A DNA stretch of 64,000 nt, taken from assembly GCF_000165735.1 (NCBI RefSeq), contig NZ_GL538208.1:808074-872073 (forward strand), written 5' to 3'. The first letter of the stretch is position 1, and each line of letters opens with the position of its first letter. The position numbers and the translations under genes were made by a program. The stretch is from Megasphaera micronuciformis F0359 (GTDB lineage: Bacteria; Bacillota; Negativicutes; Veillonellales; Megasphaeraceae). Below are positions 1-64,000 of the stretch, piece by piece. The notes beneath the pieces are model-generated. The model searched no databases, was not told the DNA's origin, and worked only from the letters and a program-made list of their open reading frames with translations.

Positions 1-258
1 TGGATTTCATTGCGTGAACAACGTGGTATATTCTATTTTATTGCCGGTGCGGCCGTCCTCGTTTTATACGGTATTGTTCCCACTTTCCAACCCGCTTCAT
101 TTGAAAAAGTCTACGCCGCTTACGGCGGTGTCTTTATCGTCTTATCTCTTTTATGGGGTCTTTGGGTAGACGGGCATATTCCCGATCGATTCGATTGTCT
201 GGGAGCTTTATTGTGCCTCATCGGTGTCTGGTTTATTATGTACGCGCCTCGTCAGTAA
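1..258 (+). CDS. YnfA/UPF0060 family membrane protein (3' part)
   Basis: Small integral membrane protein of the YnfA (UPF0060) family, structurally related to small multidrug transporters; its substrate is not established. The reading frame is open from the first base (W-I-S before the TTG at 10), and WISLREQRG matches the family stretch after the first helix, so the TTG is not the real start and the first roughly 25-30 residues lie outside the window. Visible marks are KVYAAYGGVFI, the VDGHIPDRFDCLGA turn and the terminal APR. It ends convergently with the HAD gene at a shared hairpin (257-293). Confidence 0.85.
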   Translation, partial: WISLREQRGIFYFIAGAAVLVLYGIVPTFQPASFEKVYAAYGGVFIVLSLLWGLWVDGHIPDRFDCLGALLCLIGVWFIMYAPRQ

Positions 259-293
259 AAAAAGGGGAAAAGAAAATCTTTTCCCCTTTTTTT
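257..293. terminator. Bidirectional terminator between ynfA-like and HAD genes
   Basis: An A-rich arm with AAAGGGGAAAAGA pairs with TCTTTTCCCCTTT around a short loop. A-run on one side and T-run on the other allow it to work on both strands, as expected between convergent genes. Confidence 0.85.
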
Positions 294-298
294 AACTT

Positions 299-982
299 TC
301 AGTGTATGAGTCGAGTCATTTCCGCAGAAGCCGGTAAATGCGTAAATAAACGCCACGGCTTTTGTTCAGCCAACACATCCTTGTCGTAATGTCCTGTCGC
401 TACTGAAATCGTTTTAGCCCCTATGGCCTTACCGCATTGAATGTCGTAAATCGTATCGCCGATGACATATATAGCTTCAATATCCTCACCCCACTCACGG
501 CGGGCAATATCATAGGCATGTCGTGCCAAATCGTCGCGCATGTAAAACTCTTCGGCAAACCCGGAGTGTTCAAAATCAAAATACCTATCCAACCCGAAAA
601 CTTCCAATTTCAGCTTGGCTCCGTATCGACTGTTACCGGTCATCAGTAACTGAACGACCTGCGGATCTCGATGAAAATAATCCAGGTTTTCCTTTACATT
701 CTTCAAAACACGGCTGCTTTCCCTTGTTTTTTTCAACCAGGTAAGCAAACTTTGTTCATATTCACGACAAAAGGCAAAGACTTCCTCATCTGTCGGCATG
801 ACACCTCGTGCCTGATACAAAAGTTGCTGACAAATATAGTTGTCCGTCCGACCGCCGGCGGAAATCTGCGGAATAGCGGTATTGTCACCCATAAGTCGAT
901 GAAATACATCGTAAATAGCGTGCATACCGGCCATGCCTGTATTAATCATCGTTCCGTCTATATCCCAATATAAGAGTTTCAC
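299..982 (-). CDS. HAD-superfamily hydrolase (phosphoglycolate-phosphatase-like)
   Basis: Predicted cytosolic Mg-dependent phosphatase of 227 residues. HAD motif I is YWDIDGTMI (residues 5-13), motif II the TGNS turn near residue 116, and motif IV VIGDTIYDIQCGKA near residues 173-186, followed by GAKTISVATG. The helical cap between motifs I and II resembles the phosphoglycolate phosphatase/beta-phosphoglucomutase subclass. The start is GTG at 982, preceded by a good CGGAGGT. It lies 60 bases downstream of ackA but beyond the ackA terminator, so it is probably transcribed separately or by readthrough. The substrate cannot be told from sequence. Confidence 0.85.
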   Translation of the reverse strand: MKLLYWDIDGTMINTGMAGMHAIYDVFHRLMGDNTAIPQISAGGRTDNYICQQLLYQARGVMPTDEEVFAFCREYEQSLLTWLKKTRESSRVLKNVKENLDYFHRDPQVVQLLMTGNSRYGAKLKLEVFGLDRYFDFEHSGFAEEFYMRDDLARHAYDIARREWGEDIEAIYVIGDTIYDIQCGKAIGAKTISVATGHYDKDVLAEQKPWRLFTHLPASAEMTRLIH

Positions 983-1003
983 ACGTACCTCCGCTTGCGA
1001 AAA

Positions 1004-1035
1004 AAGACGGCAGCTTCCGATGAAGCTGCCGTCTT
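1004..1035 (-). terminator. Intrinsic terminator of ackA
   Basis: Perfect 14-bp arms (AAGACGGCAGCTTC and its complement) with a 4-base loop; on the minus strand the stem is followed by a T-run. It sits 7 bases after the ackA stop codon. Confidence 0.95.
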
Positions 1036-1041
1036 CGATAA

Positions 1042-2238
1042 TTATCGAGCCGAAACAATGTCTTTCGTATCGCGGGCAATCATAATTTCTTCATTTGTCG
1101 GAATTACGTACAAAGCACAAGTGGAATCATCCGTACTGATGCACGTATCTTTACCGCGTACATTATTACGTTCTTCATCAAGAACGGCACCCAAGTATTC
1201 AAGTCCATTGCAAATAGCGGCACGGTCTTCAATACCGTTTTCGCCGACGCCTGCCGTAAAGGTGATAACATCAACACCGCCCATAGCTGCCGCCAAAGCA
1301 CCGATTAACTTACGTACCTGATAATGGAACATATCTAAGGCAAGCTGAGCACGTTTATTACCTGCCGCAGCCGCTTCCCCTAAATCACGGAAGTCGCTGG
1401 AAACGCCGGAAATACCGAGAACCCCGGACTTTTTATTCATAATCGTATCCATTTCCTTAGTCGTGAAACCATGCTTGTCCATGAGCGTAACTACGATAGC
1501 CGGGTCAATATCGCCGCAACGCGGACCCATAAGCATGCCTGCCAAAGGAGTAAAGCCCATCGTCGTATCAACACATTTACCGTTTTGGATAGCCGCCAAG
1601 GAAGAACCGTTGCCCAAGTGGCAGTTGATAATGCGCAAATCTTCTTTTTTCTTACCCATTACTTCAGCAATTCTATCGGCTACATAGCGATGGCTCGTGC
1701 CGTGGAAGCCGTAACGACGAATTCCGTCGTTTTCATAGTATTCATAAGGCAAGCCGTACATATAAGCTTTTGCCGGCATCGTTTGATGGAAAGAAGTATC
1801 AAAGACGGCAACTTGCGGTACATTCGGCATAATAGCTTCGCAAGCTTTAATCCCTACAATGTTGGGAGGATTGTGAAGCGGTGCAAAAGCGGAGCACTTT
1901 TCAAGGGCTTTCATAACTTCGTCCGTAATTAAAGTGGAAGCCGCGAATTCTTCACCGCCGTGAACGACACGATGACCCACAGCATCGATTTCGTCCATGG
2001 ACTTAATAACGCCCACTTCGGGATCCGTCAAAATATCGAGAACTAATTTAACGGCAACTTTGTGGTCGGGAATAGGTTGAACAACTTCTTTTTTCTGATC
2101 GCCCCACTTATGTGTCAATTGAGCATCGGGAAGGGTAATCTTTTCAACAAGCCCCTTTGCCATTACTTCTTCATTATCCATGTTCACCAATTGATATTTC
2201 AAAGATGAACTGCCGCAGTTTACAACTAATACGATCAT
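1042..2238 (-). CDS. ackA: Acetate kinase
   Basis: Interconverts acetyl phosphate + ADP with acetate + ATP; the substrate-level ATP step of acetate formation. The 398-residue protein has the N-terminal [12 protein letters not shown] phosphate-binding segment, [11 protein letters not shown] containing the catalytic Asp near residue 147, the FHGTSHRYV signature near 180 and LGNGSSL. An ATG at 2256 is in frame, but ATG 2238 is preceded by AGAAGGT at proper distance and gives the canonical N-terminus. No pta is adjacent; the neighbour upstream is a lipoprotein gene whose stop lies 17 bases before this start, so the two are probably co-transcribed. Confidence 0.97.
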
Positions 2239-2255
2239 GAATGTACCTTCTTTCA

Positions 2256-2801
2256 TTAATATTGGTTACCGAAGCGTTTAAAAATATAGTCCGTCACTTC
2301 TTTAGCCGTTTCATCATCTTGGCGATACGTGTAGCGAACGGTCCAGATATAGCCCTCATGTTCGAACACGAGTATCTGTTCAACAACGGCCACCTGCTGT
2401 CCTTTAGCCGTAAGCGTATAGTCAACCGTGCAAATTTTTCCTTTACTGCCTTCTACGACAGCGGCCTTCGTTTCCTTACCTGTAATCGTAATTTCCGAAT
2501 GGCCTGAAAGTTCTGCTATGGCATTATCCGTCACCTTGTCAAGCGTTAGACCCGTAGCGGGATCATACGTAACAACTATACTGACATGCGCATCTTGATT
2601 CCCGTATACAGTCCGGTCCGTTCCCTTAATCGTCTCCGAAACGAGATCAAAAGGTGTAAACAACATGAGTTGTGTATTTCCTGCACGCAAAGTAGCATTC
2701 CCAAAGCTATATTCTTCAGCAATACTCGTTTTGCCGCACCCGGAAAGAGACAACACGGATGCCGTTAAAAGAACCGTACTTATGAACTTCAGCGACTTCA
2801 T
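2256..2801 (-). CDS. Predicted lipoprotein of unknown function
   Basis: About 181 residues starting MKSLKF with a hydrophobic signal and lipobox LSGC (Cys near residue 22), so a lipid-anchored envelope protein. After the Cys comes a roughly 150-residue soluble domain rich in beta-strand-like stretches ([41 protein letters not shown]), ending FKRFGNQY. I do not recognise the family. ATG 2801 suits the GGTGAT ribosome site better than ATG 2804. A TATAAT box lies upstream (minus strand, 2837-2842). Placement directly before ackA suggests co-transcription rather than shared function. Confidence 0.7.
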
Positions 2802-2987
2802 CATATCACCTACAAGCTTTCTAACAGACTGGAGTCATTATATCACATTCTTTGTACCTATACTATGGTTTTACCCGAATCCGTTATAGATAAGTCCCTT
2901 AATAGCCGCCTTTTGCAACAAATTCGGAGAAACGGTAGTCAGAACCGGGTAACTGCCTATATAATATTCATGATAAGGAGAAAGATT

Positions 2988-4181
2988 ATGAACCAAATCG
3001 GTATTATTGCAGAATTCAATCCCCTCCACACGGGTCATGCTCATCTCATCCGCACAGTGCGAGAACGCTACGGAAAAGAGGCCGTCATTACAGTCATTAT
3101 GAGCGGCTCTTTCGTCCAACGGGGTGAACCGGCTTTTTTCGATAAGTTCGACCGTACGACCTTCGCCTTATCGTGCGGTTGTGATCTAGTCTTCGAATTA
3201 CCGACCCTTTACGCCCTGTCATATGCTTCGACCTTCGCCGCCGGTGCCGCTCGACTGGCTGCTTCCGTGGGAGTATCGACCCTCGTCTGCGGTAGCGAGC
3301 AGGGCAGCGGCTCCTTGTATGAAAAATTAGCTCGACAAGCCGAATCGCAGTTTGTGCAAACACGCCTAAAAGAAGCACTGAATCACCGTATTTCGTATGG
3401 TCAGGCTTTACTGACGGCGTTACAGGCCGACGACGCCTCGTCAGCTCCTCTTCTTGCAACACCCAACGGAATACTGGCCTTTTCTTATGCTGCAGCCATA
3501 AGGAAATATTCTCTACCTGAAAAGCTGGAAGTCGTCTACAGAAACACGGCCCGTCCCGACATATATACTTCGGCTTCACAGCTGCGTAAAATTTGCTCCG
3601 AAAGAAAGAATGCCGAAGACTGTCTGTCGTTTATTCCGCCTTCTTGCCGCACCCTCTTTTCCGATCTCATAAAAAACGGAAAATATATAAATTATGAACG
3701 CTATGACGATGCCGTCTTGTTACAAGGACGATTGCTGACGGAAAGTGACTTACAATCTTTGGCCGCATTTACGGAAGGCCTGGAAAATCGTTGGCATAAG
3801 GCTATGAAGAACGCGACTTCCCTGACCGAGAGCTTAAAGGCAGTCAAAACTAAACGCTATATGTACAGCAGGCTCCGTCGAATGGCCGCTTATACTCTCT
3901 TGGGTATCGAAAAAGAAACGGCAACCGACTACTTATACGAAGCACCGCCTTACGCCCGTCTGTTGGGAGCTTCCTGTCGAGGGCGAGAAGTGTTGAATAA
4001 TCGTCGAAAATCCGGACAAATTCCCGTCATCACGAAATTTGCCGACGCCGATTTTGAGGCACCTTACAAGGAATTACTCAGGCTCGATGCCAAATCGACA
4101 GATATTCAACATTTTCTTTTTCACAATCCTGCAGCACGAAACGGGTTAGCCGACTGGAAAACGCCTCCCGTCATGACTTAA
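2988..4181 (+). CDS. tmcAL: tRNA(Met) cytidine acetate ligase (TmcAL, YlbM/UPF0348 family)
   Basis: Uses acetate and ATP to acetylate the wobble cytidine (ac4C34) of elongator tRNA-Met. The 397-residue protein carries the nucleotidyltransferase HxGH motif in EFNPLHTGHAHLI (residues 9-21), MSGSFVQRGEPAFFDKF with the catalytic region, and the family segments FELPTLYALSYASTFAAGA and TPNGILAFSYAAAI. The frame is open further upstream, but the start is ATG 2988 with AAGGAG eight bases before it. Monocistronic, convergent with pncB across a palindromic terminator. Notable next to ackA, since both enzymes handle acetate, though on opposite strands. Confidence 0.93.
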   Translation: MNQIGIIAEFNPLHTGHAHLIRTVRERYGKEAVITVIMSGSFVQRGEPAFFDKFDRTTFALSCGCDLVFELPTLYALSYASTFAAGAARLAASVGVSTLVCGSEQGSGSLYEKLARQAESQFVQTRLKEALNHRISYGQALLTALQADDASSAPLLATPNGILAFSYAAAIRKYSLPEKLEVVYRNTARPDIYTSASQLRKICSERKNAEDCLSFIPPSCRTLFSDLIKNGKYINYERYDDAVLLQGRLLTESDLQSLAAFTEGLENRWHKAMKNATSLTESLKAVKTKRYMYSRLRRMAAYTLLGIEKETATDYLYEAPPYARLLGASCRGREVLNNRRKSGQIPVITKFADADFEAPYKELLRLDAKSTDIQHFLFHNPAARNGLADWKTPPVMT

Positions 4182-4185
4182 CAAC

Positions 4186-4213
4186 AAAGAGACTCGACAT
4201 GTCGAGTCTCTTT
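4186..4213. terminator. Bidirectional terminator between tmcAL and pncB
   Basis: Perfect 28-base palindrome centred on CATG with A- and T-flanks; acts for both convergent genes. Confidence 0.85.
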
Positions 4214-4229
4214 TCTTATAAGCTTTATT

Positions 4230-5681
4230 TTATAAAAAGTTAGCCGATTCTTTACGTAATACGTCCTGTCGCAATTCAGACAGCTTCGCACTGCGCTGCA
4301 CGCGCATTTCCTCAGGATTGATAAGACGTAAGTACTCAGGCCAGAGTGTTTCGATTTCCCGTTTCGCATAGTCGCAAATTTCCGATAATGACGGCTTTTT
4401 ATAAACCAATTTTCCGTTACGGAATATAGGTTCAAGCATAGTCCGAACCGTAAAGGACCCGGCGGGAACGGTACGATACCGCCACGGCATGCTGTCGGCC
4501 ACAAGGTGAAAAGCTGTATCCGTACTGATTGTTTCGCCCTCTAGGGCAATAATATCCGCCTTCATCTTACCCGTATCTTTATCATACAGGCGAAATACAT
4601 TCTTGCGGCCCGGGTTGGAAATTTTTTCCGCATTGTCACTCAGCTTGATTTTCGGCACAAAGGTATCTCCTTCATACTGGCCGACAAGTTTAAAGACGCC
4701 GCCCATGGACGGACTGTCTTTAGATGTAATCAAATTTGTACCTACACCCCAGGAATTAATCAGGCTTCCCTGTAATTTCAAACCGCTAATCAAGTTTTCA
4801 TCCAAATCGTTGGACGCTGAAATAATAGCATCGTCAAATCCCGCAGCGGCAAACATTTTCCCCGCTTCCTTGGACAAATAAGCCAAGTCACCGCTATCCA
4901 AACGAATGCCGTATCGGGCCGGCAACTTCCCGGCATCACGCAATTCCTTAAAAACCGTAATGGCATCGGGAACACCTTGTTTCAGTGTATTGTATGTATC
5001 GGCAAGAAGGATGAGGTTATCATCGTATTGACGAGCATAAGCTCGAAAAGCATCCAATTCCGTAGGAAAGCTCATAATCCAACTATGAGCCATGGTCCCG
5101 AAAACGGGTATGCCGAAACAGGCTCCGGCATAAACATTACTGGTCCCGTTAAATCCGCCGATAAAAGCCGCTCTGGCTCCATATACCCCGGCAGATTTGC
5201 CTTGAGCCCGACGCAAACCGAATTCCATGAGCACATCATTTCCCGCCACGGTTCTTACCCGTCTCGCCTTTGTAGCAATCAAACTTTCATGATTCATAAT
5301 CATGGACATGCACGTTTCCAACAGCAAGGCCTCAGCCTTTTTAGTTTCTACCCGTAAGAGAACTTCCTGCGGAAAGGCCACCGTTCCTTCAGGCATGGCA
5401 TATATATCACCGGTAAAGCGAATATCTTTTAAATAGTCGAGAAACTCGGGTTTAAATATTCCCGTACCGGCAAGATAAGCCATATCATCTTCGTTAAAAT
5501 GAAGATTTTCAACATAGTCAATCAAGTGTTCCAACCCGGCTACTACCGTATACCCGCCCGAAAAGGGATTCTTGCGATAGTACCGATCAAAAACACAGCG
5601 CTGTTCATGCTTGCCTTCAAAATACAAGCCTTGCATCATAGTAAGCTGATATAAGTCCGTTAAAAGCACATCTGTATACAT
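4230..5681 (-). CDS. pncB: Nicotinate phosphoribosyltransferase
   Basis: Converts nicotinate + PRPP (with ATP) to nicotinate mononucleotide in the Preiss-Handler NAD salvage route. The 483-residue length is typical of the Firmicute form. Visible are the N-terminal YTDVLLTDLYQLTMMQG, the GGFNGTSNVYAG and FGTMAHSW segments, GIRLDSGDL of the PRPP-binding barrel and the SWGVGTNL phosphate-binding stretch. ATG 5681 follows a GGAGGC site. It is divergent from the EamA permease, and a 14-bp dyad (5765-5802) lies between their TATAAT boxes and could regulate either gene. Confidence 0.95.
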   Translation of the reverse strand: MYTDVLLTDLYQLTMMQGLYFEGKHEQRCVFDRYYRKNPFSGGYTVVAGLEHLIDYVENLHFNEDDMAYLAGTGIFKPEFLDYLKDIRFTGDIYAMPEGTVAFPQEVLLRVETKKAEALLLETCMSMIMNHESLIATKARRVRTVAGNDVLMEFGLRRAQGKSAGVYGARAAFIGGFNGTSNVYAGACFGIPVFGTMAHSWIMSFPTELDAFRAYARQYDDNLILLADTYNTLKQGVPDAITVFKELRDAGKLPARYGIRLDSGDLAYLSKEAGKMFAAAGFDDAIISASNDLDENLISGLKLQGSLINSWGVGTNLITSKDSPSMGGVFKLVGQYEGDTFVPKIKLSDNAEKISNPGRKNVFRLYDKDTGKMKADIIALEGETISTDTAFHLVADSMPWRYRTVPAGSFTVRTMLEPIFRNGKLVYKKPSLSEICDYAKREIETLWPEYLRLINPEEMRVQRSAKLSELRQDVLRKESANFL

Positions 5682-5764
5682 GTTGCCGCCTCCATGTTAT
5701 GCATTTTTTATATTATACTCCAATTGAATAGTAAGTAAAAATAAAATTTCCGGTCACCTTATAT

Positions 5765-5802
5765 ATTATAAACATCACTTGATATGAGGTGATGTTTATA
5801 AT
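5765..5802. promoter_or_regulatory. 14-bp dyad in the pncB/permease divergent region (candidate operator)
   Basis: ATTATAAACATCAC (5765-5778) is repeated as its exact complement at 5789-5802 with a 10-base spacer. No T-run follows on either side, so it does not look like a terminator. TATAAT boxes for pncB (minus, 5712-5717) and for the permease (plus, 5835-5840) flank it. A NAD-pathway repressor site is one possibility; I cannot assign the regulator. Confidence 0.5.
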
Positions 5803-5899
5803 TCATTATGGCATATTTTTTTACAAAGAAATGGTATAATACGGCTTAAGCCTTTATACTTATAATATTTTATTCTTATCCCGGAAGGAGGGTATTTCT

Positions 5900-6790
5900 C
5901 TGAAATATAGATTACTGCTTTTAACAACAGCCCTCTTTTGGGGCTTTGCTTTAGTAGCACAACGAGTCAGCACGGAACTTATCGGACCCTTTGCCTTTAA
6001 CGGGTTGCGTTTTTGGCTCGGCGGTCTGGCTATTGTCCCTGCCTATTGTTTGCTTAAAACGCGTATACGTTCCATTCCCAAATCGGAAAAGCCTCCCTAT
6101 TCATTGCTCACGGCCACCTTAACTCTGGGCTTCTTACTATTCACGGGAGCTGCACTTCAACAAATCGGGATTATTTATACAACGGCCGGCAAGGCGGGAT
6201 TTATCACGTCTTTATACATAGTATTTGTACCTGTCGTCAGCCTTTTATTTTATAATCCCCTAAGGCTTTCCCACCTGTTCGGTTGTGTTGTGGCTCTCAT
6301 AGGTGTATATTTTCTCTCCTTCCACGGAGGGTTCGATGACGCCAATATAGGCGATATTTTAACCTTGGCAAGTGTTCTTTTCTGGACTCTGCACATCGTA
6401 TCCGTGTCTCGCTTCGTCCGCTATTATGACGGCGTAAAGTTGGCCATAGGGCAATTTTTCTTCTGCGGTCTCTTTAACTTCTTGGCCATGTATCCGGCCG
6501 GCGAATCGTTAACGGTTTCCATTTTTCTAAACGCCTTACTTCCCGTTTTATACTGCGCCATTTTTTCAACGGGAATCGCCTTTACCTTCCAAATTCTGGG
6601 ACAAAAAGGAGTGCCGCCTACGGAAGCCTCTCTTATTTGTAGCCTGGAGATGGTCTTCGGACTCATTGCCGGCTGTCTCTTCTTGGGTGAAACTCTGACA
6701 TCATCGGAAATTCTCGGTGCCGTACTCATGTCTGTCGGCATTGTATCGGCTCAACTGTCAAGTCGTGTTATTTATTCAAGAAAGGCTTAG
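5900..6790 (+). CDS. EamA/DMT-family permease, probable CTG start
   Basis: Inner-membrane transporter of the drug/metabolite superfamily with about ten hydrophobic helices in two EamA repeats (296 residues); substrate unknown. The coding frame extends well upstream of the TTG at 6005: KYRLLLLTTALFWGFALVAQ is the typical first helix of the family, and ISTE/ELIGPFAFNGLRF follows. The only plausible initiator in frame is CTG at 5900, seven bases after a perfect AAGGAGGG (5885-5892); an ATT at 5894 is less well placed. TATAAT lies at 5835-5840. No terminator is obvious before the tRNA-Val promoter. Confidence 0.85.
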   Translation: MKYRLLLLTTALFWGFALVAQRVSTELIGPFAFNGLRFWLGGLAIVPAYCLLKTRIRSIPKSEKPPYSLLTATLTLGFLLFTGAALQQIGIIYTTAGKAGFITSLYIVFVPVVSLLFYNPLRLSHLFGCVVALIGVYFLSFHGGFDDANIGDILTLASVLFWTLHIVSVSRFVRYYDGVKLAIGQFFFCGLFNFLAMYPAGESLTVSIFLNALLPVLYCAIFSTGIAFTFQILGQKGVPPTEASLICSLEMVFGLIAGCLFLGETLTSSEILGAVLMSVGIVSAQLSSRVIYSRKA

Positions 6791-6818
6791 CGTAAATATT
6801 TCATCGTTCCTCGTCAAC

Positions 6819-6848
6819 TTGACAGGGTCCGACCGCCTTTAGTATACT
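6819..6848 (+). promoter_or_regulatory. Sigma-A-type promoter of tRNA-Val
   Basis: TTGACA at 6819-6824, an 18-base spacer, and TATACT at 6843-6848; the tRNA begins 17 bases after the -10 box. Confidence 0.85.
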
Positions 6849-6864
6849 GGTACAGTATTAACAC

Positions 6865-6941
6865 GGTCGGTTAGCTCAGTTGGTTAGAGTATCTCGTTGA
6901 CATCGAGGGGGTCGATGGTTCGAATCCATTACCGACCACCA
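6865..6941 (+). tRNA. tRNA-Val (anticodon GAC)
   Basis: Cloverleaf folds with acceptor GGTCGGT/ACCGACC, D-arm GCTC..GAGT, anticodon loop TTGACAT giving GAC, T-loop TTCGAAT and encoded CCA at the 3' end (77 nt). GAC reads GUC/GUU valine codons. Confidence 0.95.
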
Positions 6942-6945
6942 TAAT

Positions 6946-6980
6946 AAAAACATCCGTCGACTCATCGTCGGATGTTTTTT
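6946..6980 (+). terminator. Terminator after tRNA-Val
   Basis: AAAAACATCCG pairs with CGGATGTTTTT, followed by further T residues. The T-run ends fewer than 20 bases before the yigZ start codon. Confidence 0.8.
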
Positions 6981-6998
6981 CTTTTCTACGGAGGTTGT

Positions 6999-7640
6999 AT
7001 GCCCACACCTGTCATGTCTTCAGTCCGGGGCGAGTCTTACGCCGAGTATGTCATTAAAAAGTCCAAATTCATTGCCAGAGCCGTTCATATAACAACGGAA
7101 GAAGAGGCTCAAGCCTATTTACGAGACGGTAAAAAACAATACTGGGATGCCCGTCATAACTGCTACGCCTACCAGCTGGGGATGAATTTCGAAAAGCAAA
7201 AATCCTCTGATGACGGTGAGCCGTCGGGAACTGCCGGAAAGCCTATATTGGAAGTATTAAAAAATAAGGGCCTCACCAATACGCTTATTGTTGTTACCCG
7301 TTATTTCGGCGGGATTAAATTGGGGACCGGCGGCCTTATTCGAGCTTACGGCACAGCGGCCGTTGCAGCCCTTGATAATGCGATCATTGAAGATTATATC
7401 AACTGTCGCATCTTATATTTACAAACCGATTATTCCTTTTTATCTGCAACAGAACGACTGCTCCCGGACTTCGAGGCTGTTATTACGAAGCGCAACTTCG
7501 CGGACTTCGTAGGCCTGACCGTTGAAGTTCCGGAAGATAAGGCTGACGAATGTCTCCTCGCCTTACGTGACAAAACAAACGGTACCCTTACGGTTAGGGA
7601 AAAAGATAAAAAAATCGTACCTCATATTCGGCCTGAATAA
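6999..7640 (+). CDS. YigZ/IMPACT family protein
   Basis: Member of the UPF0029/IMPACT family (YigZ in E. coli, YvyE in Bacillus); related to the eukaryotic translation regulator IMPACT, with no settled bacterial reaction. The 213-residue protein shows the N-terminal IMPACT domain signatures (YWDARHNCYAYQL, SSDDGEPSGTAGKPIL, VVTRYFGGIKLGTGGLIRAYG) and the C-terminal DUF1949 ferredoxin-like part. ATG 6999 is set by ACGGAGGT just before it. It has almost no leader of its own behind the tRNA-Val terminator, so its transcript probably arises by readthrough or from within the tRNA gene. Its 3' end forms half of the terminator shared with mmdC. Confidence 0.9.
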   Translation: MPTPVMSSVRGESYAEYVIKKSKFIARAVHITTEEEAQAYLRDGKKQYWDARHNCYAYQLGMNFEKQKSSDDGEPSGTAGKPILEVLKNKGLTNTLIVVTRYFGGIKLGTGGLIRAYGTAAVAALDNAIIEDYINCRILYLQTDYSFLSATERLLPDFEAVITKRNFADFVGLTVEVPEDKADECLLALRDKTNGTLTVREKDKKIVPHIRPE

Positions 7641-7654
7641 GAGGTACGATTTTT
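7610..7654. terminator. Bidirectional terminator between yigZ and mmdC
   Basis: AAAAATCGTACCTC (inside the end of yigZ) pairs exactly with GAGGTACGATTTTT (7641-7654) across a 17-base loop containing the yigZ stop codon. Confidence 0.85.
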
Positions 7655-7660
7655 ATTTTC

Positions 7661-8071
7661 TTACGGCATAATAACGGCCAAAACATCGCCCGTTTTTACA
7701 TTATCGCCTACGGCTACACGAACTTCCGTCAGCGTGCCGTCTTGCGGTGCAGGAATATCATTCTGCATCTTCATGGCTTCCAACACGAGGAGCACGGATC
7801 CTCGTGTTACTGAGCCGCTTTCCTGCTTAACAGCCGAAATTTTTCCGGGCATGGGCGCCTTAACAACGACAGCCGAGTCGGGAATCGGTCCCTTGGGTGC
7901 TGCTTGAGCCACAGGCGAGGCTGCCGATACCGGTGCCGGAGTCGGTGCCGGGGATGCCGCCGCTACGGGAGCCGGTGCGGGGGTCACGGGAGCGGCCGGT
8001 GCGGCCGTACCCAATTCTTCTACATCTACTTCGTACGATTTTCCGTTTACAGTTACCTTAAATTTTTTCAT
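7661..8071 (-). CDS. mmdC: Methylmalonyl-CoA decarboxylase gamma subunit (biotin carrier)
   Basis: Biotin carboxyl carrier of the sodium-pumping decarboxylase: accepts the carboxyl group from the alpha subunit and delivers it to the membrane beta subunit. The 136 residues comprise a short N-terminal head (MKKFKVTVNGKSYEVDVEEL), an Ala/Pro/Ser linker (about residues 23-65) and a biotinyl domain with VLEAMKMQND, the Lys of AMKM being the biotin site. Start ATG 8071 follows GGAGGA. It is the last gene of the mmdA-mmdD-mmdC cluster and ends at a terminator, so no mmdB follows. It could also serve another biotin-dependent carboxytransferase. Confidence 0.88.
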   Translation of the reverse strand: MKKFKVTVNGKSYEVDVEELGTAAPAAPVTPAPAPVAAASPAPTPAPVSAASPVAQAAPKGPIPDSAVVVKAPMPGKISAVKQESGSVTRGSVLLVLEAMKMQNDIPAPQDGTLTEVRVAVGDNVKTGDVLAVIMP

Positions 8072-8098
8072 TCTATCCTCCACGGTCTGATTATTCTC

Positions 8099-8551
8099 TT
8101 ATCTCATGCCTGCCAAACGGCCGGCCATAACCCATTGGGTATGTCGCCGCTTATGGCGATGTGCCTTGCGAACAGCCAGAGGCACATAACCGCATGCAAC
8201 TACGGCAGCCGCAATAACGGCTACGGTTTCTTCATCAATGCCGTCTTCCACTATAGGTCCTGACGAGCTCTTTTCACTCTCGCTCACTTTTTCATGATTT
8301 GTTTTTATAAGGGCTAAAGGTCGTTCATTTTCAGCTTTAACCAAAGCTTTTTCATTGGTTTTAGCCTCCGCTTCCGTAGGTATGGCAGGTTCTATAGCGG
8401 GAACGGACTCTTCCTCAACCTTCTTCTCTTTTAGAGCCTCCAGTTGAGCTTCCAGTCTTCTAATATGTCTCTGATTTGAAATAATGCAAACCAAAGCAAT
8501 GACAAGAACAATATTAGTTATAGTAGGGCTGAACAGATTCCATATATCCAT
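8099..8551 (-). CDS. mmdD: Methylmalonyl-CoA decarboxylase delta subunit (OadG-like)
   Basis: Small membrane-anchored assembly subunit of 150 residues that in this enzyme family holds the soluble carboxyltransferase and the biotin protein to the membrane pump. One N-terminal helix (about residues 7-25, FSPTITNIVLVIALVCII), a charged Glu/Lys/Ala-rich linker, then the conserved C-terminal DEETVAVIAAAVVACGY segment and a basic tail ending WVMAGRLAGMR, as in delta subunits of Veillonella-type decarboxylases. ATG 8551 is seven bases from GGAGG inside the end of mmdA. No separate epsilon gene is present. Confidence 0.8.
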   Translation of the reverse strand: MDIWNLFSPTITNIVLVIALVCIISNQRHIRRLEAQLEALKEKKVEEESVPAIEPAIPTEAEAKTNEKALVKAENERPLALIKTNHEKVSESEKSSSGPIVEDGIDEETVAVIAAAVVACGYVPLAVRKAHRHKRRHTQWVMAGRLAGMR

Positions 8552-8563
8552 CAAGACGCCTCC

Positions 8564-10093
8564 TTACAAGGGAATATTGCCGTGCTTTTTAGCCGGCCGT
8601 TCTTCCCGCTTGCTGTATAACATAGCAAGGGCATCGATAACGCGAGGTCGTGTTTCCTTAGGCTCGATAATACAATCCACATAACCGTGTTCCGCCGCCT
8701 TGTAAGGAGTGGCAAATTCTTCCACATAAGCCTGTTTTTTGGCTTCCTTATCTTCGTCTCGTTTAAAAATAATATTGGCTGCTCCGTCAGGACCCATAAC
8801 GGCAATTTCCGCCGACGGCCAGGCAAAGACCATATCGGCTCCCAACTGACGGCAACACATAGCAATGTATGCTCCGCCGTAAGCCTTGCGTACGACGACC
8901 GTAACCTTCGGCACCGTCGCTTCACAATACGCATAAAGCATCTTTGCGCCGTGACGAATAATACCGCCGAATTCCTGAGTTGTTCCCGGTAAAAAGCCGG
9001 GGACATCCACAAAAGTAACCAAAGGAATGTTGAAGCTGTCACACATGCGAATAAAACGAGCCGCTTTATCCGATGCGTTAATATCGAGACAACCGGCTAA
9101 AAACTTCGGCTGATTGGCAATAATACCGACAGTCTGTCCGTCATAGCGGGCGAAGCAGGTGATGATATTTTGTGCATAATTTTTGAGAACTTCGTATACA
9201 TCGCCGTCGTCAACTGTCGATTTGATAACATCAAGCATATCATACGGCATATTACTGTTATCGGGGACGATACTGTTAAGGCCTTCATCCGTACGATTGG
9301 GATCGTCATCGGTTTCCGTCATCGGCGGCTCTTCCATATTATTGCTCGGCAAATATGAAAGCAGTCGCTTAATTTGTGCAATACAGTCATCTTCCGTTTC
9401 ACAAGCAAAGTGTGCCACACCCGAAACGGTATGGTGCGTAACGGCGCCTCCCAACTCTTCGGCCGTTACTTCTTCAGCCGTTACGGACTTAATAACTGCC
9501 GGACCGGTAATGAACATATTGCTCGTATTCTTGACCATAAAGATAAAATCCGTTAAAGCCGGACTGTATACGGCACCGCCGGCACAAGGTCCCATAATGA
9601 CGGATATTTGAGGAATGACCCCCGATGCGGACGTATTATTCATGAAAATCCGTCCGAACCCGGCCAGCGCATCAACGCCTTCTTGAATTCTGGCACCTCC
9701 GGAGTCATTAATACCGATACAGGGAGCTCCCATTTTTAGAGCCATTTCCTGCACCTGACATATTTTATGAGCGTGCATTTCACCCAAAGAACCGCCTTCG
9801 ACCGTAAAGTCTTCGGCATAAGCGTATACAAGTCTTCCGTCTACCGTACCGTACCCGGTCACAACGCCGTCACCGGGAATCTCCTTTTCCTGCATATTAA
9901 AGTTTGTACTGCGATGACGAATAAATTGACTTATTTCCGTAAAGCTGCCGGCATCAAATAATTTATTCAAGCGTTCACGAGCCGTTTGTTTCCCCTTCTC
10001 GTGCTGCTTATCGATTTTATCTTGACCGCCGCCCATTTCGATTTTAGCAAGCTTCTCATGAAAGCGATCGATTTTTTCCTGAACCGTAGCCAT
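8564..10093 (-). CDS. mmdA: Methylmalonyl-CoA decarboxylase alpha subunit (carboxyltransferase)
   Basis: Transfers the carboxyl group of methylmalonyl-CoA to the biotin on the gamma subunit, giving propionyl-CoA; the first half-reaction of the sodium pump. The 509-residue protein has the crotonase-like acyl-CoA carboxyltransferase fold twice: GGSLGEMHAHKI, INDSGGARIQEG and MGPCAGGAVYSPALTDF in the N-half; VDVPGFLPGTTQEFGGIIRHGAKML and VRKAYGGAYIAM in the C-half. The same fold occurs in propionyl-CoA carboxylase beta; the OadG-like neighbour favours the decarboxylase. TATAAT (minus, 10147-10152) and a palindrome at 10118-10132 lie upstream. Confidence 0.92.
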   Translation of the reverse strand: MATVQEKIDRFHEKLAKIEMGGGQDKIDKQHEKGKQTARERLNKLFDAGSFTEISQFIRHRSTNFNMQEKEIPGDGVVTGYGTVDGRLVYAYAEDFTVEGGSLGEMHAHKICQVQEMALKMGAPCIGINDSGGARIQEGVDALAGFGRIFMNNTSASGVIPQISVIMGPCAGGAVYSPALTDFIFMVKNTSNMFITGPAVIKSVTAEEVTAEELGGAVTHHTVSGVAHFACETEDDCIAQIKRLLSYLPSNNMEEPPMTETDDDPNRTDEGLNSIVPDNSNMPYDMLDVIKSTVDDGDVYEVLKNYAQNIITCFARYDGQTVGIIANQPKFLAGCLDINASDKAARFIRMCDSFNIPLVTFVDVPGFLPGTTQEFGGIIRHGAKMLYAYCEATVPKVTVVVRKAYGGAYIAMCCRQLGADMVFAWPSAEIAVMGPDGAANIIFKRDEDKEAKKQAYVEEFATPYKAAEHGYVDCIIEPKETRPRVIDALAMLYSKREERPAKKHGNIPL

Positions 10094-10117
10094 CTCTTAC
10101 CTCCGTTACCATTCTTT

Positions 10118-10152
10118 ACAAGTAATACTTGTTATTACTGCTATTTATTATA
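10118..10152 (-). promoter_or_regulatory. mmd promoter region with palindromic site
   Basis: TATAAT on the minus strand at 10147-10152 (the -35 is weak), followed within the expected leader by ACAAGTAATACTTGT at 10118-10132, 7-bp arms around one central base. The position just downstream of the transcription start suits a repressor operator; no regulator can be named. Confidence 0.5.
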
Positions 10153-10170
10153 GTACATTTCGACTCATTG

Positions 10171-10207
10171 AAAAAGGGTTACGCCCTCTAAAAGTCGTAA
10201 CCCTTTC
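10171..10207 (-). terminator. Terminator of the ylxM-ffh-...-yebC operon
   Basis: GGGTTACG arms fold, and on the minus strand a run of five T residues follows. It lies directly after the yebC stop codon. Confidence 0.85.
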
Positions 10208-10210
10208 CTG

Positions 10211-10951
10211 TTATTCTCCGTCCATATCGTCAGGGAATTCCCCGTTGTGATATACATCCTGTACATCATCTAAATCGTCAAATGCATCAATCATATTTTC
10301 TAACTTTTGTGCATCTTCCGGAGACAGTGCAATCGTCGTATCGGGAACCATGGTAATCTGTGCGTGTTCCGTAGGAATATTATGATCAGCCAAGGCCTGT
10401 TCAACGGTATCGTAAGCTTCAGGCGTCGTAACAATTTCATACTCGTCGCCTTCCGTGCGGATATCGTCGGCACCCGCATCGAGAGCTACTTCCATCAACT
10501 TGTCTTCGTCTACCGCATCTTTAGCAACGACAAAAAGTCCCAGATTCTTAAACATCCATGATACGCATCCGGTTTCACCCATATTGCCGCCGTGTTTAGA
10601 AAAGAGATGACGTACGTCGGCAGCTGCCCGATTACGGTTGTCCGTCAAGACATTAACCGTTAAAGCAACGCCTGCCGGACCGTAACCTTCATAGACGATT
10701 TCTTCATAACTTTGCCCTTCCAAGGTACCTGCGCCCTTTTGAATAGCACGGTTAATATTTTCCTTCGGTATATTGTTTTCTTTAGCTTTTTGCAAAGCCA
10801 GTTTCAAACGCATATTTCCAGTCGGATCGGCACCGCCCATGCGGACGGCAATCGTAATTTCACGACTGATTTTTGTCGTGATCTTGCCGCGGACGGCATC
10901 ATTCTTACCTTTTTTTCGTTTAATATTGGCCCATTTTGAATGTCCAGACAT
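10211..10951 (-). CDS. yebC: YebC/PmpR family protein
   Basis: 246 residues beginning MSGHSKWANIKRKKGKND, the hallmark of the YebC family. Family members have been described as DNA-binding regulators and, more recently, as ribosome-associated factors that relieve stalling; which applies here is not visible. Other marks are GNMRLKLALQKAKENNIPKENI and YEGYGPAGVALTV. ATG 10951 follows GGGGGA. Last gene of the ribosome/SRP operon, 14 bases after the methyltransferase gene, which fits a translation-linked role. Confidence 0.93.
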   Translation of the reverse strand: MSGHSKWANIKRKKGKNDAVRGKITTKISREITIAVRMGGADPTGNMRLKLALQKAKENNIPKENINRAIQKGAGTLEGQSYEEIVYEGYGPAGVALTVNVLTDNRNRAAADVRHLFSKHGGNMGETGCVSWMFKNLGLFVVAKDAVDEDKLMEVALDAGADDIRTEGDEYEIVTTPEAYDTVEQALADHNIPTEHAQITMVPDTTIALSPEDAQKLENMIDAFDDLDDVQDVYHNGEFPDDMDGE

Positions 10952-10965
10952 CTTATGTCCCCCTT

Positions 10966-11538
10966 TTACTTCCACCATGCCTCGCCGGCAAGCCTATCCA
11001 GAATAATAGCTACTGCCGAACGGACGGAAAGGTGATTGTACTCTCCCGGACCGTATACGGGTTCGAGTATATAATCGAATTTCTTCATCATTTCTTCGGT
11101 CATGCCGTATCCGGTCCCGAACAGCAACAAAATCGGTCGGTCACCCGTTTCGCCCAAAGCTCGCAACTCCTTATACGAAATCGTATCGGCATACGTGCGT
11201 GCATCCGTCGTTACCACATAGGGTCGACAGCCTTCCACTTCTTCTACGGCTTTGATGACCGCATCCGTATCGAGCAGTGTTTCCACAATATCGAATGCCT
11301 CCGTGCGATACGAATTATAATTTCTGCCGACTTTACTGCGCCAGAAAGCCAGAATTTTATGAATCATATCCAGCTGACCTTCTACATGATGAATAATAAA
11401 ATATTTTTTAACACCGAACGTCTTTGACGATCGGGAAATATCATGCAAGTCATAGTTCGTTACAGCCGTGGCAACGATATTAAAGTTTTTATCATACATA
11501 GGATAATGAACTAAGCCTACGTACAAAGGTGCCTTCAT
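10966..11538 (-). CDS. SAM-dependent RNA methyltransferase (trmD-linked family)
   Basis: 190 residues beginning MKAPLYVGLVHYPMYDKN, matching the small SPOUT-like RNA methyltransferase family usually found next to trmD in Firmicutes (Pfam PF09936 type). The C-terminal part has PILLLFGTGYGM, resembling the knotted SAM-binding loop, then EYNHLSVRSAVAIILDRL, a SPOUT-like final helix. The RNA target is unknown. Its ATG (11538) overlaps the trmD stop as ATGA, indicating coupled translation. In many relatives rplS sits near this position; it is absent here. Confidence 0.8.
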   Translation of the reverse strand: MKAPLYVGLVHYPMYDKNFNIVATAVTNYDLHDISRSSKTFGVKKYFIIHHVEGQLDMIHKILAFWRSKVGRNYNSYRTEAFDIVETLLDTDAVIKAVEEVEGCRPYVVTTDARTYADTISYKELRALGETGDRPILLLFGTGYGMTEEMMKKFDYILEPVYGPGEYNHLSVRSAVAIILDRLAGEAWWK

Positions 11539-12275
11539 ACGGTCATCTCCCGTTTCAAGTCGTCGAGAATTTGTAAGTCCCGTGTTGAAAGTTCGGCGGC
11601 GGCCAATAAGTCGGGCCGTAACGCCAGTGTCCTTGCAAGAGAAGCTTTTCTTCTCCAAGCCTCTATTTTGGCATGATCGCCGTTACGCAACACTTCCGGT
11701 ACGACATACCCGCGAAAATCGGCCGGTTTCGTGTACTGGGGGCACTCCAACAACGACATGGCAAACGAATCGTCAGCCGCTCCCGCCGACGCTCCGAGTA
11801 CACCCGGTATCATGCGTGCTACCGCATCGGTCACAATCATAGCCGGCAATTCGCCGCCCGTAAGAATATAGTCACCAACAGATACAGTTTCATCGGCCAA
11901 CTGAGATTCGATGCGATAATCGACACCCTCATAATGGCCGCAAATCAGTATTATCTGCTCATATTCAGCTAACTGTCGGGCCTTAGCCTGCGTAAATCGT
12001 TCTCCGGCAGGTCCCATAAAAATAATACGTCGTTTTTCCACGCCGCGACGTACTGACTCAACAGCCGAAAATACGGGTTGAGCCTTCATCAACATGCCGC
12101 AACCGCCGCCATATACCGTATCGTCAGCCATGCGATGCCGATCATACGTAAAATTTCGCGGATTGGTCACATCCAAATCGAGAAGTCCGGCTTTTACGGC
12201 GCGGCCGATAATACTGTGACTATAAAAAGCCTGTATGAATTCGGGAAAAAGCGAAATAATATCTATGCGCATCAT
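11535..12275 (-). CDS. trmD: tRNA (guanine-N1)-methyltransferase
   Basis: Methylates G37 next to the anticodon of tRNAs, preventing +1 frameshifts. About 246 residues, beginning MMRIDIISLFPEF, with DDTVYGGGCGMLMKAQP, the trefoil-knot SAM site IILICGHYEGVDYRI and VSVGDYILTGGELPAMIV. The first ATG of the ATGATG pair (12275) is eight bases after GGAG and overlaps the rimM stop; the second ATG is also possible. Sits between rimM and the PF09936-type methyltransferase in the operon. Confidence 0.96.
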   Translation of the reverse strand: MMRIDIISLFPEFIQAFYSHSIIGRAVKAGLLDLDVTNPRNFTYDRHRMADDTVYGGGCGMLMKAQPVFSAVESVRRGVEKRRIIFMGPAGERFTQAKARQLAEYEQIILICGHYEGVDYRIESQLADETVSVGDYILTGGELPAMIVTDAVARMIPGVLGASAGAADDSFAMSLLECPQYTKPADFRGYVVPEVLRNGDHAKIEAWRRKASLARTLALRPDLLAAAELSTRDLQILDDLKREMTV

Positions 12276-12772
12276 TCCGTCCACTCCGGCGGATCGGCAA
12301 TAATCGTCTTGGTATCCGTGTCCACGGACAAGATGACTTGCGGAATAACGGCTAAAAGTAATTCTTTGCCGTCTTCATCGGTAACAATATACACATCGTT
12401 ACTGCCGGTCTTTAAAATATCCGTCACTGTACCCAAGACGTTATTTTCCTTATCAAATACGCGACAACCTATGATATCGAAAACATAATGCTGTCCTTCT
12501 TCCAACGGCATCAAATCTTGCCGCGTCACTTGCAGCTCTTTGTGTAAAAGCGGTTCGACGCCGTTTCGGTCATGAATACCGACAAATTTCATCAAAACGA
12601 CCCGTTTATGAAAACGGGCGTCCGTAATTTCATATTTAACGCCGTCAATATAGGCGTATTTCATCGTTAAAAACCGCTCGGGAAAATCCGTATCCGGATA
12701 AACACGAACGTCACCCCGCACACCGTGCGGGGCAACGATTTGTCCTATTGTGAAAAATTCCGTTTCGGCCAT
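12272..12772 (-). CDS. rimM: 16S rRNA processing protein RimM
   Basis: 30S assembly factor that binds S19 during maturation of the head domain. 166 residues: N-terminal beta-barrel with TIGQIVAPHGVRGDVRVYP, linker, then a PRC-barrel (HYVFDIIGCRVFDKENNVLGTVTDI, ending VDTDTKTIIADPPEWTE). Overlaps trmD by the ATGA arrangement; four bases from ylqD upstream. Confidence 0.95.
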   Translation of the reverse strand: MAETEFFTIGQIVAPHGVRGDVRVYPDTDFPERFLTMKYAYIDGVKYEITDARFHKRVVLMKFVGIHDRNGVEPLLHKELQVTRQDLMPLEEGQHYVFDIIGCRVFDKENNVLGTVTDILKTGSNDVYIVTDEDGKELLLAVIPQVILSVDTDTKTIIADPPEWTE

Positions 12773-12776
12773 GATT

Positions 12777-13184
12777 TTATTGGCGGAATGCGGCTACTTT
12801 GCCGTCTTCCAATAAAATTTCCAACCCCATAAGCTTGTTCAAGTCGTCGCCGACTTTAACCGTTACGGTCTGTTCCAACTGGCCTTGCGTAATTTCCGAG
12901 CCGATTTCCAATTGTGCCGCTTGGTCGTGATCGCTCTGAGCCTTCGCTTTCGCATTGGTAAGCCGCTGTTTCTGATCTTCAACCTGAGCGCGCAAAGACG
13001 TCAGCCCTTGCAAATCCAATTTTGCCTGCTCACTCATCATGCGCTGTGTCTGAAATTCGAGATTTTGCATTTCCCGGTCAATGTCTGCCAGAATCTGTTC
13101 CGTCTCTTTCAGGATTTTGTCTTTCAATTCCTGCGTAACTTTTGATTTTACCGTTACGGGAATACGAAGTGTAATTTGATCCAT
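12777..13184 (-). CDS. YlqD family protein
   Basis: 135 residues of unknown biochemical role, conserved between khpA and rimM in Firmicutes (YlqD). N-terminal ITLRIPVTVKSKVT, a long central coiled coil (about residues 18-95, rich in Glu, Gln and Lys) and a C-terminal TVTVKVGDDLNKLMGLEILLEDGKV strand region. The context is wholly translational, so an RNA- or ribosome-linked role is likely but unproven. Confidence 0.8.
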   Translation of the reverse strand: MDQITLRIPVTVKSKVTQELKDKILKETEQILADIDREMQNLEFQTQRMMSEQAKLDLQGLTSLRAQVEDQKQRLTNAKAKAQSDHDQAAQLEIGSEITQGQLEQTVTVKVGDDLNKLMGLEILLEDGKVAAFRQ

Positions 13185-13193
13185 AGATCCTCC

Positions 13194-13424
13194 TTACACG
13201 ATGTCTACTGCAACCTTCACGTCGGCCCGTACGGCTGCGGCTTTGACAACAAGGCGTAAAGCTCTCGCTATTTTACCTTGCTTGCCAATAACCTTACCCA
13301 TATCATCGGGAGCCACATGAAGTCTGTAGACCTCGAGGTCTGCTTTCTGAATCTTAGTAACCGTCACTGCTTCGGGCTGAGTAACCAACTCCTTGGCAAT
13401 GCATGAAATCAATTCTTCCATCAT
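13194..13424 (-). CDS. khpA: KH-domain RNA-binding protein KhpA
   Basis: Small (about 76 residues) RNA-binding protein of one KH domain; partner of KhpB in Gram-positive bacteria, affecting cell growth and division through RNA. GxxG loop is in MGKVIGKQGKIARALRLVV. A GTG at 13436 would add four residues, but ATG 13424 is six bases from GAGG. Begins 12 bases after rpsP. Confidence 0.9.
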   Translation of the reverse strand: MMEELISCIAKELVTQPEAVTVTKIQKADLEVYRLHVAPDDMGKVIGKQGKIARALRLVVKAAAVRADVKVAVDIV

Positions 13425-13436
13425 ATCCAACCTCAC

Positions 13437-13706
13437 TTACTTCTTGGATGCTTCAAACTGAGCCATAATGCCGGCTTTCTTGAAGAGAGAACGAATTGTA
13501 TCGGTCGGCTGTGCTCCTTTTCCGAGCCATTCCAAGGCAGCCTGAGTGTCGACAGTCAAAGCCTGTGCCGTTTCCTTTGCAGGATCGTACTGGCCGATAG
13601 TAGCAATAGGGCGACCGTTGTTACGTGCATTACGGACGTCTGCTACGACTACGCGATAAATCGGTTTCTTTTTAGCTCCCAAACGAGCCAAACGAATTTT
13701 AATCAT
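13437..13706 (-). CDS. rpsP: 30S ribosomal protein S16
   Basis: 89-residue primary 16S rRNA-binding protein. Begins MIKIRLARLGAKKKPIYRVVVADVR and contains DGRPIATIG-like GRPIATIGQYDP and the AQPTDTIRSLFKKAGI segment. AGGAGG lies before the start. Normal length and position between ffh and khpA. Confidence 0.97.
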   Translation of the reverse strand: MIKIRLARLGAKKKPIYRVVVADVRNARNNGRPIATIGQYDPAKETAQALTVDTQAALEWLGKGAQPTDTIRSLFKKAGIMAQFEASKK

Positions 13707-13745
13707 AATTTCACCTCCTTATTTTGGTATCCCTTACGACTATCT

Positions 13746-15095
13746 TTAAAAGGGAAGGCGCGGCATAAATTTACGTCCCTTTTTTTGGGATTTCTGCGCC
13801 TGTTTCATCATTTTCTGAAATTCCGTAAACTGCTTCAACAGCCGGTTTACATCCTGGACTCGCGTGCCGCTGCCTTGAGCGATACGTCGCTTGCGGCTGT
13901 CCTTAATCAACATTTTCGGATTGGAACTCGTTCTTTCCTTGCGTGTCATGGACGTAATAATCGCTTCAATATGCTTGAATTCCTTACCGTCCATATCAAC
14001 CTTATCCAATTCCTTCTTGTACTTGCCGATACCCGGAATAAGTCCCAAAATCCCGCCGAGATTCCCCATTTTCTTAATCATTTGCAACTGCTTAAGAAAA
14101 TCTTCAAAAGTGAAGGAATTGCTCTTCATGGTCCGCTCCATGTCTTGGAGCGATTCGGCATCGAAAGCTTCTTTCGCCTTATCGATAATCGTCGCTACGT
14201 CTCCCAAGTCAAGGATACGGGACGCATATCTGTCGGGATGGAATTCTTCCAGTCCGTCCGTTTTTTCACTGACACCGATAAATTTAATAGGCTTACCCGT
14301 TACGGCTTTAACGGACAGGGCTGCGCCGCCGCGAGCATCACCGTCGAGCTTGGTCATAATAACACCGTCAATGCCCAAAGCCTTATCAAAGGCTTCGGCC
14401 GCCGTAACGGCATCCTGACCCGTCATAGCATCGACAACGAGTAAGATTTCATGAGGATGAATGTCCTCTTTAATACGAACCAGCTCACCCATGAGGTCTT
14501 CGTCAATATGCAACCGACCTGCCGTGTCGACAATTACTACATCGCACAAGTGACTCGTAGCATAGGGAACGGCACGTTCTGCAATAGCTACGGGATCCTT
14601 ACTGTCGTCTTCAGAGTAAACAGGGATATTTAATTCCTTACCGAGTACACGAAGTTGTTCAATAGCGGCCGGACGGTATACGTCACAGGCAACCAACAAA
14701 GGATGTTTGCCCTGACGCACGAATCTTTTCGCCAACTTGGCTGCCGTCGTCGTCTTACCGGCCCCTTGCAAACCGGCCAACATAACGACGGTAGGCGGTC
14801 TTGATGAAATAGTGATACGACTTTGTGTGCCGCCTAACAAGTCCGTCAATTCATCCCGCACGATTTTAATAACCGTTTGGGCTGCATTCAACGTACTGAA
14901 GACTTCTTCACCTACAGCCTTTTCCCGTACGCGTTTAATGAAGTCCTTAGTTACGGCAAAATTGACATCCGCTTCCAACAAAGCGCGTCTCATCTCTTTA
15001 AGCGCTTCATTGACATCCTCTTCCGTCAGTTTCCCCTTGCCGCGAAGCTTTTTAAATGCCGCCTGAAATCGTTCGGACAGATTTTCGAATGGCAT
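13746..15095 (-). CDS. ffh: Signal recognition particle protein Ffh
   Basis: GTPase that binds 4.5S/scRNA and signal sequences of nascent membrane and secreted proteins. 449 residues: N-domain four-helix bundle, G-domain with GLQGAGKTTTAAKLA (about residues 105-120), DTAGRLHID and TKLDGDARGGAALS, and a Met-rich M-domain (KQLQMIKKMGNLGGILGLIPG; RRRRIAQGSG-type RNA-binding helix at KRRIAQGSGTRVQDVN). Normal length. Directly follows ylxM. Confidence 0.97.
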   Translation of the reverse strand: MPFENLSERFQAAFKKLRGKGKLTEEDVNEALKEMRRALLEADVNFAVTKDFIKRVREKAVGEEVFSTLNAAQTVIKIVRDELTDLLGGTQSRITISSRPPTVVMLAGLQGAGKTTTAAKLAKRFVRQGKHPLLVACDVYRPAAIEQLRVLGKELNIPVYSEDDSKDPVAIAERAVPYATSHLCDVVIVDTAGRLHIDEDLMGELVRIKEDIHPHEILLVVDAMTGQDAVTAAEAFDKALGIDGVIMTKLDGDARGGAALSVKAVTGKPIKFIGVSEKTDGLEEFHPDRYASRILDLGDVATIIDKAKEAFDAESLQDMERTMKSNSFTFEDFLKQLQMIKKMGNLGGILGLIPGIGKYKKELDKVDMDGKEFKHIEAIITSMTRKERTSSNPKMLIKDSRKRRIAQGSGTRVQDVNRLLKQFTEFQKMMKQAQKSQKKGRKFMPRLPF

Positions 15096-15118
15096 ACAGC
15101 TCCTCCTTTTCCGGGTTT

Positions 15119-15439
15119 TTATATATCGAGTGTTCCCAAAATTCGCTCCGCATCCTCGGCACGCCCCTGCTTTAATAAGGCCTGAGCCTCATCTACAGTA
15201 GCCTGTATGCGCTCATTTTTGCGGGACACTCCCAATTTTATTTCATAATGTTCCAACGCCTGTGAAGCACGTTGCAACAAGTCATGAACGCCTTGTCGCG
15301 AAATGGAAAGTTCCTCTCCGATTTCGGCCAAGGACAGGTCGTCGTAAAAATACAGTTCCATGCAACGCTTTTGTCTATCCGTTAATAAAGGTCCGTAAAC
15401 ATCCAGTAAGCGTCCCATGCGGACTACGTCTTCTATCAC
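15119..15439 (-). CDS. YlxM/UPF0122 helix-turn-helix protein
   Basis: YlxM-family protein, usually encoded just before ffh and thought to modulate SRP. The core VVRMGRLLDVYGPLLTDRQKRCMELYFYDDLSLAEIGEELSISRQGVHDLLQRA is a sigma-factor-like helix-turn-helix; the C-terminal third is a short helical tail. Start is uncertain: ATG 15463 would leave almost no leader behind the -10 box at 15472-15477, whereas GTG 15439 has AAGGA upstream and matches the usual family N-terminus. I use GTG 15439 (106 residues). Confidence 0.8.
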   Translation of the reverse strand: MIEDVVRMGRLLDVYGPLLTDRQKRCMELYFYDDLSLAEIGEELSISRQGVHDLLQRASQALEHYEIKLGVSRKNERIQATVDEAQALLKQGRAEDAERILGTLDI

Positions 15440-15471
15440 CGTATCACCGTCCTTGTCGTTCATACTCGCTC

Positions 15472-15500
15472 AGTATATACGAAGAGTTCACGCCTGTCAA
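15472..15500 (-). promoter_or_regulatory. Strong promoter of the ylxM-ffh-rpsP-trmD-yebC operon
   Basis: Minus strand TTGACA (15495-15500), 17-base spacer, TATACT (15472-15477). Both boxes fall in or beside an imperfect 20-bp inverted repeat (15482-15501 / 15510-15529), whose T-run lies on the plus strand only. Confidence 0.85.
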
Positions 15501-15534
15501 GTATTACTACTTGTCAGGTGTGAACTCTTTATTT

Positions 15535-16710
15535 CTAATGGTGGAAGAGACGGAGACCTGTCATGGCCATGGCAATCCCGTACTTATCGCAGGTATCGAT
15601 AACATGGTCATCGCGAATGGAACCGCCTGCCTGGGCAATGTAATCTACCCCGCTGCGATGAGCCCGTTCGATATTGTCTCCGAAAGGAAAGAACGCATCA
15701 CTACCGAGAGATACGCCGTGCAATTCCCTTAGCCAAGCTTTCTTTTCTTCCCTCGTCAACGGTTCGGGGCAAGTCGTGAAGACATTTTGCCACAGACCGT
15801 CTGCCAACACGTCTTCGTAATCATCGGAAATATATATGTCAATCGTATTGTCTCTGTCGGGACGGCGAACGTCATCACGAAACGGCAGGGCCAATACCTT
15901 GGGGTGTTGACGCAACCACCAAATATCCGCCTTATTACCCGCCAAACGAGTGCAATGAACTCGCGATTGCTGGCCTGCGCCTACACCGATAGTCATGCCG
16001 TCTTTAACATAACATACCGAGTTGGATTGCGTATATTTAAGAGTAATAAGTGCAATAAGTAAATCTCTTTGTGCCTTTTCAGGGATATCTTTATTTTTTG
16101 TCGGCCTATTCTTAAACAAATCAGTCGTTATTACCGCATTATTGCGATGCTGTTCAAACATGATGCCGAATACTTCCTTGTGTTCCGTTTCAGCCGGCAC
16201 ATACGCAGGATCTATTTTCAGGACACAATACGTCCCCTTTCTTTTTTCCTTTAATATACGCAAGGCTTCATCCGTATATGCCGGTGCAATGACACCGTCC
16301 GACACTTCCCGCTTTAACAAGGTAGCCGTTTGGGCGTCACACTCGTCGGATAAGGCTACGAAATCGCCGTATGAACTCATGCGATCGGCACCTCGCGCAC
16401 AGGCATAAGCCGTTGCCAAGGGTGACAGTTCGAGGTCATCGACATAATATATTTTTTTCAGCGTATCACTCATATCTGTTGCCACTGCTGCTCCGGCAGG
16501 GCTGACATGCTTAAAAGAAGCCGCTGCCGGTAAACCAGTAGCCTCTTTTAATTCTTTAACCAACTGCCAACTGTTGAAGGCATCGAGAAGATTAATATAT
16601 CCCGGTCGTCCGTTCATCACCTCAATCGGTAAATCACTGCCGTCGTTCATATAAATACGAGCACCGCCTTGATTAGGGTTACACCCGTATTTCAACGTCA
16701 TTTCTTTCAT
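15535..16710 (-). CDS. Stand-alone AICAR formyltransferase (PurH C-terminal domain only)
   Basis: Formylates AICAR (ZMP) with 10-formyl-THF to FAICAR in purine synthesis. 391 residues beginning MKEMTLKYGCNPNQGGARIY, equal to the AICAR-transformylase half of PurH; the IMP cyclohydrolase half is absent. The catalytic Lys-His pair is in SFKHVSPAGAA. Other family segments are DLELSPLATAYACARGADRMSSYGDFVAL, IGVGAGQQSRVHCT and SLGSDAFFPFGDNIERA. ATG 16710 follows GGGAGGT. It is controlled by a ZTP riboswitch in its leader. A separate cyclohydrolase must exist elsewhere if the pathway is complete. Confidence 0.92.
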   Translation of the reverse strand: MKEMTLKYGCNPNQGGARIYMNDGSDLPIEVMNGRPGYINLLDAFNSWQLVKELKEATGLPAAASFKHVSPAGAAVATDMSDTLKKIYYVDDLELSPLATAYACARGADRMSSYGDFVALSDECDAQTATLLKREVSDGVIAPAYTDEALRILKEKRKGTYCVLKIDPAYVPAETEHKEVFGIMFEQHRNNAVITTDLFKNRPTKNKDIPEKAQRDLLIALITLKYTQSNSVCYVKDGMTIGVGAGQQSRVHCTRLAGNKADIWWLRQHPKVLALPFRDDVRRPDRDNTIDIYISDDYEDVLADGLWQNVFTTCPEPLTREEKKAWLRELHGVSLGSDAFFPFGDNIERAHRSGVDYIAQAGGSIRDDHVIDTCDKYGIAMAMTGLRLFHH

Positions 16711-16736
16711 CTGTACCTCCCGTTTAATAGACAAAC

Positions 16737-16833
16737 AAAAAAACCGACACCTCCGGAACCAAATGCCCAGACGGTCGGCTGTAATCGGTCATGCTCCCCG
16801 TGGTTAACTCCACTTTCCGTCAGTCACATGACT
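16737..16833 (-). ncRNA. ZTP (pfl) riboswitch with terminator
   Basis: On the minus strand the leader shows GTGACTGACGG, then a GTGG..ACCAC hairpin followed by GGGGAGC, and the 3' element CCGTCTGGGCA (16764-16774), in the order and spacing of the pfl/ZTP motif; ACGG and CCGT form the long-range pairing. Downstream, CCGAC (16774-16778 complement) and GTCGG (16744-16748 complement) form a terminator stem ending in a T-run at 16737-16743, sharing bases with the aptamer 3' strand. ZTP/ZMP binding should prevent termination and turn on the AICAR transformylase. Confidence 0.92.
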
Positions 16834-16843
16834 TTCCTTATTT

Positions 16844-16873
16844 ATTATACAGAACGGGTCGAACCCTTGTCAA
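16844..16873 (-). promoter_or_regulatory. Promoter of the ZTP riboswitch-AICAR formyltransferase unit
   Basis: Minus strand TTGACA (16868-16873), 18-base spacer, TATAAT (16844-16849), placing the transcript start a few bases before the aptamer. Confidence 0.88.
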
Positions 16874-16893
16874 CGAAAGGTCCGACTCGTTTT

Positions 16894-17724
16894 TCACGAT
16901 TCTACGGCCACATCCCGGACGGTGATTTTCAATACTTCCACAGACATGCCGGTCGTATAAGATATTTCTTTTTCTACGGCTTTTTGTAATCGGGATGTCA
17001 AACTTTTCAAATTCTCACCATAACGCACCGTCAACGCCATATCAACTGAAAGACCGTTCGTTTCTTCCTCTTTGTGTTTACGAATACGCAACTTATTAAG
17101 CTTTACTATGCCCGTCTCTTCTTTTACAGTATGGCGTACAAGCGTCAACAAAACCTTGTCGGAAAAAATCAACTTCCCGTAATAACTGAAAACGGGCCGT
17201 ACCACAGAGTGTTCAAATTCCGTTTCTTCTTTGGCACCGTTGCGGCGAAATAAAGATCGCACAGAATCCAGTAAATATCCGTGAAAATGAGTTTTTAATT
17301 CCATAGTCGGTACGGGAATGATATGCCGACCCTCTTTCATACGTTGCTCTTTGGCTATGGCCATATCTTCCGGTGTCGACACTTCTTCAATACGAATATA
17401 CTCTTCGGGAAAAGGCAGGTTCAAAGCATCACAAATTCGTTCAATCATATGCTTCGACGTACCTAAAACAAGCAATTTCTCCGTCTCGATTCGAGCCAGT
17501 GCCCGTCGCATGACCTGTGCATCCGCCTTTTCGGAGAAAATAGCCGTCCGCACAGCCTTCATACGATTGGAATCGTCCTTAGCCGAATGACCTGCTACAA
17601 TTCGATTACGATAGATAAGAAGACCGTCATCAATAATAGCCTCTATTTTTCTGTCATATGCTACAACCAGAGCGTGATGACTTTTTCCCGTGCCGCTCGG
17701 TCCGACAAATCCTATGGTTTGCAT
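16894..17724 (-). CDS. P-loop NTPase fused to an Asp23/Gls24-like domain
   Basis: 276 residues with two parts. Residues 1 to about 170 form a P-loop domain: Walker A GPSGTGKS (8-15), a possible Walker B AIIDDGLLI (29-37), and LLVLGTSKHMIERI. The C-terminal part, from about residue 180, resembles the Asp23/Gls24 alkaline-shock domain: VSYYGKLIFSDKVLLTLVRHTV, VDMALTVRYGENL, LQKAVEKEISYTTGMSVEVLKITVRDV. Asp23 proteins are envelope-stress and membrane-associated proteins in Firmicutes; the NTPase partner is uncharacterised. ATG 17724 lies within the end of the PHP gene, so it is in the pepA operon. Function not known. Confidence 0.75.
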   Translation of the reverse strand: MQTIGFVGPSGTGKSHHALVVAYDRKIEAIIDDGLLIYRNRIVAGHSAKDDSNRMKAVRTAIFSEKADAQVMRRALARIETEKLLVLGTSKHMIERICDALNLPFPEEYIRIEEVSTPEDMAIAKEQRMKEGRHIIPVPTMELKTHFHGYLLDSVRSLFRRNGAKEETEFEHSVVRPVFSYYGKLIFSDKVLLTLVRHTVKEETGIVKLNKLRIRKHKEEETNGLSVDMALTVRYGENLKSLTSRLQKAVEKEISYTTGMSVEVLKITVRDVAVES

Positions 17725-18536
17725 GCTTTGCAAGTCCCTTCATACGCAAGTAAATTCGTTACTTTTCCGGCCGGCACGGTAAACAGCCCCAATTCCTCCG
17801 GAAACCGTCCCGCCGTGCCGTGGAAGTCCGAGCCGCCGCTTATAAGAAGCCCGCGGTCTTCAGCCAAAGCCGTAAATTCATCATACCGACCCTTGTTTTT
17901 CGGATGGTATACTTCAATTCCGTCAAAAGGCTGTGCTTCCACGTCTGCCAATCCTTTTTTTACCAGAGACGGATGAGCCAAAACGGCACAACCGCCGGCC
18001 TTATGAATCAGATTTATACATTCATTTATAGTTTTTCGTTCATAAGGTACATAGGCCGGTCCGCCACGATACAAAAGAGTGTCGAAAACGGACTTTATAT
18101 CGGTAAAATACCCTTTTTTGATGAGCATACGCGCCAAATGAGGGCGTCCGACCGTACCTCCCTTTTGAACATAAGTCCGAACCTCGCATGGGTCAATATC
18201 ATATCCGGCTTCACAGCATTTTTGAGCCATAAGTACGGCTCTGTTCAACCGTCTTAGAGAAAAGTCACGACAATATTCAAGTAACTCTTCGTTCTTCGTA
18301 TCAATATAATAGCCCAAAATATGAACATCACTGTCGGCATATTCGGAACTCATTTCAATACCCGGAATAATGCGGATATCGGGATTTAAACGATGTGTGC
18401 CGTCATAAGCCGCTAACGTATCATGATCAGTCAGAGAAATGACCGAAAGACCGGCACGTGCGGCCTTTTCCGTCACCTCTTCAGGTGAATAAACACCGTC
18501 GGAACAATCAGTATGTACATGTAAGTCGACAAACAT
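17712..18536 (-). CDS. PHP-domain phosphoesterase (RNase AM/YciV-like)
   Basis: Metal-dependent phosphoesterase of 274 residues. The PHP signatures are VDLHVHTDCSDG (residues 3-14), SLTDHDTLAAYDG (34-46), PGIEMSSE, the H in VLAHPSL and the late SGGSDFHG. Closest in layout to YciV/TrpH proteins, which hydrolyse 3',5'-nucleoside bisphosphates and trim RNA 5' ends (RNase AM); that assignment is inference. Starts in a TAATG overlap with pepA and overlaps the next gene by 13 bases, so the three are translated from one message. Confidence 0.87.
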   Translation of the reverse strand: MFVDLHVHTDCSDGVYSPEEVTEKAARAGLSVISLTDHDTLAAYDGTHRLNPDIRIIPGIEMSSEYADSDVHILGYYIDTKNEELLEYCRDFSLRRLNRAVLMAQKCCEAGYDIDPCEVRTYVQKGGTVGRPHLARMLIKKGYFTDIKSVFDTLLYRGGPAYVPYERKTINECINLIHKAGGCAVLAHPSLVKKGLADVEAQPFDGIEVYHPKNKGRYDEFTALAEDRGLLISGGSDFHGTAGRFPEELGLFTVPAGKVTNLLAYEGTCKACKP

Positions 18537-19984
18537 TATTTATCGCCTCGCAAGAGTCTTAATACGGATTTAATGCCGACACCCGTCGCCCCGTAGAAGC
18601 CGTTTTCATCCTTTTTATCGCGAAAAGCCGTCCCGGCAATGTCCAAATGAATCCATGACGTATTTTCTTGAATAAAGTGTTTTATAAACAGTCCCGCCGT
18701 AATCGCTCCCGCTTCAGGACCGCCTACATTGGAAATATCGGCGACCCGGCTCTTCAATTGTCGTTCATACTCTTCGTCTGCCGGCAACTGCCATACTTTT
18801 TCATTTACCTGTGCGGCGGCGGCAAAAAAGCGGTTCATAAATTCCTGATCATTGCCGATCATACCGGTTCTGACCGAACCTAACGCCGTTACACAGGCTC
18901 CCGTCAAAGTAGCCAAGTCGATAATTCGCTTAGCCCCTTTGGACTGAGCGTAAGAGACGGCATCAGCCAAGACAAGTCGTCCTTCGGCATCCGTATTCTT
19001 TACTTCCACTGTCGTACCGTCAAACATGGTAATCACGTCATCTACATGATAAGACATTCCTGAAGGAATATTTTCGGCCAAAGGCATAACCGCCAGAACA
19101 TTGACCGGATATTTCAGCAACATGAGCGCCCGGATAATACCCAAAGCCGTTGCCGCACCGGCCATGTCGGACTTCATGTTTAACTGCCCCGCCCTGGTTT
19201 TCAAGGATAGGCCGCCCGAATCATACGTAATACCCTTGCCGACAACGGCAAGCACATCACGGCTTTCGGGATCCCCCGTATAGGCTACGGACAATAGCTG
19301 CGGCGGATTCATACTGCCCTTACCGACAGATACAATACCGCCCATATTGCGTTTTTCCAAATTCCACTTATTCAGCACTTCGACAAAAATGTTGTCACCC
19401 GTACATACGGCCGTAGCCGTATCTACAAACTTGCGGGGCGTCATGTCGTTAGGCGGCATATTAACCAGATCGCGGGCAAAATAAATACCTTCATAAATGG
19501 ACGAATATACATAACAAAGGGTATTAAAGTCTTTACTTTTTAAACTGGACGTAATGAGATTGATGTTTTTCAGTACCTTCGACTTCGACTTGGTCTTATA
19601 TTGATTGTACTCATAATTACCGTACAACAATCCGTCAATAAGAGTTTCCACATCCATATCAAGGGTGTCGATATAAACGGCCAGCTCACCTACATCTTCT
19701 TTCATTGCCGCCGCCATAATCTTTTTAGCCCTGTCGAATTCACGAAAAGTACCGCGTTCTTTAGAGTCATCTTCCGTTCCGGCAAGAAAATATGTTTTTA
19801 TCGTATCGCCTTGAAGAGCACGCAAAACACTCACATTACCGACCTTCATAGCCGAAGGATGTTTATCCGTATAAGCACGAATTAAAGCTCCTTCTTCTTC
19901 CGTTACCAACGATAAAGCACGTAAACGACGGTCCGTGCCTAGAACGACGGCATCGGGATTTCCGCTTCCGTTACATGTAATCAT
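18536..19984 (-). CDS. pepA: Leucyl aminopeptidase (M17 family)
   Basis: Two-metal cytosolic aminopeptidase, 482 residues. The catalytic C-terminal domain has VVGKGITYDSGGLSLK with metal-binding Lys and Asp, MKSDMAGAATALG, NTDAEGRLVLADA containing the conserved Asp/Glu and Arg, and LATLTGACVTALG. The N-terminal half is the variable hexamer domain. ATG 19984 follows GGGAGGC. First gene of the pepA-PHP-P-loop/Asp23 operon, with its own promoter at 20026-20055. Confidence 0.95.
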   Translation of the reverse strand: MITCNGSGNPDAVVLGTDRRLRALSLVTEEEGALIRAYTDKHPSAMKVGNVSVLRALQGDTIKTYFLAGTEDDSKERGTFREFDRAKKIMAAAMKEDVGELAVYIDTLDMDVETLIDGLLYGNYEYNQYKTKSKSKVLKNINLITSSLKSKDFNTLCYVYSSIYEGIYFARDLVNMPPNDMTPRKFVDTATAVCTGDNIFVEVLNKWNLEKRNMGGIVSVGKGSMNPPQLLSVAYTGDPESRDVLAVVGKGITYDSGGLSLKTRAGQLNMKSDMAGAATALGIIRALMLLKYPVNVLAVMPLAENIPSGMSYHVDDVITMFDGTTVEVKNTDAEGRLVLADAVSYAQSKGAKRIIDLATLTGACVTALGSVRTGMIGNDQEFMNRFFAAAAQVNEKVWQLPADEEYERQLKSRVADISNVGGPEAGAITAGLFIKHFIQENTSWIHLDIAGTAFRDKKDENGFYGATGVGIKSVLRLLRGDK

Positions 19985-20025
19985 ACATTCTGCCTCCCTA
20001 CTGCGAAATAAAAACCGTATTTATT

Positions 20026-20055
20026 ATTATACTGTTTTATACCTTGCCAAATCAA
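20026..20055 (-). promoter_or_regulatory. Promoter of the pepA operon
   Basis: Minus strand TTGATT (20050-20055), 18-base spacer, TATAAT (20026-20031). Confidence 0.75.
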
Positions 20056-20099
20056 TAAGACGAGATTCTCCTTCTGTTTGCAAAAATTTTTTCTTCCTC

Positions 20100-20128
20100 T
20101 TGATTTTTAACCGTCCATAGTGTAATAT
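20100..20128 (+). promoter_or_regulatory. Promoter of tRNA-Lys
   Basis: TTGATT at 20100-20105, a 17-base spacer and TAATAT at 20123-20128; the tRNA begins 27 bases later. Confidence 0.7.
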
Positions 20129-20155
20129 AGCTCATGTGACTTGTTCACGTAATAT

Positions 20156-20231
20156 GGACCATTAGCTCAGCTGGCAGAGCACCTGACTCTTAATCAGGGT
20201 GTCCAGGGTTCGATCCCCTGATGGTCCACCA
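20156..20231 (+). tRNA. tRNA-Lys (anticodon CTT)
   Basis: Acceptor GGACCAT/ATGGTCC, anticodon arm CCTGA-CTCTTAA-TCAGG giving CTT, T-arm CAGGG-TTCGATC-CCCTG and encoded CCA (76 nt). Confidence 0.95.
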
Positions 20232-20234
20232 CAG

Positions 20235-20266
20235 AAGCGGTTGTCTTTATGACAGCCGCTTTTTTC
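20235..20266 (+). terminator. Terminator after tRNA-Lys
   Basis: AAGCGGTTGTC pairs with GACAGCCGCTT (one G-T pair) and is followed by a T-run. Confidence 0.88.
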
Positions 20267-20366
20267 TCGGCCTTTTTTGACACATATTTGTAATGGTACT
20301 GTTTATTTACCGTCACGTAAGAAGCGGGCAGTCATGATATACTGTTTCGGAAGGGAGGAGAATATT

Positions 20367-20570
20367 GTGAATGCCTATATTTACATAAAAAACGGGCCTC
20401 AACTTATCGTTACCAATTTGAAATCCATTAAGAGCAAACAAGGCAATACATCTATAAGTGAAACAACCGATTTTTCCGCCTGCTTTTTCGGACATAAAAA
20501 TTATATTTTTACAGGAGATAATACAGTCTCCATTGACGGCGATAATATTGCGGCTGTAGAATTACGCTGA
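20367..20570 (+). CDS. Small protein of unknown function (67 aa)
   Basis: GTG start at 20367, seven bases after a strong GGGAGGAG; an earlier in-frame ATG has no ribosome site. The 67 residues (MNAYIYIKNGPQLIVTNL...DGDNIAAVELR) have no signal peptide or membrane helix and look like a small all-beta or beta-rich domain with two Phe/Tyr-rich strands (DFSACFFGHKNYIFTG). I recognise no family. It is a single-gene unit: a TATACT box at 20338-20343 and a hairpin terminator at 20585-20620. Confidence 0.65.
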   Translation: MNAYIYIKNGPQLIVTNLKSIKSKQGNTSISETTDFSACFFGHKNYIFTGDNTVSIDGDNIAAVELR

Positions 20571-20584
20571 TGCTACCATTTCAG

Positions 20585-20620
20585 ACGGCTTTTCAAGTTA
20601 ATGCTTGAAGCCGTTTTTTT
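20585..20620 (+). terminator. Terminator after the 67-aa gene
   Basis: ACGGCTTTTCAAG and CTTGAAGCCGT pair with a two-base bulge, followed by seven T residues. Confidence 0.8.
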
Positions 20621-20690
20621 GTTTTATTCTTTTCCTCATATCTTGTGCTATGATAATGTTATTAAAGAGATTTCATACCAAGGAGGGTTT

Positions 20691-21140
20691 ATGAACATTC
20701 TCATCAGTGCCTGTCTCATAGGACTGTATTGCCGGTACGACGGAAAGATAAAGGACTATCCCGCCATATCAAAGCTTTTTAACAGACCCGATATTACACT
20801 TATTCCCTGTTGCCCCGAGCAGGCCGGCGGTTTGCCCACACCGCGCATGGCGGCAGAGCGTTGCGGTCAGCAAGTGAGGACTTGCGACGGCCGAAATGTA
20901 ACCGAACAATTTGAGGTCGGTGCCCGCACGGCGTGCAGACTGGCTGAATTATACAATTGCTCTTATGCTGTTTTAAAAGAAAAATCACCTTCTTGCGGCT
21001 TCAAACGTATTTACGACGGTACCTTCAGCGGCACTTTAACCAATCGTTCGGGCGTTACGGCTCAAGCCTTATCCGATATGGGGGTTCGTATTTACGGTGA
21101 ATCGGAAATTGATATCCTGACCGGCTCGCTCTTACCCTAA
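20691..21140 (+). CDS. DUF523 family protein (TudS-like)
   Basis: 149 residues of the DUF523 family, to which the [4Fe-4S] thiouracil desulfurase TudS belongs. Conserved segments are MNILISACLIGLYCRYDGK (Cys 8 and 14), CCPEQAGGLPTPR and KEKSPSCGFKRIYDGTF, supplying the cysteines expected for a cluster. The reaction here is inferred from the family only. ATG 20691 follows AAGGAGG; the in-frame ATG upstream lacks one. Followed 62 bases later by lepB, possibly co-transcribed. Confidence 0.88.
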   Translation: MNILISACLIGLYCRYDGKIKDYPAISKLFNRPDITLIPCCPEQAGGLPTPRMAAERCGQQVRTCDGRNVTEQFEVGARTACRLAELYNCSYAVLKEKSPSCGFKRIYDGTFSGTLTNRSGVTAQALSDMGVRIYGESEIDILTGSLLP

Positions 21141-21202
21141 TCGGTCATTTACTTTGTTTCTGCCCTCTGCTACAATGAAACGGAACGCAAGGAGGTATTA
21201 TA

Positions 21203-21763
21203 TTGAACACGCTAATACGGGAAATTTACGAATGGATTTATTCTATAGTCATTGCCTTGGCTATTGCCATGGTTATTCATATTTTTGTGGTCCAACCGAC
21301 ACGAGTGTCCGGCGAATCCATGGTGCCCACCCTGCATAACGGCGAGTATCTGGTCGTCGAAAAATGGGATCATATTCTGGGCCGCGAACCTGATTACGGC
21401 GATATCGTAATTATCGATAGCCGAGTTCTCTACGACCGCACTTGGATGGACGATGCAGTCGAACCTTTGCACAACTATCTGGCTTTTTTTGATAAAAACA
21501 TGCAGACTCGTAATGTATGGGTTAAAAGAGTCATCGGTCGCGGCGGCGATACACTCGCCTTTCACGACGGCAAAGTTTGGCGCAACGGTAAGCCGCTCGA
21601 TGAACCGTATATAAACGGAACTATGGACTACAGCCGTGAAGGCGAAGTAGTTATCCCTCAAGGCTACGTCTTTTGCATGGGTGACAACCGTAATCACAGT
21701 ACGGACAGTCGTTTCATCGGTCCCGTTCCCTTGGACCATGTATTAGGGAAAGTCATTTGGTAG
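21203..21763 (+). CDS. lepB: Signal peptidase I
   Basis: Membrane serine/lysine protease that removes Sec and Tat signal peptides outside the cytoplasmic membrane. 186 residues: N-terminal anchor (about 12-30), SGESMVPTL with catalytic Ser 39, VWVKRVIGRGGD with catalytic Lys 108, and GYVFCMGDNRNHSTDSRFIGPV. Start is TTG 21203 after AAGGAGG; no better initiator is present. Single N-terminal helix as in Gram-positive type enzymes. Confidence 0.95.
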   Translation: MNTLIREIYEWIYSIVIALAIAMVIHIFVVQPTRVSGESMVPTLHNGEYLVVEKWDHILGREPDYGDIVIIDSRVLYDRTWMDDAVEPLHNYLAFFDKNMQTRNVWVKRVIGRGGDTLAFHDGKVWRNGKPLDEPYINGTMDYSREGEVVIPQGYVFCMGDNRNHSTDSRFIGPVPLDHVLGKVIW

Positions 21764-21824
21764 CCTCGTACTTCCCTTCCATGATATAATACGCATAAGC
21801 ATATAAAAAAGGCGGTGTTTTCAC

Positions 21825-22202
21825 GTGAAAGCAAAAAAAATTCTTCTTTCTCTGACCATGGCGGCAGCTATGTCCGTATCCGTTTGCGCAGCAAAAGATG
21901 CGATTTGGCAATATAACCAAAATATTGCTATTAACATGAGTTCCGCTAAGGTTACTACGGAAAACGGTATGAGAATCCTCACCTTCCAGACCAAAGAAAC
22001 CTTCGGCGACGCTACAGACCAATGTACATACGTTTATAACGTAGACGAACAAACCATTCAGCTTAAAGAACTCGTATCGAAGATAGGCAAAAAGAAATTT
22101 AAACAGCACTTTTACCCCCAATCGGTTGCTAAGGGTAATGATGTTGTCAAGGGCCGTGCTCACATGGCCGATTTAGTATTACAAAAACTTCAGTACAGAT
22201 AA
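21825..22202 (+). CDS. Small secreted protein of unknown function
   Basis: 125 residues from GTG 21825, with a typical signal peptide (MKAKKILLSLTMAAAMSVSV, likely cleaved after VCA). The mature part, about 100 residues, starts KDAIWQYNQNIAI and alternates hydrophobic and polar positions, then ends in a basic segment (KIGKKKFKQHF) and a short helix. No lipobox or membrane helix after the signal. Possibly periplasmic. It follows lepB by 61 bases and ends at a strong terminator. Family not recognised. Confidence 0.7.
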   Translation: MKAKKILLSLTMAAAMSVSVCAAKDAIWQYNQNIAINMSSAKVTTENGMRILTFQTKETFGDATDQCTYVYNVDEQTIQLKELVSKIGKKKFKQHFYPQSVAKGNDVVKGRAHMADLVLQKLQYR

Positions 22203-22210
22203 GAGCAAAG

Positions 22211-22240
22211 AAAGACCGTCATTGACGGTCTTTTTCTTTT
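22211..22240 (+). terminator. Terminator after the secreted-protein gene
   Basis: AAAGACCGTCA pairs with TGACGGTCTTT in a tight hairpin followed by T residues. Confidence 0.9.
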
Positions 22241-22277
22241 GTCTTCTTATGAAGAATGTTGTTTTCATATTGCGAAA

Positions 22278-22306
22278 TTGCCAAACCCTCTTATGCGTAC
22301 TATAAT
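22278..22306 (+). promoter_or_regulatory. Promoter of alsS
   Basis: TTGCCA at 22278-22283, a 17-base spacer and TATAAT at 22301-22306. Confidence 0.78.
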
Positions 22307-22351
22307 CAAAAGGAATATTTTCATAACTGGAAAACGTAAAGGAGCCCCACA

Positions 22352-24010
22352 ATGACAGATAAAAAGAAACAAAGAAATACAGCCGATTTATTGGTTGAAT
22401 GTCTGGAAGAAGAAGGTGTTCATTATATTTTCGGCATTCCCGGTGAAGAAAATCTGGCTGTCATGAATGCCTTGGAACACTCTAAGATCGAATTTATAAC
22501 AGTACGCCATGAACAGGGTGCATCCTTTATGGCCGATGTATACGGTCGTTTAACAGGCCAAGCCGGCGTCTGCATGGCTACCTTGGGCCCCGGTGCAACA
22601 AACCTGATTACGGGTGTCGCCGATGCAGACAGCGACGGAGCCCCTTTAGTAGCAATTTCCGGCCAGGTCAGCACGGATAAGATGCATATTACGGCCCATC
22701 AGTATCTTGACCTGCGTTCCATGTTCGAACCTATTACGAGGCGTGCTTATACAGTTGTTCGTCCCGATACTATTGCCGAAATCACGCGCTTGGCTTTTAA
22801 ATACGCGGAACGCGAAAAACCGGGTGCTACCTTTATCGACTTGCCCGTCAATATCGGGATGATGCCTGTAGACGACAATGAACGACCGCTACACCATAAA
22901 TCCATTAAGCCTGAAACAGCTTCGGAATACTCCATTGAAGAAGCGGCAAAACTCATTTCCTACGCTCGCAATCCCGTCATCCTGGCCGGTAGCGGCGTTA
23001 TCCGTAACAAGGCGGCCCGTAAGTTAACGGAGTTCGCTGAAAAGTTGAAGCTGCCCGTCATTAACACGATGATGGCTAAAGGAGCCATTCCCTTTGATAA
23101 TCCTTATTCTCTCTGGACAGTCGGCATACCTATGGAGGACTATCAGACAAAGGTTCTGGAAAATGCCAGCTTGGTCATTTGTATAGGCTACGATATTATT
23201 GAATACGCCCCTAATAAATGGCACCTCAATAACGCCGATATTATTCATATCGACTCCTTACCGGCCGACATTAATAAGACCTACCAACCCGAAGTGGAAG
23301 TAGTCGGCGAGATAACCGATTCCCTCGATCGCATTATAAGTAAGGCGGCTCGTCTTCTTGAGCCGACATACGCCTTAAAGATTCGTGAAAAAATGGTTGC
23401 CGAACACGAACAGTATCGCAATGATACATCCTTTCCCATGAAGCCCCAAAAAGTCCTCATTGACGCACGTGAAGTCATGGGACCTGATGACATTGTTATT
23501 ACCGACGTAGGAGCCAACAAGGTATGGACGGCTCGCCATTACAACTGCTATAAACCCAATACATGCATTATTTCCAACGGCTTCGCCACCATGGGCATTG
23601 CCGTTCCCGGAGCCATTGCCGCCAACTTGGTCCATCCGGACCGCAAAGTATTGGCTATTACGGGTGATGCCGGTTTCTTAATGAATTGTCAGGAATTTGA
23701 AACGGCTCATCGCTTGGGTTCTCACTTTGTCACCCTTATTTTCAACGACAGCAGTTACGGCCTGATTAAGTGGAAACAAGAAATGCATTACGGACACCCG
23801 GCATACGTCGACTTTACAAACCCCGACTTCGTCAAACTTGCAGAAAGCATGGGGGCTATCGGATATCGTATTACAAAGGCAGAAGACCTCTTGCCTACCT
23901 TAAAGAAAGCCTTTGAACAAACCAAGCCGGTCGTCATTGATTGCCCTGTAGATTACAGCGAAAACATGAAATTGACAAAGCACTTGGAAGAACTCGTAAA
24001 AACCTTATAA
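22352..24010 (+). CDS. alsS: Acetolactate synthase, catabolic (AlsS) type
   Basis: ThDP-dependent enzyme condensing two pyruvates to acetolactate. 552 residues in the three-domain order: PYR domain with FGIPGEENLAVM and RHEQGASFMADVYGRLTG (activating Glu), a central domain, and the PP domain with GDAGFLMNCQEFETA...FNDSSYGLIKWKQ. The end, VDYSENMKLTKHL, resembles the FAD-independent AlsS group more than anabolic IlvB. No ilvN, ilvC or alsD adjoins, so it could feed acetoin or branched-chain amino acid synthesis. Own promoter at 22278-22306; ATG 22352 follows AAAGGAG. Confidence 0.88.
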   Translation: MTDKKKQRNTADLLVECLEEEGVHYIFGIPGEENLAVMNALEHSKIEFITVRHEQGASFMADVYGRLTGQAGVCMATLGPGATNLITGVADADSDGAPLVAISGQVSTDKMHITAHQYLDLRSMFEPITRRAYTVVRPDTIAEITRLAFKYAEREKPGATFIDLPVNIGMMPVDDNERPLHHKSIKPETASEYSIEEAAKLISYARNPVILAGSGVIRNKAARKLTEFAEKLKLPVINTMMAKGAIPFDNPYSLWTVGIPMEDYQTKVLENASLVICIGYDIIEYAPNKWHLNNADIIHIDSLPADINKTYQPEVEVVGEITDSLDRIISKAARLLEPTYALKIREKMVAEHEQYRNDTSFPMKPQKVLIDAREVMGPDDIVITDVGANKVWTARHYNCYKPNTCIISNGFATMGIAVPGAIAANLVHPDRKVLAITGDAGFLMNCQEFETAHRLGSHFVTLIFNDSSYGLIKWKQEMHYGHPAYVDFTNPDFVKLAESMGAIGYRITKAEDLLPTLKKAFEQTKPVVIDCPVDYSENMKLTKHLEELVKTL

Positions 24011-24024
24011 ACCAATATCTTAAT

Positions 24025-24062
24025 AAAAGGACCTCTCATATAAACATGAGAGGTCCTTTTTT
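24025..24062. terminator. Bidirectional terminator between alsS and rex
   Basis: AAAAGGACCTCTCAT and its exact complement (24046-24060) flank a 6-base loop; A- and T-runs serve both converging genes. Confidence 0.88.
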
Positions 24063-24086
24063 ATAAAGTATGAATGAGTACGTTAA

Positions 24087-24737
24087 CTAGTTATTCATCA
24101 TGCCATCCGTGCGGTTCGTCAAGTAGTATGAAATACGGCTCAAGCCGATAGACAAATCTTCACGGAACACGTAGACATGCGGCGGCACAGCCAAGCGAAT
24201 GGGTGCGAAAGAAAAAATTCCCCGCACGCCTCCGGCCACCATTTGATCGGCTACTTGTTGAGCCACCGATGCGGGAGTCGTAATAATCCCTATTTGAACA
24301 CCTTCCCGACGAATAGTTTCTTCCATCTCCGTCGCCGACATAACTATAATACCGCCTACGTTTTGACCGATAATCCGATGGTCTACATCAAAAAGACCGG
24401 TCGTTCGAAATCCGAGTCGACCGAAGGTCTTATAATTGGCCAAAGCCCATCCCAAGTGCCCGATGCCTGCAATGCAAACTTTCCAATGCTGTTGTAGCCC
24501 GATAATTTCCACAATTTGTTGGCTGAGTTCACTGACATAATAGCCTACACCTTTTTTACCGAAGGCACCGAAGCAAGTCAAGTCCTTACGGATTTGTTCG
24601 GGCGTTATGCCTAAGCGTTCACCCAGCTTTTCAGACGAAATAATATCGATTCCCGCATCTTGCAATAGCAGTAAATCTCTATAATATAATGGCAGTCTTT
24701 CTATAACCGCATCGGATATAGCTTTCTTTTGTTTCAT
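24087..24737 (-). CDS. rex: Redox-sensing transcriptional repressor Rex
   Basis: Dimeric repressor that senses the NADH/NAD ratio and controls fermentative genes. 216 residues: N-terminal winged helix (ISDAVIERLPLYYRDLLLL, GERLGITPEQIRKDLTCFGAFGKKGVGY) and a Rossmann domain with CIAGIGHLGWALANY, plus the domain-swapped C-terminal helix. ATG 24737 is six bases from GGAGGGG; the in-frame ATG at 24743 is too close. A Rex-type operator covers its promoter (24820-24837), so it likely represses itself. Confidence 0.96.
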   Translation of the reverse strand: MKQKKAISDAVIERLPLYYRDLLLLQDAGIDIISSEKLGERLGITPEQIRKDLTCFGAFGKKGVGYYVSELSQQIVEIIGLQQHWKVCIAGIGHLGWALANYKTFGRLGFRTTGLFDVDHRIIGQNVGGIIVMSATEMEETIRREGVQIGIITTPASVAQQVADQMVAGGVRGIFSFAPIRLAVPPHVYVFREDLSIGLSRISYYLTNRTDGMMNN

Positions 24738-24808
24738 CGTCATCCCCTCCGAATGAACCATACCCTTCCATAAAGTTAAAACTGAATATTAACTTGTAAT
24801 CCGTAATT

Positions 24809-24837
24809 ATTATATATTATTGTGAATATTTTCGCAA
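24809..24837 (-). promoter_or_regulatory. rex promoter with embedded Rex operator
   Basis: Minus strand -35 TTGCGA (24832-24837), 17-base spacer and TATAAT (24809-24814). The plus-strand 24820-24837 sequence TTGTGAATATTTTCGCAA matches the Rex consensus TTGTGAAN4TTCACAA at all but one position and exactly covers the -35 box and most of the spacer, a blocking position for repressor. Confidence 0.85.
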
Positions 24838-24844
24838 ACTGTTT

Positions 24845-26089
24845 TCATTGCTTCTTATATGCCGTATACGTATTACAAAAGAGAGCACTAATCGTCCAAC
24901 ACATTAACGATACCTGTGTACTGAATAAATTATCATCACTTATGCCACTGACAGATACGGATGCTACCATGGCCGCCGTAGCCAAACTGAGCATATATAT
25001 CAGAGAATCTGACATTCTGTCTGTAAGAACACGCCGTACAAAGACGAGATGTCCGAACCAGTAGGCAAAGAAAGACGTAAATCCTGCCAGTCCTGTTTCT
25101 GCAAGTATATTCAAAAATAAATTATGACAATGAAAAATAGTAATACCCGCTTTTTGTATGAGTTCATTATATGCCGGATAGGTAAACTTAAAAGCTCCCC
25201 AACCGATACCGAAGAAAGGTCGGTCCGCCCACATACTTAAGGCATCGTTCCACATATCAAGGCGCATGGCAAAAGACGTATCCGCCTCTCTATGTGAAAA
25301 AATAGACATAAATCGATCGGCTATACCGCCGTGATAAAAGACCAGTATAATCGGTACAAGAAGTAGTGCAAACCAAAAGCGCTTGTCTTTAACAAGGCCG
25401 AAAACAAAGACCAGGACGGCTGCACTGATCCATGCCCCACGCGAGTATGTGAGCACAAGGCACAAAGATAGAAGAACGAACAAAGCGGCCGTGAGAAAAC
25501 GTCGTATTCTGTCCTTCGTCCACAAAGCATAGGCCCCTGTAAGCGACATGATAGACAATAAGTAGCAGGAAAAAAGGTTAGGATTGTACAAAGTCGAATA
25601 CATGCGACGGCGCAACATGGGAAAGACAGACGTATCAACCCACTCCGTTTCACCGAGAGCCCACATATGTACATATTGATATACACCGTAGACGGCCACA
25701 AAAAATGCCGAAGCCAACAGAGTGTGTACTATTAAAAGGCGCTCCTCTTCCGTTTTGATAAACACTTGTACAAGCATAAACAAAAGTACGTACTGAAAGA
25801 CCGTAAAAAACCAAAAAGCGGTATTCCAAAAAGCTTGTGTAGAACCGGCTAAGGAAATAAGCGTCGCCCCCGTAAAGATTGCAATGGGTACGGCTAAAGG
25901 GCCCGGCTTATACTCATGTATACCGTATCGATAGATAAAGTACAAAGAAAAAATAACGGTGAGAGCTAACAATCCCTCGGCTATATACAATTGTAAAGGC
26001 ATAAAAAAAACAGTCCCCAAAAGCAGGTATACTACCCGTATTCTCGCTTTTTCCTCGGGACTGTCTTTTAGCGAAGTCAAGAGGTTCAT
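24845..26089 (-). CDS. O-antigen ligase/polymerase family membrane protein
   Basis: 414-residue polytopic membrane protein of the Wzy_C type with about eleven or twelve hydrophobic segments. The conserved periplasmic loop region carries SRGAWISAAV, FSHREADTSFAMRLDMWNDALSMWADRPFFGIGWGAFKFTYP and FHCHNLFLNILAETGL, typical of O-antigen ligases (WaaL) and related polymerases. The substrate would be undecaprenyl-linked glycans or a lipid A core; ligase and polymerase cannot be told apart here. ATG 26089 follows AAAGGAG. Probably co-transcribed with folC upstream. Confidence 0.85.
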   Translation of the reverse strand: MNLLTSLKDSPEEKARIRVVYLLLGTVFFMPLQLYIAEGLLALTVIFSLYFIYRYGIHEYKPGPLAVPIAIFTGATLISLAGSTQAFWNTAFWFFTVFQYVLLFMLVQVFIKTEEERLLIVHTLLASAFFVAVYGVYQYVHMWALGETEWVDTSVFPMLRRRMYSTLYNPNLFSCYLLSIMSLTGAYALWTKDRIRRFLTAALFVLLSLCLVLTYSRGAWISAAVLVFVFGLVKDKRFWFALLLVPIILVFYHGGIADRFMSIFSHREADTSFAMRLDMWNDALSMWADRPFFGIGWGAFKFTYPAYNELIQKAGITIFHCHNLFLNILAETGLAGFTSFFAYWFGHLVFVRRVLTDRMSDSLIYMLSLATAAMVASVSVSGISDDNLFSTQVSLMCWTISALFCNTYTAYKKQ

Positions 26090-26137
26090 AGAGATACTCC
26101 TTTTGACTTCCATTATACGGTTCGACGCACTTCTTGT

Positions 26138-27451
26138 CTATACAAAGGCCCCATAGTACTCTCTCAAGTGCCTTCGCACTTCTCCTTGTATGTACAAGGA
26201 GCCTACAACAACGCAAACGTCCTTTTCCGTCGTCTCTTTTAGCGCCGTATCGATAGCCGCTGACACGGATGGGCAGGCCTTTGCCCCCTCTCCGATTAAA
26301 TCAGCCATGACTTTCGGATCCGCCGTGCGAGGAGTCGGTGCAGGTGCACAAAAGACCGCATCATTCGCCCGGAAAAGTCGTCTTACAATTTTATCGTACT
26401 CCTTATCGGCTAAAACTGAAAAAACGAAAACGCGTCGTCTTTTTCCGAATACTTCTTCGTATGTGCGACAAAAACTTTCAACCCCCGCCGGATTATGCGC
26501 TCCGTCAATGATCATTGTCTTTCCCGAAACGGAAAGGATTTGAAAACGCCCGGGCCAATATACGGTATGAAAGCCCTTCATAATCGCTAAATCTCTTACA
26601 GCCCCGTCCGTTTTACCCAAAAGTCGCAGGACTCCTACGGCTACCGCAGCGTTTACGGCCTGATGAGCACCTACCAGAGGCGTATCAACTTCTGTTCGCA
26701 TCAGTTCGGGACCTTCGATACATATTTTTTGACGAACCGTACCGTCACGCACGTGAATAAGGGCCCTATTCTGAATCACTATTTCTTTATCAACAACATA
26801 TAAGGGAGCCTTTTTACTCCGAGCCGTTTTTTCAATAATTTCCAAAGCCGTACCGGTTGCCGCCGTAACAACAGGTATTCCTTCTTTAATAATCCCTGCC
26901 TTATGAACGGCTATATCTTCTACCGTCGGACCGCAATAAGCCGTGTGGTCGACGGCCACATTGGTAATAGCGGAAACCTGCGGCGTAATAACATTGGTCG
27001 AATCCAGCAGTCCTCCAAGACCGACTTCGATAACCGCATACTCAACCTGTTGCCTGCAAAAATATAAAAAAGCGGCGGCCGTCAGCATTTCAAACTCTGT
27101 CGGTTGCTCGAAACCGTCGGCTTTCATACCTTCCGTAGCGTCTTTTACTTCTTCCGTAATGATTGCAAACTCTTCTTTTGTAATTAAATGGCCGTCTATA
27201 CTCATTCTCTCCGTATATTCTTCTAAATGAGGAGACGTATAGCGCCCCGTTTTGCGACCCGCCGCTGTAAGTGCATTGGCTATGACGGCTGTAACCGACC
27301 CTTTGCCGTTCGTTCCCGTTATATGCACTGTCTTATAGGTTTCATGTGGGTTACCTAAACGAACCAGGAGCTCATGAATTCTCATGAGCCCCGGTTTTAT
27401 TCCGAACGTGCAGGCATCTTCCAAATAAGCTATAGCTTCTTCGTATGTCAT
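26138..27451 (-). CDS. folC: Folylpolyglutamate/dihydrofolate synthase
   Basis: Adds glutamate to dihydropteroate and polyglutamates to folates. 437 residues, Mur-ligase-like fold: HITGTNGKGSVTAVIANAL P-loop (about residues 43-61), RTGRYTSPHLEEYTERM, VIEVGLGGLLDSTNVI, NVAVDHTAYCG and the C-terminal TMIIDGAHNPAGVESFC. Begins 13 bases after the valS stop on the same strand, so it depends on the T-box promoter or readthrough. Confidence 0.95.
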   Translation of the reverse strand: MTYEEAIAYLEDACTFGIKPGLMRIHELLVRLGNPHETYKTVHITGTNGKGSVTAVIANALTAAGRKTGRYTSPHLEEYTERMSIDGHLITKEEFAIITEEVKDATEGMKADGFEQPTEFEMLTAAAFLYFCRQQVEYAVIEVGLGGLLDSTNVITPQVSAITNVAVDHTAYCGPTVEDIAVHKAGIIKEGIPVVTAATGTALEIIEKTARSKKAPLYVVDKEIVIQNRALIHVRDGTVRQKICIEGPELMRTEVDTPLVGAHQAVNAAVAVGVLRLLGKTDGAVRDLAIMKGFHTVYWPGRFQILSVSGKTMIIDGAHNPAGVESFCRTYEEVFGKRRRVFVFSVLADKEYDKIVRRLFRANDAVFCAPAPTPRTADPKVMADLIGEGAKACPSVSAAIDTALKETTEKDVCVVVGSLYIQGEVRRHLREYYGAFV

Positions 27452-27464
27452 CTGCCCTGTCCTC

Positions 27465-30128
27465 TTATAAATGTTTTAAATCTTCCATTCGTTTATTTAA
27501 AGCTTCGGCTTTTTCCCGATAAGCAGCCAATTTTTCTTTCTCCTTAGCTACAACCGCTTCAGGTGCCTTATCCGTAAAGCCCTTGTTGGACAATTTCTTT
27601 TCAAGTCGTTCGATTTCACTGCGAGTCTTTTCCTGTTCCTTCGCAACACGAGCCGTTTCTTTTTCAACGTCAATCAAATCTTTTAAGAGCAAGTACACTT
27701 CGATGCGAGGAACGACTGTCACAACGGCATTTTCCGGCTTAGCATCCGTTGTTTTGAGAATATGAACTTCATCGACAAAGGCTAAGGTCTTAAAATACGT
27801 TTCGTAGGTATGAAGTACTTCTGCCATTGCCTCATCCGCCGGTACGAGCGTAACGGGAGCTTTCTTGCCCATCGGCACATTAGCTTCGGCACGCATATTC
27901 CGAATAGCTTTAACAGCTTCCATCATAATATTCATCGTAGCCGCATCTTCGGCAAAATCTAAGGCTTCATCAACAGTCGGCCACGGTGCGACAATCAGGC
28001 TTTCGCCTTCATGCGGCAAGTGCTGCCACAGGTGTTCTGTAACGAAGGGCATAAAGGGATGTAAGAGCGCTAAGGCACCGGTCAGTACGCGAACCAAGAC
28101 ATACTGAGCCGTTTGACGGCTGCGCTTGTCATCGGATTTGTACAGGCGCTGTTTAGCCAATTCAATGTACCAGTCGCAGAACGAGTTCCACGTAAAGTCG
28201 TACACCGTAGCAGCCGCATCTCCCAATTCATACGAGTCGAGGCCCTTCGTAACCTGGCGTACTACCTGGTTGAATGATGTCAGAATCCAGCGATCCGCCA
28301 AGGTAAAATCGTCCGTAGTCGGAACAAATTCGGGATCATAATCTTCCAGATTCATAATGACGAACTTGGACGCATTCCAAATCTTATTGGCAAAATTACG
28401 GTTCGCTTCTACCCGTTCCATGTAAAAACGCATGTCGTTTCCCGGCGTATTACCCGTAACAAGGGTGAATCGCAAAGCATCGGCCCCGTACATATCGCTT
28501 ACTTCCAGGGGATCGATGCCGTTACCGAGGGACTTACTCATCTTGCGCCCCTGGCTGTCACGCACAAGTCCGTGAATGAATACGTCTTTAAAGGGAACTT
28601 CCTTCATAAATTCGCAAGTAGCAAACATCATACGGGCTACCCAGAAAAAGATAATATCATAGCCCGTTACGAGAACGCTCGTCGGGAAGAAGTGCTGCAA
28701 GTCGGGAGTCTTATCGGGCCAACCCATGGTCGAGAAAGGCCATAATGCCGAGCTGAACCACGTGTCGAGAACGTCCGGATCCTGATGAATATGCTTGCTG
28801 TGGCAATGGGGGCATTCCGTCAAATCCGTACGGCTGGCACTAACTTCACCGCAGTCATCGCAATACCAAACGGGAATCTGATGTCCCCACCAAAGCTGAC
28901 GGGAAATGCACCAGTCCTGAATATTTTCCAGCCAATGGTCGTAAATTTTCGTAAACCGTCCGGGAATAAACTTCGTATCGCCCCGATCGACGGCTGCCAA
29001 GGCTTCTTCAGCCAAGGGTTTCATCTTTACGAACCATTGTTTTGTCGACAAAGGTTCTACTGTCGTCTTACAACGTGAGCAATGACCGACGGCATGATTG
29101 AGTTCTTCTACGTGATCGAGAAGGCCTAATTTTTCCAAGTCGGCAACAACGGCCTTACGGCATTCTTTCAAGGTCATACCGTCGAATTCCTTACCGGCGG
29201 CGGCATTCATCGTACCGTCGAGGTTCATAATCATAATCGATTCCAGATTATGGCGCTCACCCATTTCAAAGTCATTCGGGTCGTGAGCCGGCGTAATTTT
29301 GACGGCACCCGTACCGAATTCAATATCTACATAGTCATCGGCAATAACTTCTACTTCTCTGTTTACGAGAGGAACGAGAACCTTCTTGCCGATATACTTC
29401 TTCATTCGTTCATCTTCGGGATTTACGGCAACGGCCGTATCGCCCATAATCGTTTCGGGACGAGTAGTAGCAATCATAATGTAGTCGTCTTCACCGATAA
29501 CGGGATACTTGACGTACCACAAATGGCCTGCTTCATCCTTGTGGTCTACTTCAATATCGCTCAAAGCCGTATGGCAGTGGGGGCACCAGTTCGTAATACG
29601 ATGCCCCTGGTAAATAAGACCCTTTTCATACAGAGCCACGAATACTTCACGAACGGCACGGGCACAAATATCGTCCATGGTAAAACGTTTCCGCGACCAG
29701 TCACAAGATGAACCGAGTCGACGAACCTGTTGTTCAATGCGATTGCCGTACTTTTCCTTCCACGCCCAAACCCGCTTTAAAAACTCTTCACGACCGATAT
29801 CGTAACGAGTCTTTCCTTCTTCTTTTGCCAGCTGTTCTTCAACCTTAACCTGTGTTGCAATCCCCGCATGGTCCGTACCGGGAATCCAGACTACGTTGTA
29901 CCCCGACATGCGCTTAAAGCGAATGAGAATATCCTGCAACGTATTATCCAGTGCATGACCCATGTGCAACTGCCCCGTAACATTCGGAGGAGGCATAACA
30001 ATACTGTACGGCTCACGAGACGAATCGGGATCTTGATGAAAGTACCCTTCTTTCTCCCAAAAATCGTACCATTTCGCTTCAATTTCTCCGGGATTATATC
30101 CTTCGAGTTTTTCCTTGTCCCACTTCAT
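27465..30128 (-). CDS. valS: Valyl-tRNA synthetase
   Basis: Charges tRNA-Val. 887 residues, class I: PPPNVTGQLHMGHAL (HMGH at 55-58), an editing CP1 domain, the KMSKSLGNGIDP motif, anticodon-binding domain and a C-terminal coiled-coil arm (LKDLIDVEKETARVAKEQEKT onward) typical of ValRS. An upstream in-frame extension exists but ATG 30128 is directly preceded by AAGGAGGAG, and the extension overlaps the leader RNA. Expression is controlled by a T-box leader (30149-30392). Confidence 0.97.
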   Translation of the reverse strand: MKWDKEKLEGYNPGEIEAKWYDFWEKEGYFHQDPDSSREPYSIVMPPPNVTGQLHMGHALDNTLQDILIRFKRMSGYNVVWIPGTDHAGIATQVKVEEQLAKEEGKTRYDIGREEFLKRVWAWKEKYGNRIEQQVRRLGSSCDWSRKRFTMDDICARAVREVFVALYEKGLIYQGHRITNWCPHCHTALSDIEVDHKDEAGHLWYVKYPVIGEDDYIMIATTRPETIMGDTAVAVNPEDERMKKYIGKKVLVPLVNREVEVIADDYVDIEFGTGAVKITPAHDPNDFEMGERHNLESIMIMNLDGTMNAAAGKEFDGMTLKECRKAVVADLEKLGLLDHVEELNHAVGHCSRCKTTVEPLSTKQWFVKMKPLAEEALAAVDRGDTKFIPGRFTKIYDHWLENIQDWCISRQLWWGHQIPVWYCDDCGEVSASRTDLTECPHCHSKHIHQDPDVLDTWFSSALWPFSTMGWPDKTPDLQHFFPTSVLVTGYDIIFFWVARMMFATCEFMKEVPFKDVFIHGLVRDSQGRKMSKSLGNGIDPLEVSDMYGADALRFTLVTGNTPGNDMRFYMERVEANRNFANKIWNASKFVIMNLEDYDPEFVPTTDDFTLADRWILTSFNQVVRQVTKGLDSYELGDAAATVYDFTWNSFCDWYIELAKQRLYKSDDKRSRQTAQYVLVRVLTGALALLHPFMPFVTEHLWQHLPHEGESLIVAPWPTVDEALDFAEDAATMNIMMEAVKAIRNMRAEANVPMGKKAPVTLVPADEAMAEVLHTYETYFKTLAFVDEVHILKTTDAKPENAVVTVVPRIEVYLLLKDLIDVEKETARVAKEQEKTRSEIERLEKKLSNKGFTDKAPEAVVAKEKEKLAAYREKAEALNKRMEDLKHL

Positions 30129-30148
30129 ATGTACTCCTCCTTTTATAC

Positions 30149-30392
30149 AAAAAACGCTCTTTCGTCTCAAGTAAAGACTTGGGACGAAAGAGCGTATCTT
30201 CCGCGGTACCACCCGATTTGTCGCCTAGACGACCTCTCATTGACAGATAACGGCTGCATCCGGGCAGACCTTTCCTTCTGCCGGCTCACGGGTGACTCGC
30301 CCGCTTCTTTATGAACGCCCTCTCACCGCTTGGGCATCTCTCTGACACAAAGAATATCGGACTTCTTCCGGTCATCGCATTTATCGGAAATT
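30149..30392 (-). ncRNA. T-box leader of valS
   Basis: The minus strand has the universal T-box sequence GGGTGGTACCGCGG (30201-30214), pairing alternately with a terminator whose 13-bp arms (30154-30166 / 30183-30195) end in a T-run. Upstream are stem I motifs (GGAAGAAGT, CAGAGAG, GGTGAGAG). GTC at 30294-30296 lies where a valine specifier would be expected; I could not fold the whole stem by eye. Uncharged tRNA-Val should stabilise the antiterminator and raise valS. This explains the 364-base gap before nudC. Confidence 0.93.
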
Positions 30393-30421
30393 ATCGTATC
30401 AAGTTTACCTATTTCTGTCAA
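30393..30421 (-). promoter_or_regulatory. Promoter of the T-box-valS unit
   Basis: Minus strand TTGACA (30416-30421), 17-base spacer, TACGAT (30393-30398). The rest of the interval to the nudC stop (30422-30492) is A/T-rich with no feature I can support. Confidence 0.75.
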
Positions 30422-30492
30422 GACCTAAAAATTGAAATTTTTTTCTCTTATAAGTTTCTAATTTTCGTTAAAATAAATCTTGTTTGTAAATT

Positions 30493-31314
30493 TTATTTAT
30501 CTCCTTTTTTTAAGAGAGTCATCATCTCCATGGTCAGACTTACCGTTTCCTCGTCGTCCGGCAAGTCTTCGCGCTGCACCCAAAGAGCCGTTGCCAGTTC
30601 CGTCTTATCCACAATCAGCTCGTCCGTTCCGTCAAGATCGCAAAAGAAGCCGAAAAGGAGAGAGTCGGAAAAGCCCCAGGGCTGGCTTTTATAAAACTCC
30701 AGGTTTTTGACGGTGATACCCGTTTCTTCCTTTACTTCTCGTAAAACCGTCTCTTCAATCGTTTCTCCCGTTTCGGCAAATCCGGCAATTAAGGCATAGT
30801 TCTTATAAGGTCTGCCGGCATACCGAGTGACCAAAAGACGTTCCCCGTCACGTACAGCGACGATAACTGCCGGATTGATTCGAGGATAGACGGTATTTTC
30901 ACATGAAGGACAAACTAAGGCCCGTTCCGACTTACTTTCTTCCATAGCGGTACGACAACGTCCGCAATAACAGTTGAGATCATACCATCTGGTAAGAGAC
31001 GCCGCCGTCACGACGGCAAAGGCCAGTTTTCTCGGCCGTGCCGTACGCATGGTCCGTAAAGACTCAAAGGAAAAACCGACAGGCAGCTTTATATCCCCGC
31101 CCGTCGGCATAAAAAATGCATCTTCGTCAATAGAAAATAAATACCTGTACTGACATGACTCGAAATCCTTTACACGCGGCAATAAGAGAGTACCGTCGTG
31201 TCCAATCTTGCAAACCGCTTCTTGCCCTTTACATAAAAGAACATAGTTATGCCCTTCAGGCGCCACGGGTGTGTACGAATTATCATATACGCAAGGTTTT
31301 ATATCATGAATCAT
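30493..31314 (-). CDS. nudC: NAD(H) pyrophosphatase/decapping Nudix hydrolase NudC-like
   Basis: Cleaves NADH to NMNH and AMP; E. coli NudC also removes NAD caps from RNA. 273 residues: N-terminal domain, zinc ribbon CYCGRCRTAMEESKSERALVCPSCEN with four Cys, Nudix box GFAETGETIEETVLREVKEETGI, and the NAD-specificity element SQPWGFSDSLLFGFF, a variant of SQPWPFPxS. Start ATG overlaps the thrB stop (ATGA). Last gene of the run that includes hom and thrB; no strong terminator seen after it. Confidence 0.9.
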   Translation of the reverse strand: MIHDIKPCVYDNSYTPVAPEGHNYVLLCKGQEAVCKIGHDGTLLLPRVKDFESCQYRYLFSIDEDAFFMPTGGDIKLPVGFSFESLRTMRTARPRKLAFAVVTAASLTRWYDLNCYCGRCRTAMEESKSERALVCPSCENTVYPRINPAVIVAVRDGERLLVTRYAGRPYKNYALIAGFAETGETIEETVLREVKEETGITVKNLEFYKSQPWGFSDSLLFGFFCDLDGTDELIVDKTELATALWVQREDLPDDEETVSLTMEMMTLLKKGDK

Positions 31315-32240
31315 CTTTTATCCTCACGGACAATTTGAGCCCCGTCGTTACAAGCTTTCAATATGTGGTGTACAGATGCCAATCCGACACTTTTAAAAAC
31401 GTCTTTCATAGCTTGAGCTATCTGTTCTTCCCCTTTTACGGCAAAGGCAATAAGAGTCGATCCCGAGCCGCTGACCGTAGCCCCCACAGCCCCGGCTTTT
31501 TCCGCAGCTGCCAAGGCTTCCGCTCCACCGGGAATTAAGGGCAATCGATAAGGCATGTGCAGTTTATCCTGAAGACCCGTACGCAACAAATCATAACGCT
31601 TCCCGATAAAAGCCCCGACCAAAAAAGCGACATGGGCTACATTAAAGACCGCGGCATGATAATCAATAGTCTGTGGCAGGACGGCGCGAGCATCGGCTGT
31701 TCTTACTTCCTTATCGGGACTTACGGTAATAAACGACAACCCCTCATCCAAGGCAAACGTCTGAACCGATACCTTCTTTTTTTCATCCGTAACGGACATG
31801 CACAGTCCGCCTAAAAGAGCAGGAGCCGCATTGTCGGGATGCCCTTCCATAAGAGTGGCTTCATGAAGTATTTGAGTCTCATCCATACCTCGCCCGGTCA
31901 ATTCATTGCCTAAGAGAAGTCCGCCCACTACAGCTGCGGAGCTGCTCCCTAAACCGCGTGCTAAGGGAATGCGATTAAAGAGCGTAATCACTCCGTTTTT
32001 CGGCAAGGCCTTACCGTTGACAAGTGCTGCCCGTAACATAGCTTGACCCACAAGGTTTCTTTCAAAATCAGTCGTAATTTTCCCTTGTCCCAGTCCTTCT
32101 ACGACAAGGCTCAATCCTCCTTCGTCCGTTTTACGAAAGGAGACTTCGTTATACAAGGAAAGAGCCAACCCCAAGGCGTCAAAACCGGATCCGATATTAG
32201 CCGACGTAGCCGGAACTTTTACTGTAATGTCTTGGCTCAT
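31311..32240 (-). CDS. thrB: Homoserine kinase
   Basis: Phosphorylates homoserine on the way to threonine. 309 residues of the GHMP family: VKVPATSANIGSGFDALGLAL at the N-terminus, the ATP-binding PLARGLGSSSAAVVGGL, and GAVGATVSGSGSTLIAF near the C-terminus. ATG 32240 follows GAGGTG in the end of hom. thrC is not in the window. Confidence 0.95.
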   Translation of the reverse strand: MSQDITVKVPATSANIGSGFDALGLALSLYNEVSFRKTDEGGLSLVVEGLGQGKITTDFERNLVGQAMLRAALVNGKALPKNGVITLFNRIPLARGLGSSSAAVVGGLLLGNELTGRGMDETQILHEATLMEGHPDNAAPALLGGLCMSVTDEKKKVSVQTFALDEGLSFITVSPDKEVRTADARAVLPQTIDYHAAVFNVAHVAFLVGAFIGKRYDLLRTGLQDKLHMPYRLPLIPGGAEALAAAEKAGAVGATVSGSGSTLIAFAVKGEEQIAQAMKDVFKSVGLASVHHILKACNDGAQIVREDKR

Positions 32241-32241
32241 A

Positions 32242-33528
32242 TTACACCTCAATGACGCGAATGGCGTTGCAAATGCGATGAATACAGGTCAGTTGCTCTA
32301 TTTCGTTCAAAGCAAACCGCACGGTTTTACAAGGTGTACTGTCTACTAAGATTACGATTTCAGCCGCTTCCTTAGTTTCATCCTTTTGAATAAGTGACCG
32401 AATACTGATGCCGTGCTTTGCAAAAACACCGGACATGTTGGCCAATACACCCGGAGCGTTAGCGGCAATTAAGCGAATATAATAAGGTGCCTTGTTTTCA
32501 GCTGCATCCTTCACCGCCGTTTCATGCCACAAATAAGGGCGTTTCCCCGTCATTTCCGTATTAATATGCTGAATAACATTCATAATATCGCTGACAACAG
32601 CACTGGCCGTAGGCAGAGATCCGGCTCCCTGTCCGTAAAGCATGACATCACCTACACAATTACCGCGCACATATACGGCATTATAGGCTCCGCCTACATT
32701 GGCCAAAGGATGGTCTTTAGGAACAAAAGCGGGATGAACTGCCAAGGATATCCCGTCCGTATTCTTCTCCGCTACGGCGAGAAGCTTAATGGCATACCCC
32801 ATAGCGGTAGCATGGGCAATGTCTTCTTTCGTAACGCCTTCAATGCCTTCAATAGATACATCCTTAACGTTGACGTATGCATGAAAACCCAGTTTAGCCA
32901 AGATGGCGATTTTTCTGGCCGCATCAAAACCGCCTACGTCGCTGGTCGGATCCGCCTCGGCATAACCTTTTTCCTGCGCTTCTTTTAAGGCCTCTTCATA
33001 AGTCAGTCCCCGGTCGGTCATATTGGTCAGAATATAATTTGTCGTACCGTTCATAATGCCGATAATTTCTTCAATCTGGTTGGCATTTAACGAAGAGTAC
33101 ATGGGCCGAATAATAGGAATCCCGCCGGCTACACTGGCTTCAAACTGAAAATCCGCCCCGTTCTCCTGAGCCAGTTTCAATAAACCGATACCGCAATCGG
33201 CGATGACATCCTTATTAGCACTGACAACACTCTTACCGCGCCTAAAGCACTCTTCGATACAAGCCTTGGCAAAATCGGCACTGCCCATAACTTCAACGAC
33301 AATTTCCACCTCGTCGTCTTCGATAATATCTTTAAAATTATCCGTCAAATGAAGGTTTTCATCCAACCCGACATTCTTATATTTTTCTATATCTCTTACG
33401 AGAACATGCTTTATATGAATGTGAGTATCCGTCTGCTCCGAAATAAGATGGCCGTTCATTTGCAGTAAATCGACGACGCCCTTGCCGACAGTTCCGCAAC
33501 CGAGTAATGCAATCGATACGTTTTTCAA
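32242..33528 (-). CDS. hom: Homoserine dehydrogenase
   Basis: NAD(P)-dependent reduction of aspartate semialdehyde to homoserine. 428 residues: Rossmann GCGTVGKGV (10-18), VVSANKD, GGIPIIRPMYSSLNANQIEEIIGIMNGTTNYIL, KLAILAKLGFHAYV-like catalytic region and a C-terminal ACT domain (about 350-428, APGVLANMSGVFAKHGISI), the usual site of threonine feedback. Begins 13 bases after an ACT protein gene. Confidence 0.96.
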   Translation of the reverse strand: MKNVSIALLGCGTVGKGVVDLLQMNGHLISEQTDTHIHIKHVLVRDIEKYKNVGLDENLHLTDNFKDIIEDDEVEIVVEVMGSADFAKACIEECFRRGKSVVSANKDVIADCGIGLLKLAQENGADFQFEASVAGGIPIIRPMYSSLNANQIEEIIGIMNGTTNYILTNMTDRGLTYEEALKEAQEKGYAEADPTSDVGGFDAARKIAILAKLGFHAYVNVKDVSIEGIEGVTKEDIAHATAMGYAIKLLAVAEKNTDGISLAVHPAFVPKDHPLANVGGAYNAVYVRGNCVGDVMLYGQGAGSLPTASAVVSDIMNVIQHINTEMTGKRPYLWHETAVKDAAENKAPYYIRLIAANAPGVLANMSGVFAKHGISIRSLIQKDETKEAAEIVILVDSTPCKTVRFALNEIEQLTCIHRICNAIRVIEV

Positions 33529-33541
33529 TATAACATCCTCC

Positions 33542-33994
33542 TTATACTTGCCCGATTATGCGTACACTTTGTACACCCGATAAAGCACCCAACCGTTCCA
33601 CAAGAGTTTCCACCGTAATTTCCATTTCTTTCGTTTCAATGGAAATACTGACATCTGCCGACCCTTGCAAAGGAATGCCCTGATTAATGGTCAAAATACT
33701 GCCGTTACTGTCGGCTACGGTATTCAATACTTGTGATAACTTTCCGGGACGGTCGGACAAAATAATGGACAAGGTAACGAGTTTACCCTGAGTAACATCA
33801 TAAAAAGGTAAAACGAAATCTTTATACTTATAATATGCACTACGGCTTAAATCCATCATGCGTACGGCATCATGAATAGTTCGTACCTCTCCGCGTTTAA
33901 GAATTTCTTTGACCCTTATCGTCTTTTTTATGGCTTCCGGAAGAATATCTTCCCGAACAAGATAAAATTTAAAGTCCTTATCTTTCTTATTCAC
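33542..33994 (-). CDS. ACT-domain protein (PheB/UPF0735 family)
   Basis: 150 residues. N-terminal helical part (KFYLVREDILPEAIKKTIRVKEILKRGEVRTIHDAVRMMDLSRSAYYKYKD contains a helix-turn-helix-like stretch) and a C-terminal ACT domain (LVTLSIILSDRPGKLSQVLNTVADSNGSILTINQG). Family often called PheB/UPF0735 and found directly before hom-thrB in Firmicutes; an amino-acid-sensing regulatory role is presumed. GTG 33994 with AGGAGG is the likely start; it overlaps the epimerase gene by eight bases. Confidence 0.85.
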   Translation of the reverse strand: MNKKDKDFKFYLVREDILPEAIKKTIRVKEILKRGEVRTIHDAVRMMDLSRSAYYKYKDFVLPFYDVTQGKLVTLSIILSDRPGKLSQVLNTVADSNGSILTINQGIPLQGSADVSISIETKEMEITVETLVERLGALSGVQSVRIIGQV

Positions 33995-34919
33995 GTTCAG
34001 CCTCCTGTACGAAATATTCATACGTTGATGCCAATCCGGATATAATCTTTTCCTTCGGGCGCCATTTTAAAAATTCCTTGGCCTTATGATTATCCAAGGC
34101 GGAGCGAACGATATCTCCGGTCCGCTCATCCTCGTAATGTACGTCCTTGCGTATACCGCTTAAGTGGAAGAGTATCTCTTTCAAGGCGTTTACCGTCGTT
34201 TCAATGGTCGTGCTGATATTATAAATGCCGGGCTTTACCTCGTCTTGCAAGGCCGCTACATTGGCAGCCGCCACGTCTTTAACATAAACAAAATCCCGCG
34301 TCTGTTCCCCGTCACCGTAAATAGTTAAATCTTCACCATGCGTCAATGCATGTGCAAAGACGAAGACGACACCGCCTTCACCGTGAACGCCCTGACGTTC
34401 ACCGTAAACATTGGCATAACGCAAAACAACATAAGGCAACCCGAATACTTTATAGTACATTTCCAAATATCGTTCCGATATGACCTTAGACAATCCGTAA
34501 AAAGAGGTAGGAGTCAACGGTTCGTCTTCTTTTAAGGGAAGATTATCATTGTCTCCGTATACGGCTGCAGATGATGAGAAAACTACTTTTTTCACTCCCG
34601 TCTTACGAGCACCCTCCAAGACGGATAAAAGACCCATTACATTTTCATCACTGTCTTCATAAGGATGTTCCTGTGAATAAGGAACCTGAGTTTGTGCCGC
34701 TTCATGAAAGACGGCATCGAACTTTTCCTCTTCGCATACCTGCAAAAGGCGATCTCTGTCCCGTATATCAAAGCACAACAATCGCGCCTTATCATTCACA
34801 TTCTCCTTAACACCCGTACTGAGATTGTCTATGACCACGACTTCATCACCACGGTCTACCAACATATCGACAATATGTGAACCGATAAATCCGGCTCCGC
34901 CAGTTACCAAAATTTTCAC
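33987..34919 (-). CDS. NAD-dependent sugar-nucleotide epimerase (GalE-like)
   Basis: Short-chain dehydrogenase-type epimerase of 310 residues, likely acting on UDP-sugars. GGAGFIGSHIVDMLV (about 7-21), the FSSSAAVYGD serine segment, SFYGLSKVISERY with the catalytic Tyr-Lys, and RYANVYGERQGVHGEGGVV. Similar to UDP-glucose 4-epimerase and to UDP-GlcNAc epimerases of envelope sugar pathways; specificity unresolved. GTG 34919 follows GGGGGA; an in-frame ATG upstream overlaps that site. Likely supplies envelope glycans rather than threonine synthesis despite its neighbours. Confidence 0.87.
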   Translation of the reverse strand: MKILVTGGAGFIGSHIVDMLVDRGDEVVVIDNLSTGVKENVNDKARLLCFDIRDRDRLLQVCEEEKFDAVFHEAAQTQVPYSQEHPYEDSDENVMGLLSVLEGARKTGVKKVVFSSSAAVYGDNDNLPLKEDEPLTPTSFYGLSKVISERYLEMYYKVFGLPYVVLRYANVYGERQGVHGEGGVVFVFAHALTHGEDLTIYGDGEQTRDFVYVKDVAAANVAALQDEVKPGIYNISTTIETTVNALKEILFHLSGIRKDVHYEDERTGDIVRSALDNHKAKEFLKWRPKEKIISGLASTYEYFVQEAERE

Positions 34920-34940
34920 ACTGAATCCCCCCAATGGCGT

Positions 34941-35798
34941 CTATAGCAAATCGCCGTAATTAATGAGTTCTATCTTCTTAGACGCAATAATTTCCCGTGT
35001 CCTTACACTAACCAAAGCCTGTAGTTCTTCCTGCCAATGATAGCCCCATGCGAAGGTATGCCCCAATAAATCATCGCTCTTGCCGGGGTGCATCATAATC
35101 TCATGTATCCCGAAGGGCAATCGTCGCAATATATATTGCAAACTGACCTCCGTCATATTGCCGCCGTCAACCATTCCCCAAAAGTAATCGGTAAGAGAAA
35201 AGCCGAGCCGCTCGGCTTCACGTGCAGCTCGCCCGGCTAATACGGTCAAACCGTCCCGACCGAAAACACGAGCGGGAGATGCCGTCAACATCTTAAAGGT
35301 CGAAGCTTCCCGCGGTATACGAACGCGATGAATTCCGTATTTCTTCATTAATGCCACCGTTATTTTCCACACAGGCGGTAAGACATGTAAATGCTGGTGA
35401 CTGTCTATATGCGTAACGCGTATACCTGAGTCTAAAATTTTCTCTATTTGAGCCGATAATTCCGCATACACTTGAGAAAAATCGATTTTCCCCGTATAAA
35501 CCCGCTTAATAAAGGTCATATAATTATACGGCAATAACCCGTCCGACTCAACCAGAGACGGCACCTCTCGAGGTGATAATACGGTAGGCAGACTCCCTAC
35601 CAGACATAAATGAATGCCTATGCCCAAGCGGTTACATTCCTTTGACATACGCACGGCATCATCAAAAGCGGGGCCCTGTGCCAAAAGGCTTGTACTGGTC
35701 AGAACCCCTTGACCGTAAGCACTATATATACCTTCATTCACAGCTTCATGAATACCGAAATCATCGGCATTAATAATTAATCTGTTCACCCTTATCAC
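34941..35798 (-). CDS. YdjC/ChbG/HpnK-family carbohydrate deacetylase
   Basis: Metal-dependent deacetylase fold, 285 residues. LIINADDFGIHEAVNEGI holds the catalytic/metal Asp pair and THIDSHQHLHVLPPVW the metal His residues; IGIHLCLVGSLP is another conserved segment. Relatives deacetylate chitooligosaccharides (ChbG) or hopanoid-linked sugars (HpnK). Next to an epimerase gene in a diderm, a lipid- or envelope-glycan substrate is plausible. Start is GTG 35798 (GTGA overlap with the RNase HIII stop) or GTG 35789; neither has a strong ribosome site. Confidence 0.82.
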   Translation of the reverse strand: MIRVNRLIINADDFGIHEAVNEGIYSAYGQGVLTSTSLLAQGPAFDDAVRMSKECNRLGIGIHLCLVGSLPTVLSPREVPSLVESDGLLPYNYMTFIKRVYTGKIDFSQVYAELSAQIEKILDSGIRVTHIDSHQHLHVLPPVWKITVALMKKYGIHRVRIPREASTFKMLTASPARVFGRDGLTVLAGRAAREAERLGFSLTDYFWGMVDGGNMTEVSLQYILRRLPFGIHEIMMHPGKSDDLLGHTFAWGYHWQEELQALVSVRTREIIASKKIELINYGDLL

Positions 35799-36745
35799 CG
35801 CAAAGAATCAAAAGTCTTAAAATTTAATTTACCTACTTTGTATAATTCTTTATTCCCATAAGTCCCGCAAAAAGCGTTAAGTGCCGTTTCTATACCGGCA
35901 AAAGCTCCCTTAGGGAAGGACATATGAAAACGGTCTTCCAATTCATTTATACTTTCTATGAAGGCGGCTCGTGCTAAAACGGATGCAGAGGCTACAGCCG
36001 TATCCCGTTCACCTTTGGTCACTTGTATGATTGTCTTTCCCGCGGCTACAGAGCCCAGAGCCGTTAACACATATTCATCCTTACCGAACTTATCGACTAT
36101 TATACACGGACATTTGTACTTTAACAATAGGCACTTAATGTTCTTTCCGTGTAAATTTCCTAAAAGATGATTAAGATTTTTTCCTCTTTCTTCCATCTTG
36201 TTGTATTCATAATTATACGATTCAGGCATCAATACGGTTACACACGCCCTGTCGCCTAATAAGTCTTTTAAAGGACCCGCCAATTCGAGTATGCGTTTAT
36301 CCGTCAACGCTTTGCTATCGGTGACACCCCATGAACGAAGTGTTGCCGCTTCCGCCCTAGTTACTAAGCAGGCTGCTGTCACTAAAGGTCCGAAGACGTC
36401 GCCTTTGCCCGATTCATCAGCACCGATCCAACAAGGCGTCCCGTCGGGACATAAATCTTGTCCCTTCATAATAGCCGGCTTTTCTTTCTTCAAAAATTTT
36501 TTATCGGGCGTAATACGGTTTTCAGAGCACAGTATCTCCACTCTTTTCTTCAAATCGCCGGCCTTCCCTTGAACGACAAAAGAAATCCCCTTTTTCCCTT
36601 TATATATGGCTATGTGTATGCATTCATTTCCCGAGCTTACAGTCAACTTCCAACCGTAATTGATATTTCCTGCAGTAACCTCAAACCCTTCAGCTTGTAA
36701 ACGCTCGCGTGTACTTGCAATAACTTGAGCTAAAACACTGTCCAT
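35795..36745 (-). CDS. rnhC: Ribonuclease HIII
   Basis: Degrades RNA in RNA-DNA hybrids. 316 residues: N-terminal TBP-like substrate-binding domain (to about residue 90), then a type 2 RNase H domain with WIGADESGKGDVFGPLVTAACLV (acidic pair DE..D), VTDSKALTDKRI, and ASASVLARAAF. The N-terminal extension distinguishes HIII from HII. ATG 36745 is six bases from AGAGG; an ATG at 36751 is too close. Confidence 0.93.
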   Translation of the reverse strand: MDSVLAQVIASTRERLQAEGFEVTAGNINYGWKLTVSSGNECIHIAIYKGKKGISFVVQGKAGDLKKRVEILCSENRITPDKKFLKKEKPAIMKGQDLCPDGTPCWIGADESGKGDVFGPLVTAACLVTRAEAATLRSWGVTDSKALTDKRILELAGPLKDLLGDRACVTVLMPESYNYEYNKMEERGKNLNHLLGNLHGKNIKCLLLKYKCPCIIVDKFGKDEYVLTALGSVAAGKTIIQVTKGERDTAVASASVLARAAFIESINELEDRFHMSFPKGAFAGIETALNAFCGTYGNKELYKVGKLNFKTFDSLR

Positions 36746-36765
36746 ACGCATCCTCTTTCCGTGAC

Positions 36766-37581
36766 CTATGTTTTGTCCGCAAACCCGGCCTCTTCCCAAG
36801 CTTTATAAAGGACTACGGCAACGGACGTAGCTAAATTCAACGATTCCGTATGACTCTTCATGGGTATGGTCAACGCCTGCCGGCAAGCCTCCGCACACGC
36901 TTGAGACAGACCGTTTCCCTCATTTCCGAAGGCGATGACAGTCGGTTGTCGCCAATCAACCTGAGTATACAGCTTATTCGCACCGAGCAAGGTTCCCGTC
37001 AAAATACGTTTTTTCTCGTCGCAAAAAGCACTTATCCGTTCAAGTGAAACATTCTGTACGACAGGAACCTTAAAAATGGCACCCATAGCGGAACGGACCG
37101 TCTTCCCGTTATATAAGTCCACGCAATCGGGACTTAAAAAAACAGCTCCTACATTGGCAGCAGCCGCCGTTCGCAAGATGGTTCCCAAATTTCCCGGGTC
37201 CTGTATGGCTTCTAAATATAGAATAGGTCGTTCATTTGCCACTTCCGGCAAGTTTTTGAAAGTATATTCAAAGAAAGGTAAAATCGCCGTAATTCCCTGA
37301 GACGAATGCGTTTCTTTCACCTTCTCATATATCCGGTCGGGCAACAAATACCACTCCCAGCCGACTTTCTCCGACTCGGCTTGAAGATTCTGAAGCTCCG
37401 GCCGCTCAACGATCTCGGCCGCTACCAAACAGATACCGTCCGTAATACCCATATGTACCGCATCTTCTACAATGCGAAATCCTTCGGCAATAAGGCGCCG
37501 TTCTTCATATCTGTATTTTTTTTGCTGCAACCGTACAGCCAGCTTTACCAGACGATTGTCACGCGACGTAATTTCTTTCAT
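36766..37581 (-). CDS. SpoU/TrmH-family RNA 2'-O-methyltransferase
   Basis: 271 residues. N-terminal substrate-binding domain (KYRYEERRLIAEGFRIVEDAV) and the knotted SAM domain with LYLEAIQDPGNLGTILRTAAAANVGAVFLS, VIAFGNEGNGLSQA and IPMKSHTESLNLATSVAVVLYKAW, the three SpoU motifs. Targets 23S rRNA or tRNA ribose; the exact site is not visible. ATG 37581 follows AGGAG. The frame is open further upstream but that extension crosses a hairpin and lacks a ribosome site. Confidence 0.9.
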   Translation of the reverse strand: MKEITSRDNRLVKLAVRLQQKKYRYEERRLIAEGFRIVEDAVHMGITDGICLVAAEIVERPELQNLQAESEKVGWEWYLLPDRIYEKVKETHSSQGITAILPFFEYTFKNLPEVANERPILYLEAIQDPGNLGTILRTAAAANVGAVFLSPDCVDLYNGKTVRSAMGAIFKVPVVQNVSLERISAFCDEKKRILTGTLLGANKLYTQVDWRQPTVIAFGNEGNGLSQACAEACRQALTIPMKSHTESLNLATSVAVVLYKAWEEAGFADKT

Positions 37582-37607
37582 CTTTTCTCCTGCCCTATAG
37601 TCAGTAA

Positions 37608-37647
37608 GGGGATGTGACAAAACGGATCGCCGCTTTGCTACATCCCC
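37608..37647. other. Intergenic hairpin without T-run
   Basis: GGGGATGT (37608-37615) pairs with ACATCCCC (37640-37647), with an inner AAAACGG/CCGCTTT pairing. Neither strand has a following T-run, so it is not a classical terminator. It lies between a coiled-coil gene and the SpoU gene on the same transcript and may be a processing or stability element. Confidence 0.5.
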
Positions 37648-37663
37648 TATAATTAACGAGCTC

Positions 37664-38128
37664 TTATTTATTCGATTCTTGACGATTGGACTGAACCAGG
37701 CCTTCGCGATTTTGACGAACGCTTGCCAACGTTTTTTCCAACGTGGATTCAACGTACTGCAAAACTTGTCCGGCATAGGTTACAGAACTGTTTCGCAAAT
37801 CTTCGGAAGAATGATTGGCATTTTGAATAATTTGGTTGGCATGTTCTTGTGACTGACGCACGATTTCGCTTTCTTCAGTCAATTTGGCAATATAATCCTT
37901 AGCCTGTGCTACCATGCTGTCTGCATGACGCTGTGCATCGGCAATGATTTTATCCCGTTCAGCCAAGACTTTACGTGCCTGTTCTACTTCATCAGGCATT
38001 GCCCCTTTCAATTCGTCCACAATAGCCAATAACTCTTCTTCATCGACGACCTTTTTATTTGTAAAAGGCATCTTGGATGCATTCACTACAATACTTTCCA
38101 AATCTTCCAATAATTTTTCCGAGTTCAT
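37664..38128 (-). CDS. Coiled-coil protein of unknown function
   Basis: 154 residues, no signal peptide. After a short head it is predicted almost entirely helical: AERDKIIADAQRHADSMVAQAKDYIAKL and HANQIIQNANHSSEDLRNSSVTYAG repeat Ala/Gln-rich heptads like ATP-synthase b subunits or DivIVA-type proteins, and it ends ESNK. Similar proteins next to coaD occur in Clostridia and Negativicutes without known role. ATG 38128 is chosen over ATG 38140 on ribosome-site spacing. Confidence 0.7.
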   Translation of the reverse strand: MNSEKLLEDLESIVVNASKMPFTNKKVVDEEELLAIVDELKGAMPDEVEQARKVLAERDKIIADAQRHADSMVAQAKDYIAKLTEESEIVRQSQEHANQIIQNANHSSEDLRNSSVTYAGQVLQYVESTLEKTLASVRQNREGLVQSNRQESNK

Positions 38129-38142
38129 CTGATTCCACACCC

Positions 38143-38634
38143 CTATATCTGATATTTATCCTTGAACTTTTCTTTCAGGCGCTTAGCCGTGAAATCCGGG
38201 ACGAGACCGTCCAGTTTGCCGCCGAAACAGGCGAGCTCCCGTATGCCCGAAGAGCTGAGATACGAATAGTTCGTATTCGACATAATAAATACGGTTTCCA
38301 AAGTCGGTTCCAACTGCTTCATTAACAGAGCGCGCTGAAACTCGTATTCAAAATCCGTAACGGCCCGTAAACCGCGAATAATAACGGTAGCCCCTCGTTC
38401 AACGGCATATTCGTTCAAGAGGCCTTGGAAACTGACGACTTCAACATTGGGAATATGCCCTACGGCTTGCCGTAACAACTCTTCCCGTTCTTCCATAGAA
38501 AAAAGCGGGTGTTTACCGGGATTTGCAAAAATCGCGATAATAAGCTTATCTACTAACTTGGCACTGCGTTCAAAAACATCAACATGGCCGTTTGTCACAG
38601 GGTCGAAACTGCCCGGACAGATACCGATACGCAA
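38143..38634 (-). CDS. coaD: Phosphopantetheine adenylyltransferase
   Basis: Penultimate step of coenzyme A synthesis: 4'-phosphopantetheine + ATP to dephospho-CoA. 163 residues, normal length: GICPGSFDPVTNGHVDVFERS with TNGH, VIIRGLRAVTDFEYEFQ, and YSYLSSSGIRELACFGG. Two bases after rsmD, the standard neighbour. Confidence 0.96.
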   Translation of the reverse strand: MRIGICPGSFDPVTNGHVDVFERSAKLVDKLIIAIFANPGKHPLFSMEEREELLRQAVGHIPNVEVVSFQGLLNEYAVERGATVIIRGLRAVTDFEYEFQRALLMKQLEPTLETVFIMSNTNYSYLSSSGIRELACFGGKLDGLVPDFTAKRLKEKFKDKYQI

Positions 38635-38636
38635 AA

Positions 38637-39194
38637 TTATTCCCCATTTCTACGTTTGACGATAAAAGAGATACGCGTTTCCTTCCCGTATTTCTTCTCC
38701 CGTACAACCGTGTATGACTCGCTCGGCATAATATCTTCACGAGCGGAGTGCTCCATAATAAGCAGGCCCGTGTCGGACAAGAGCCCGTAATTCATAACCG
38801 TTGAAATCGTCTCATTGACAAAGTCTTTATCATACGGCGGATCTGCAAAGATATAATCGAACGTTTGCCCTTCCAGATGTTGTAAGGCATTTTTATGATT
38901 CAAAGGCAATACCTTGCAACGCTCGGAGACTTTACATAATTCGGCATTTTTCTTAATGAGAGAAGCCGTGCGAACGTCGATAAAAACGCCTTCCGACGCA
39001 CCGCGACTCATGGCTTCCAACCCCAAGGCACCGGTGCCGGCAAAAATATCCAACACGCGCTTTTCATAGAAAGATGAAGTTGCCAAAATATTAAAAAGAC
39101 TCTCCCGCGTCCGATCCAATGTCGGTCGCGTCGCCATACCCTGCGGCGATTTCAGAATACGTCCCCGTGCACTGCCGGAGATAATCCTCACCAT
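38637..39194 (-). CDS. rsmD: 16S rRNA (guanine-966-N2)-methyltransferase
   Basis: SAM-dependent base methylation of 16S rRNA. 185 residues: VRIISGSARGRILKSP N-terminus, RPTLDRTRESLFNIL, the SAM loop VLDIFAGTGALGLEAMSRGA and the catalytic DPPY tetrad in FADPPYDKDF. The start at ATG 39194 gives the canonical N-terminus; an upstream in-frame ATG lacks a ribosome site. Confidence 0.94.
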   Translation of the reverse strand: MVRIISGSARGRILKSPQGMATRPTLDRTRESLFNILATSSFYEKRVLDIFAGTGALGLEAMSRGASEGVFIDVRTASLIKKNAELCKVSERCKVLPLNHKNALQHLEGQTFDYIFADPPYDKDFVNETISTVMNYGLLSDTGLLIMEHSAREDIMPSESYTVVREKKYGKETRISFIVKRRNGE

Positions 39195-39279
39195 GACCAC
39201 CTGCTTGTACATAATCAATTATACACGATTTTTTTCGTATATCAACCGAATTTAACCGATTGCTCGACCTTCCGTAAAC

Positions 39280-39894
39280 TTACTTTTTCTCAATCCGTTC
39301 AACCTTCAATTCCTTGCCTTGTGACAACCGAATGAGATTATCCTTATGCCTTACAATGACAATAAGTGCCGCTACGGTCCCGAAAATAAAAACGGGCCAA
39401 GGTTCCTTAAAATACCACAACGTCAAGGGTACAAGCAAGGCCGCCACTACCGAACCGAGAGACACCAGTCGAGTCAAGCCGACGATAACGCACCAGACGA
39501 AAAAAACAATGGTCGTCTCAACAGGAGCCAGATACAAAATAATACCCAGACCCGTAGCCACGCCTTTACCGCCCTTAAAGTGTAAAAATACAGATGCCGA
39601 ATGTCCGATAAGAGCCAATAATCCGCCCATAATCATACAGTATACGGTAAGTGCGGGATCATAAATATTTCCGGCCGTTTGACCGAGATATACGCCCAGA
39701 ACCCCCTTACCTACATCAGCTATGAGTACACATAACCCGGCGGGAGCTCCCAAGACACGATACGCATTGGTAGCTCCTATATTCTTACTGCCGTAGTCTC
39801 GTAAATCCGTATTGAAAAATACCCGCCCTACAATGAGTCCGCTGGGAACGGAACCGATGACATAGGCAACTAAAAGCAGTAAAAAGGGATACAC
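39280..39894 (-). CDS. plsY: Glycerol-3-phosphate acyltransferase PlsY
   Basis: Membrane enzyme transferring acyl groups from acyl-phosphate to glycerol-3-phosphate, first step of phospholipid synthesis. 204 residues, about five helices: YVIGSVPSGLIVGR, DYGSKNIGATNAYRVLG, and HFKGGKGVATGLGI are the three conserved motifs. GTG start at 39894 shares one base with the der stop, so der-plsY are coupled. Confidence 0.95.
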   Translation of the reverse strand: MYPFLLLLVAYVIGSVPSGLIVGRVFFNTDLRDYGSKNIGATNAYRVLGAPAGLCVLIADVGKGVLGVYLGQTAGNIYDPALTVYCMIMGGLLALIGHSASVFLHFKGGKGVATGLGIILYLAPVETTIVFFVWCVIVGLTRLVSLGSVVAALLVPLTLWYFKEPWPVFIFGTVAALIVIVRHKDNLIRLSQGKELKVERIEKK

Positions 39895-41222
39895 TATTCA
39901 TCCTCTCCTTTTTTGCCGCGCGTAATAATCCTCACAGGCGTACCTTCAAAACCGAAGGTTTCGCGCAATCGGTTTTCTATATACCGTTTGTACGAAAAGT
40001 GGAGCAAAGCCGGATCGTTGACAAACAGAACAAAGGTCGGCGGCGCTACGGAGGCTTGAGTCAAATAATAAATTTTCAACGGTCGGCCACCCTTGGTAGG
40101 CGGCGGGTTGGTAAGTTGAGCATCGGCCATGAGCTCGTTTAAGATACTCGTCGATACACGCATGTGCTGCTGTTCCGAAACGTATTTAACCAAATCGGCC
40201 AGTCGATCCACACGTTGGTGCGTAAGAGCCGAGGCATAGAGAACGGGAGCATATTGCAAAAAGGCCAACTCGCGGCGTATATCTTCCGTATAGCGCAAGG
40301 ATGTCTTACTGTCCTTGGTTACCAGATCCCACTTATTGACAATAATAATACAGCCCTTACCTGACTCATGAATATAGCCGGCAATCTTCTTATCCTGTTC
40401 CGTTACGCCTTCTACACCGTCCAAGACAAGAACGGCCACGTCGGAACGGTCAATAGCCCGCAAGGCGCGAACAACACTGTAGCGTTCTACAGGTAAGTCG
40501 ATTTTTCCCTTACGCCGCATCCCTGCCGTATCGATTAAAACGAATTCCGTACCGTCATGTTTCCAATGTGTATCAATGGAATCTCGAGTCGTTCCGGCCA
40601 TATCGCTGACAATGACTCGTTCTTTTCCGAGAAGGGCGTTGGTCAATGACGATTTACCTACATTGGGACGACCTACGAGGGCAATATGGACGACACTTTC
40701 GTCGTCTTCCTGCACGGGAACCTCTTTAATATGACTGAGCACCTCATCCAGCAAATCACCGAGATTCATAAGGTTAACAGCCGAAACACCGATAGGGTCA
40801 CCCAAGCCGAGCCCGTAAAATTCGTAAATATTAACTTCCTGTTCTACACTGTCAATTTTATTGACAACAAGAATGACCGGTTTTCCCGACGCTCTCAACA
40901 TAGCCGCAATTTCCTGGTCCTGCGGCTGGATACCGGTCTTACCGTCAACAACATATAAGATGACATCCGCCTCGTGAATAGCCAGCTCGGCCTGATAACG
41001 CATGGACGTAAAAATATTGTTGTCCGAGTCGACAAATTCGATGCCGCCCGTATCAATGAGTGTAAATTCCCTACCGAGCCATTCTGCATCGAAATAAATA
41101 CGATCGCGAGTTACTCCGGGTAAGTCTTCTACAATAGAAATACGTTTTTTGACAATGGCGTTAAAAAGCGTCGATTTTCCTACGTTAGGCCGTCCGACGA
41201 CGGCTACCAAAGGTTTATACAT
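39894..41222 (-). CDS. der: Ribosome biogenesis GTPase Der (EngA)
   Basis: 442 residues with two tandem GTPase domains: GRPNVGKSTLFNAIV (9-23) and ALVGRPNVGKSSLTNALL (about 180-197), each with its DTAG and NKxD motifs (NKID, NKWD), followed by a C-terminal KH-like domain. Required for 50S assembly. Normal length. Confidence 0.97.
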   Translation of the reverse strand: MYKPLVAVVGRPNVGKSTLFNAIVKKRISIVEDLPGVTRDRIYFDAEWLGREFTLIDTGGIEFVDSDNNIFTSMRYQAELAIHEADVILYVVDGKTGIQPQDQEIAAMLRASGKPVILVVNKIDSVEQEVNIYEFYGLGLGDPIGVSAVNLMNLGDLLDEVLSHIKEVPVQEDDESVVHIALVGRPNVGKSSLTNALLGKERVIVSDMAGTTRDSIDTHWKHDGTEFVLIDTAGMRRKGKIDLPVERYSVVRALRAIDRSDVAVLVLDGVEGVTEQDKKIAGYIHESGKGCIIIVNKWDLVTKDSKTSLRYTEDIRRELAFLQYAPVLYASALTHQRVDRLADLVKYVSEQQHMRVSTSILNELMADAQLTNPPPTKGGRPLKIYYLTQASVAPPTFVLFVNDPALLHFSYKRYIENRLRETFGFEGTPVRIITRGKKGEDE

Positions 41223-41233
41223 ATGCTTATCCT

Positions 41234-42565
41234 CTATTCATCATATTGTGCAGGCCAATGATAGAGTAACTCCTTTAACTGAGGAGCAAACTCACTGACC
41301 TCGACAGGCACGCCGACAGATGCCGAAAATTCTTTTAACGTGATGTCGTCCAAGAAAATATCTTCGCCCTTACGCAATGCCGTTCCGGGCACAATCAGAC
41401 CGTCATACGTTCCGTCCAATTCCTTAAAAGCCCGTTCCATATCTTGAGCCGTCAGTAAGCCGGCCACATTAATTTGCGTGCCGAAATAATGATTTTCTAC
41501 GGCAATCACATGAACGATCAGATTCTCTACCGATACTTCGGCAATCAGCTCTTTTAAAAAATCATATGCCAAGGTCCCCGTAAAAAGAGCCAGCTTCAAA
41601 GGCTTATCATATGACTTTCGAACTTCACCCTTCCAACCGTGCCACTCCTGTTCAAAAAAGCGGAGCATGCCTACGCCGTCTTCTATCTGCCCGTATCCGT
41701 CATAATATTCATTGTCCGGCACGGGAACCGAAGCTTTCAAAAAGAATTCGTCAGCCAAATATACAAAACTGCCGCGACCGTCTTTGCGTCCCTGATCTAT
41801 AAACGGGCGAGATCGCTTAATAATATCGGCGGCAATTTCAGGCGTAACAGGCTGTAATTCTTCACAGTCCATACGAAACTTCGTAGTTCCCAACGGCACG
41901 ACGGCTACGCCGAGAATATTCGATCCCAATCCGGACAGATCCGTCAAAGTCTTCGTGAACTCGTCGCCGTCATTATACCCCGGAACGAGAACGATTTGGC
42001 AATACAAGTCTATATCATTATCCGTCAAACGACGCAGTCTTTCAAGAATATCGCCCGTCTTTTCTTGGCGCATCATCTTTTTGCGCAACTCTCCGTTCGT
42101 CGTATGGACGGATACGTGTAAAGGCGATAAATGGAATTGTACAATACGTCGCAAGTCATCTTCCGTCATATTGGACAAGGTGATAAAACTGCCCGTCAAA
42201 AAGGACATGCGATAGTCGTCGTCCTTCACGTATAAGGACGGTCTCATTCCTTTGGGCATTTGCGCAATAAAACAAAATATACAATTATTATGGCACTGAC
42301 GAATATGGTCGAATACGGCCGACTCCATCGTAATGCCGATGTCTTCCCCAAATCTCTTTTGGAAATAACACTCTTTCAGCGTGTCGCCTTCTTTTACGAC
42401 AAGACGCACTTCTTCATCGGCAAGAGCAAAGTTGAGATCAATCAGATCCTCCACCTTTTGTCCGTTAACGGAAACAATTGTATCGCCTACGTGCAACCCC
42501 TGACGTTGTGCCTTACTGCCTTCTTCAATAGCGGCAATGACGGCCTTTGTCTCTTGCTTTTCCAT
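41234..42565 (-). CDS. PDZ/radical-SAM DUF512 protein
   Basis: 443 residues: N-terminal PDZ-like domain (AIEEGSKAQRQGLHVGDTIVSVNG), then a radical-SAM-type cluster motif CHNNCIFCF (CxxxCxxC) near residue 91, and the DUF512 C-terminal domain (VVPLGTTKFRMDCEELQPVTPE). The family is widely conserved in Firmicutes beside der, but the reaction is unknown. It lies between the ispH-rpsA terminator and der on the minus strand. Confidence 0.9.
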   Translation of the reverse strand: MEKQETKAVIAAIEEGSKAQRQGLHVGDTIVSVNGQKVEDLIDLNFALADEEVRLVVKEGDTLKECYFQKRFGEDIGITMESAVFDHIRQCHNNCIFCFIAQMPKGMRPSLYVKDDDYRMSFLTGSFITLSNMTEDDLRRIVQFHLSPLHVSVHTTNGELRKKMMRQEKTGDILERLRRLTDNDIDLYCQIVLVPGYNDGDEFTKTLTDLSGLGSNILGVAVVPLGTTKFRMDCEELQPVTPEIAADIIKRSRPFIDQGRKDGRGSFVYLADEFFLKASVPVPDNEYYDGYGQIEDGVGMLRFFEQEWHGWKGEVRKSYDKPLKLALFTGTLAYDFLKELIAEVSVENLIVHVIAVENHYFGTQINVAGLLTAQDMERAFKELDGTYDGLIVPGTALRKGEDIFLDDITLKEFSASVGVPVEVSEFAPQLKELLYHWPAQYDE

Positions 42566-42582
42566 ACAATCCCCCAGATACG

Positions 42583-42615
42583 AAAAAGAGGGTAATCGTA
42601 CAGCCGATTACCCTC
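42583..42615 (-). terminator. Terminator of the scpA-...-ispH/rpsA operon
   Basis: Minus strand GAGGGTAATCG and CGATTACCCTC stem followed by five T residues, 12 bases after the ispH-rpsA stop. Confidence 0.92.
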
Positions 42616-42626
42616 CAGCTTCGTTA

Positions 42627-44609
42627 TTAGTTTTCTTCTACAGCATCTCCGATAGTGCCGTTTTCAGTTTCCTGATGGTTTTCCAGATAGTCGTTAATTT
42701 CACGAGCCGTTTCATCTTCTTCGATGGCAACAACGCTCAAGGAAATTTTCTTCTTATCCGTATCGATACCGATAATCTTTACATCCAGCACATCGCCGAC
42801 TGCAATCAAATCTTTAACAACGGCTCCGCGTTTATCCGTCAGTTCCGAAACATGGAGAAGGCCTTGCAATTCCGGGTCAATGGCAAGAATAGCACCGAAG
42901 GGTAACAACTTCTTAACTTCCCCTTTAACCACATCGCCCACTTCGAATTTTTCAACAGCCACAATCCAGGGGTTCTTCTGCAAAGCTTTCATAGAAAGAG
43001 AAATACGGTTGCGTTCTTCGTCGAATTTCTGAACGAGAACTTCCACTTTTTCGCCTACTTCCAACACATCTTCTACGGCATTAATACGTTTCCACGAAAT
43101 ATCGGAAATGTGGAGTAACCCTTCTACACCGCCCAAGTCGATAAATGCACCGTAGGGCATAACTTTAACAACCGTACCTTCTACAACCGAACCTTCTTCA
43201 ATGGTTTTCAATACTTCAGCGCGTTTCTTTTCTCTCTCTACTTCAAGAACGGCCTTACGGGAAAGGACGAGACGATTTTTGTGTTCATCCATATCGATAA
43301 CCTTAACCGTAAAGGTTTCGCCTACGAGGTAGTCCAGGGACTTAACAAAACGAACATCACCTTGCGAAAGGGGAATAAAGCCGCGCAACGATTTGATAGC
43401 TACGACAAGACCGGCTTTGTTCGTTTCTTTACCTACGCATTCGACAAGTTCATCCGCTTCGAATGCGGCACGTACTTCTTTCCAATCTTCGACTTTCTTC
43501 ATGCGTACGAGAGATACGACAATCGATCCTTCTTCTTTGATGTTGTTAGCAATTTCTACAGTCAGTTCTTGCCCGACTTGAACGAAATCGCTCGCCTTTT
43601 CGGGAGCCGGAACAGCCATTTCCTTCTTAGGCAAAACGGCTTCGGCTTTCGTACCGATGGAAACATAGGCCGCATCATCATTCACAGAAATAACCGTACC
43701 GGTTACCACGTCGCCCTTCTTAGGATTTTCTTCGTAGTCGTACTGATCCAATAACTCTTCACTCATTACCTCTGTGCCTTCAGCTTGCAAATCTTCCATC
43801 ATCTTAACAACCTCCTGTATTATCCAATCCGGTGTTGAAGCACCGGCAGTAACGCCAATGTCGCTCATACCTCGAAAATCAGCCACATTCAATTCGGATG
43901 CCGTTTCGACATGATATGTAGGACACCCTTGTTCGGCACACACCTGTGCTAACCGGCCCGTATTGGCACTGTTTTTGCCGCCGATAACGATCATGGCATC
44001 CACTTTTTTCGCCAATTCGACAGCCGCCTCCTGCCGCTGCCGCGTAGCCGTGCAGATAGTCATGTACACATCCAAGTCATCCGTCTTCTCGGCCAATACA
44101 GACTCTATCTGTTTAAACCGCGACTGAGAAAACGTTGTCTGCACTACAACTCCCATATGCTCACAATAGGGAATTTCTTTCGCTTCTTCAACCTTATCTA
44201 TAATAATAGCACGATTGCACCCCCATTGTGAAATGCTAATTACTTCAGGATGGTCCTTTTCACCTACTATTATCAATGCTTTTTTATCATTTATGACTTT
44301 TCGGGCATCTTGTTGTGCCTTTTTTACATGGGGGCATGTTGCGTCCACTACATCGAGATGCTTGGCTTCCGCTTCTTCATAGACGTGAGGTCCGACACCG
44401 TGTGACCTGATGAGCACTTTCGAACCGTCTGCCACATCTTGTAAACTGTCCACCGGAGAAACACCTCTTGCGCTTAGAGAATTCACTAATTGCGGATTAT
44501 GTATTATTGGCCCCAGGGTATGTGTTCCTTTTTCAGCTGTCGATGCCAATTCTACGGCTCGTCTGACGCCGTAGCAAAAGCCGCAAGCTTCGGCTATATG
44601 CACTCTCAT
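42627..44609 (-). CDS. ispH: IspH-ribosomal protein S1 fusion
   Basis: 660 residues joining two functions. Residues 1 to about 280 are HMBPP reductase, the last step of the MEP isoprenoid pathway, with a [4Fe-4S] cluster on Cys in EACGFCYGVRRAVEL, DATCPHVKKAQQ and the NSANTGRL/CTATRQRQ region. Residues from about 300 carry four S1 RNA-binding repeats, of which GSVVEGTVVKVMPYGAFIDLGGVEGLLHISDIS and KGEVKKLLPFGAILAIDP are the most typical. The fusion is known in Clostridia and Negativicutes. Coupled to plsC by ATGA overlap; ends the scpA operon. Confidence 0.95.
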   Translation of the reverse strand: MRVHIAEACGFCYGVRRAVELASTAEKGTHTLGPIIHNPQLVNSLSARGVSPVDSLQDVADGSKVLIRSHGVGPHVYEEAEAKHLDVVDATCPHVKKAQQDARKVINDKKALIIVGEKDHPEVISISQWGCNRAIIIDKVEEAKEIPYCEHMGVVVQTTFSQSRFKQIESVLAEKTDDLDVYMTICTATRQRQEAAVELAKKVDAMIVIGGKNSANTGRLAQVCAEQGCPTYHVETASELNVADFRGMSDIGVTAGASTPDWIIQEVVKMMEDLQAEGTEVMSEELLDQYDYEENPKKGDVVTGTVISVNDDAAYVSIGTKAEAVLPKKEMAVPAPEKASDFVQVGQELTVEIANNIKEEGSIVVSLVRMKKVEDWKEVRAAFEADELVECVGKETNKAGLVVAIKSLRGFIPLSQGDVRFVKSLDYLVGETFTVKVIDMDEHKNRLVLSRKAVLEVEREKKRAEVLKTIEEGSVVEGTVVKVMPYGAFIDLGGVEGLLHISDISWKRINAVEDVLEVGEKVEVLVQKFDEERNRISLSMKALQKNPWIVAVEKFEVGDVVKGEVKKLLPFGAILAIDPELQGLLHVSELTDKRGAVVKDLIAVGDVLDVKIIGIDTDKKKISLSVVAIEEDETAREINDYLENHQETENGTIGDAVEEN

Positions 44610-45217
44610 CGGCTTTCGCCTCCGTATTCGTCCAAAAGAGCGGCTACGGAATTACGTACGGCTTCAGTCAATGCCGCTACGTCATCCTTATTCGATGCAT
44701 CTCCTTCAGGCATTATGAGTTCTCCGAATGCCACACACACGGGGCCGCTTTTTTTCGGCAAGGTACGAGAATTGGTAATGGCTGCCGGTAAGATAGGTGC
44801 CTTGGCTCGCAAAGCCATGGCCGCCATCCCTTCGTGAAAACGTCCGAGTTTTCCCGAGTTTTGAGTCGTTCCTTCAGGATAAATACCGAGCACATGTCCG
44901 TCCCGAAGCACACGCATGGCCTCGATAATAGCCTTTCGATCCAAATGACCGCGACGTACGGGAAATGTATGGACATATCTCAGAAATCGCCCCATAAGGG
45001 GGTTTTTAAACAATTCTTCCTTGGCCATAAAATGAATAAGTCTTGTACTCATGGCGGTCCCCAGTAAAGGCGGATCAAAATAACTCGCATGGTTGGCCGC
45101 TACAATAAAAGCCCCTTTTTCAGGTATACGTTCACGGCCGTATACCTTCATACGAAACAAACCGTATGTAATAATATTAAAAATATGGCGTATTACGGAA
45201 TACCAGAAAGCTTTCAT
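44606..45217 (-). CDS. plsC: 1-acyl-sn-glycerol-3-phosphate acyltransferase
   Basis: Second acylation of phosphatidic acid synthesis. 203 residues: N-terminal membrane-associated helix, the catalytic NHASYFDPPLLG (HxxxxD) and YPEGTTQNSG substrate motif, and a KAPILPAAI strand. Overlaps cmk and ispH-rpsA by four bases each. Confidence 0.93.
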   Translation of the reverse strand: MKAFWYSVIRHIFNIITYGLFRMKVYGRERIPEKGAFIVAANHASYFDPPLLGTAMSTRLIHFMAKEELFKNPLMGRFLRYVHTFPVRRGHLDRKAIIEAMRVLRDGHVLGIYPEGTTQNSGKLGRFHEGMAAMALRAKAPILPAAITNSRTLPKKSGPVCVAFGELIMPEGDASNKDDVAALTEAVRNSVAALLDEYGGESR

Positions 45218-45882
45218 ATTTCCCTTTCCTTTATAAGTTTATATAAAAGATCGGCCGTTTCTTCGGCCGTCAACCGGCTGTTGTCCACATGTACCGCATC
45301 ATCGGCTTCGCGCAGGGGTGAAACACGGCGTTCACTATCGGCCTTGTCACGTGCCGTAATATCGGCCTTGACCTTTTCAAGCGATACATTTTCACCTTTT
45401 TCCGCCAACTGAGCACAACGTCTTGCCGCACGAGCTTCAACGGAAGCCGTTAAAAAAACCTTAAGCTCCGCCTTCGGCAAAACGACGGTTCCGATATCCC
45501 GTCCGTCTAAAATGACACCGCCGCGGGCGGCAATCTGCCGCTGTAAATCCACCAGCTTTTCCCTTACAGCCGGCAAGGCCGCTACCGCCGATACATGTCC
45601 GGTCACTTCGGCACTGCGAATAGGCGCCGTTACATCCGTACCGTTTACAAATACCCGATCCGTTTCGCCCGGCTCCATATATATATCTGCTGTATTGATA
45701 AGGCTCTTTAAAGCTTTTTCATCCGCCAAATCGACGTTGGCCTGTAAAACGGCCCATGTCAAAGCTCTGTACATAGCACCCGTATCCAAATATAAGTATC
45801 CCGCCCGCTTGGCTACTGCTTTGGCAACACTGCTCTTACCCGCCCCTGCCGGACCGTCTATGGCGACACTGATTTTTTTCAT
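45214..45882 (-). CDS. cmk: Cytidylate kinase
   Basis: Phosphorylates CMP/dCMP. 222 residues: P-loop DGPAGAGKSSVAKAVA, YLDTGAMYRALTW, the NMP-binding insert (GTDVTAPIRSAEVTGHVSAVAA) and GRDIGTVVLPKAELKVFLTAS. The cmk-plsC-ispH/rpsA order is typical of this lineage. Confidence 0.96.
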   Translation of the reverse strand: MKKISVAIDGPAGAGKSSVAKAVAKRAGYLYLDTGAMYRALTWAVLQANVDLADEKALKSLINTADIYMEPGETDRVFVNGTDVTAPIRSAEVTGHVSAVAALPAVREKLVDLQRQIAARGGVILDGRDIGTVVLPKAELKVFLTASVEARAARRCAQLAEKGENVSLEKVKADITARDKADSERRVSPLREADDAVHVDNSRLTAEETADLLYKLIKEREI

Positions 45883-45885
45883 TTC

Positions 45886-47124
45886 CTATTCACTCCCTCC
45901 GGCCGCTTCTACGCCGGCTGCATAACCGGTAGAAAAAGCGGCCTGCAGATTATATCCGCCCGTATAAGCATCGATATCCGTAACTTCTCCGGCAAAATAT
46001 ATATTGGGAACCATCTTGGATTCCATCGTCTTAGGATTGATTTCCCTGACCGACACACCGCCGGCCGTCACGATAGCTTCCGCCAAGGGTCGTACCCCCG
46101 TAACGGTAAGTTGCAAATTTTGCAAAGCCTGAACAATCCGTAAGCGAGCCGCTGCCGACAGGGTGTGAACCGGTGCATCCGCCGCCACTTCCGCCTGGCG
46201 CAAAACAGCGGGAATCAGCCGTTTCGGCAATAAATCCTTCATGGCGTTTTCCGCCTGTTTACGGTCGTACAACTCAAAATCTCTCTCCAACCGCTTATAC
46301 AACTTTTCTTCCGATAAAGCCGGCTTTAAATTAATAACGACTTCCATTGGATAAACGGCTTTTTTACTGTGAACAGCCGCCGTACTGAGCATTAAAACGG
46401 CGGGGCCGGATATACCGAAGTGCGTAAAAAGCATTTCTCCGAAACGGGATGCGATTTTCTTCTTCCCCTTCCACAGGGTAACATCTACATTTTTCAATGC
46501 CAGACCTGTCAGTTCATGTACCCATGTATCGGGCGAAACGAAGGGTATAAGCGAAGGTCTAGGTTCATGAATCGTGTGTCCCAGACCGGCCGCAAAAGTA
46601 TAACCGTCCCCGGTAGACCCCGTAACGGGATAAGACATACCGCCCGTAGCAATAATGAGTTTATCAAAAAAATACCGGCCTTTAGCGGTAGTGATACGGG
46701 GGCGACCGTCATGAACGGCTACGGCCGTAACACCTTCTTCTAAATGTAAGTGTACACCGAAGTCCTTCAATTTAAAATACAGGAGTTTGCGTACTTCTAC
46801 GGCACTGTCCGATTGAGGAAATACGCGACCGCCCCGTTCCACCTTGGTTTCCAGGCCCCACGAATGCAGGCATTCCAGTAAATCTTCATTTGTAAAACGT
46901 TGGTAAACGCTGTACAAAAACTTACCGTTTCCCGGCGTAGAACCTATGAAGTCGGTAATAGGAGCCGCATTCGTCAAGTTACAGCGGCCCTTGCCCGTAA
47001 TCCCCATTTTCTTTCCCACAATATTGTTTTTTTCAAACAATGATACATCGGCACCCGCTTCGGCAGCTGCCAGAGCAGCCATAATCCCGGCTGCGCCGGC
47101 ACCGATAATTCCTACGGAATTCAT
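45886..47124 (-). CDS. BaiN/RdsA-family flavoprotein
   Basis: 412-residue NAD(P)/FAD-dependent oxidoreductase of the HI0933 family (BaiN in bile-acid-reducing Clostridia). GIIGAGAAGIMAALAAAEAG dinucleotide-binding motif at the N-terminus, GKKMGITGKGRCNLTN, a mid-domain LIIATGGMSYPVTGSTGDGY and the C-terminal NIYFAGEVTDIDAYTGGYNLQAAFSTG. The physiological substrate is not known. Three bases after cmk upstream gene order. Confidence 0.9.
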   Translation of the reverse strand: MNSVGIIGAGAAGIMAALAAAEAGADVSLFEKNNIVGKKMGITGKGRCNLTNAAPITDFIGSTPGNGKFLYSVYQRFTNEDLLECLHSWGLETKVERGGRVFPQSDSAVEVRKLLYFKLKDFGVHLHLEEGVTAVAVHDGRPRITTAKGRYFFDKLIIATGGMSYPVTGSTGDGYTFAAGLGHTIHEPRPSLIPFVSPDTWVHELTGLALKNVDVTLWKGKKKIASRFGEMLFTHFGISGPAVLMLSTAAVHSKKAVYPMEVVINLKPALSEEKLYKRLERDFELYDRKQAENAMKDLLPKRLIPAVLRQAEVAADAPVHTLSAAARLRIVQALQNLQLTVTGVRPLAEAIVTAGGVSVREINPKTMESKMVPNIYFAGEVTDIDAYTGGYNLQAAFSTGYAAGVEAAGGSE

Positions 47125-47135
47125 AAATAATCCCC

Positions 47136-47855
47136 TTATTTATACTTATATAATCCGGCCACTTCTTCACGGGTCAGACGGCGGTAAGCACCGCGTTTGA
47201 CCCCGCTGAGCGTAAGGAAAGCATATTGTGTGCGCCGCAAATTATGTACCTGGAAACCGAAGTATTCGAACATACGTCGAACCTGTCGATTCCGCCCTTC
47301 ATGAATGGTAATTTCAACTTCCGTTATATTCGTCGCCCCGTCATACCCTACATAGACAACAACTGCCGGAGCCGTCATTCCGTCTTTCAAGGGTACTCCT
47401 TGTGCAAGCTTTTCCAATACGGCATCCGTAATCCGTCCTTTAATGCGTACATTGTATGTCTTGTCTACCAACTTACTGGGGTGCATCAGAATATTGGCCA
47501 AGGCGCCGTCATTGGTCATTATCAGTAACCCTTCCGTGTTCTGATCGAGTCTACCTACAGGGTAAATACGGTCTTTTACGTTCTTAAAATAGTCCATAAC
47601 CGTATTTCTTTCTCTATCGTCTTTAACCGTTGTCAGAACCCCTTTGGGCTTATTAAAAAGATAATATTGCTTAGCCGGTTTTTCCAGTCGTTTCCCGTCT
47701 ACGACAATAATATCCTTTTGCAAGTCCACCTTGACGCCCGGCGTTTTTACAATCACACCGTTTACGCGTACACGACCGGCTGCTATCATTTCTTCCGACG
47801 CTCTTCGCGAAGCGACCCCGCAATTACTCATTATCTTTTGTAAGCGTTCTGTCAT
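47136..47855 (-). CDS. rluB: Pseudouridine synthase RluB family
   Basis: 239 residues: N-terminal S4 RNA-binding domain (RLQKIMSNCGVASRRASEEMI) and RsuA/RluB catalytic core with YPVGRLDQNTEGLLIMTNDGAL (catalytic Asp) and EGRNRQVRRMFE. Modifies 23S rRNA in the RluB subgroup. The gene starts inside the end of scpB (about 32-base overlap), at the second ATG of an ATGATG pair by ribosome-site distance. Confidence 0.92.
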   Translation of the reverse strand: MTERLQKIMSNCGVASRRASEEMIAAGRVRVNGVIVKTPGVKVDLQKDIIVVDGKRLEKPAKQYYLFNKPKGVLTTVKDDRERNTVMDYFKNVKDRIYPVGRLDQNTEGLLIMTNDGALANILMHPSKLVDKTYNVRIKGRITDAVLEKLAQGVPLKDGMTAPAVVVYVGYDGATNITEVEITIHEGRNRQVRRMFEYFGFQVHNLRRTQYAFLTLSGVKRGAYRRLTREEVAGLYKYK

Positions 47856-48432
47856 CATGTTCCTCCTCATCCGGCGGCAAGGCCTCGGACTCCGTAATCT
47901 CCCCTTCAGGTTCTACCTCTTTCGGCATGCGTTCCGCCAAATCATCGACAGAGTCGATACCCAAACATTCCAGAAAATAAGGAGACGTGCCGTATAAAAT
48001 CGGCCGACCGGGACTATCTTTTCTCCCTAAGTCGACAATCAGATTCTGTTGTAACAAGGCGGAAATCAATCGTTCCGATGAAACCCCTCGTATCTTCTCT
48101 ACATCCGCCCGAGTCACCGGCTGTTTAAAGGCGATAATAGCCAATACTTCCATAGCCATGGCCGACAGAGTATCAATTTTTTCCCTTTCCCAGTGCAGAA
48201 CCTCATACAAGTCCTTGCGCGTCGCCAACTGATAACCGCCACCGACACGTAAGAGAACCAGGGCACCTGCGGTGGCCGCCAGTCTCTCTTCAAGAACTTC
48301 CGCTGCCGTCTCGATCCGGTCATTGGACCACCCCGTGTGCTTATTTAAAGCCGCAACACTCATAGGCCCACCGCTTAAAAAAAGGAGCCCCTCCAACAAA
48401 ACGTCATCATTAACGGATGTACTGTAAGGCAA
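47824..48432 (-). CDS. scpB: Segregation and condensation protein B
   Basis: Kleisin-associated winged-helix protein of the SMC-ScpAB condensin. 202 residues: LLFLSGGPMSVAAL, two winged-helix domains, AIIAFKQPVTRADVEKIRGVSSERLISALL and PGRPILYGTSPYFLECLGI, with an acidic tail (DEEEHDDRTL). TTG 48432 with AAGGA upstream is the likely start; it lies 23 bases inside scpA. Confidence 0.93.
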   Translation of the reverse strand: MPYSTSVNDDVLLEGLLFLSGGPMSVAALNKHTGWSNDRIETAAEVLEERLAATAGALVLLRVGGGYQLATRKDLYEVLHWEREKIDTLSAMAMEVLAIIAFKQPVTRADVEKIRGVSSERLISALLQQNLIVDLGRKDSPGRPILYGTSPYFLECLGIDSVDDLAERMPKEVEPEGEITESEALPPDEEEHDDRTLTKDNE

Positions 48433-49135
48433 GTGCGTTTCCTTCCTCTCCTGCCGAGACGGTACGACACCGACCGGTCTTTAACAATTCAAGTACGGCC
48501 AAAAACGTGATGACCAATTCCAACCGACTTTCACACCGGCTGAACACGGCAGTCACGGCCGCAGGGCCGCCTACTTCTTGCAAATAATCGACAACACGAT
48601 TCATACATTCATCGACACTGTATATTTCTCTTTCAATTCGCACCGGCTTTGCTGCCGCTTCCTTATCCGCTACGGCCTTGCAAATCGTTTGAAAAGCACG
48701 AAAAAGAGCTTCTTTTTCAAGGGTTCCCGAAAATTTCGGTTCGTATGCAAAGGGCGTCCTTTTTCGACTGAGCATAAGGCTTCTTTCTTCCCACAACTTG
48801 GCCATAACGGAGGAAGCTTCCTTCATGTGCTTATACTCAAGAAGTTGTCGTACCAATACTTCTTCCGGATCGTCCTCTTCTTCCTCTGCTTCCGTCGCAT
48901 TGACCTTCGGTAAAAGGCGTCGCGATTTGATTTGCAACAACGCGGCGGCCATGAGAAAAAATTTGCTGCCGTAGTTAACATCAAAGAAATCAATTTGTGC
49001 TACATATTCATTAAACTGGTCGGCTATTTCCGCAACGGGAATATGATAAATATCGACTTTATTCTTTTCAATCAGATACAATAACAAATCTAAAGGACCT
49101 TCAAAGTCCGATACCTTATAGCGATATTCTTCCAC
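48410..49135 (-). CDS. scpA: Segregation and condensation protein A
   Basis: Kleisin subunit linking SMC heads. 241 residues: FEGPLDLLLYLIEKNKVDIYHIPVAEIADQF at the N-terminus, a middle linker, and the C-terminal winged helix (ITFLAVLELLKTGRC). GTG 49135 with AAGGAAG upstream. First gene of the operon running to ispH-rpsA; tandem terminators for the tRNAs lie just upstream. Confidence 0.94.
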   Translation of the reverse strand: MEEYRYKVSDFEGPLDLLLYLIEKNKVDIYHIPVAEIADQFNEYVAQIDFFDVNYGSKFFLMAAALLQIKSRRLLPKVNATEAEEEEDDPEEVLVRQLLEYKHMKEASSVMAKLWEERSLMLSRKRTPFAYEPKFSGTLEKEALFRAFQTICKAVADKEAAAKPVRIEREIYSVDECMNRVVDYLQEVGGPAAVTAVFSRCESRLELVITFLAVLELLKTGRCRTVSAGEEGNALALQYIR

Positions 49136-49169
49136 AACAGTCTTCCTTGCTCATATGCTCAAACAACTT

Positions 49170-49211
49170 AAAAAGAGTGCAACAGAATGGAAATCTCATC
49201 CTGTTACACTC
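49170..49211 (-). terminator. Second tandem terminator downstream of the tRNA cluster
   Basis: Minus strand GAGTGTAACAG and CTGTTGCACTC form a stem (two G-T-type pairs) followed by T5, 11 bases after the first terminator and 35 bases before scpA. Confidence 0.75.
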
Positions 49212-49221
49212 CTTCCGATGC

Positions 49222-49263
49222 AAAAAGATAGCCGGTCCGGAAATATCCGGACCGGCTGTCTTT
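49222..49263 (-). terminator. Terminator of the tRNA cluster
   Basis: Minus strand AAGACAGCCGGTCCGG and CCGGACCGGCTATCTT stem with T-run; it begins 12 bases after tRNA-Leu. Confidence 0.9.
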
Positions 49264-49274
49264 CGCTTCCTTAT

Positions 49275-49364
49275 TGGTGCCGGGGACCGGAATCGAACCG
49301 GTACGGATATTGCTATCCGACGGATTTTAAGTCCGTTGCGTCTGCCAGTTCCGCCACCTCGGCA
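49275..49364 (-). tRNA. tRNA-Leu (anticodon TAA)
   Basis: 90-nt class II tRNA with long variable arm, anticodon loop CTTAAAA (TAA), T-loop TTCGATT and encoded CCA. Last of the five-tRNA transcript. Confidence 0.95.
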
Positions 49365-49384
49365 TGACAAACTTTAGAAGCTTA

Positions 49385-49458
49385 TGGAGGCGGCACCCAG
49401 AATCGAACTGGGGATGAAGGTTTTGCAGACCTCTGCCTTACCGCTTGGCTATGCCGCC
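49385..49458 (-). tRNA. tRNA-Cys (anticodon GCA)
   Basis: GGCGGCA acceptor, anticodon loop CTGCAAA (GCA), T-loop TTCGATT and encoded CCA (74 nt). Confidence 0.95.
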
Positions 49459-49463
49459 GTATA

Positions 49464-49538
49464 TGGAGCGGAAAACGAGGCTCGAACTCGCGACCCCCAC
49501 CTTGGCAAGGTGGTGCTCTACCACTGAGCTACTTCCGC
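49464..49538 (-). tRNA. tRNA-Gly (anticodon GCC)
   Basis: GCGGAAG acceptor, anticodon loop TTGCCAA (GCC), T-loop TTCGAGC and encoded CCA (75 nt). Confidence 0.95.
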
Positions 49539-49543
49539 ATATG

Positions 49544-49620
49544 TGGTGCTCAGGGACGGAATTGAACCGCCGACACGGGGATTTTCAGTCCCCTGCTCTA
49601 CCGACTGAGCTACCTGAGCA
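49544..49620 (-). tRNA. tRNA-Phe (anticodon GAA)
   Basis: TGCTCAG acceptor, anticodon loop CTGAAAA (GAA), T-loop TTCAATT and encoded CCA (77 nt). Confidence 0.95.
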
Positions 49621-49624
49621 AAAA

Positions 49625-49700
49625 TGGCGACCTCGATCGGATTTGAACCGACGATCTTCGCCGTGACAGGGCGACATGTTAACCGCTACACCACGAGGCC
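49625..49700 (-). tRNA. tRNA-Asp (anticodon GTC)
   Basis: GGCCTCG acceptor, anticodon loop CTGTCAC (GTC), T-loop TTCAAAT and encoded CCA (76 nt). First of the cluster on the minus strand. Confidence 0.95.
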
Positions 49701-49740
49701 GTATATCGTTCGGAATCGGTAAACAGTCCGAACAAAAAGA

Positions 49741-49769
49741 ATTATAGCATGAAGGCTTTTATTTGGCAA
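49741..49769 (-). promoter_or_regulatory. Promoter of the five-tRNA cluster
   Basis: Minus strand TTGCCA (49764-49769), 17-base spacer, TATAAT (49741-49746). The remainder up to metF (49770-49992) is A/T-rich; it holds a TATAAT at 49906-49911 without a clear -35 and two CTGTTATA direct repeats, and no riboswitch I can recognise. Confidence 0.85.
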
Positions 49770-49992
49770 TAGTTTTTGCCCATGAATCTTTCAACAAGTT
49801 TATCTCCCCTATTGTCTTTATTATATACTATAAATCATTGTTTTATAAATTAACTTGTCCCCTAAAATACCTTTATATTATCTGTTATACCTTTTCGATA
49901 CCTGTTATAATAAACACATGTATTTTCTGAATGAATGGGCTGTAATCTTTCACCACGCCCAATCCGAATAAATCGACAAAGGGGCTTTTCTT

Positions 49993-50871
49993 ATGAAAAT
50001 TATCGATATCTTAAAAAATAAACGAGTAACATTGTCTTTTGAAGTATTTCCTCCCAAAACAGCCGATGCCGTCCCGACAGCCTTGGCAGCTGCCGAAGCT
50101 ATTGCCGCATTGCATCCTGATTTTATGTCCGTTACCTACGGGGCCGGCGGCGGTACGTCGGATTTTACGGTACACATCGCTTCAGCCGTCAAAAAGACTT
50201 ACGGTGTGGAAGTAATGCCGCATCTCACCTGCCTGTCCAGTACGAAGGAAAAGGTAACCGAAACCTTGCAAGACTATAAAGAAGCGGGCTTTGAAACAAT
50301 TATGGCTTTGCGCGGTGACGTTCCCGCCGACGGTACTAGAAAAAACGACTTTGAACATGCTACGGATTTAATGAAGCAGATCAAAAGCTTCGACTCCTCT
50401 ATGGCTCTGGGCGGTGCCTGCTATCCTGAAGGCCATCCCGAATCGCCTTCCTTGGCAGCCGATATTGAAAATATAAGACGCAAAGTAGATGCGGGAGCGC
50501 AGTTCTTGTCTACACAAATGTTTTTTGACAATTCCCTTTTCTACTCCTACCTCAACAGACTCCATGCCGCCGGCATAGACGTACCCGTTTTGGCAGGTAT
50601 TATGCCTATTACAAACAAACGCATTCTGACCCGATCTCTTGCTATGTCCGGTACCGCTGTCCCTGCTCGTTACATTGCCATGGTCGATGCCTACGGAGAT
50701 TCTCCCGAAGCTATGAAACAGGCCGGCATTGCCTATGCTACGGAACAAATTCTGGACCTGTATGCTAACGGCGTCAGAAACGTTCATGTTTTTGCCATGA
50801 ACAAACCGGACGTGGCCAAGGCTATTTCTGAAAATATTCGCCCTGTTCTCGATTACTTGAATTCTAAATAA
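49993..50871 (+). CDS. metF: Methylenetetrahydrofolate reductase
   Basis: FAD enzyme reducing 5,10-methylene-THF to 5-methyl-THF, the methyl donor for MetH. 292 residues, TIM barrel: LSFEVFPPKTADAVP, DFMSVTYGAGGGTS, MPHLTCLSSTKEKV, MALRGDVPADG and QMFFDNSLFYSYLNRL. Starts 121 bases from no other gene; AAAGGGG precedes the ATG. Forms a cluster with the MetH reactivation protein and metH. Confidence 0.95.
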   Translation: MKIIDILKNKRVTLSFEVFPPKTADAVPTALAAAEAIAALHPDFMSVTYGAGGGTSDFTVHIASAVKKTYGVEVMPHLTCLSSTKEKVTETLQDYKEAGFETIMALRGDVPADGTRKNDFEHATDLMKQIKSFDSSMALGGACYPEGHPESPSLAADIENIRRKVDAGAQFLSTQMFFDNSLFYSYLNRLHAAGIDVPVLAGIMPITNKRILTRSLAMSGTAVPARYIAMVDAYGDSPEAMKQAGIAYATEQILDLYANGVRNVHVFAMNKPDVAKAISENIRPVLDYLNSK

Positions 50872-50885
50872 GGATTGAAGAATTT

Positions 50886-51620
50886 ATGGTTACATTACGA
50901 CGAAAAGAAATTTATCGCTACCTCGGCTTTCGTAATACACAACCTCCTGAAGATATGGTGCAACGGGTGGAAACCTGTGTGGAGGAAATGGAACGAGCCG
51001 CGGTTTTTCGCACTACACACAAACGCTTTCCCGTCACGATAACAGCACCGAATACGGTGGAAACGGCCGGTCTTACCATTTACTCCAAACATTTGTATAA
51101 GAACCTTAGCGGCTGCGACTATGTATACCTTTTTGCCGCTACAGTCGGTATCGGAATCGACCGCCTCATTAAGCGGGGCGAAGTGGGCGGCATGATTGAT
51201 GCCCTCATCTACCAGGCTGCCGGTGCGGAAATGATAGAAGCTTACGTAGACGAGCTGAATACAAAGCTGAAAATTCAGGCTGCGGCGGAAGGGTACAAAC
51301 TTCGTCCTCGCTTCTCACCGGGCTACGGAGACCTGCCCATAGACTTGCAGCGCGACTTTTCACGCATTCTGCAACTTCCCAAGACCTGCGGCATAACCTT
51401 GACGAACACTCTTCTCATGGTGCCGTCCAAATCGGTTACAGCCTTTATAGGCTGTACGAAAGAAACACCCGTAAAGGACGAATCCGTATACTTAGCCGAC
51501 GTAGTGAATCCTTGGGAAGCTACGAGACCCGGAGCCGGCGTATCAACACAAGAAACTGAAAATACGAATGTCGAAAAATGCCGCTTTTGCACAAAAGGTG
51601 ACTGTGAATTCCGACTTTAA
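50886..51620 (+). CDS. Methionine synthase reactivation-domain protein
   Basis: 244 residues equal to the C-terminal SAM-binding activation domain of MetH as a free protein. The signature RPRFSPGYGDLPIDLQ lies near residue 140, followed by LTNTLLMVPSKSVTAFIG. It should dock on MetH to re-methylate oxidised cob(II)alamin with SAM and an electron donor. The C-terminal tail has CRFCTKGDCEFR, a possible metal site not seen in the E. coli domain. Lies 14 bases after metF and 31 before metH. Confidence 0.92.
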   Translation: MVTLRRKEIYRYLGFRNTQPPEDMVQRVETCVEEMERAAVFRTTHKRFPVTITAPNTVETAGLTIYSKHLYKNLSGCDYVYLFAATVGIGIDRLIKRGEVGGMIDALIYQAAGAEMIEAYVDELNTKLKIQAAAEGYKLRPRFSPGYGDLPIDLQRDFSRILQLPKTCGITLTNTLLMVPSKSVTAFIGCTKETPVKDESVYLADVVNPWEATRPGAGVSTQETENTNVEKCRFCTKGDCEFRL

Positions 51621-51651
51621 CATGAAATTAACCTGTTTAGGAGAATTATAA

Positions 51652-54171
51652 ATGAGACAAGATTTAAGAAAACGCCTCGGCAAGGAACGTCTGTTCTTCG
51701 ACGGCGGGACCGGTTCTCTCTTACAAGCCGCCGGCCTCAAACCCGGTGAATTGCCTGAAACGTGGAACTTAACCCGCGCCGATGTCATTATAGACTTACA
51801 TAAACAATACTTGGATTCAGGCTGCCATATTTTTAACACGAATACCTTCGGCGCCAATCGCCTGAAATACCCGGATAATCTGGACGATATCGTTACGGCT
51901 TCTATCCGTCTGGCCAAGGAAGCTCGCCGCCTTGCTAATCGCGAAGATGACGCCTATGTAGCCCTTGACATCGGTCCTACGGGAAAACTTCTCGAACCGA
52001 TGGGGGATCTGCCTTTTGAAGAAGCTGTAGATATTTTTGCCGACTTGGTTAAAATAGGCGTCCGCGAAGAAGCCGACCTCATTCTGATTGAAACGATGAA
52101 TGACTCGTACGAAGCCAAGGCCGCCTTACTGGCTGCCAAAGAAAACAGTGACCTGCCCGTCCTTTTAACCTGCGTCTTTGATGAAGGCGGCAAGATGCTC
52201 ACCGGCGGGACGCCCGAATCGATGGTCGCCATGGCGGAAGGACTCGGGGTAGACGGCATCGGTACGAACTGTTCCCTAGGTCCTGCAGCTATGCTTTCTA
52301 CCGTAAAAAGGTTTGTAGCCGCCGCTTCCGTCCCCGTCCTCGTCAATCCCAATGCGGGCTTACCCGAATCAATTGACGGTCAAACGGTTTATAACGTCGA
52401 TGCTCATGAGTTTGCCAAAGAAATGAAAGACATTGTCGAAGCGGGTGCACACGCCGTCGGCGGTTGTTGCGGTACGACACCCGAATACATTCAAGCCCTT
52501 ATCGCTGAAGTGGAGGATATTCCTTTCATACCGCCCACTCCTAAGCATAAAACAGTCATTTCTTCTTTCTCACGCACATCCCTCATCGGCGATGAGGCTC
52601 AACCTCTGATTATCGGTGAACGCATCAATCCGACAGGCAAAAAGCGCTTCAAACAGGCTCTGATTGATCACGACATCGACTATATTATCTCCCAAGGTTT
52701 GGAACAGGAAAAAGCGGGTGCCCATGCACTGGACGTCAACGTCGGTTCTCCCGAAGTAGACGAAGTGGAACTCATTCAGGAAGTGGTAGGTAAACTCCAG
52801 TCCATTCTGCCCTTGCCCTTACAAATCGATACATCTAATGTAGAAGCCATGGAAAAGGCCCTGCGCATGTACAACGGTAAAGCTCTGATTAACTCCGTCA
52901 ACGGCAAGGAAGAAACGATGGAAGCCGTCTTTCCGCTTGTCAAGAAATACGGCGGCGTTGTCATCGGCTTAGCCCTCGACGAAGACGGCATTGCCGATAC
53001 GGCAGACGGCCGCGTAGCCGTAGCCCGTAAAATCTATGAACGTGCCGCCGACTACGGTATTGCCAAAGAGAACGTCATTATTGACGGCCTCTGCATGACC
53101 GTTTCGGCAGACCCCGAATCGGCCCTTGTTACCTTGGAAACCATTCGTCGCATTCACGACGAGTTGGGCGGAAACACCATCCTCGGGGTTTCCAATATTT
53201 CCTTCGGCTTACCGGCCCGTGAACTCATAAACTCTTACTTCTTTGCCATGGCCCTGCAAGCCGGTCTTTCATCGGCTATTATTAACCCGAATAACAAAGC
53301 TATGATGCAAGCTTATCGTACCTACTGTGCTTTATCGGGCAAGGATACGAACTTTACAAACTTCATTACGGCTTATCAAAATTACGAAACACCGGACAAG
53401 CGGGTGCAAAAAGCCGTGGATGACTATAAACGCAAAGTCTTAAGCGCCCTCGATTTGGACGGTGCCGACCTGTCTCACATAAGAAATGTAAAAAAAGAAA
53501 CGGACACTCCTTCCGCTCCTGACGCAACGAAAGACGAAACTTACGGTAACAAGTTGATGGAAGCCGTAGAGCGCGGCATGGCCGGCCCTGCCGCCGAAGC
53601 AACGCACAACGCGCTTTTGACACGAAATGCCTTGGACATCATTAATGAAGACCTCGTTCCCGCCCTCGACAACGTAGGGCAAGGCTTTGAAAAAGGAACC
53701 CTCTTTCTGCCTCAGCTTTTAATGGCTGCCGAAGCGGCCAAGGCCGCCTTTGCCGTCGTAAAAGAAGCGTTAACGGATGCACCTCAAGAAACAAAGGGCA
53801 AGGTCATCTTGGCTACCGTTAAGGGCGATATTCACGACATTGGCAAGAATATTGTCAAAGTCCTTTTAGAAAACTACGGTTATCAGGCTGTAGATTTGGG
53901 ACGTGACGTCGCTCCTGAAACAATCGTCGAAACAGCGGTGAAAGAAGACATTCGCCTGGTCGGACTGTCGGCCCTCATGACGACGACAGTCGTCAACATG
54001 GAAGAAACTATCCGCCTCTTACGAGAAAAAAAGCCCGATTGCAAAGTCATTGTCGGCGGGGCCGTCATGACCAAGCAATACGCCGATTCCATCGGTGCCG
54101 ACTGCTACGGAAAAGACGCCATGAGCACCGTTCGCTACGCCGACGAACTTTTGGAACAGGGATTGATGTAA
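51652..54171 (+). CDS. metH: Cobalamin-dependent methionine synthase lacking its reactivation domain
   Basis: Transfers the methyl of 5-methyl-THF to homocysteine through methylcobalamin. 839 residues: homocysteine domain (1-300) with zinc Cys in IGTNCSLGP (about 203) and GGCCGT (about 270), pterin domain (about 320-590, INPTGKKRFK), cobalamin cap (about 620-700) and B12-binding Rossmann domain with KGDIHDIGKN (about 724-733) supplying the axial His. It ends after this domain, so reactivation depends on the preceding separate gene. GGAGAATT precedes ATG 51652. Confidence 0.97.
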   Translation: MRQDLRKRLGKERLFFDGGTGSLLQAAGLKPGELPETWNLTRADVIIDLHKQYLDSGCHIFNTNTFGANRLKYPDNLDDIVTASIRLAKEARRLANREDDAYVALDIGPTGKLLEPMGDLPFEEAVDIFADLVKIGVREEADLILIETMNDSYEAKAALLAAKENSDLPVLLTCVFDEGGKMLTGGTPESMVAMAEGLGVDGIGTNCSLGPAAMLSTVKRFVAAASVPVLVNPNAGLPESIDGQTVYNVDAHEFAKEMKDIVEAGAHAVGGCCGTTPEYIQALIAEVEDIPFIPPTPKHKTVISSFSRTSLIGDEAQPLIIGERINPTGKKRFKQALIDHDIDYIISQGLEQEKAGAHALDVNVGSPEVDEVELIQEVVGKLQSILPLPLQIDTSNVEAMEKALRMYNGKALINSVNGKEETMEAVFPLVKKYGGVVIGLALDEDGIADTADGRVAVARKIYERAADYGIAKENVIIDGLCMTVSADPESALVTLETIRRIHDELGGNTILGVSNISFGLPARELINSYFFAMALQAGLSSAIINPNNKAMMQAYRTYCALSGKDTNFTNFITAYQNYETPDKRVQKAVDDYKRKVLSALDLDGADLSHIRNVKKETDTPSAPDATKDETYGNKLMEAVERGMAGPAAEATHNALLTRNALDIINEDLVPALDNVGQGFEKGTLFLPQLLMAAEAAKAAFAVVKEALTDAPQETKGKVILATVKGDIHDIGKNIVKVLLENYGYQAVDLGRDVAPETIVETAVKEDIRLVGLSALMTTTVVNMEETIRLLREKKPDCKVIVGGAVMTKQYADSIGADCYGKDAMSTVRYADELLEQGLM

Positions 54172-54223
54172 GATCCGTAGAAACTTGAAATGTTCTGAAT
54201 ATCTGCTAAACTTTTAAAAGATG

Positions 54224-54292
54224 AATCACCGTTCAGTCAAATCGGACCTGGGGAATTGCACCCCATTTGCCGTACACTGAACGGTGATTTTT
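54224..54292 (+). terminator. Large structured terminator after metH
   Basis: AATCACCGTTCAGT (54224-54237) pairs exactly with 54276-54289, and inside is a second hairpin TGGGG(AATTGCA)CCCCA (54249-54265). A T-run follows. It lies 52 bases after metH in the 271-base gap before the next gene, which otherwise holds only A/T-rich sequence. Confidence 0.8.
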
Positions 54293-54442
54293 ATGTTTAT
54301 ATCCGTACCCCCTATTCCCTTACCATCTTCACTAAGATAAATCCATATTGTTTAAGCATACAAAGCTTATTGTTTTGAATAATGAATCTACTTTATGTTA
54401 CGATTTTCTTAATCTATCTTTTTGAAAGGTCGTACATAAACG

Positions 54443-54811
54443 ATGAGAAAAATCATAATAGCCTTATTGTTCCTATTTTCCTGTTCAGTAATACCTTCTT
54501 TCGCCGCCAATTGGTATTATGTGGCCGGTGACGATACTATTTCTTTCTTCATTGATAATTCTTCTGTAATAAAGAACAATCATGAGGCTGTCGTCTGGGT
54601 AAAAACAATAAATACTGATGGCAGCTATGCACTTCGCCAAGTAAGGCTTACGTATTCACCGCATACATTTACCTTTTTGAGTGAAAACTTCTATGATGCG
54701 ACCGGCAATATCATACATAGCCGAATTTACTCCTCATATTCACAGAAAACAGTCCCCGTTCCGCCCGATACATTTGTAGACGCTATCTGGCACCTCATTT
54801 GGTCCTACTAA
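54443..54811 (+). CDS. Small secreted protein of unknown function
   Basis: 122 residues with a strong signal peptide (MRKIIIALLFLFSCSVIPSFA, likely cleaved after SFA). Mature part begins NWYYVAGDDTISFFIDNSSV and contains AVVWVKTINTDGSYALRQVRLTYSP, a beta-rich pattern common to small surface proteins of Negativicutes; WYYV...D...FID..S and later WVKT recur in such proteins but I cannot name a family. It ends at a convergent terminator with the outer-membrane protein gene. Confidence 0.72.
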   Translation: MRKIIIALLFLFSCSVIPSFAANWYYVAGDDTISFFIDNSSVIKNNHEAVVWVKTINTDGSYALRQVRLTYSPHTFTFLSENFYDATGNIIHSRIYSSYSQKTVPVPPDTFVDAIWHLIWSY

Positions 54812-54821
54812 CATATAACGC

Positions 54822-54853
54822 AAAAAGGAGAGCCTCTCGGCTCTCCTTTTTCA
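54822..54853. terminator. Bidirectional terminator between secreted-protein and OMP genes
   Basis: AAAAAGGAGAGCC pairs with GGCTCTCCTTTTT around TCTC. Confidence 0.88.
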
Positions 54854-54869
54854 TTTCTCTATTCACTTA

Positions 54870-55463
54870 TTAGAACTTGTAGCCCATGCCTACCTGCCAA
54901 CCCTTAACATCATTGTCGTAGTTGTTTACGTCAATGTCGTCACGACGATATTTAACATGTGCATCCAAGTTTTCGTTGAAGTTGTAGCCTACGCCGACTT
55001 CGTACGTATTCACATCATCACCGATACCTACGGAACCGAACGCCGTAACCTTATCAGCTACGGGAACCTGTCCTTCCAAGCCGATTTGTCCGCCGTAATC
55101 ATGGTCTCTGTGACCGGCCATCTTCGTATTGACACGAGTTACGCCGCCGAAAGCGGAGATGTACGGGTTAATATGGTAAATACCTCTAACGGCATGTTCG
55201 TTTACACGGTCACCGTTATGGCTTGCTTTCGTATTGTTGTTATCGTACTGCAAGTCTACCTTGTCATTCAAGACATAGGTTACGTCGCCGCCGGAGAAAT
55301 GAGTCTTTGCATCTCGATGACCCATTTTCTGATCAAAACCGTAGTTTACATCGATTTTAAGATCGCCCTGTTGGCGGTTCTGAACGGGAGTACCTGCTGC
55401 ATATACCATGGCGCCGGCCGATACGAGAGTAGCCAGCAAGGCCGCTGTAATTACCTTTTTCAT
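54870..55463 (-). CDS. Outer-membrane beta-barrel protein
   Basis: 197 residues: signal peptide MKKVITAALLATLVSAGAMVYA, then about eight amphipathic strands (LKIDVNYGFDQKM, GDVTYVLNDKVDLQYDNN, GIYHINPYISAFGGVTRV, QIGLEGQVPVADKVTAFGSVGI, YEVGVGYNFNENLDAHVKYR) and a final strand ending GMGYKF, whose terminal Phe is the BamA recognition mark. Direct evidence for an outer membrane. ATG 55463 follows GGAGG; a promoter is at 55522-55550. Confidence 0.82.
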   Translation of the reverse strand: MKKVITAALLATLVSAGAMVYAAGTPVQNRQQGDLKIDVNYGFDQKMGHRDAKTHFSGGDVTYVLNDKVDLQYDNNNTKASHNGDRVNEHAVRGIYHINPYISAFGGVTRVNTKMAGHRDHDYGGQIGLEGQVPVADKVTAFGSVGIGDDVNTYEVGVGYNFNENLDAHVKYRRDDIDVNNYDNDVKGWQVGMGYKF

Positions 55464-55490
55464 AATTCTGCACCTCCAAAAAATCAAGTA

Positions 55491-55550
55491 CACTTATATA
55501 ATCTTAAGTGACATTACCTGTATTATACGGGATTTCTCCAAAAACTTCAA
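55491..55550 (-). promoter_or_regulatory. OMP promoter with leader dyad
   Basis: Minus strand TTGAAG (55545-55550), 17-base spacer, TATAAT (55522-55527). Just downstream CACTTA (55491-55496) and TAAGTG (55505-55510) form a small dyad in the leader. Confidence 0.7.
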
Positions 55551-56591
55551 TTATCGGTATGAACACAAGATTGTCTCAGCCGCTTCTACAACCTGTTTCA
55601 CTGTAATAACACTGATGCCTTTATACTTTCCTTCGCGGATAATTTTTTTCATGCTTTTTCCCGTTACATATTCTTGTGTCGACTCAAGAACGACAGCCTT
55701 ATCCGTATAAGGACCGTAAAACTTGGGATTACTCGGTCCGTATAGAGCTACAACGGGAACTTTACGAGCTACGGCTACGTGCATGGGACCGCTGTCATTG
55801 GTAATAAAAAGTTTGCACCGTCCTACAGCTGCCGCCAATTCACCGATAGAGAATTTCCCCGTCCCTACGAGAGCCTGTGATTCCATTAAGGATACGGCCT
55901 CATGAACCATATCCACATCCGTCGGTCCGCCGAAAAACACGCACGTATACCCCTGTAAGGCAAAATAATCGGCTACGGCGGCAAAACGTTTCGGCGGCCA
56001 ACGCTTTTGTTCAACGGCACTGCCGATATTAAAGCCTATGAGCGGCGTATCTGCTTCTATTCCGTGGCTGACATAAAAAGTCTCGGCCTTCTTTTCCCAA
56101 TCGGGGCAGGTAAAAAACTCCAGTCCTTCATTTTCCGTATCCGTCACGCCCAATTGTTTCAACACATCTATGTACATGTCGGCTGCATGCAAATGCAGTC
56201 GATCCAGACGCGTATATTTCGTCATAAAGGGTCGAAACAAAAAATGACTCATGCCGACAAATTCCTTAGCCCCTACGGCAGTAGCTAAAAAAGACGTCCG
56301 TTCGTTGGGATGCAGGTTAATGAGTAAATCATAGTCTTTGCCGTGCAACTTTCTGCCGATTCTCCATAAGGCACCGACAGAATTGTCGGCCCCCTTCTTA
56401 TCCACTTCTACCAGTTCATCAATATTGGGATTATAGCGTACCGTATCGGCTACCTTTTTATCAACGACCAAGGTAATCTTCGAACCCTGTGCATTCTTAC
56501 GTAGAACATGCAAAAAGGGCGTAATCAAAATAACATCGCCCAGATGCATCAAATAAGTAACGATAATTCGTTTATTAGTTAAGTCGATCAT
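55551..56591 (-). CDS. GT9 heptosyltransferase (WaaF-like)
   Basis: 346-residue glycosyltransferase family 9 protein adding heptose to the LPS inner core. N-terminal IIVTYLMHLGDVILITPFLHVLR acceptor domain, and the donor-binding NDSGPMHVAVARKVPVVALYGPSNPKFYGPY. The end carries IREGKYKGISVITVKQVVEAA. Starts at ATG 56591 inside the end of the WaaC-like gene. Which heptose it adds is inferred from order only. Confidence 0.85.
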   Translation of the reverse strand: MIDLTNKRIIVTYLMHLGDVILITPFLHVLRKNAQGSKITLVVDKKVADTVRYNPNIDELVEVDKKGADNSVGALWRIGRKLHGKDYDLLINLHPNERTSFLATAVGAKEFVGMSHFLFRPFMTKYTRLDRLHLHAADMYIDVLKQLGVTDTENEGLEFFTCPDWEKKAETFYVSHGIEADTPLIGFNIGSAVEQKRWPPKRFAAVADYFALQGYTCVFFGGPTDVDMVHEAVSLMESQALVGTGKFSIGELAAAVGRCKLFITNDSGPMHVAVARKVPVVALYGPSNPKFYGPYTDKAVVLESTQEYVTGKSMKKIIREGKYKGISVITVKQVVEAAETILCSYR

Positions 56592-57633
56592 TGCGTTTCT
56601 CCATAACCTCTTCATAGGTCTGCCAAACGGAATCAACTGTAATGGCTTTCATACATTCAGGGTCATCCGTCACAGGATGCTCCGTCGTAGCCGTCGATGT
56701 GGGCGAAACAACGAGATGGATATAATCACCGTTTTTACCGCCATAAGGCCCGGTCCTCTCAGGACTGGTAGGTCCGAAGAGAGCTATCAGTTCTTTCTTT
56801 AAAGCATTGGCAATATGTAAGGGTCCCGTGTCAACACTGACAAAAAGGGTTGCTCCTTCAATATAAGCCGTCAGTTCTTTCAAGCTCGTATATCCGATTT
56901 TATTGATAACGTAATCGCCCGCTTCCTTGCAGTAGAAACATACGCCTTCGCATATAAGTCGGCCTTTTTCCTCGTCATCGGCACTTCCGAGAAGTACCGT
57001 ATACATACCGCTATAGGCTACGCGAGCAACAAAATTCGCCCAATAATCTACAGGCCACTCCTTAACAGCTCGGCGCGTTCCCGGCACTACGACGATGTAA
57101 GGCTTGCCGCCCGTAAGAGTCGCTAATTTTGCGGCAACTTCAACTCGTTCTTTTTCAATGGAGGCCAGGGGAAACTCAACATCATTGACCGTCCCACCGA
57201 GACAACGGACCACATCGAGATATCGCTCAATAACGTGGTCATATGCATGAGGTCCTTTAAGTCCTTTGCTGATAAGACAACTTCCTTCACGCATTTCCCA
57301 ATAACCGACCTTTTTACGGGCTCCGCTGTTAAAGGCCACAATTGCACTTTTAGCAAGGCCTTGCAAATCAATGGATAAATCGAAGTGGTAAGCATGCAAG
57401 GTCTTTCTCAATTCAAACCAATAGGAGAGCTTTTTCAGCTTCTTCTTATCCACGTAGACAATGTCGTCAATAAAAGGCTTTTCCGGTAAAAGTGCGGAAA
57501 AATTCTCATGTACAGCCCAGACAATACGAGCCCGGGGACAATTCTGTCGCAAGGCATGCAGAGTCGGAAGTGCATGGAGTACGTCTCCCAAGGAGCTCAT
57601 TTTAATAATCAGTATATTCTTATATGGCTCCAT
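56575..57633 (-). CDS. GT9 heptosyltransferase (WaaC-like)
   Basis: 352-residue GT9 protein: IIKMSSLGDVLHALPTLHALRQ at the N-terminus, DLQGLAKSAIVAF, VVVPGTRRAVKEWPVDYWANF and the donor motif VSVDTGPLHIANALKKELIALFGPTSPERTGPYG. These residues follow WaaC/RfaC, heptosyltransferase I. Overlaps gmhB by 14 bases upstream and the second GT9 gene downstream. Confidence 0.87.
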   Translation of the reverse strand: MEPYKNILIIKMSSLGDVLHALPTLHALRQNCPRARIVWAVHENFSALLPEKPFIDDIVYVDKKKLKKLSYWFELRKTLHAYHFDLSIDLQGLAKSAIVAFNSGARKKVGYWEMREGSCLISKGLKGPHAYDHVIERYLDVVRCLGGTVNDVEFPLASIEKERVEVAAKLATLTGGKPYIVVVPGTRRAVKEWPVDYWANFVARVAYSGMYTVLLGSADDEEKGRLICEGVCFYCKEAGDYVINKIGYTSLKELTAYIEGATLFVSVDTGPLHIANALKKELIALFGPTSPERTGPYGGKNGDYIHLVVSPTSTATTEHPVTDDPECMKAITVDSVWQTYEEVMEKRNDRLN

Positions 57634-58138
57634 CTACATTTCTCTCCTTCAGAATCCCGTCGACAAAGGTTTTCAACGAACCGCCTGAGAACAAGTATCC
57701 GTCCAGTCCCGCACGCTCAGCCGCCTCAATATCCCGCGGACTGTCGCCGACGAGAAAGGATTTTTCCTTATCGATATCATAATCGGCAAAGGCCTGCAAA
57801 ATCATACCCGGTTCGGGCTTGCGCCATGAACTTTTACGATCATAAGCGGCAACAGTTGCTCCTTCCAAGTAGGGACAATAATAAACCTTTTCGATTTTTC
57901 CGCCGGCTTCGGCAACTTCTTCGCACATCCAACGATGTAGACGGTTCACATCATCTTCCGTATAATAGCCGCGGGCTACGCCGCTTTGGTTGGTTACGAC
58001 AAAAGCGGCATAGCCCAAGTTATGTAAGTGAGCGAACGTGTCCTTAGCCCCGTCCGTCCAAATAAAATCTTCACGTTTATACAAATAACCGGCATCTTCG
58101 TTAATGACACCGTCACGATCGAAAAAGACGGCTTTCAT
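57620..58138 (-). CDS. gmhB: Heptose bisphosphate 7-phosphatase (GmhB-like), degenerate zinc motif
   Basis: HAD phosphatase removing the 7-phosphate of heptose 1,7-bisphosphate in ADP-heptose synthesis. 172 residues: FFDRDGVINEDAGYLY (nucleophile Asp 7, acid Asp 9), VTNQSGVARGYY, RKPEPGMI and LVGDSPRDIEAAERAGLDGYLF. The usual zinc loop CxH...CxC before RKP is degenerate here: CPYLEG then DRKSSW. Placed between hldD and heptosyltransferase genes with TAATG overlap, so the assignment is supported by context. Confidence 0.85.
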   Translation of the reverse strand: MKAVFFDRDGVINEDAGYLYKREDFIWTDGAKDTFAHLHNLGYAAFVVTNQSGVARGYYTEDDVNRLHRWMCEEVAEAGGKIEKVYYCPYLEGATVAAYDRKSSWRKPEPGMILQAFADYDIDKEKSFLVGDSPRDIEAAERAGLDGYLFSGGSLKTFVDGILKERNVDGAI

Positions 58139-59103
58139 TAGGCAAAGTACCCGTCGTGTTTATCCAAGAGTTCGCAATATTCCTTTACGGCGTCAACCAA
58201 GGGCGTAAATCCTTTGTCATAGCCGGCATCGGTAAGTTTTGTCGTGTCGGCTGTCGTAAAGCTCTGATACTTTCCTTTTAGAATTTCCGGGAAGGGTACA
58301 TATTCAATGCTACCCGTACCACAATAATCAATAATCCCCTTAACAAATTCATTAAAGGTATGCCCCGTACCTGTCCCGCAATTATAGATCCCCGACAATT
58401 CGGGATACTCCCAAAAATAGAAAAGGACCTTTACTACATCATTGACATAAATAAAGTCACGAATCTGACCGCCATTTTCATATCCTGCCGTCCCTTCAAA
58501 TAAGGTGATCTTCCCTTTCTCCTTTAATTCATGATACTTCTGGAAAATAAGAGAAGCCATGCGATCCTTATGATTTTCCTGGGGGCCGAATACATTGAAG
58601 TAGCGGAAGCCTGCCACCTGACTTTGCGCATAAGGCAAGATGCGTCGCACATAGCGATCAAACTGTAACTTTGAAAAAGCATAAGGGTTTAGAGCTTCTT
58701 CACAATCCGAAACTTCACGGAAGCCGTTCTTACCGCTGCCGTACGTAGATGCCGACGAGGCATACAACAAAGGAATCCTCCGTTCCAAACAATAGTGCAG
58801 AATATCCTTACTGCCTTCATAATTATTTTTCATCATATAGCGACCGTCATAGTTCATCGTATCCGAGCAAGCACCTTCATGGAAGATGACATCTACGGGG
58901 CCGCAATCAAAGGAACCGTCGGCCATCAGATCCGCAAAGTCTTCATAGTCCATATAATCGGCAAACTGAAGGCTTTGCAAGTTCCGGCATTTACGGCCGT
59001 CCGTCAAATCGTCGACGACGAGAATATCATCAATCCCCCGTTCGTTGAGTTTCTTTACAATATTACTGCCTATAAAGCCGGCACCGCCTGTTACGATAAT
59101 CAT
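58138..59103 (-). CDS. hldD: ADP-glyceromanno-heptose 6-epimerase
   Basis: NADP-dependent last step of ADP-L-glycero-D-manno-heptose synthesis. 321 residues: GGAGFIGSNIVKKLNERG, FHEGACSDTMNYDGRYMMKNNYEGSKDIL, the catalytic NPYAFSKLQFDRYVRRI and FRYFNVFGPQENHKDRMASLIF are all family marks. Coupled to hldE by a 4-base overlap. Confidence 0.95.
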   Translation of the reverse strand: MIIVTGGAGFIGSNIVKKLNERGIDDILVVDDLTDGRKCRNLQSLQFADYMDYEDFADLMADGSFDCGPVDVIFHEGACSDTMNYDGRYMMKNNYEGSKDILHYCLERRIPLLYASSASTYGSGKNGFREVSDCEEALNPYAFSKLQFDRYVRRILPYAQSQVAGFRYFNVFGPQENHKDRMASLIFQKYHELKEKGKITLFEGTAGYENGGQIRDFIYVNDVVKVLFYFWEYPELSGIYNCGTGTGHTFNEFVKGIIDYCGTGSIEYVPFPEILKGKYQSFTTADTTKLTDAGYDKGFTPLVDAVKEYCELLDKHDGYFA

Positions 59104-60590
59104 AGTTTCCCCTTCTTTACCAAGTCGCCAATCTTTTCAATCAACCCGGTCGTCGAATATCCGTCTTCAAACCGAATGACTTCCGTCCGATCCGCATATT
59201 CACGACCGACAATATCTTCCAACTTATAGTCTCCGCCTTTGACTAAAATATCCGGACGCAGTACGGAAAGCAATTCTTTCGGCGTGTCCTCATCAAAAAC
59301 AACCACATCATCAACACAAGCCAAGGCACTGAGAAGAAGAGCCCTATCTTCTTGACGGTTTAAAGGCCGCGTTTCCCCCTTCAGCCGTCTGCATGACGCG
59401 TCGGAATTCAGTCCCACAATGAGATGCTGTCCCAAAGTTGCCGCCTGCTGCAAGTAGAGAACGTGTCCGCGATGTAAGATATCAAAGACTCCGTTTGTAA
59501 AGACAACAGTTTCTCCCTTATCTTGCCACATGCGCACGCGAACCGCCATATCCTGAATCGTCAAGGAGCGATACGGTTCTCTGTGGATATACTGCTGACG
59601 ATGTGACCAGAGTTCCGAAAGTTCTCGTCTGTGTACAGGATAAGTGCCAACCTTGGCAACTACAATTCCCGCCGCCGCATTGGCTATATTAAGAGCCGTA
59701 CGGATGGACAACTTGCCTCCCACGGCTGCTATAAACGCTGCCGCTACCGTATCTCCGGCACCGGATACATCGAAGACTTCCTGAGAGGTAGCCGGGTTAT
59801 TCCATACCTTACCGTCCTTGCTGACCAGGGTAATCCCCATTTCTGAACGAGTAATCATAAGGTTGCCGAAATTATAACGCCCCAGCACCTTATGAGCAGC
59901 TTCTACAACCGCTTCCGTATCATTAGGCACATCATAGCCGATACATTGAGACAGTTCTTTCATGTTAGGCGTTACGAAATCTGCCCCGCTATATTTTGTC
60001 CAGTCGCTTCCTTTCGGGTCAACGAGAACGGGGATTTTAGCCTTATTGGCTCCTGAAATAAGCATTTTTGCCACTTCATCCGTCAATACGCCCTTGTTAT
60101 AATCCGACAGAACAAGGCCGTCCAGCCCTGCGGCGATACGATCGTCAAGCCACCCCTGAAGTTCAGCCCGTTCCTGTTCTGTAAAACTCGTAATTTCTTC
60201 GAAATCGAGACGGGCCATCTGCTGTCTCGCTCCTAAGATACGCATTTTCGTCGTCGTTGCGTGATCATCCCGCGTAATCAATCCCGAACTGTCAATGCCG
60301 CCTTCCGCCAAAAGACTCTTTAAAAGACCGCCGTTAGCATCGTCACCGATAAGACCCGCCAAGTAAACATTGCAATCGAGATGTGCCAGATTAGCCGCAA
60401 CATTGGCCGCCCCGCCAAGGACGGATGTCATACGATCCACCTTGTTAATAGGCACAGGCGCCTCGGGAGAAATTCGCTCTACCTTACCGTACACATAGCG
60501 ATCGACCATAACATCGCCCACAACGGCAATACGCAGTTGCGGCAGTTGATTATTTAAAAAATTATCAATATACCGTTCCGTTTTCAACAC
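59100..60590 (-). CDS. hldE: Bifunctional heptose 7-phosphate kinase/heptose 1-phosphate adenylyltransferase
   Basis: 496 residues with two domains. PfkB-type kinase (to about 330): VVGDVMVDRYVYGKVERISPEAPVP, GGAANVAANLAHL and FDVSGAGDTVAAAFIAA. Adenylyltransferase (from about 360): VVFTNGVFDILHRGHVLYLQQA with HxGH and VKGGDYKLEDIVG. Start is GTG 60590 or TTG 60587, both unusually close to GGGAGG. gmhA, which makes the substrate, is not in the window. First gene of the heptose cluster, 18 bases after nrdR. Confidence 0.95.
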   Translation of the reverse strand: MLKTERYIDNFLNNQLPQLRIAVVGDVMVDRYVYGKVERISPEAPVPINKVDRMTSVLGGAANVAANLAHLDCNVYLAGLIGDDANGGLLKSLLAEGGIDSSGLITRDDHATTTKMRILGARQQMARLDFEEITSFTEQERAELQGWLDDRIAAGLDGLVLSDYNKGVLTDEVAKMLISGANKAKIPVLVDPKGSDWTKYSGADFVTPNMKELSQCIGYDVPNDTEAVVEAAHKVLGRYNFGNLMITRSEMGITLVSKDGKVWNNPATSQEVFDVSGAGDTVAAAFIAAVGGKLSIRTALNIANAAAGIVVAKVGTYPVHRRELSELWSHRQQYIHREPYRSLTIQDMAVRVRMWQDKGETVVFTNGVFDILHRGHVLYLQQAATLGQHLIVGLNSDASCRRLKGETRPLNRQEDRALLLSALACVDDVVVFDEDTPKELLSVLRPDILVKGGDYKLEDIVGREYADRTEVIRFEDGYSTTGLIEKIGDLVKKGKL

Positions 60591-60608
60591 CTCCCATACA
60601 GAGAGAAT

Positions 60609-61070
60609 TTAGTTCTTCTCGTTTCCCATAAGCGACTTGAGTTCTTCCATAAAACTGTCCAAATCGCCGAACTGTCGATAAACGGAAGCAAAGCGAATAT
60701 ACGCAACAGCATCAATATTGCGAAGTTCCGTTAAAATGATTTCACCGATTTTGACACTGGGCACTTCCTGGGCCAATGTATTGCGAATATTGCGTTCTAC
60801 TTTAAGGACAATATCATCCAACTGTTGTCGCGTAACACGACGTTTATTGCAAGCCCGTAAAAGGCCGTTCAAAATTTTATTTCTGTCGAAGAGTTGGCGA
60901 CTGCCGTCTTTTTTTATTACGTACAGAGGCACTTCTTCCACCATTTCGTACGTAGTAAACCGCCGATTGCACGCCTGGCATTCCCGTCTGCGGCGAATTG
61001 CGCGACCGTCATCGGTAGCCCGCGAATCGGTTACTTTAGTGTCATCGTGTTTACAAAAAGGACAACGCAT
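60609..61070 (-). CDS. nrdR: Transcriptional repressor NrdR
   Basis: ATP/dATP-sensing repressor of ribonucleotide reductase genes. 153 residues: zinc ribbon with Cys 3, 6, 31 and 34 (MRCPFCKHD... ECQACNRRFTTYE) and the ATP-cone (YVIKKDGSRQLFDRNKILNGLLRACNKR). ATG 61070 follows GGAGGAGG. It sits between the ftsZ terminator and hldE, and no separate promoter is obvious. Confidence 0.96.
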   Translation of the reverse strand: MRCPFCKHDDTKVTDSRATDDGRAIRRRRECQACNRRFTTYEMVEEVPLYVIKKDGSRQLFDRNKILNGLLRACNKRRVTRQQLDDIVLKVERNIRNTLAQEVPSVKIGEIILTELRNIDAVAYIRFASVYRQFGDLDSFMEELKSLMGNEKN

Positions 61071-61093
61071 AAAATCCTCCTCCCGTTATTCTA

Positions 61094-61126
61094 AAAAAAG
61101 CGGGTCCCATGCGGATCCGCTTTTTT
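61094..61126. terminator. Terminator of the ftsZ operon
   Basis: AAAAAAGCGG and CCGCTTTTTT with inner GTCC/GGAC pairing; A-run and T-run on both sides. It lies 10 bases after the ftsZ stop on the minus strand. Confidence 0.88.
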
Positions 61127-61135
61127 AGTTTATTA

Positions 61136-62161
61136 TTATCTCATCCAAGCCGGAATTTCAACTCCGCCCGCTTCTTTACCACCGTCAGCAAGACCGCTTG
61201 TCTTACCGAAAGAAGGCACGGAAGAAGCTTCTTTGCCGAAGCCTGTAGCTACGACAGTAATGCGGATAGAATCTTTCATATCCGGATCGATAACAGAACC
61301 GAAAATGATATTCGCATCGGGGGCTACGGCTTCCGATACTTTTTCTGCCGCTTCGTTGATTTCATAAAGGCTTACGTCGGGGCCGCCCGTAACGTTCAGC
61401 AAAATGCTCTGAGCGCCGTCAATGCTCATTTCAAGCAAGGGGCTCTTAATAGCGCTTTCCACTGCATCTACGGCACGGTTTTCGCCGCTGGCTACGCCGA
61501 TACCCATAATGGCTTCGCCCTGATCTTCCATAATCGTGCGTACATCCGCAAAGTCAAGGTTAATAAGACCGGTCGTAGTAATAAGGTCGGAGATGCCCTG
61601 TACACCTTGACGTAAAATATCATCGGCTACTGTAAAAGCTTCGTTCAACGGAGTCTTCTTATCAATAACCTGCAATAATTTATCGTTTTGAATCGTAATG
61701 ATAGTATCGACTTTTTCTTTCAGGTAAGCCGCTCCCTTTTCCGCCTGTTCTTTACGACGTTTGCCTTCAAACGTAAAGGGTTTCGTAACAACGGCTACCG
61801 TTAAGGCACCCAATTCTTTGGCAATTTCGGCTACAACCGGAGCTGCCCCCGTACCCGTACCGCCGCCCATGCCGGCCGTAACGAATACCATATCCGCACC
61901 CTGGAGGACTTTCATAATGTCTTCCTTACTTTCCAATGCGGCTTGTTCACCTTTTTGAGGATTGGCACCGGCACCGAGACCGCGCGTCAACTTTTCACCG
62001 ATTTGAATTTTTTCATCCGCTTTCGATACTTCCAATACCTGGTTTTCCGTATTTACAGAGATGAATTCAACACCTTGCAAACCGCTTTCTATCATTCGGT
62101 TGACAGCATTGTTACCGCCGCCGCCGACACCTATTACTTTAATTTTTGCAAACTCGGCCAT
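61136..62161 (-). CDS. ftsZ: Cell-division protein FtsZ
   Basis: Tubulin-like GTPase forming the division ring. 341 residues: [16 protein letters not shown], the GTP signature [23 protein letters not shown] (about 92-114), and T7 loop [11 protein letters not shown] with catalytic Asp. The C-terminal peptide ends GVEIPAWMR, the usual FtsA/membrane-anchor contact. ATG 62161 follows AAGGAGG. A 167-base leader region with TATAAT (62270-62275) and a AAGTTCT/AGAACTT dyad precedes it. Confidence 0.97.
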
Positions 62162-62328
62162 GTAATGTATCCTCCTTAACATCGTGCGTACGTATACAGA
62201 CTTAAAGTTCTCTTACATCATACACTAAAAGAACTTGTTTGTCGATAATTGACTCACTCTTATCGGTATATTATACCTCAAATATCCGCCTTTTTCTACA
62301 ACATCTTCCATGTCTACATCATTCGGGT

Positions 62329-63204
62329 CTATTTTTCCTTAACAATAGGTGCATCGGGATTGACATCAATATATTGAATGGAGAGCTGTTTCTTGGCAAT
62401 TTCATTTAATAATTCTTCCGTCACGGAAGCCCGTTCCGATACGCGATCGCCGTCACCCAAATGAATGGACAGTCCGTCTGTCGTATAAGCAATAAGTTCC
62501 TTCGGATTGCCTACGTTAATTTCCGCAATAGACGAGGCTACGGACGGTGACAATGCTTTCAAATAAGCCAGTGCATTTTTCATCGTATTGTCGTCAAGTT
62601 TATCGCCCAGAAGAAGGGTATCCATTTTTTTACCGGTAATAATCGGCACGGATACGCCCTTGATTTTCGGTTCTACAGCAATAACCGTCCCCGTATCGTC
62701 AATATAAGCAAACCCGTACAAAGTCATGACCACCGCTTCGGCCTGCCGTTCTTTAATAAACACGTGAATAGTGGCCGGAAACTGTCGTTCTACCGTGACT
62801 TCACCGACACGTAAATCCCTTACCAGGCGTTCCCTCATAGTCGATGTGGACAATTGTACGACATTTACATACGACGGAACTCCGGCTACTCGTAACACAT
62901 TCTCATCCGGCATGGTACCGTTTCCTTCAATGACTACAGATCCGAAAGGAACGGGTAAGAAACGCAACAAAAGCCACAAAACGAAAACACCCGCTACGGC
63001 ACCGATAACTTGTAAACGTTTCCTGCGTCGCCGCCTTCCTTCTTCCCGCCGTTGCCGCTTTTTACGACGCTGTTCAATTTTTTCCTGAGCTTCCGTCAGG
63101 GGCATTTCTCCTTCATTCCCGTAATGAACCCCTTTGTTGTCCGCTCCTTCGGGTATATAAAAACGAGCTTCTTCCGGTTGCCCGTCTAAATGATGTTTTT
63201 CCAT
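62329..63204 (-). CDS. ftsQ: Cell-division protein FtsQ/DivIB
   Basis: 291 residues: basic cytoplasmic N-terminus with many Arg/Lys (about 45-63), one membrane helix (about 64-83, VIGAVAGVFVLWLLLRF), then a POTRA domain (SVVIEGNGTMPDENVLRVAGV) and the FtsQ beta domain, ending VNPDAPIVKEK. It bridges FtsB/L to the divisome. Ends 167 bases before ftsZ on the minus strand, with no ftsA in between. Confidence 0.92.
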   Translation of the reverse strand: MEKHHLDGQPEEARFYIPEGADNKGVHYGNEGEMPLTEAQEKIEQRRKKRQRREEGRRRRRKRLQVIGAVAGVFVLWLLLRFLPVPFGSVVIEGNGTMPDENVLRVAGVPSYVNVVQLSTSTMRERLVRDLRVGEVTVERQFPATIHVFIKERQAEAVVMTLYGFAYIDDTGTVIAVEPKIKGVSVPIITGKKMDTLLLGDKLDDNTMKNALAYLKALSPSVASSIAEINVGNPKELIAYTTDGLSIHLGDGDRVSERASVTEELLNEIAKKQLSIQYIDVNPDAPIVKEK

Positions 63205-63224
63205 ATACTGAACCTTTATACGTA

Positions 63225-64000
63225 TTAAAATTTACCTGTCGAGGCTTCTTCCAAAATCCGTTCACATAAATCTTCAAAAGGCATCCCCATAGCCCGGGAA
63301 GCATCGGGTACGAGACTCGTCTCGGTCATGCCCGGCACCGTATTGATTTCCAATACATAGGCCTTACCGTTTTCGTCCGTCATTAAATCGACGCGGGCTA
63401 CTCCCTTGCAATGAAAAAGCCTGAACACGGCCAGAGATAAATCCTGTAATTCCTTAGTCAGTTCCGGCGGTATCTGAGCCGGACAAATATGTTCCGAAAG
63501 CCCGGGCGTATACTTCGATTCATAGTCATAACGCCCTGTTTTGGAAATGATCTCAATGACGGGAAAAGCCAATTCATCCATAACGGCTACCGTAAATTCC
63601 CGGCCCGACAAAAAAGCTTCGGCCACAATGGACTTGCCGTATGCAAAAGCTTCGCTTAAAGCACTCTTCAAGTCGTCTTTTTTTCTTACAATAACCGTAC
63701 CGATACTCGATCCTTGAGCAGCCGATTTGATGACAACCGGCAAGGAAAAGACTTGCAGAATTTCTTCGGCAATACTGTCAACGCCCTGTTCTTCAAAGTA
63801 GTATCGAAAAGGGGCCGTAGAAATACCGGCGCCTACGAAGGCGCTCTTACTGACCACCTTGTTCATACCCACGGCACTGGCCATAACCCCCGGTCCCGTA
63901 TAAGGAATATTCATCATTTCACACGTTCCCTGTAAGACGCCGTCTTCACCGTATCGGCCGTGTAAAGCGTTAAAAACAATATCAAACTGCCCTTCTTTTA
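63225..64000 (-). CDS. ddl: D-alanine-D-alanine ligase (N-terminus outside window)
   Basis: Makes the D-Ala-D-Ala dipeptide for peptidoglycan. The frame is open to the window edge: before the ATG at 63917 come DIVFNALHGRYGEDGVLQG, the conserved N-domain segment, so the gene starts beyond base 64000. Visible are GIPYTGPGVMASAVGMNKV-like start of the ATP-grasp, VIKSAAQGSSIGTVIV, EAFLSGREFTVAV, EYESKYTPG-like region and CKGVARVDLMTDENGKAYVLEINTVPGMTETSLVP with metal-binding Glu/Asn. It precedes ftsQ by 20 bases. Confidence 0.95.
   Translation of the reverse strand, partial: KEGQFDIVFNALHGRYGEDGVLQGTCEMMNIPYTGPGVMASAVGMNKVVSKSAFVGAGISTAPFRYYFEEQGVDSIAEEILQVFSLPVVIKSAAQGSSIGTVIVRKKDDLKSALSEAFAYGKSIVAEAFLSGREFTVAVMDELAFPVIEIISKTGRYDYESKYTPGLSEHICPAQIPPELTKELQDLSLAVFRLFHCKGVARVDLMTDENGKAYVLEINTVPGMTETSLVPDASRAMGMPFEDLCERILEEASTGKF

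Follow-up and report, generated by a model that had tools for sequence, protein, structure and literature searches.

The window (the whole 64,000-nucleotide stretch of DNA analysed here) encodes on its minus strand an AICAR formyltransferase, preceded by a leader that contains a sigma-70-like promoter, a match to the ZMP/ZTP riboswitch family, and a predicted terminator hairpin (Table 1). ZMP (AICAR) is the substrate of AICAR formyltransferase. The preliminary description of this DNA had called the enzyme stand-alone, and its score against NF005492, far above the cut-off, bears this out. The protein aligns to residues 202-592 of PURH in PDB 1p4r (E 7e-145), which we take to be the human enzyme, and so corresponds to its C-terminal formyltransferase part. 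The Pfam domain AICARFT_IMPCHas is matched at model positions 75-311 only and the MGS domain is absent, so that no cyclohydrolase domain is present. Residues of the AICAR site are conserved in the alignment to 1p4r: Tyr8, Lys67, and His68 are unchanged, Lys7 takes the place of an arginine, and Asn230, Arg250, Phe341, and Arg387, presumably AICAR-site residues as well, are also kept. The residue list in the available part of PMC3261824 agrees with the first four once shifted by one number; its numbers for the remaining four do not fit.

Table 1. Features of the formyltransferase gene and its leader (positions in the window).
Feature	Position	Strand	Evidence
Promoter -35 box, TTGACA	16868..16873	-	identical in 15/15 family leaders
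Promoter -10 box, TATAAT, 18-nt spacer	16844..16849	-	same in 14/15 family leaders, TATACT in one
ZMP/ZTP riboswitch aptamer (RF01750)	16758..16837	-	59.3 bits, gathering cut-off 39
P1, 5' strand	16826..16832	-	pairs with 16788-16794; all 7 P1 pairs vary on both sides among 31 aptamers
Pseudoknot 5' strand, GACGG	16817..16821	-	pairs with 16770-16774
P1, 3' strand	16788..16794	-	pair counts over 31 aptamers
P3 hairpin, GCC...GGC	16765..16779	-	helix 4, all cells paired (100%), mostly imposed by the search pattern
Pseudoknot 3' strand, CCGTC	16770..16774	-	also within the terminator 5' arm; folding and pair counts
Predicted terminator hairpin using P3 and pseudoknot strands	16742..16780	-	-19.8 kcal/mol, z -3.3
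Invading (3') terminator arm	16744..16757	-	10/14 columns identical in 15/15 family leaders
Terminator T-run, seven T	16737..16743	-	sequence and family leaders
Ribosome binding site, GGGAGG	16716..16721	-	by eye
Stand-alone AICAR formyltransferase (PurH1), 391 aa	15535..16710	-	NF005492, 718 bits, cut-off 415

The aptamer was first read by eye, and the preliminary description proposed a covariance search with the Rfam model RF01750 (ZMP/ZTP riboswitch). In the 64-kb window this search returned a clear minus-strand match well above the gathering cut-off, covering model positions 1-86 of 86, and it is the sole RF01750 match there. All three aptamer motifs that had been named lie on the minus strand within the span originally given, 16873 to 16737, which runs from the start of the -35 box to the end of the T-run; both motifs and coordinates were right. 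The promoter, described earlier as strong, agrees with the consensus at 12 of 12 positions. That the aptamer is a chance match to the model has a negligible probability: its E value is 4.4e-7 in 64 kb, the promoter and the gene stand in the right order around it, and 15 of 16 family genomes have it in the same position (see below).

The window shares with RF01750 the helices P1, P2, and P3, the pseudoknot, a terminator that overlaps the 3' part, and a purine or one-carbon gene behind it. At one pseudoknot pair the Rfam consensus letters are G-C and the window has A-U, a common variant that is found in 27 of 31 aptamers (G-C in three, G-U in one). These 31 aptamers, of which the window's is itself one, form the rows of our model R1, which scores the window aptamer at 81.6 bits. 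Over 20 pairs, 96.5% of cells are paired, against 88.4% after shuffling and at most 44.7% after sliding; changes on both sides occur at 10 of the 20 pairs, seven of them in P1, and the covariation score is 0.309 versus 0.146 shuffled. The pairing of P1, P2, P3, and the pseudoknot is thus backed by covariation among the 31 aptamers. Within P3 itself no pair changes on both sides in this set. The rows were collected with a motif pattern in which P3 and the pseudoknot are largely prescribed and P1 is free, so that part of the invariance seen in P3 and in most of the pseudoknot follows from how the rows were chosen. Folded alone by an energy model that omits the pseudoknot, the aptamer is not more stable than shuffled sequences (z 0.39, 125/200 as good). 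The evidence that argues for the predicted aptamer is its covariance score, the pair counts over the 31 aptamers, and its conservation.

Energy folding also indicates how the aptamer may be read out. As the preliminary description held, the terminator shares bases with the 3' part of the aptamer: the 5' arm of the hairpin contains the P3 bases and the pseudoknot 3' strand, so that the ligand-competent aptamer and the terminator are predicted to be mutually exclusive. None of 200 shuffled sequences folded as well as the hairpin, which was not listed by a simple terminator scan of the window; the whole leader is only moderately more stable than shuffles (z -1.72, 12/200 as good). Among 27 leaders that we compared, 26 contain a T-run, and in 25 most of the pseudoknot strand is paired within the terminator. 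The exceptions are L037 (genome G263), which has no T-run in the next 40 nt, and L049, where the terminator uses the 3' side of P3 only. With the aptamer arm held fixed, the downstream segments fold better than the shuffled mean in all 26 leaders with a T-run, and at the 5% level in 18 of them. The window leader beats its shuffles weakly in this comparison (z -1.24, 33/300 as good), partly because the segment cut dropped the last bases of the stem. A leader such as L037, with an aptamer and no nearby T-run, would suit control at translation rather than transcription. In the window, however, seven T follow the hairpin and the ribosome binding site lies outside it, and we regard translational control of this gene as highly improbable.

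Competition between aptamer and terminator has been measured in the Fusobacterium ulcerans ZTP riboswitch (PMC7484762) and the C. beijerinckii pfl riboswitch (PMC10085676). According to the available parts of these reports, an invading arm displaces P3 and the pseudoknot, as predicted for the window, and the invader is imperfect, with a bulge and a mismatch. The C. beijerinckii riboswitch is named for pfl, whereas that predicted in the window precedes a stand-alone formyltransferase. T16749, invariant in the invading arm, is unpaired in the predicted terminator. Since non-complementary invader elements tune the ON level in the system of PMC10085676, as described in the part of that paper at hand, this conserved imperfection may be functional.

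We consider it very probable that the leader is a ZTP (pfl) riboswitch of the transcription-terminating, ligand-ON type placed before an AICAR formyltransferase. The aptamer, the promoter, the overlap with the terminator, the identity of the gene, and the conservation that underlie this assignment are computed. By analogy with the riboswitch family, from which we infer the transcription start, the ligand, the ON direction, and the physiological role, RNA polymerase would start near 16837 and transcribe the aptamer first. With ZMP or ZTP bound, P3 and the pseudoknot would hold, the invading arm could displace neither, and transcription would read through into the formyltransferase gene. When the ligand is scarce, the invading arm would strip P3 and the pseudoknot, the terminator would form, and transcription would stop at the T-run. 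A shortage of 10-formyl-THF, or a purine flux in excess of the formyltransferase, would then raise ZMP and induce the enzyme that consumes it; the product of fhs, which lies behind a second ZTP aptamer, would make the formyl donor. The substrate-activation loop that the preliminary description proposed is supported on the same analogy, because the leader matches RF01750, the gene is a stand-alone formyltransferase, and ZMP is its substrate; the overlap of terminator and aptamer agrees with a switch of the ligand-ON type.

In kind, such a riboswitch is ordinary. The parts of the literature available to us summarise ZMP/ZTP as the ligand (PMC7266159) and list purH among the five genes most often found behind this RNA, activation having been inferred from terminators that overlap its 3' part (Weinberg 2010, PMC2864571). 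They also include whole-riboswitch covariation models, ZTP among them (PMC13273304), a C. metallidurans pfl-glyA reporter that rises with trimethoprim (PMC10882993), and a review that names ‘predominantly purH’ among purine genes (PMC10912719). Both the mechanism and the association with purH are therefore already published (PMC2864571, PMC7484762, PMC10085676), and purH-associated ZTP riboswitches have as ligand a compound that the encoded enzyme uses as its substrate (PMC2864571), as predicted for the window. Less usual is that the enzyme is encoded by half of a gene that is usually fused: unlike purH-associated riboswitches, that of the window precedes the formyltransferase half only.

The arrangement is well conserved. 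All 17 family genomes contain a ZTP aptamer, and 16 contain the formyltransferase above cut-off (completeness of the 17th, 83%). The aptamer precedes the gene by 38-61 nt on the same strand in 15 of these 16. Across the 15 leaders the aptamer core is nearly as invariant as the -35 box, and the loop of the terminator hairpin is variable. The formyltransferase was matched in two pieces in G003:C40 and G006:C20 (L024-L027), which may reflect a frameshift or an assembly error.

Genome G008 pairs with the window genome in the protein tree (support 98), and its formyltransferase gene has none of the promoter, aptamer, and terminator seen in the window. The gene there directly follows the counterpart of the window's Asp23-domain gene (a neighbour assigned by eye), with a stop-to-start gap of 52 nt versus 183 in the window. 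In its locus (L022) no Rfam family matched with an E value of 1 or below, and R1 gave just 10.3 bits (E 0.94), at another place in that locus; the genome, 89% complete, has one ZTP aptamer elsewhere. ZTP control can thus be lost, as the nearest neighbour in the tree lacks the aptamer.

Two further leaders of the same gene, L036 and L045 from relatives, have a promoter-like box and a T-rich stretch (both by eye), no aptamer, and no match to an Rfam riboswitch or to R1. They could hold another sensor. In 16 loci without a ZTP aptamer, an Rfam scan at E up to 0.5 found no riboswitch before the formyltransferase; two cobalamin matches are located beyond the gene, on the opposite strand. Leaders such as L036 and L045 indicate that this gene can have a promoter and T-rich leader without ZTP sensing, and the window aptamer might by extension be a relic, or a variant for another ligand, with a terminator that attenuates constitutively. 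We judge this very unlikely given an aptamer that scores well above the Rfam cut-off and is kept in 15 of 16 family genomes, the covariation of P1 and of one pseudoknot pair, and a second copy in the genome before fhs. Read as a ZTP riboswitch, the leader identifies, by curated model and conservation, a purine step whose own substrate should induce it in a group of anaerobes.

In this genome PurH is split: the formyltransferase lies behind the ZTP aptamer and the cyclohydrolase half elsewhere. The latter is a 204-aa protein with the MGS domain and the N-terminal part of AICARFT_IMPCHas, encoded between purN and purD in a cluster with the order purE, purF, purM, purN, cyclohydrolase, purD; the five named genes each score above their NCBIfam cut-offs, and purC is also present in the genome. 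A genome-wide RF01750 search found two ZTP aptamers, the PurH1 leader and one before fhs, and none at the purE-F-M-N-D cluster with the cyclohydrolase half. Both aptamers therefore stand before a purine or one-carbon gene. The fhs gene is clearly identified (918 bits, cut-off 652) and is followed by an fchA-like gene that scores below its cut-off (149 bits, cut-off 275). The product of Fhs, 10-formyl-THF, is the co-substrate and formyl donor of AICAR formyltransferase, so the same sensor stands before both the gene for the ZMP-consuming enzyme and the gene that supplies its formyl donor. Histidine synthesis was considered as an additional source of ZMP and set aside: hisF had only sub-cut-off matches in the genome (best 20.8 bits, cut-off 294.55; genome 98% complete), and ZMP there should thus come from purine synthesis alone. 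The sensor would then be simpler to read than in bacteria that make histidine. The genome also offers a test case for gene splitting, in which a ZMP-sensing leader precedes the half whose substrates are ZMP and 10-formyl-THF, and the other half has none. Separate PurH1 and PurH2 are an archaeal feature and bacterial PurH is nearly always fused, according to the parts of PMC6797443 and PMC3261824 at hand. The literature searched, some of it in partial text, made no mention of a split formyltransferase behind a ZTP riboswitch, which may still be in print.

Splitting and ZTP control are associated across the phylum. In a sample of 299 genomes, 40 have a split formyltransferase above cut-off. ZTP aptamers were found in 52 genomes (72 aptamers), which are lower bounds owing to stricter filters. 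The genes behind the 72 aptamers are pflB (26), the formyltransferase directly (16), an OFA-type MFS transporter (9), fhs (7), a TIGR01440 gene then glyA (4), a PurO-like cyclohydrolase then formyltransferase (3), and fused purH (2), with single cases of pflA (then pflB), a purE cluster, folD, a phosphoglycerate-dehydrogenase-like gene, and an unidentified gene. Genes were assigned from profile coordinates for the formyltransferase and by BLAST of 55 regions, with single family-checked proteins as references; the fhs of the window genome was identified separately. An aptamer precedes the formyltransferase in 19 of the 40 split-gene genomes versus 2 of the 244 whose matches are all below cut-off and of the fused type (Fisher p 1e-16), a contrast between related genomes in which the 244 were not inspected singly and a purH would escape notice if it stood farther than about 2.7 kb behind an aptamer. 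Counted by family, with families counted by hand, the contrast is 7/16 versus 1/102 (p 2e-6). In a tree of 131 stand-alone formyltransferases, aptamer presence requires 13 changes, at least nine of them on well supported branches (five labels were corrected by hand).

Several of the other arrangements deserve separate mention. The OFA-type transporter follows the aptamer at L143, L148, L153, L169, L170, L176, L181, L182, and L186; against NF049980 (‘L-lactate MFS transporter’) L143 scores above cut-off and L186 below, and the other seven were assigned by BLAST to L143. As a guess, this transporter may import formate for Fhs; a literature search for a ZTP riboswitch with a formate transporter found no paper. 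At L188, L189, and L190 (G157, G261, and G085) the aptamer is followed by a PurO-like IMP cyclohydrolase, called by PF07826 in L188 and by BLAST in the other two, and then by the formyltransferase of the stand-alone kind, which pairs PurO with PurH1 in bacteria. The TIGR01440 gene that precedes glyA at L165, L172, L175, and L177 belongs to a family without an assigned function.

We also examined named relatives, keeping the best 80 of at least 593 confirmed. The nearest named neighbours in the protein tree are records from Phascolarctobacterium, Acidaminococcaceae, and Selenomonadales, which points to Negativicutes, perhaps to a Megasphaera-like genus. Model R1 placed an aptamer in 6 of the 80 loci, all six of which are rows of R1 already found by the pattern. 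An independent RF01750 search of the 80 whole genomes found a ZTP aptamer somewhere in 16 (15/50 and 1/30), and its coordinates put the same six at the formyltransferase, within 270 nt at L056, L057, L059, and L093 and at 0.8-1.05 kb at L064 and L092. A further aptamer, in G327 (L070), is left out of this count; it may lie some 3.6 kb upstream, provided that both are on one contig. Going by record titles, Bacteroidota account for 41 of these best 80; all 41 have the split gene and none has a ZTP aptamer anywhere in its genome. Splitting therefore does not entail ZTP control.

With these data in mind, we tentatively propose that the splitting of PurH lets its ZMP-consuming half come under ZMP control. 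On this proposal, aptamers before the formyltransferase in the phylum would occur almost only at split genes and would have been gained or lost several times, and the ‘purH’ association in the literature may, in this phylum, refer for the most part to the stand-alone enzyme. A small regulon with fhs, joined in larger relatives by the OFA-type transporter, would pull ZMP forward at the folate-limited step, and the other purine genes would be controlled otherwise. We hold this to be possible rather than probable, and our confidence, never above even, was lowered slightly because all 41 Bacteroidota split-gene genomes lack the aptamer. Of our reading as a whole, the literature searched, in part as incomplete texts, lacked a counterpart only for the connection between PurH splitting and ZTP control.

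Two other features of the window may be recorded. Between the formyltransferase gene and ylxM lies an imperfect long hairpin (15482-15529, minus strand; -28.8 kcal/mol, z -7.6) that holds the -35 box of an 11/12 promoter match (15500-15472) and is a candidate terminator, operator, or both. Further along, a T-box leader at 30384-30177 on the minus strand scores 103.8 bits, above the gathering cut-off of 93.
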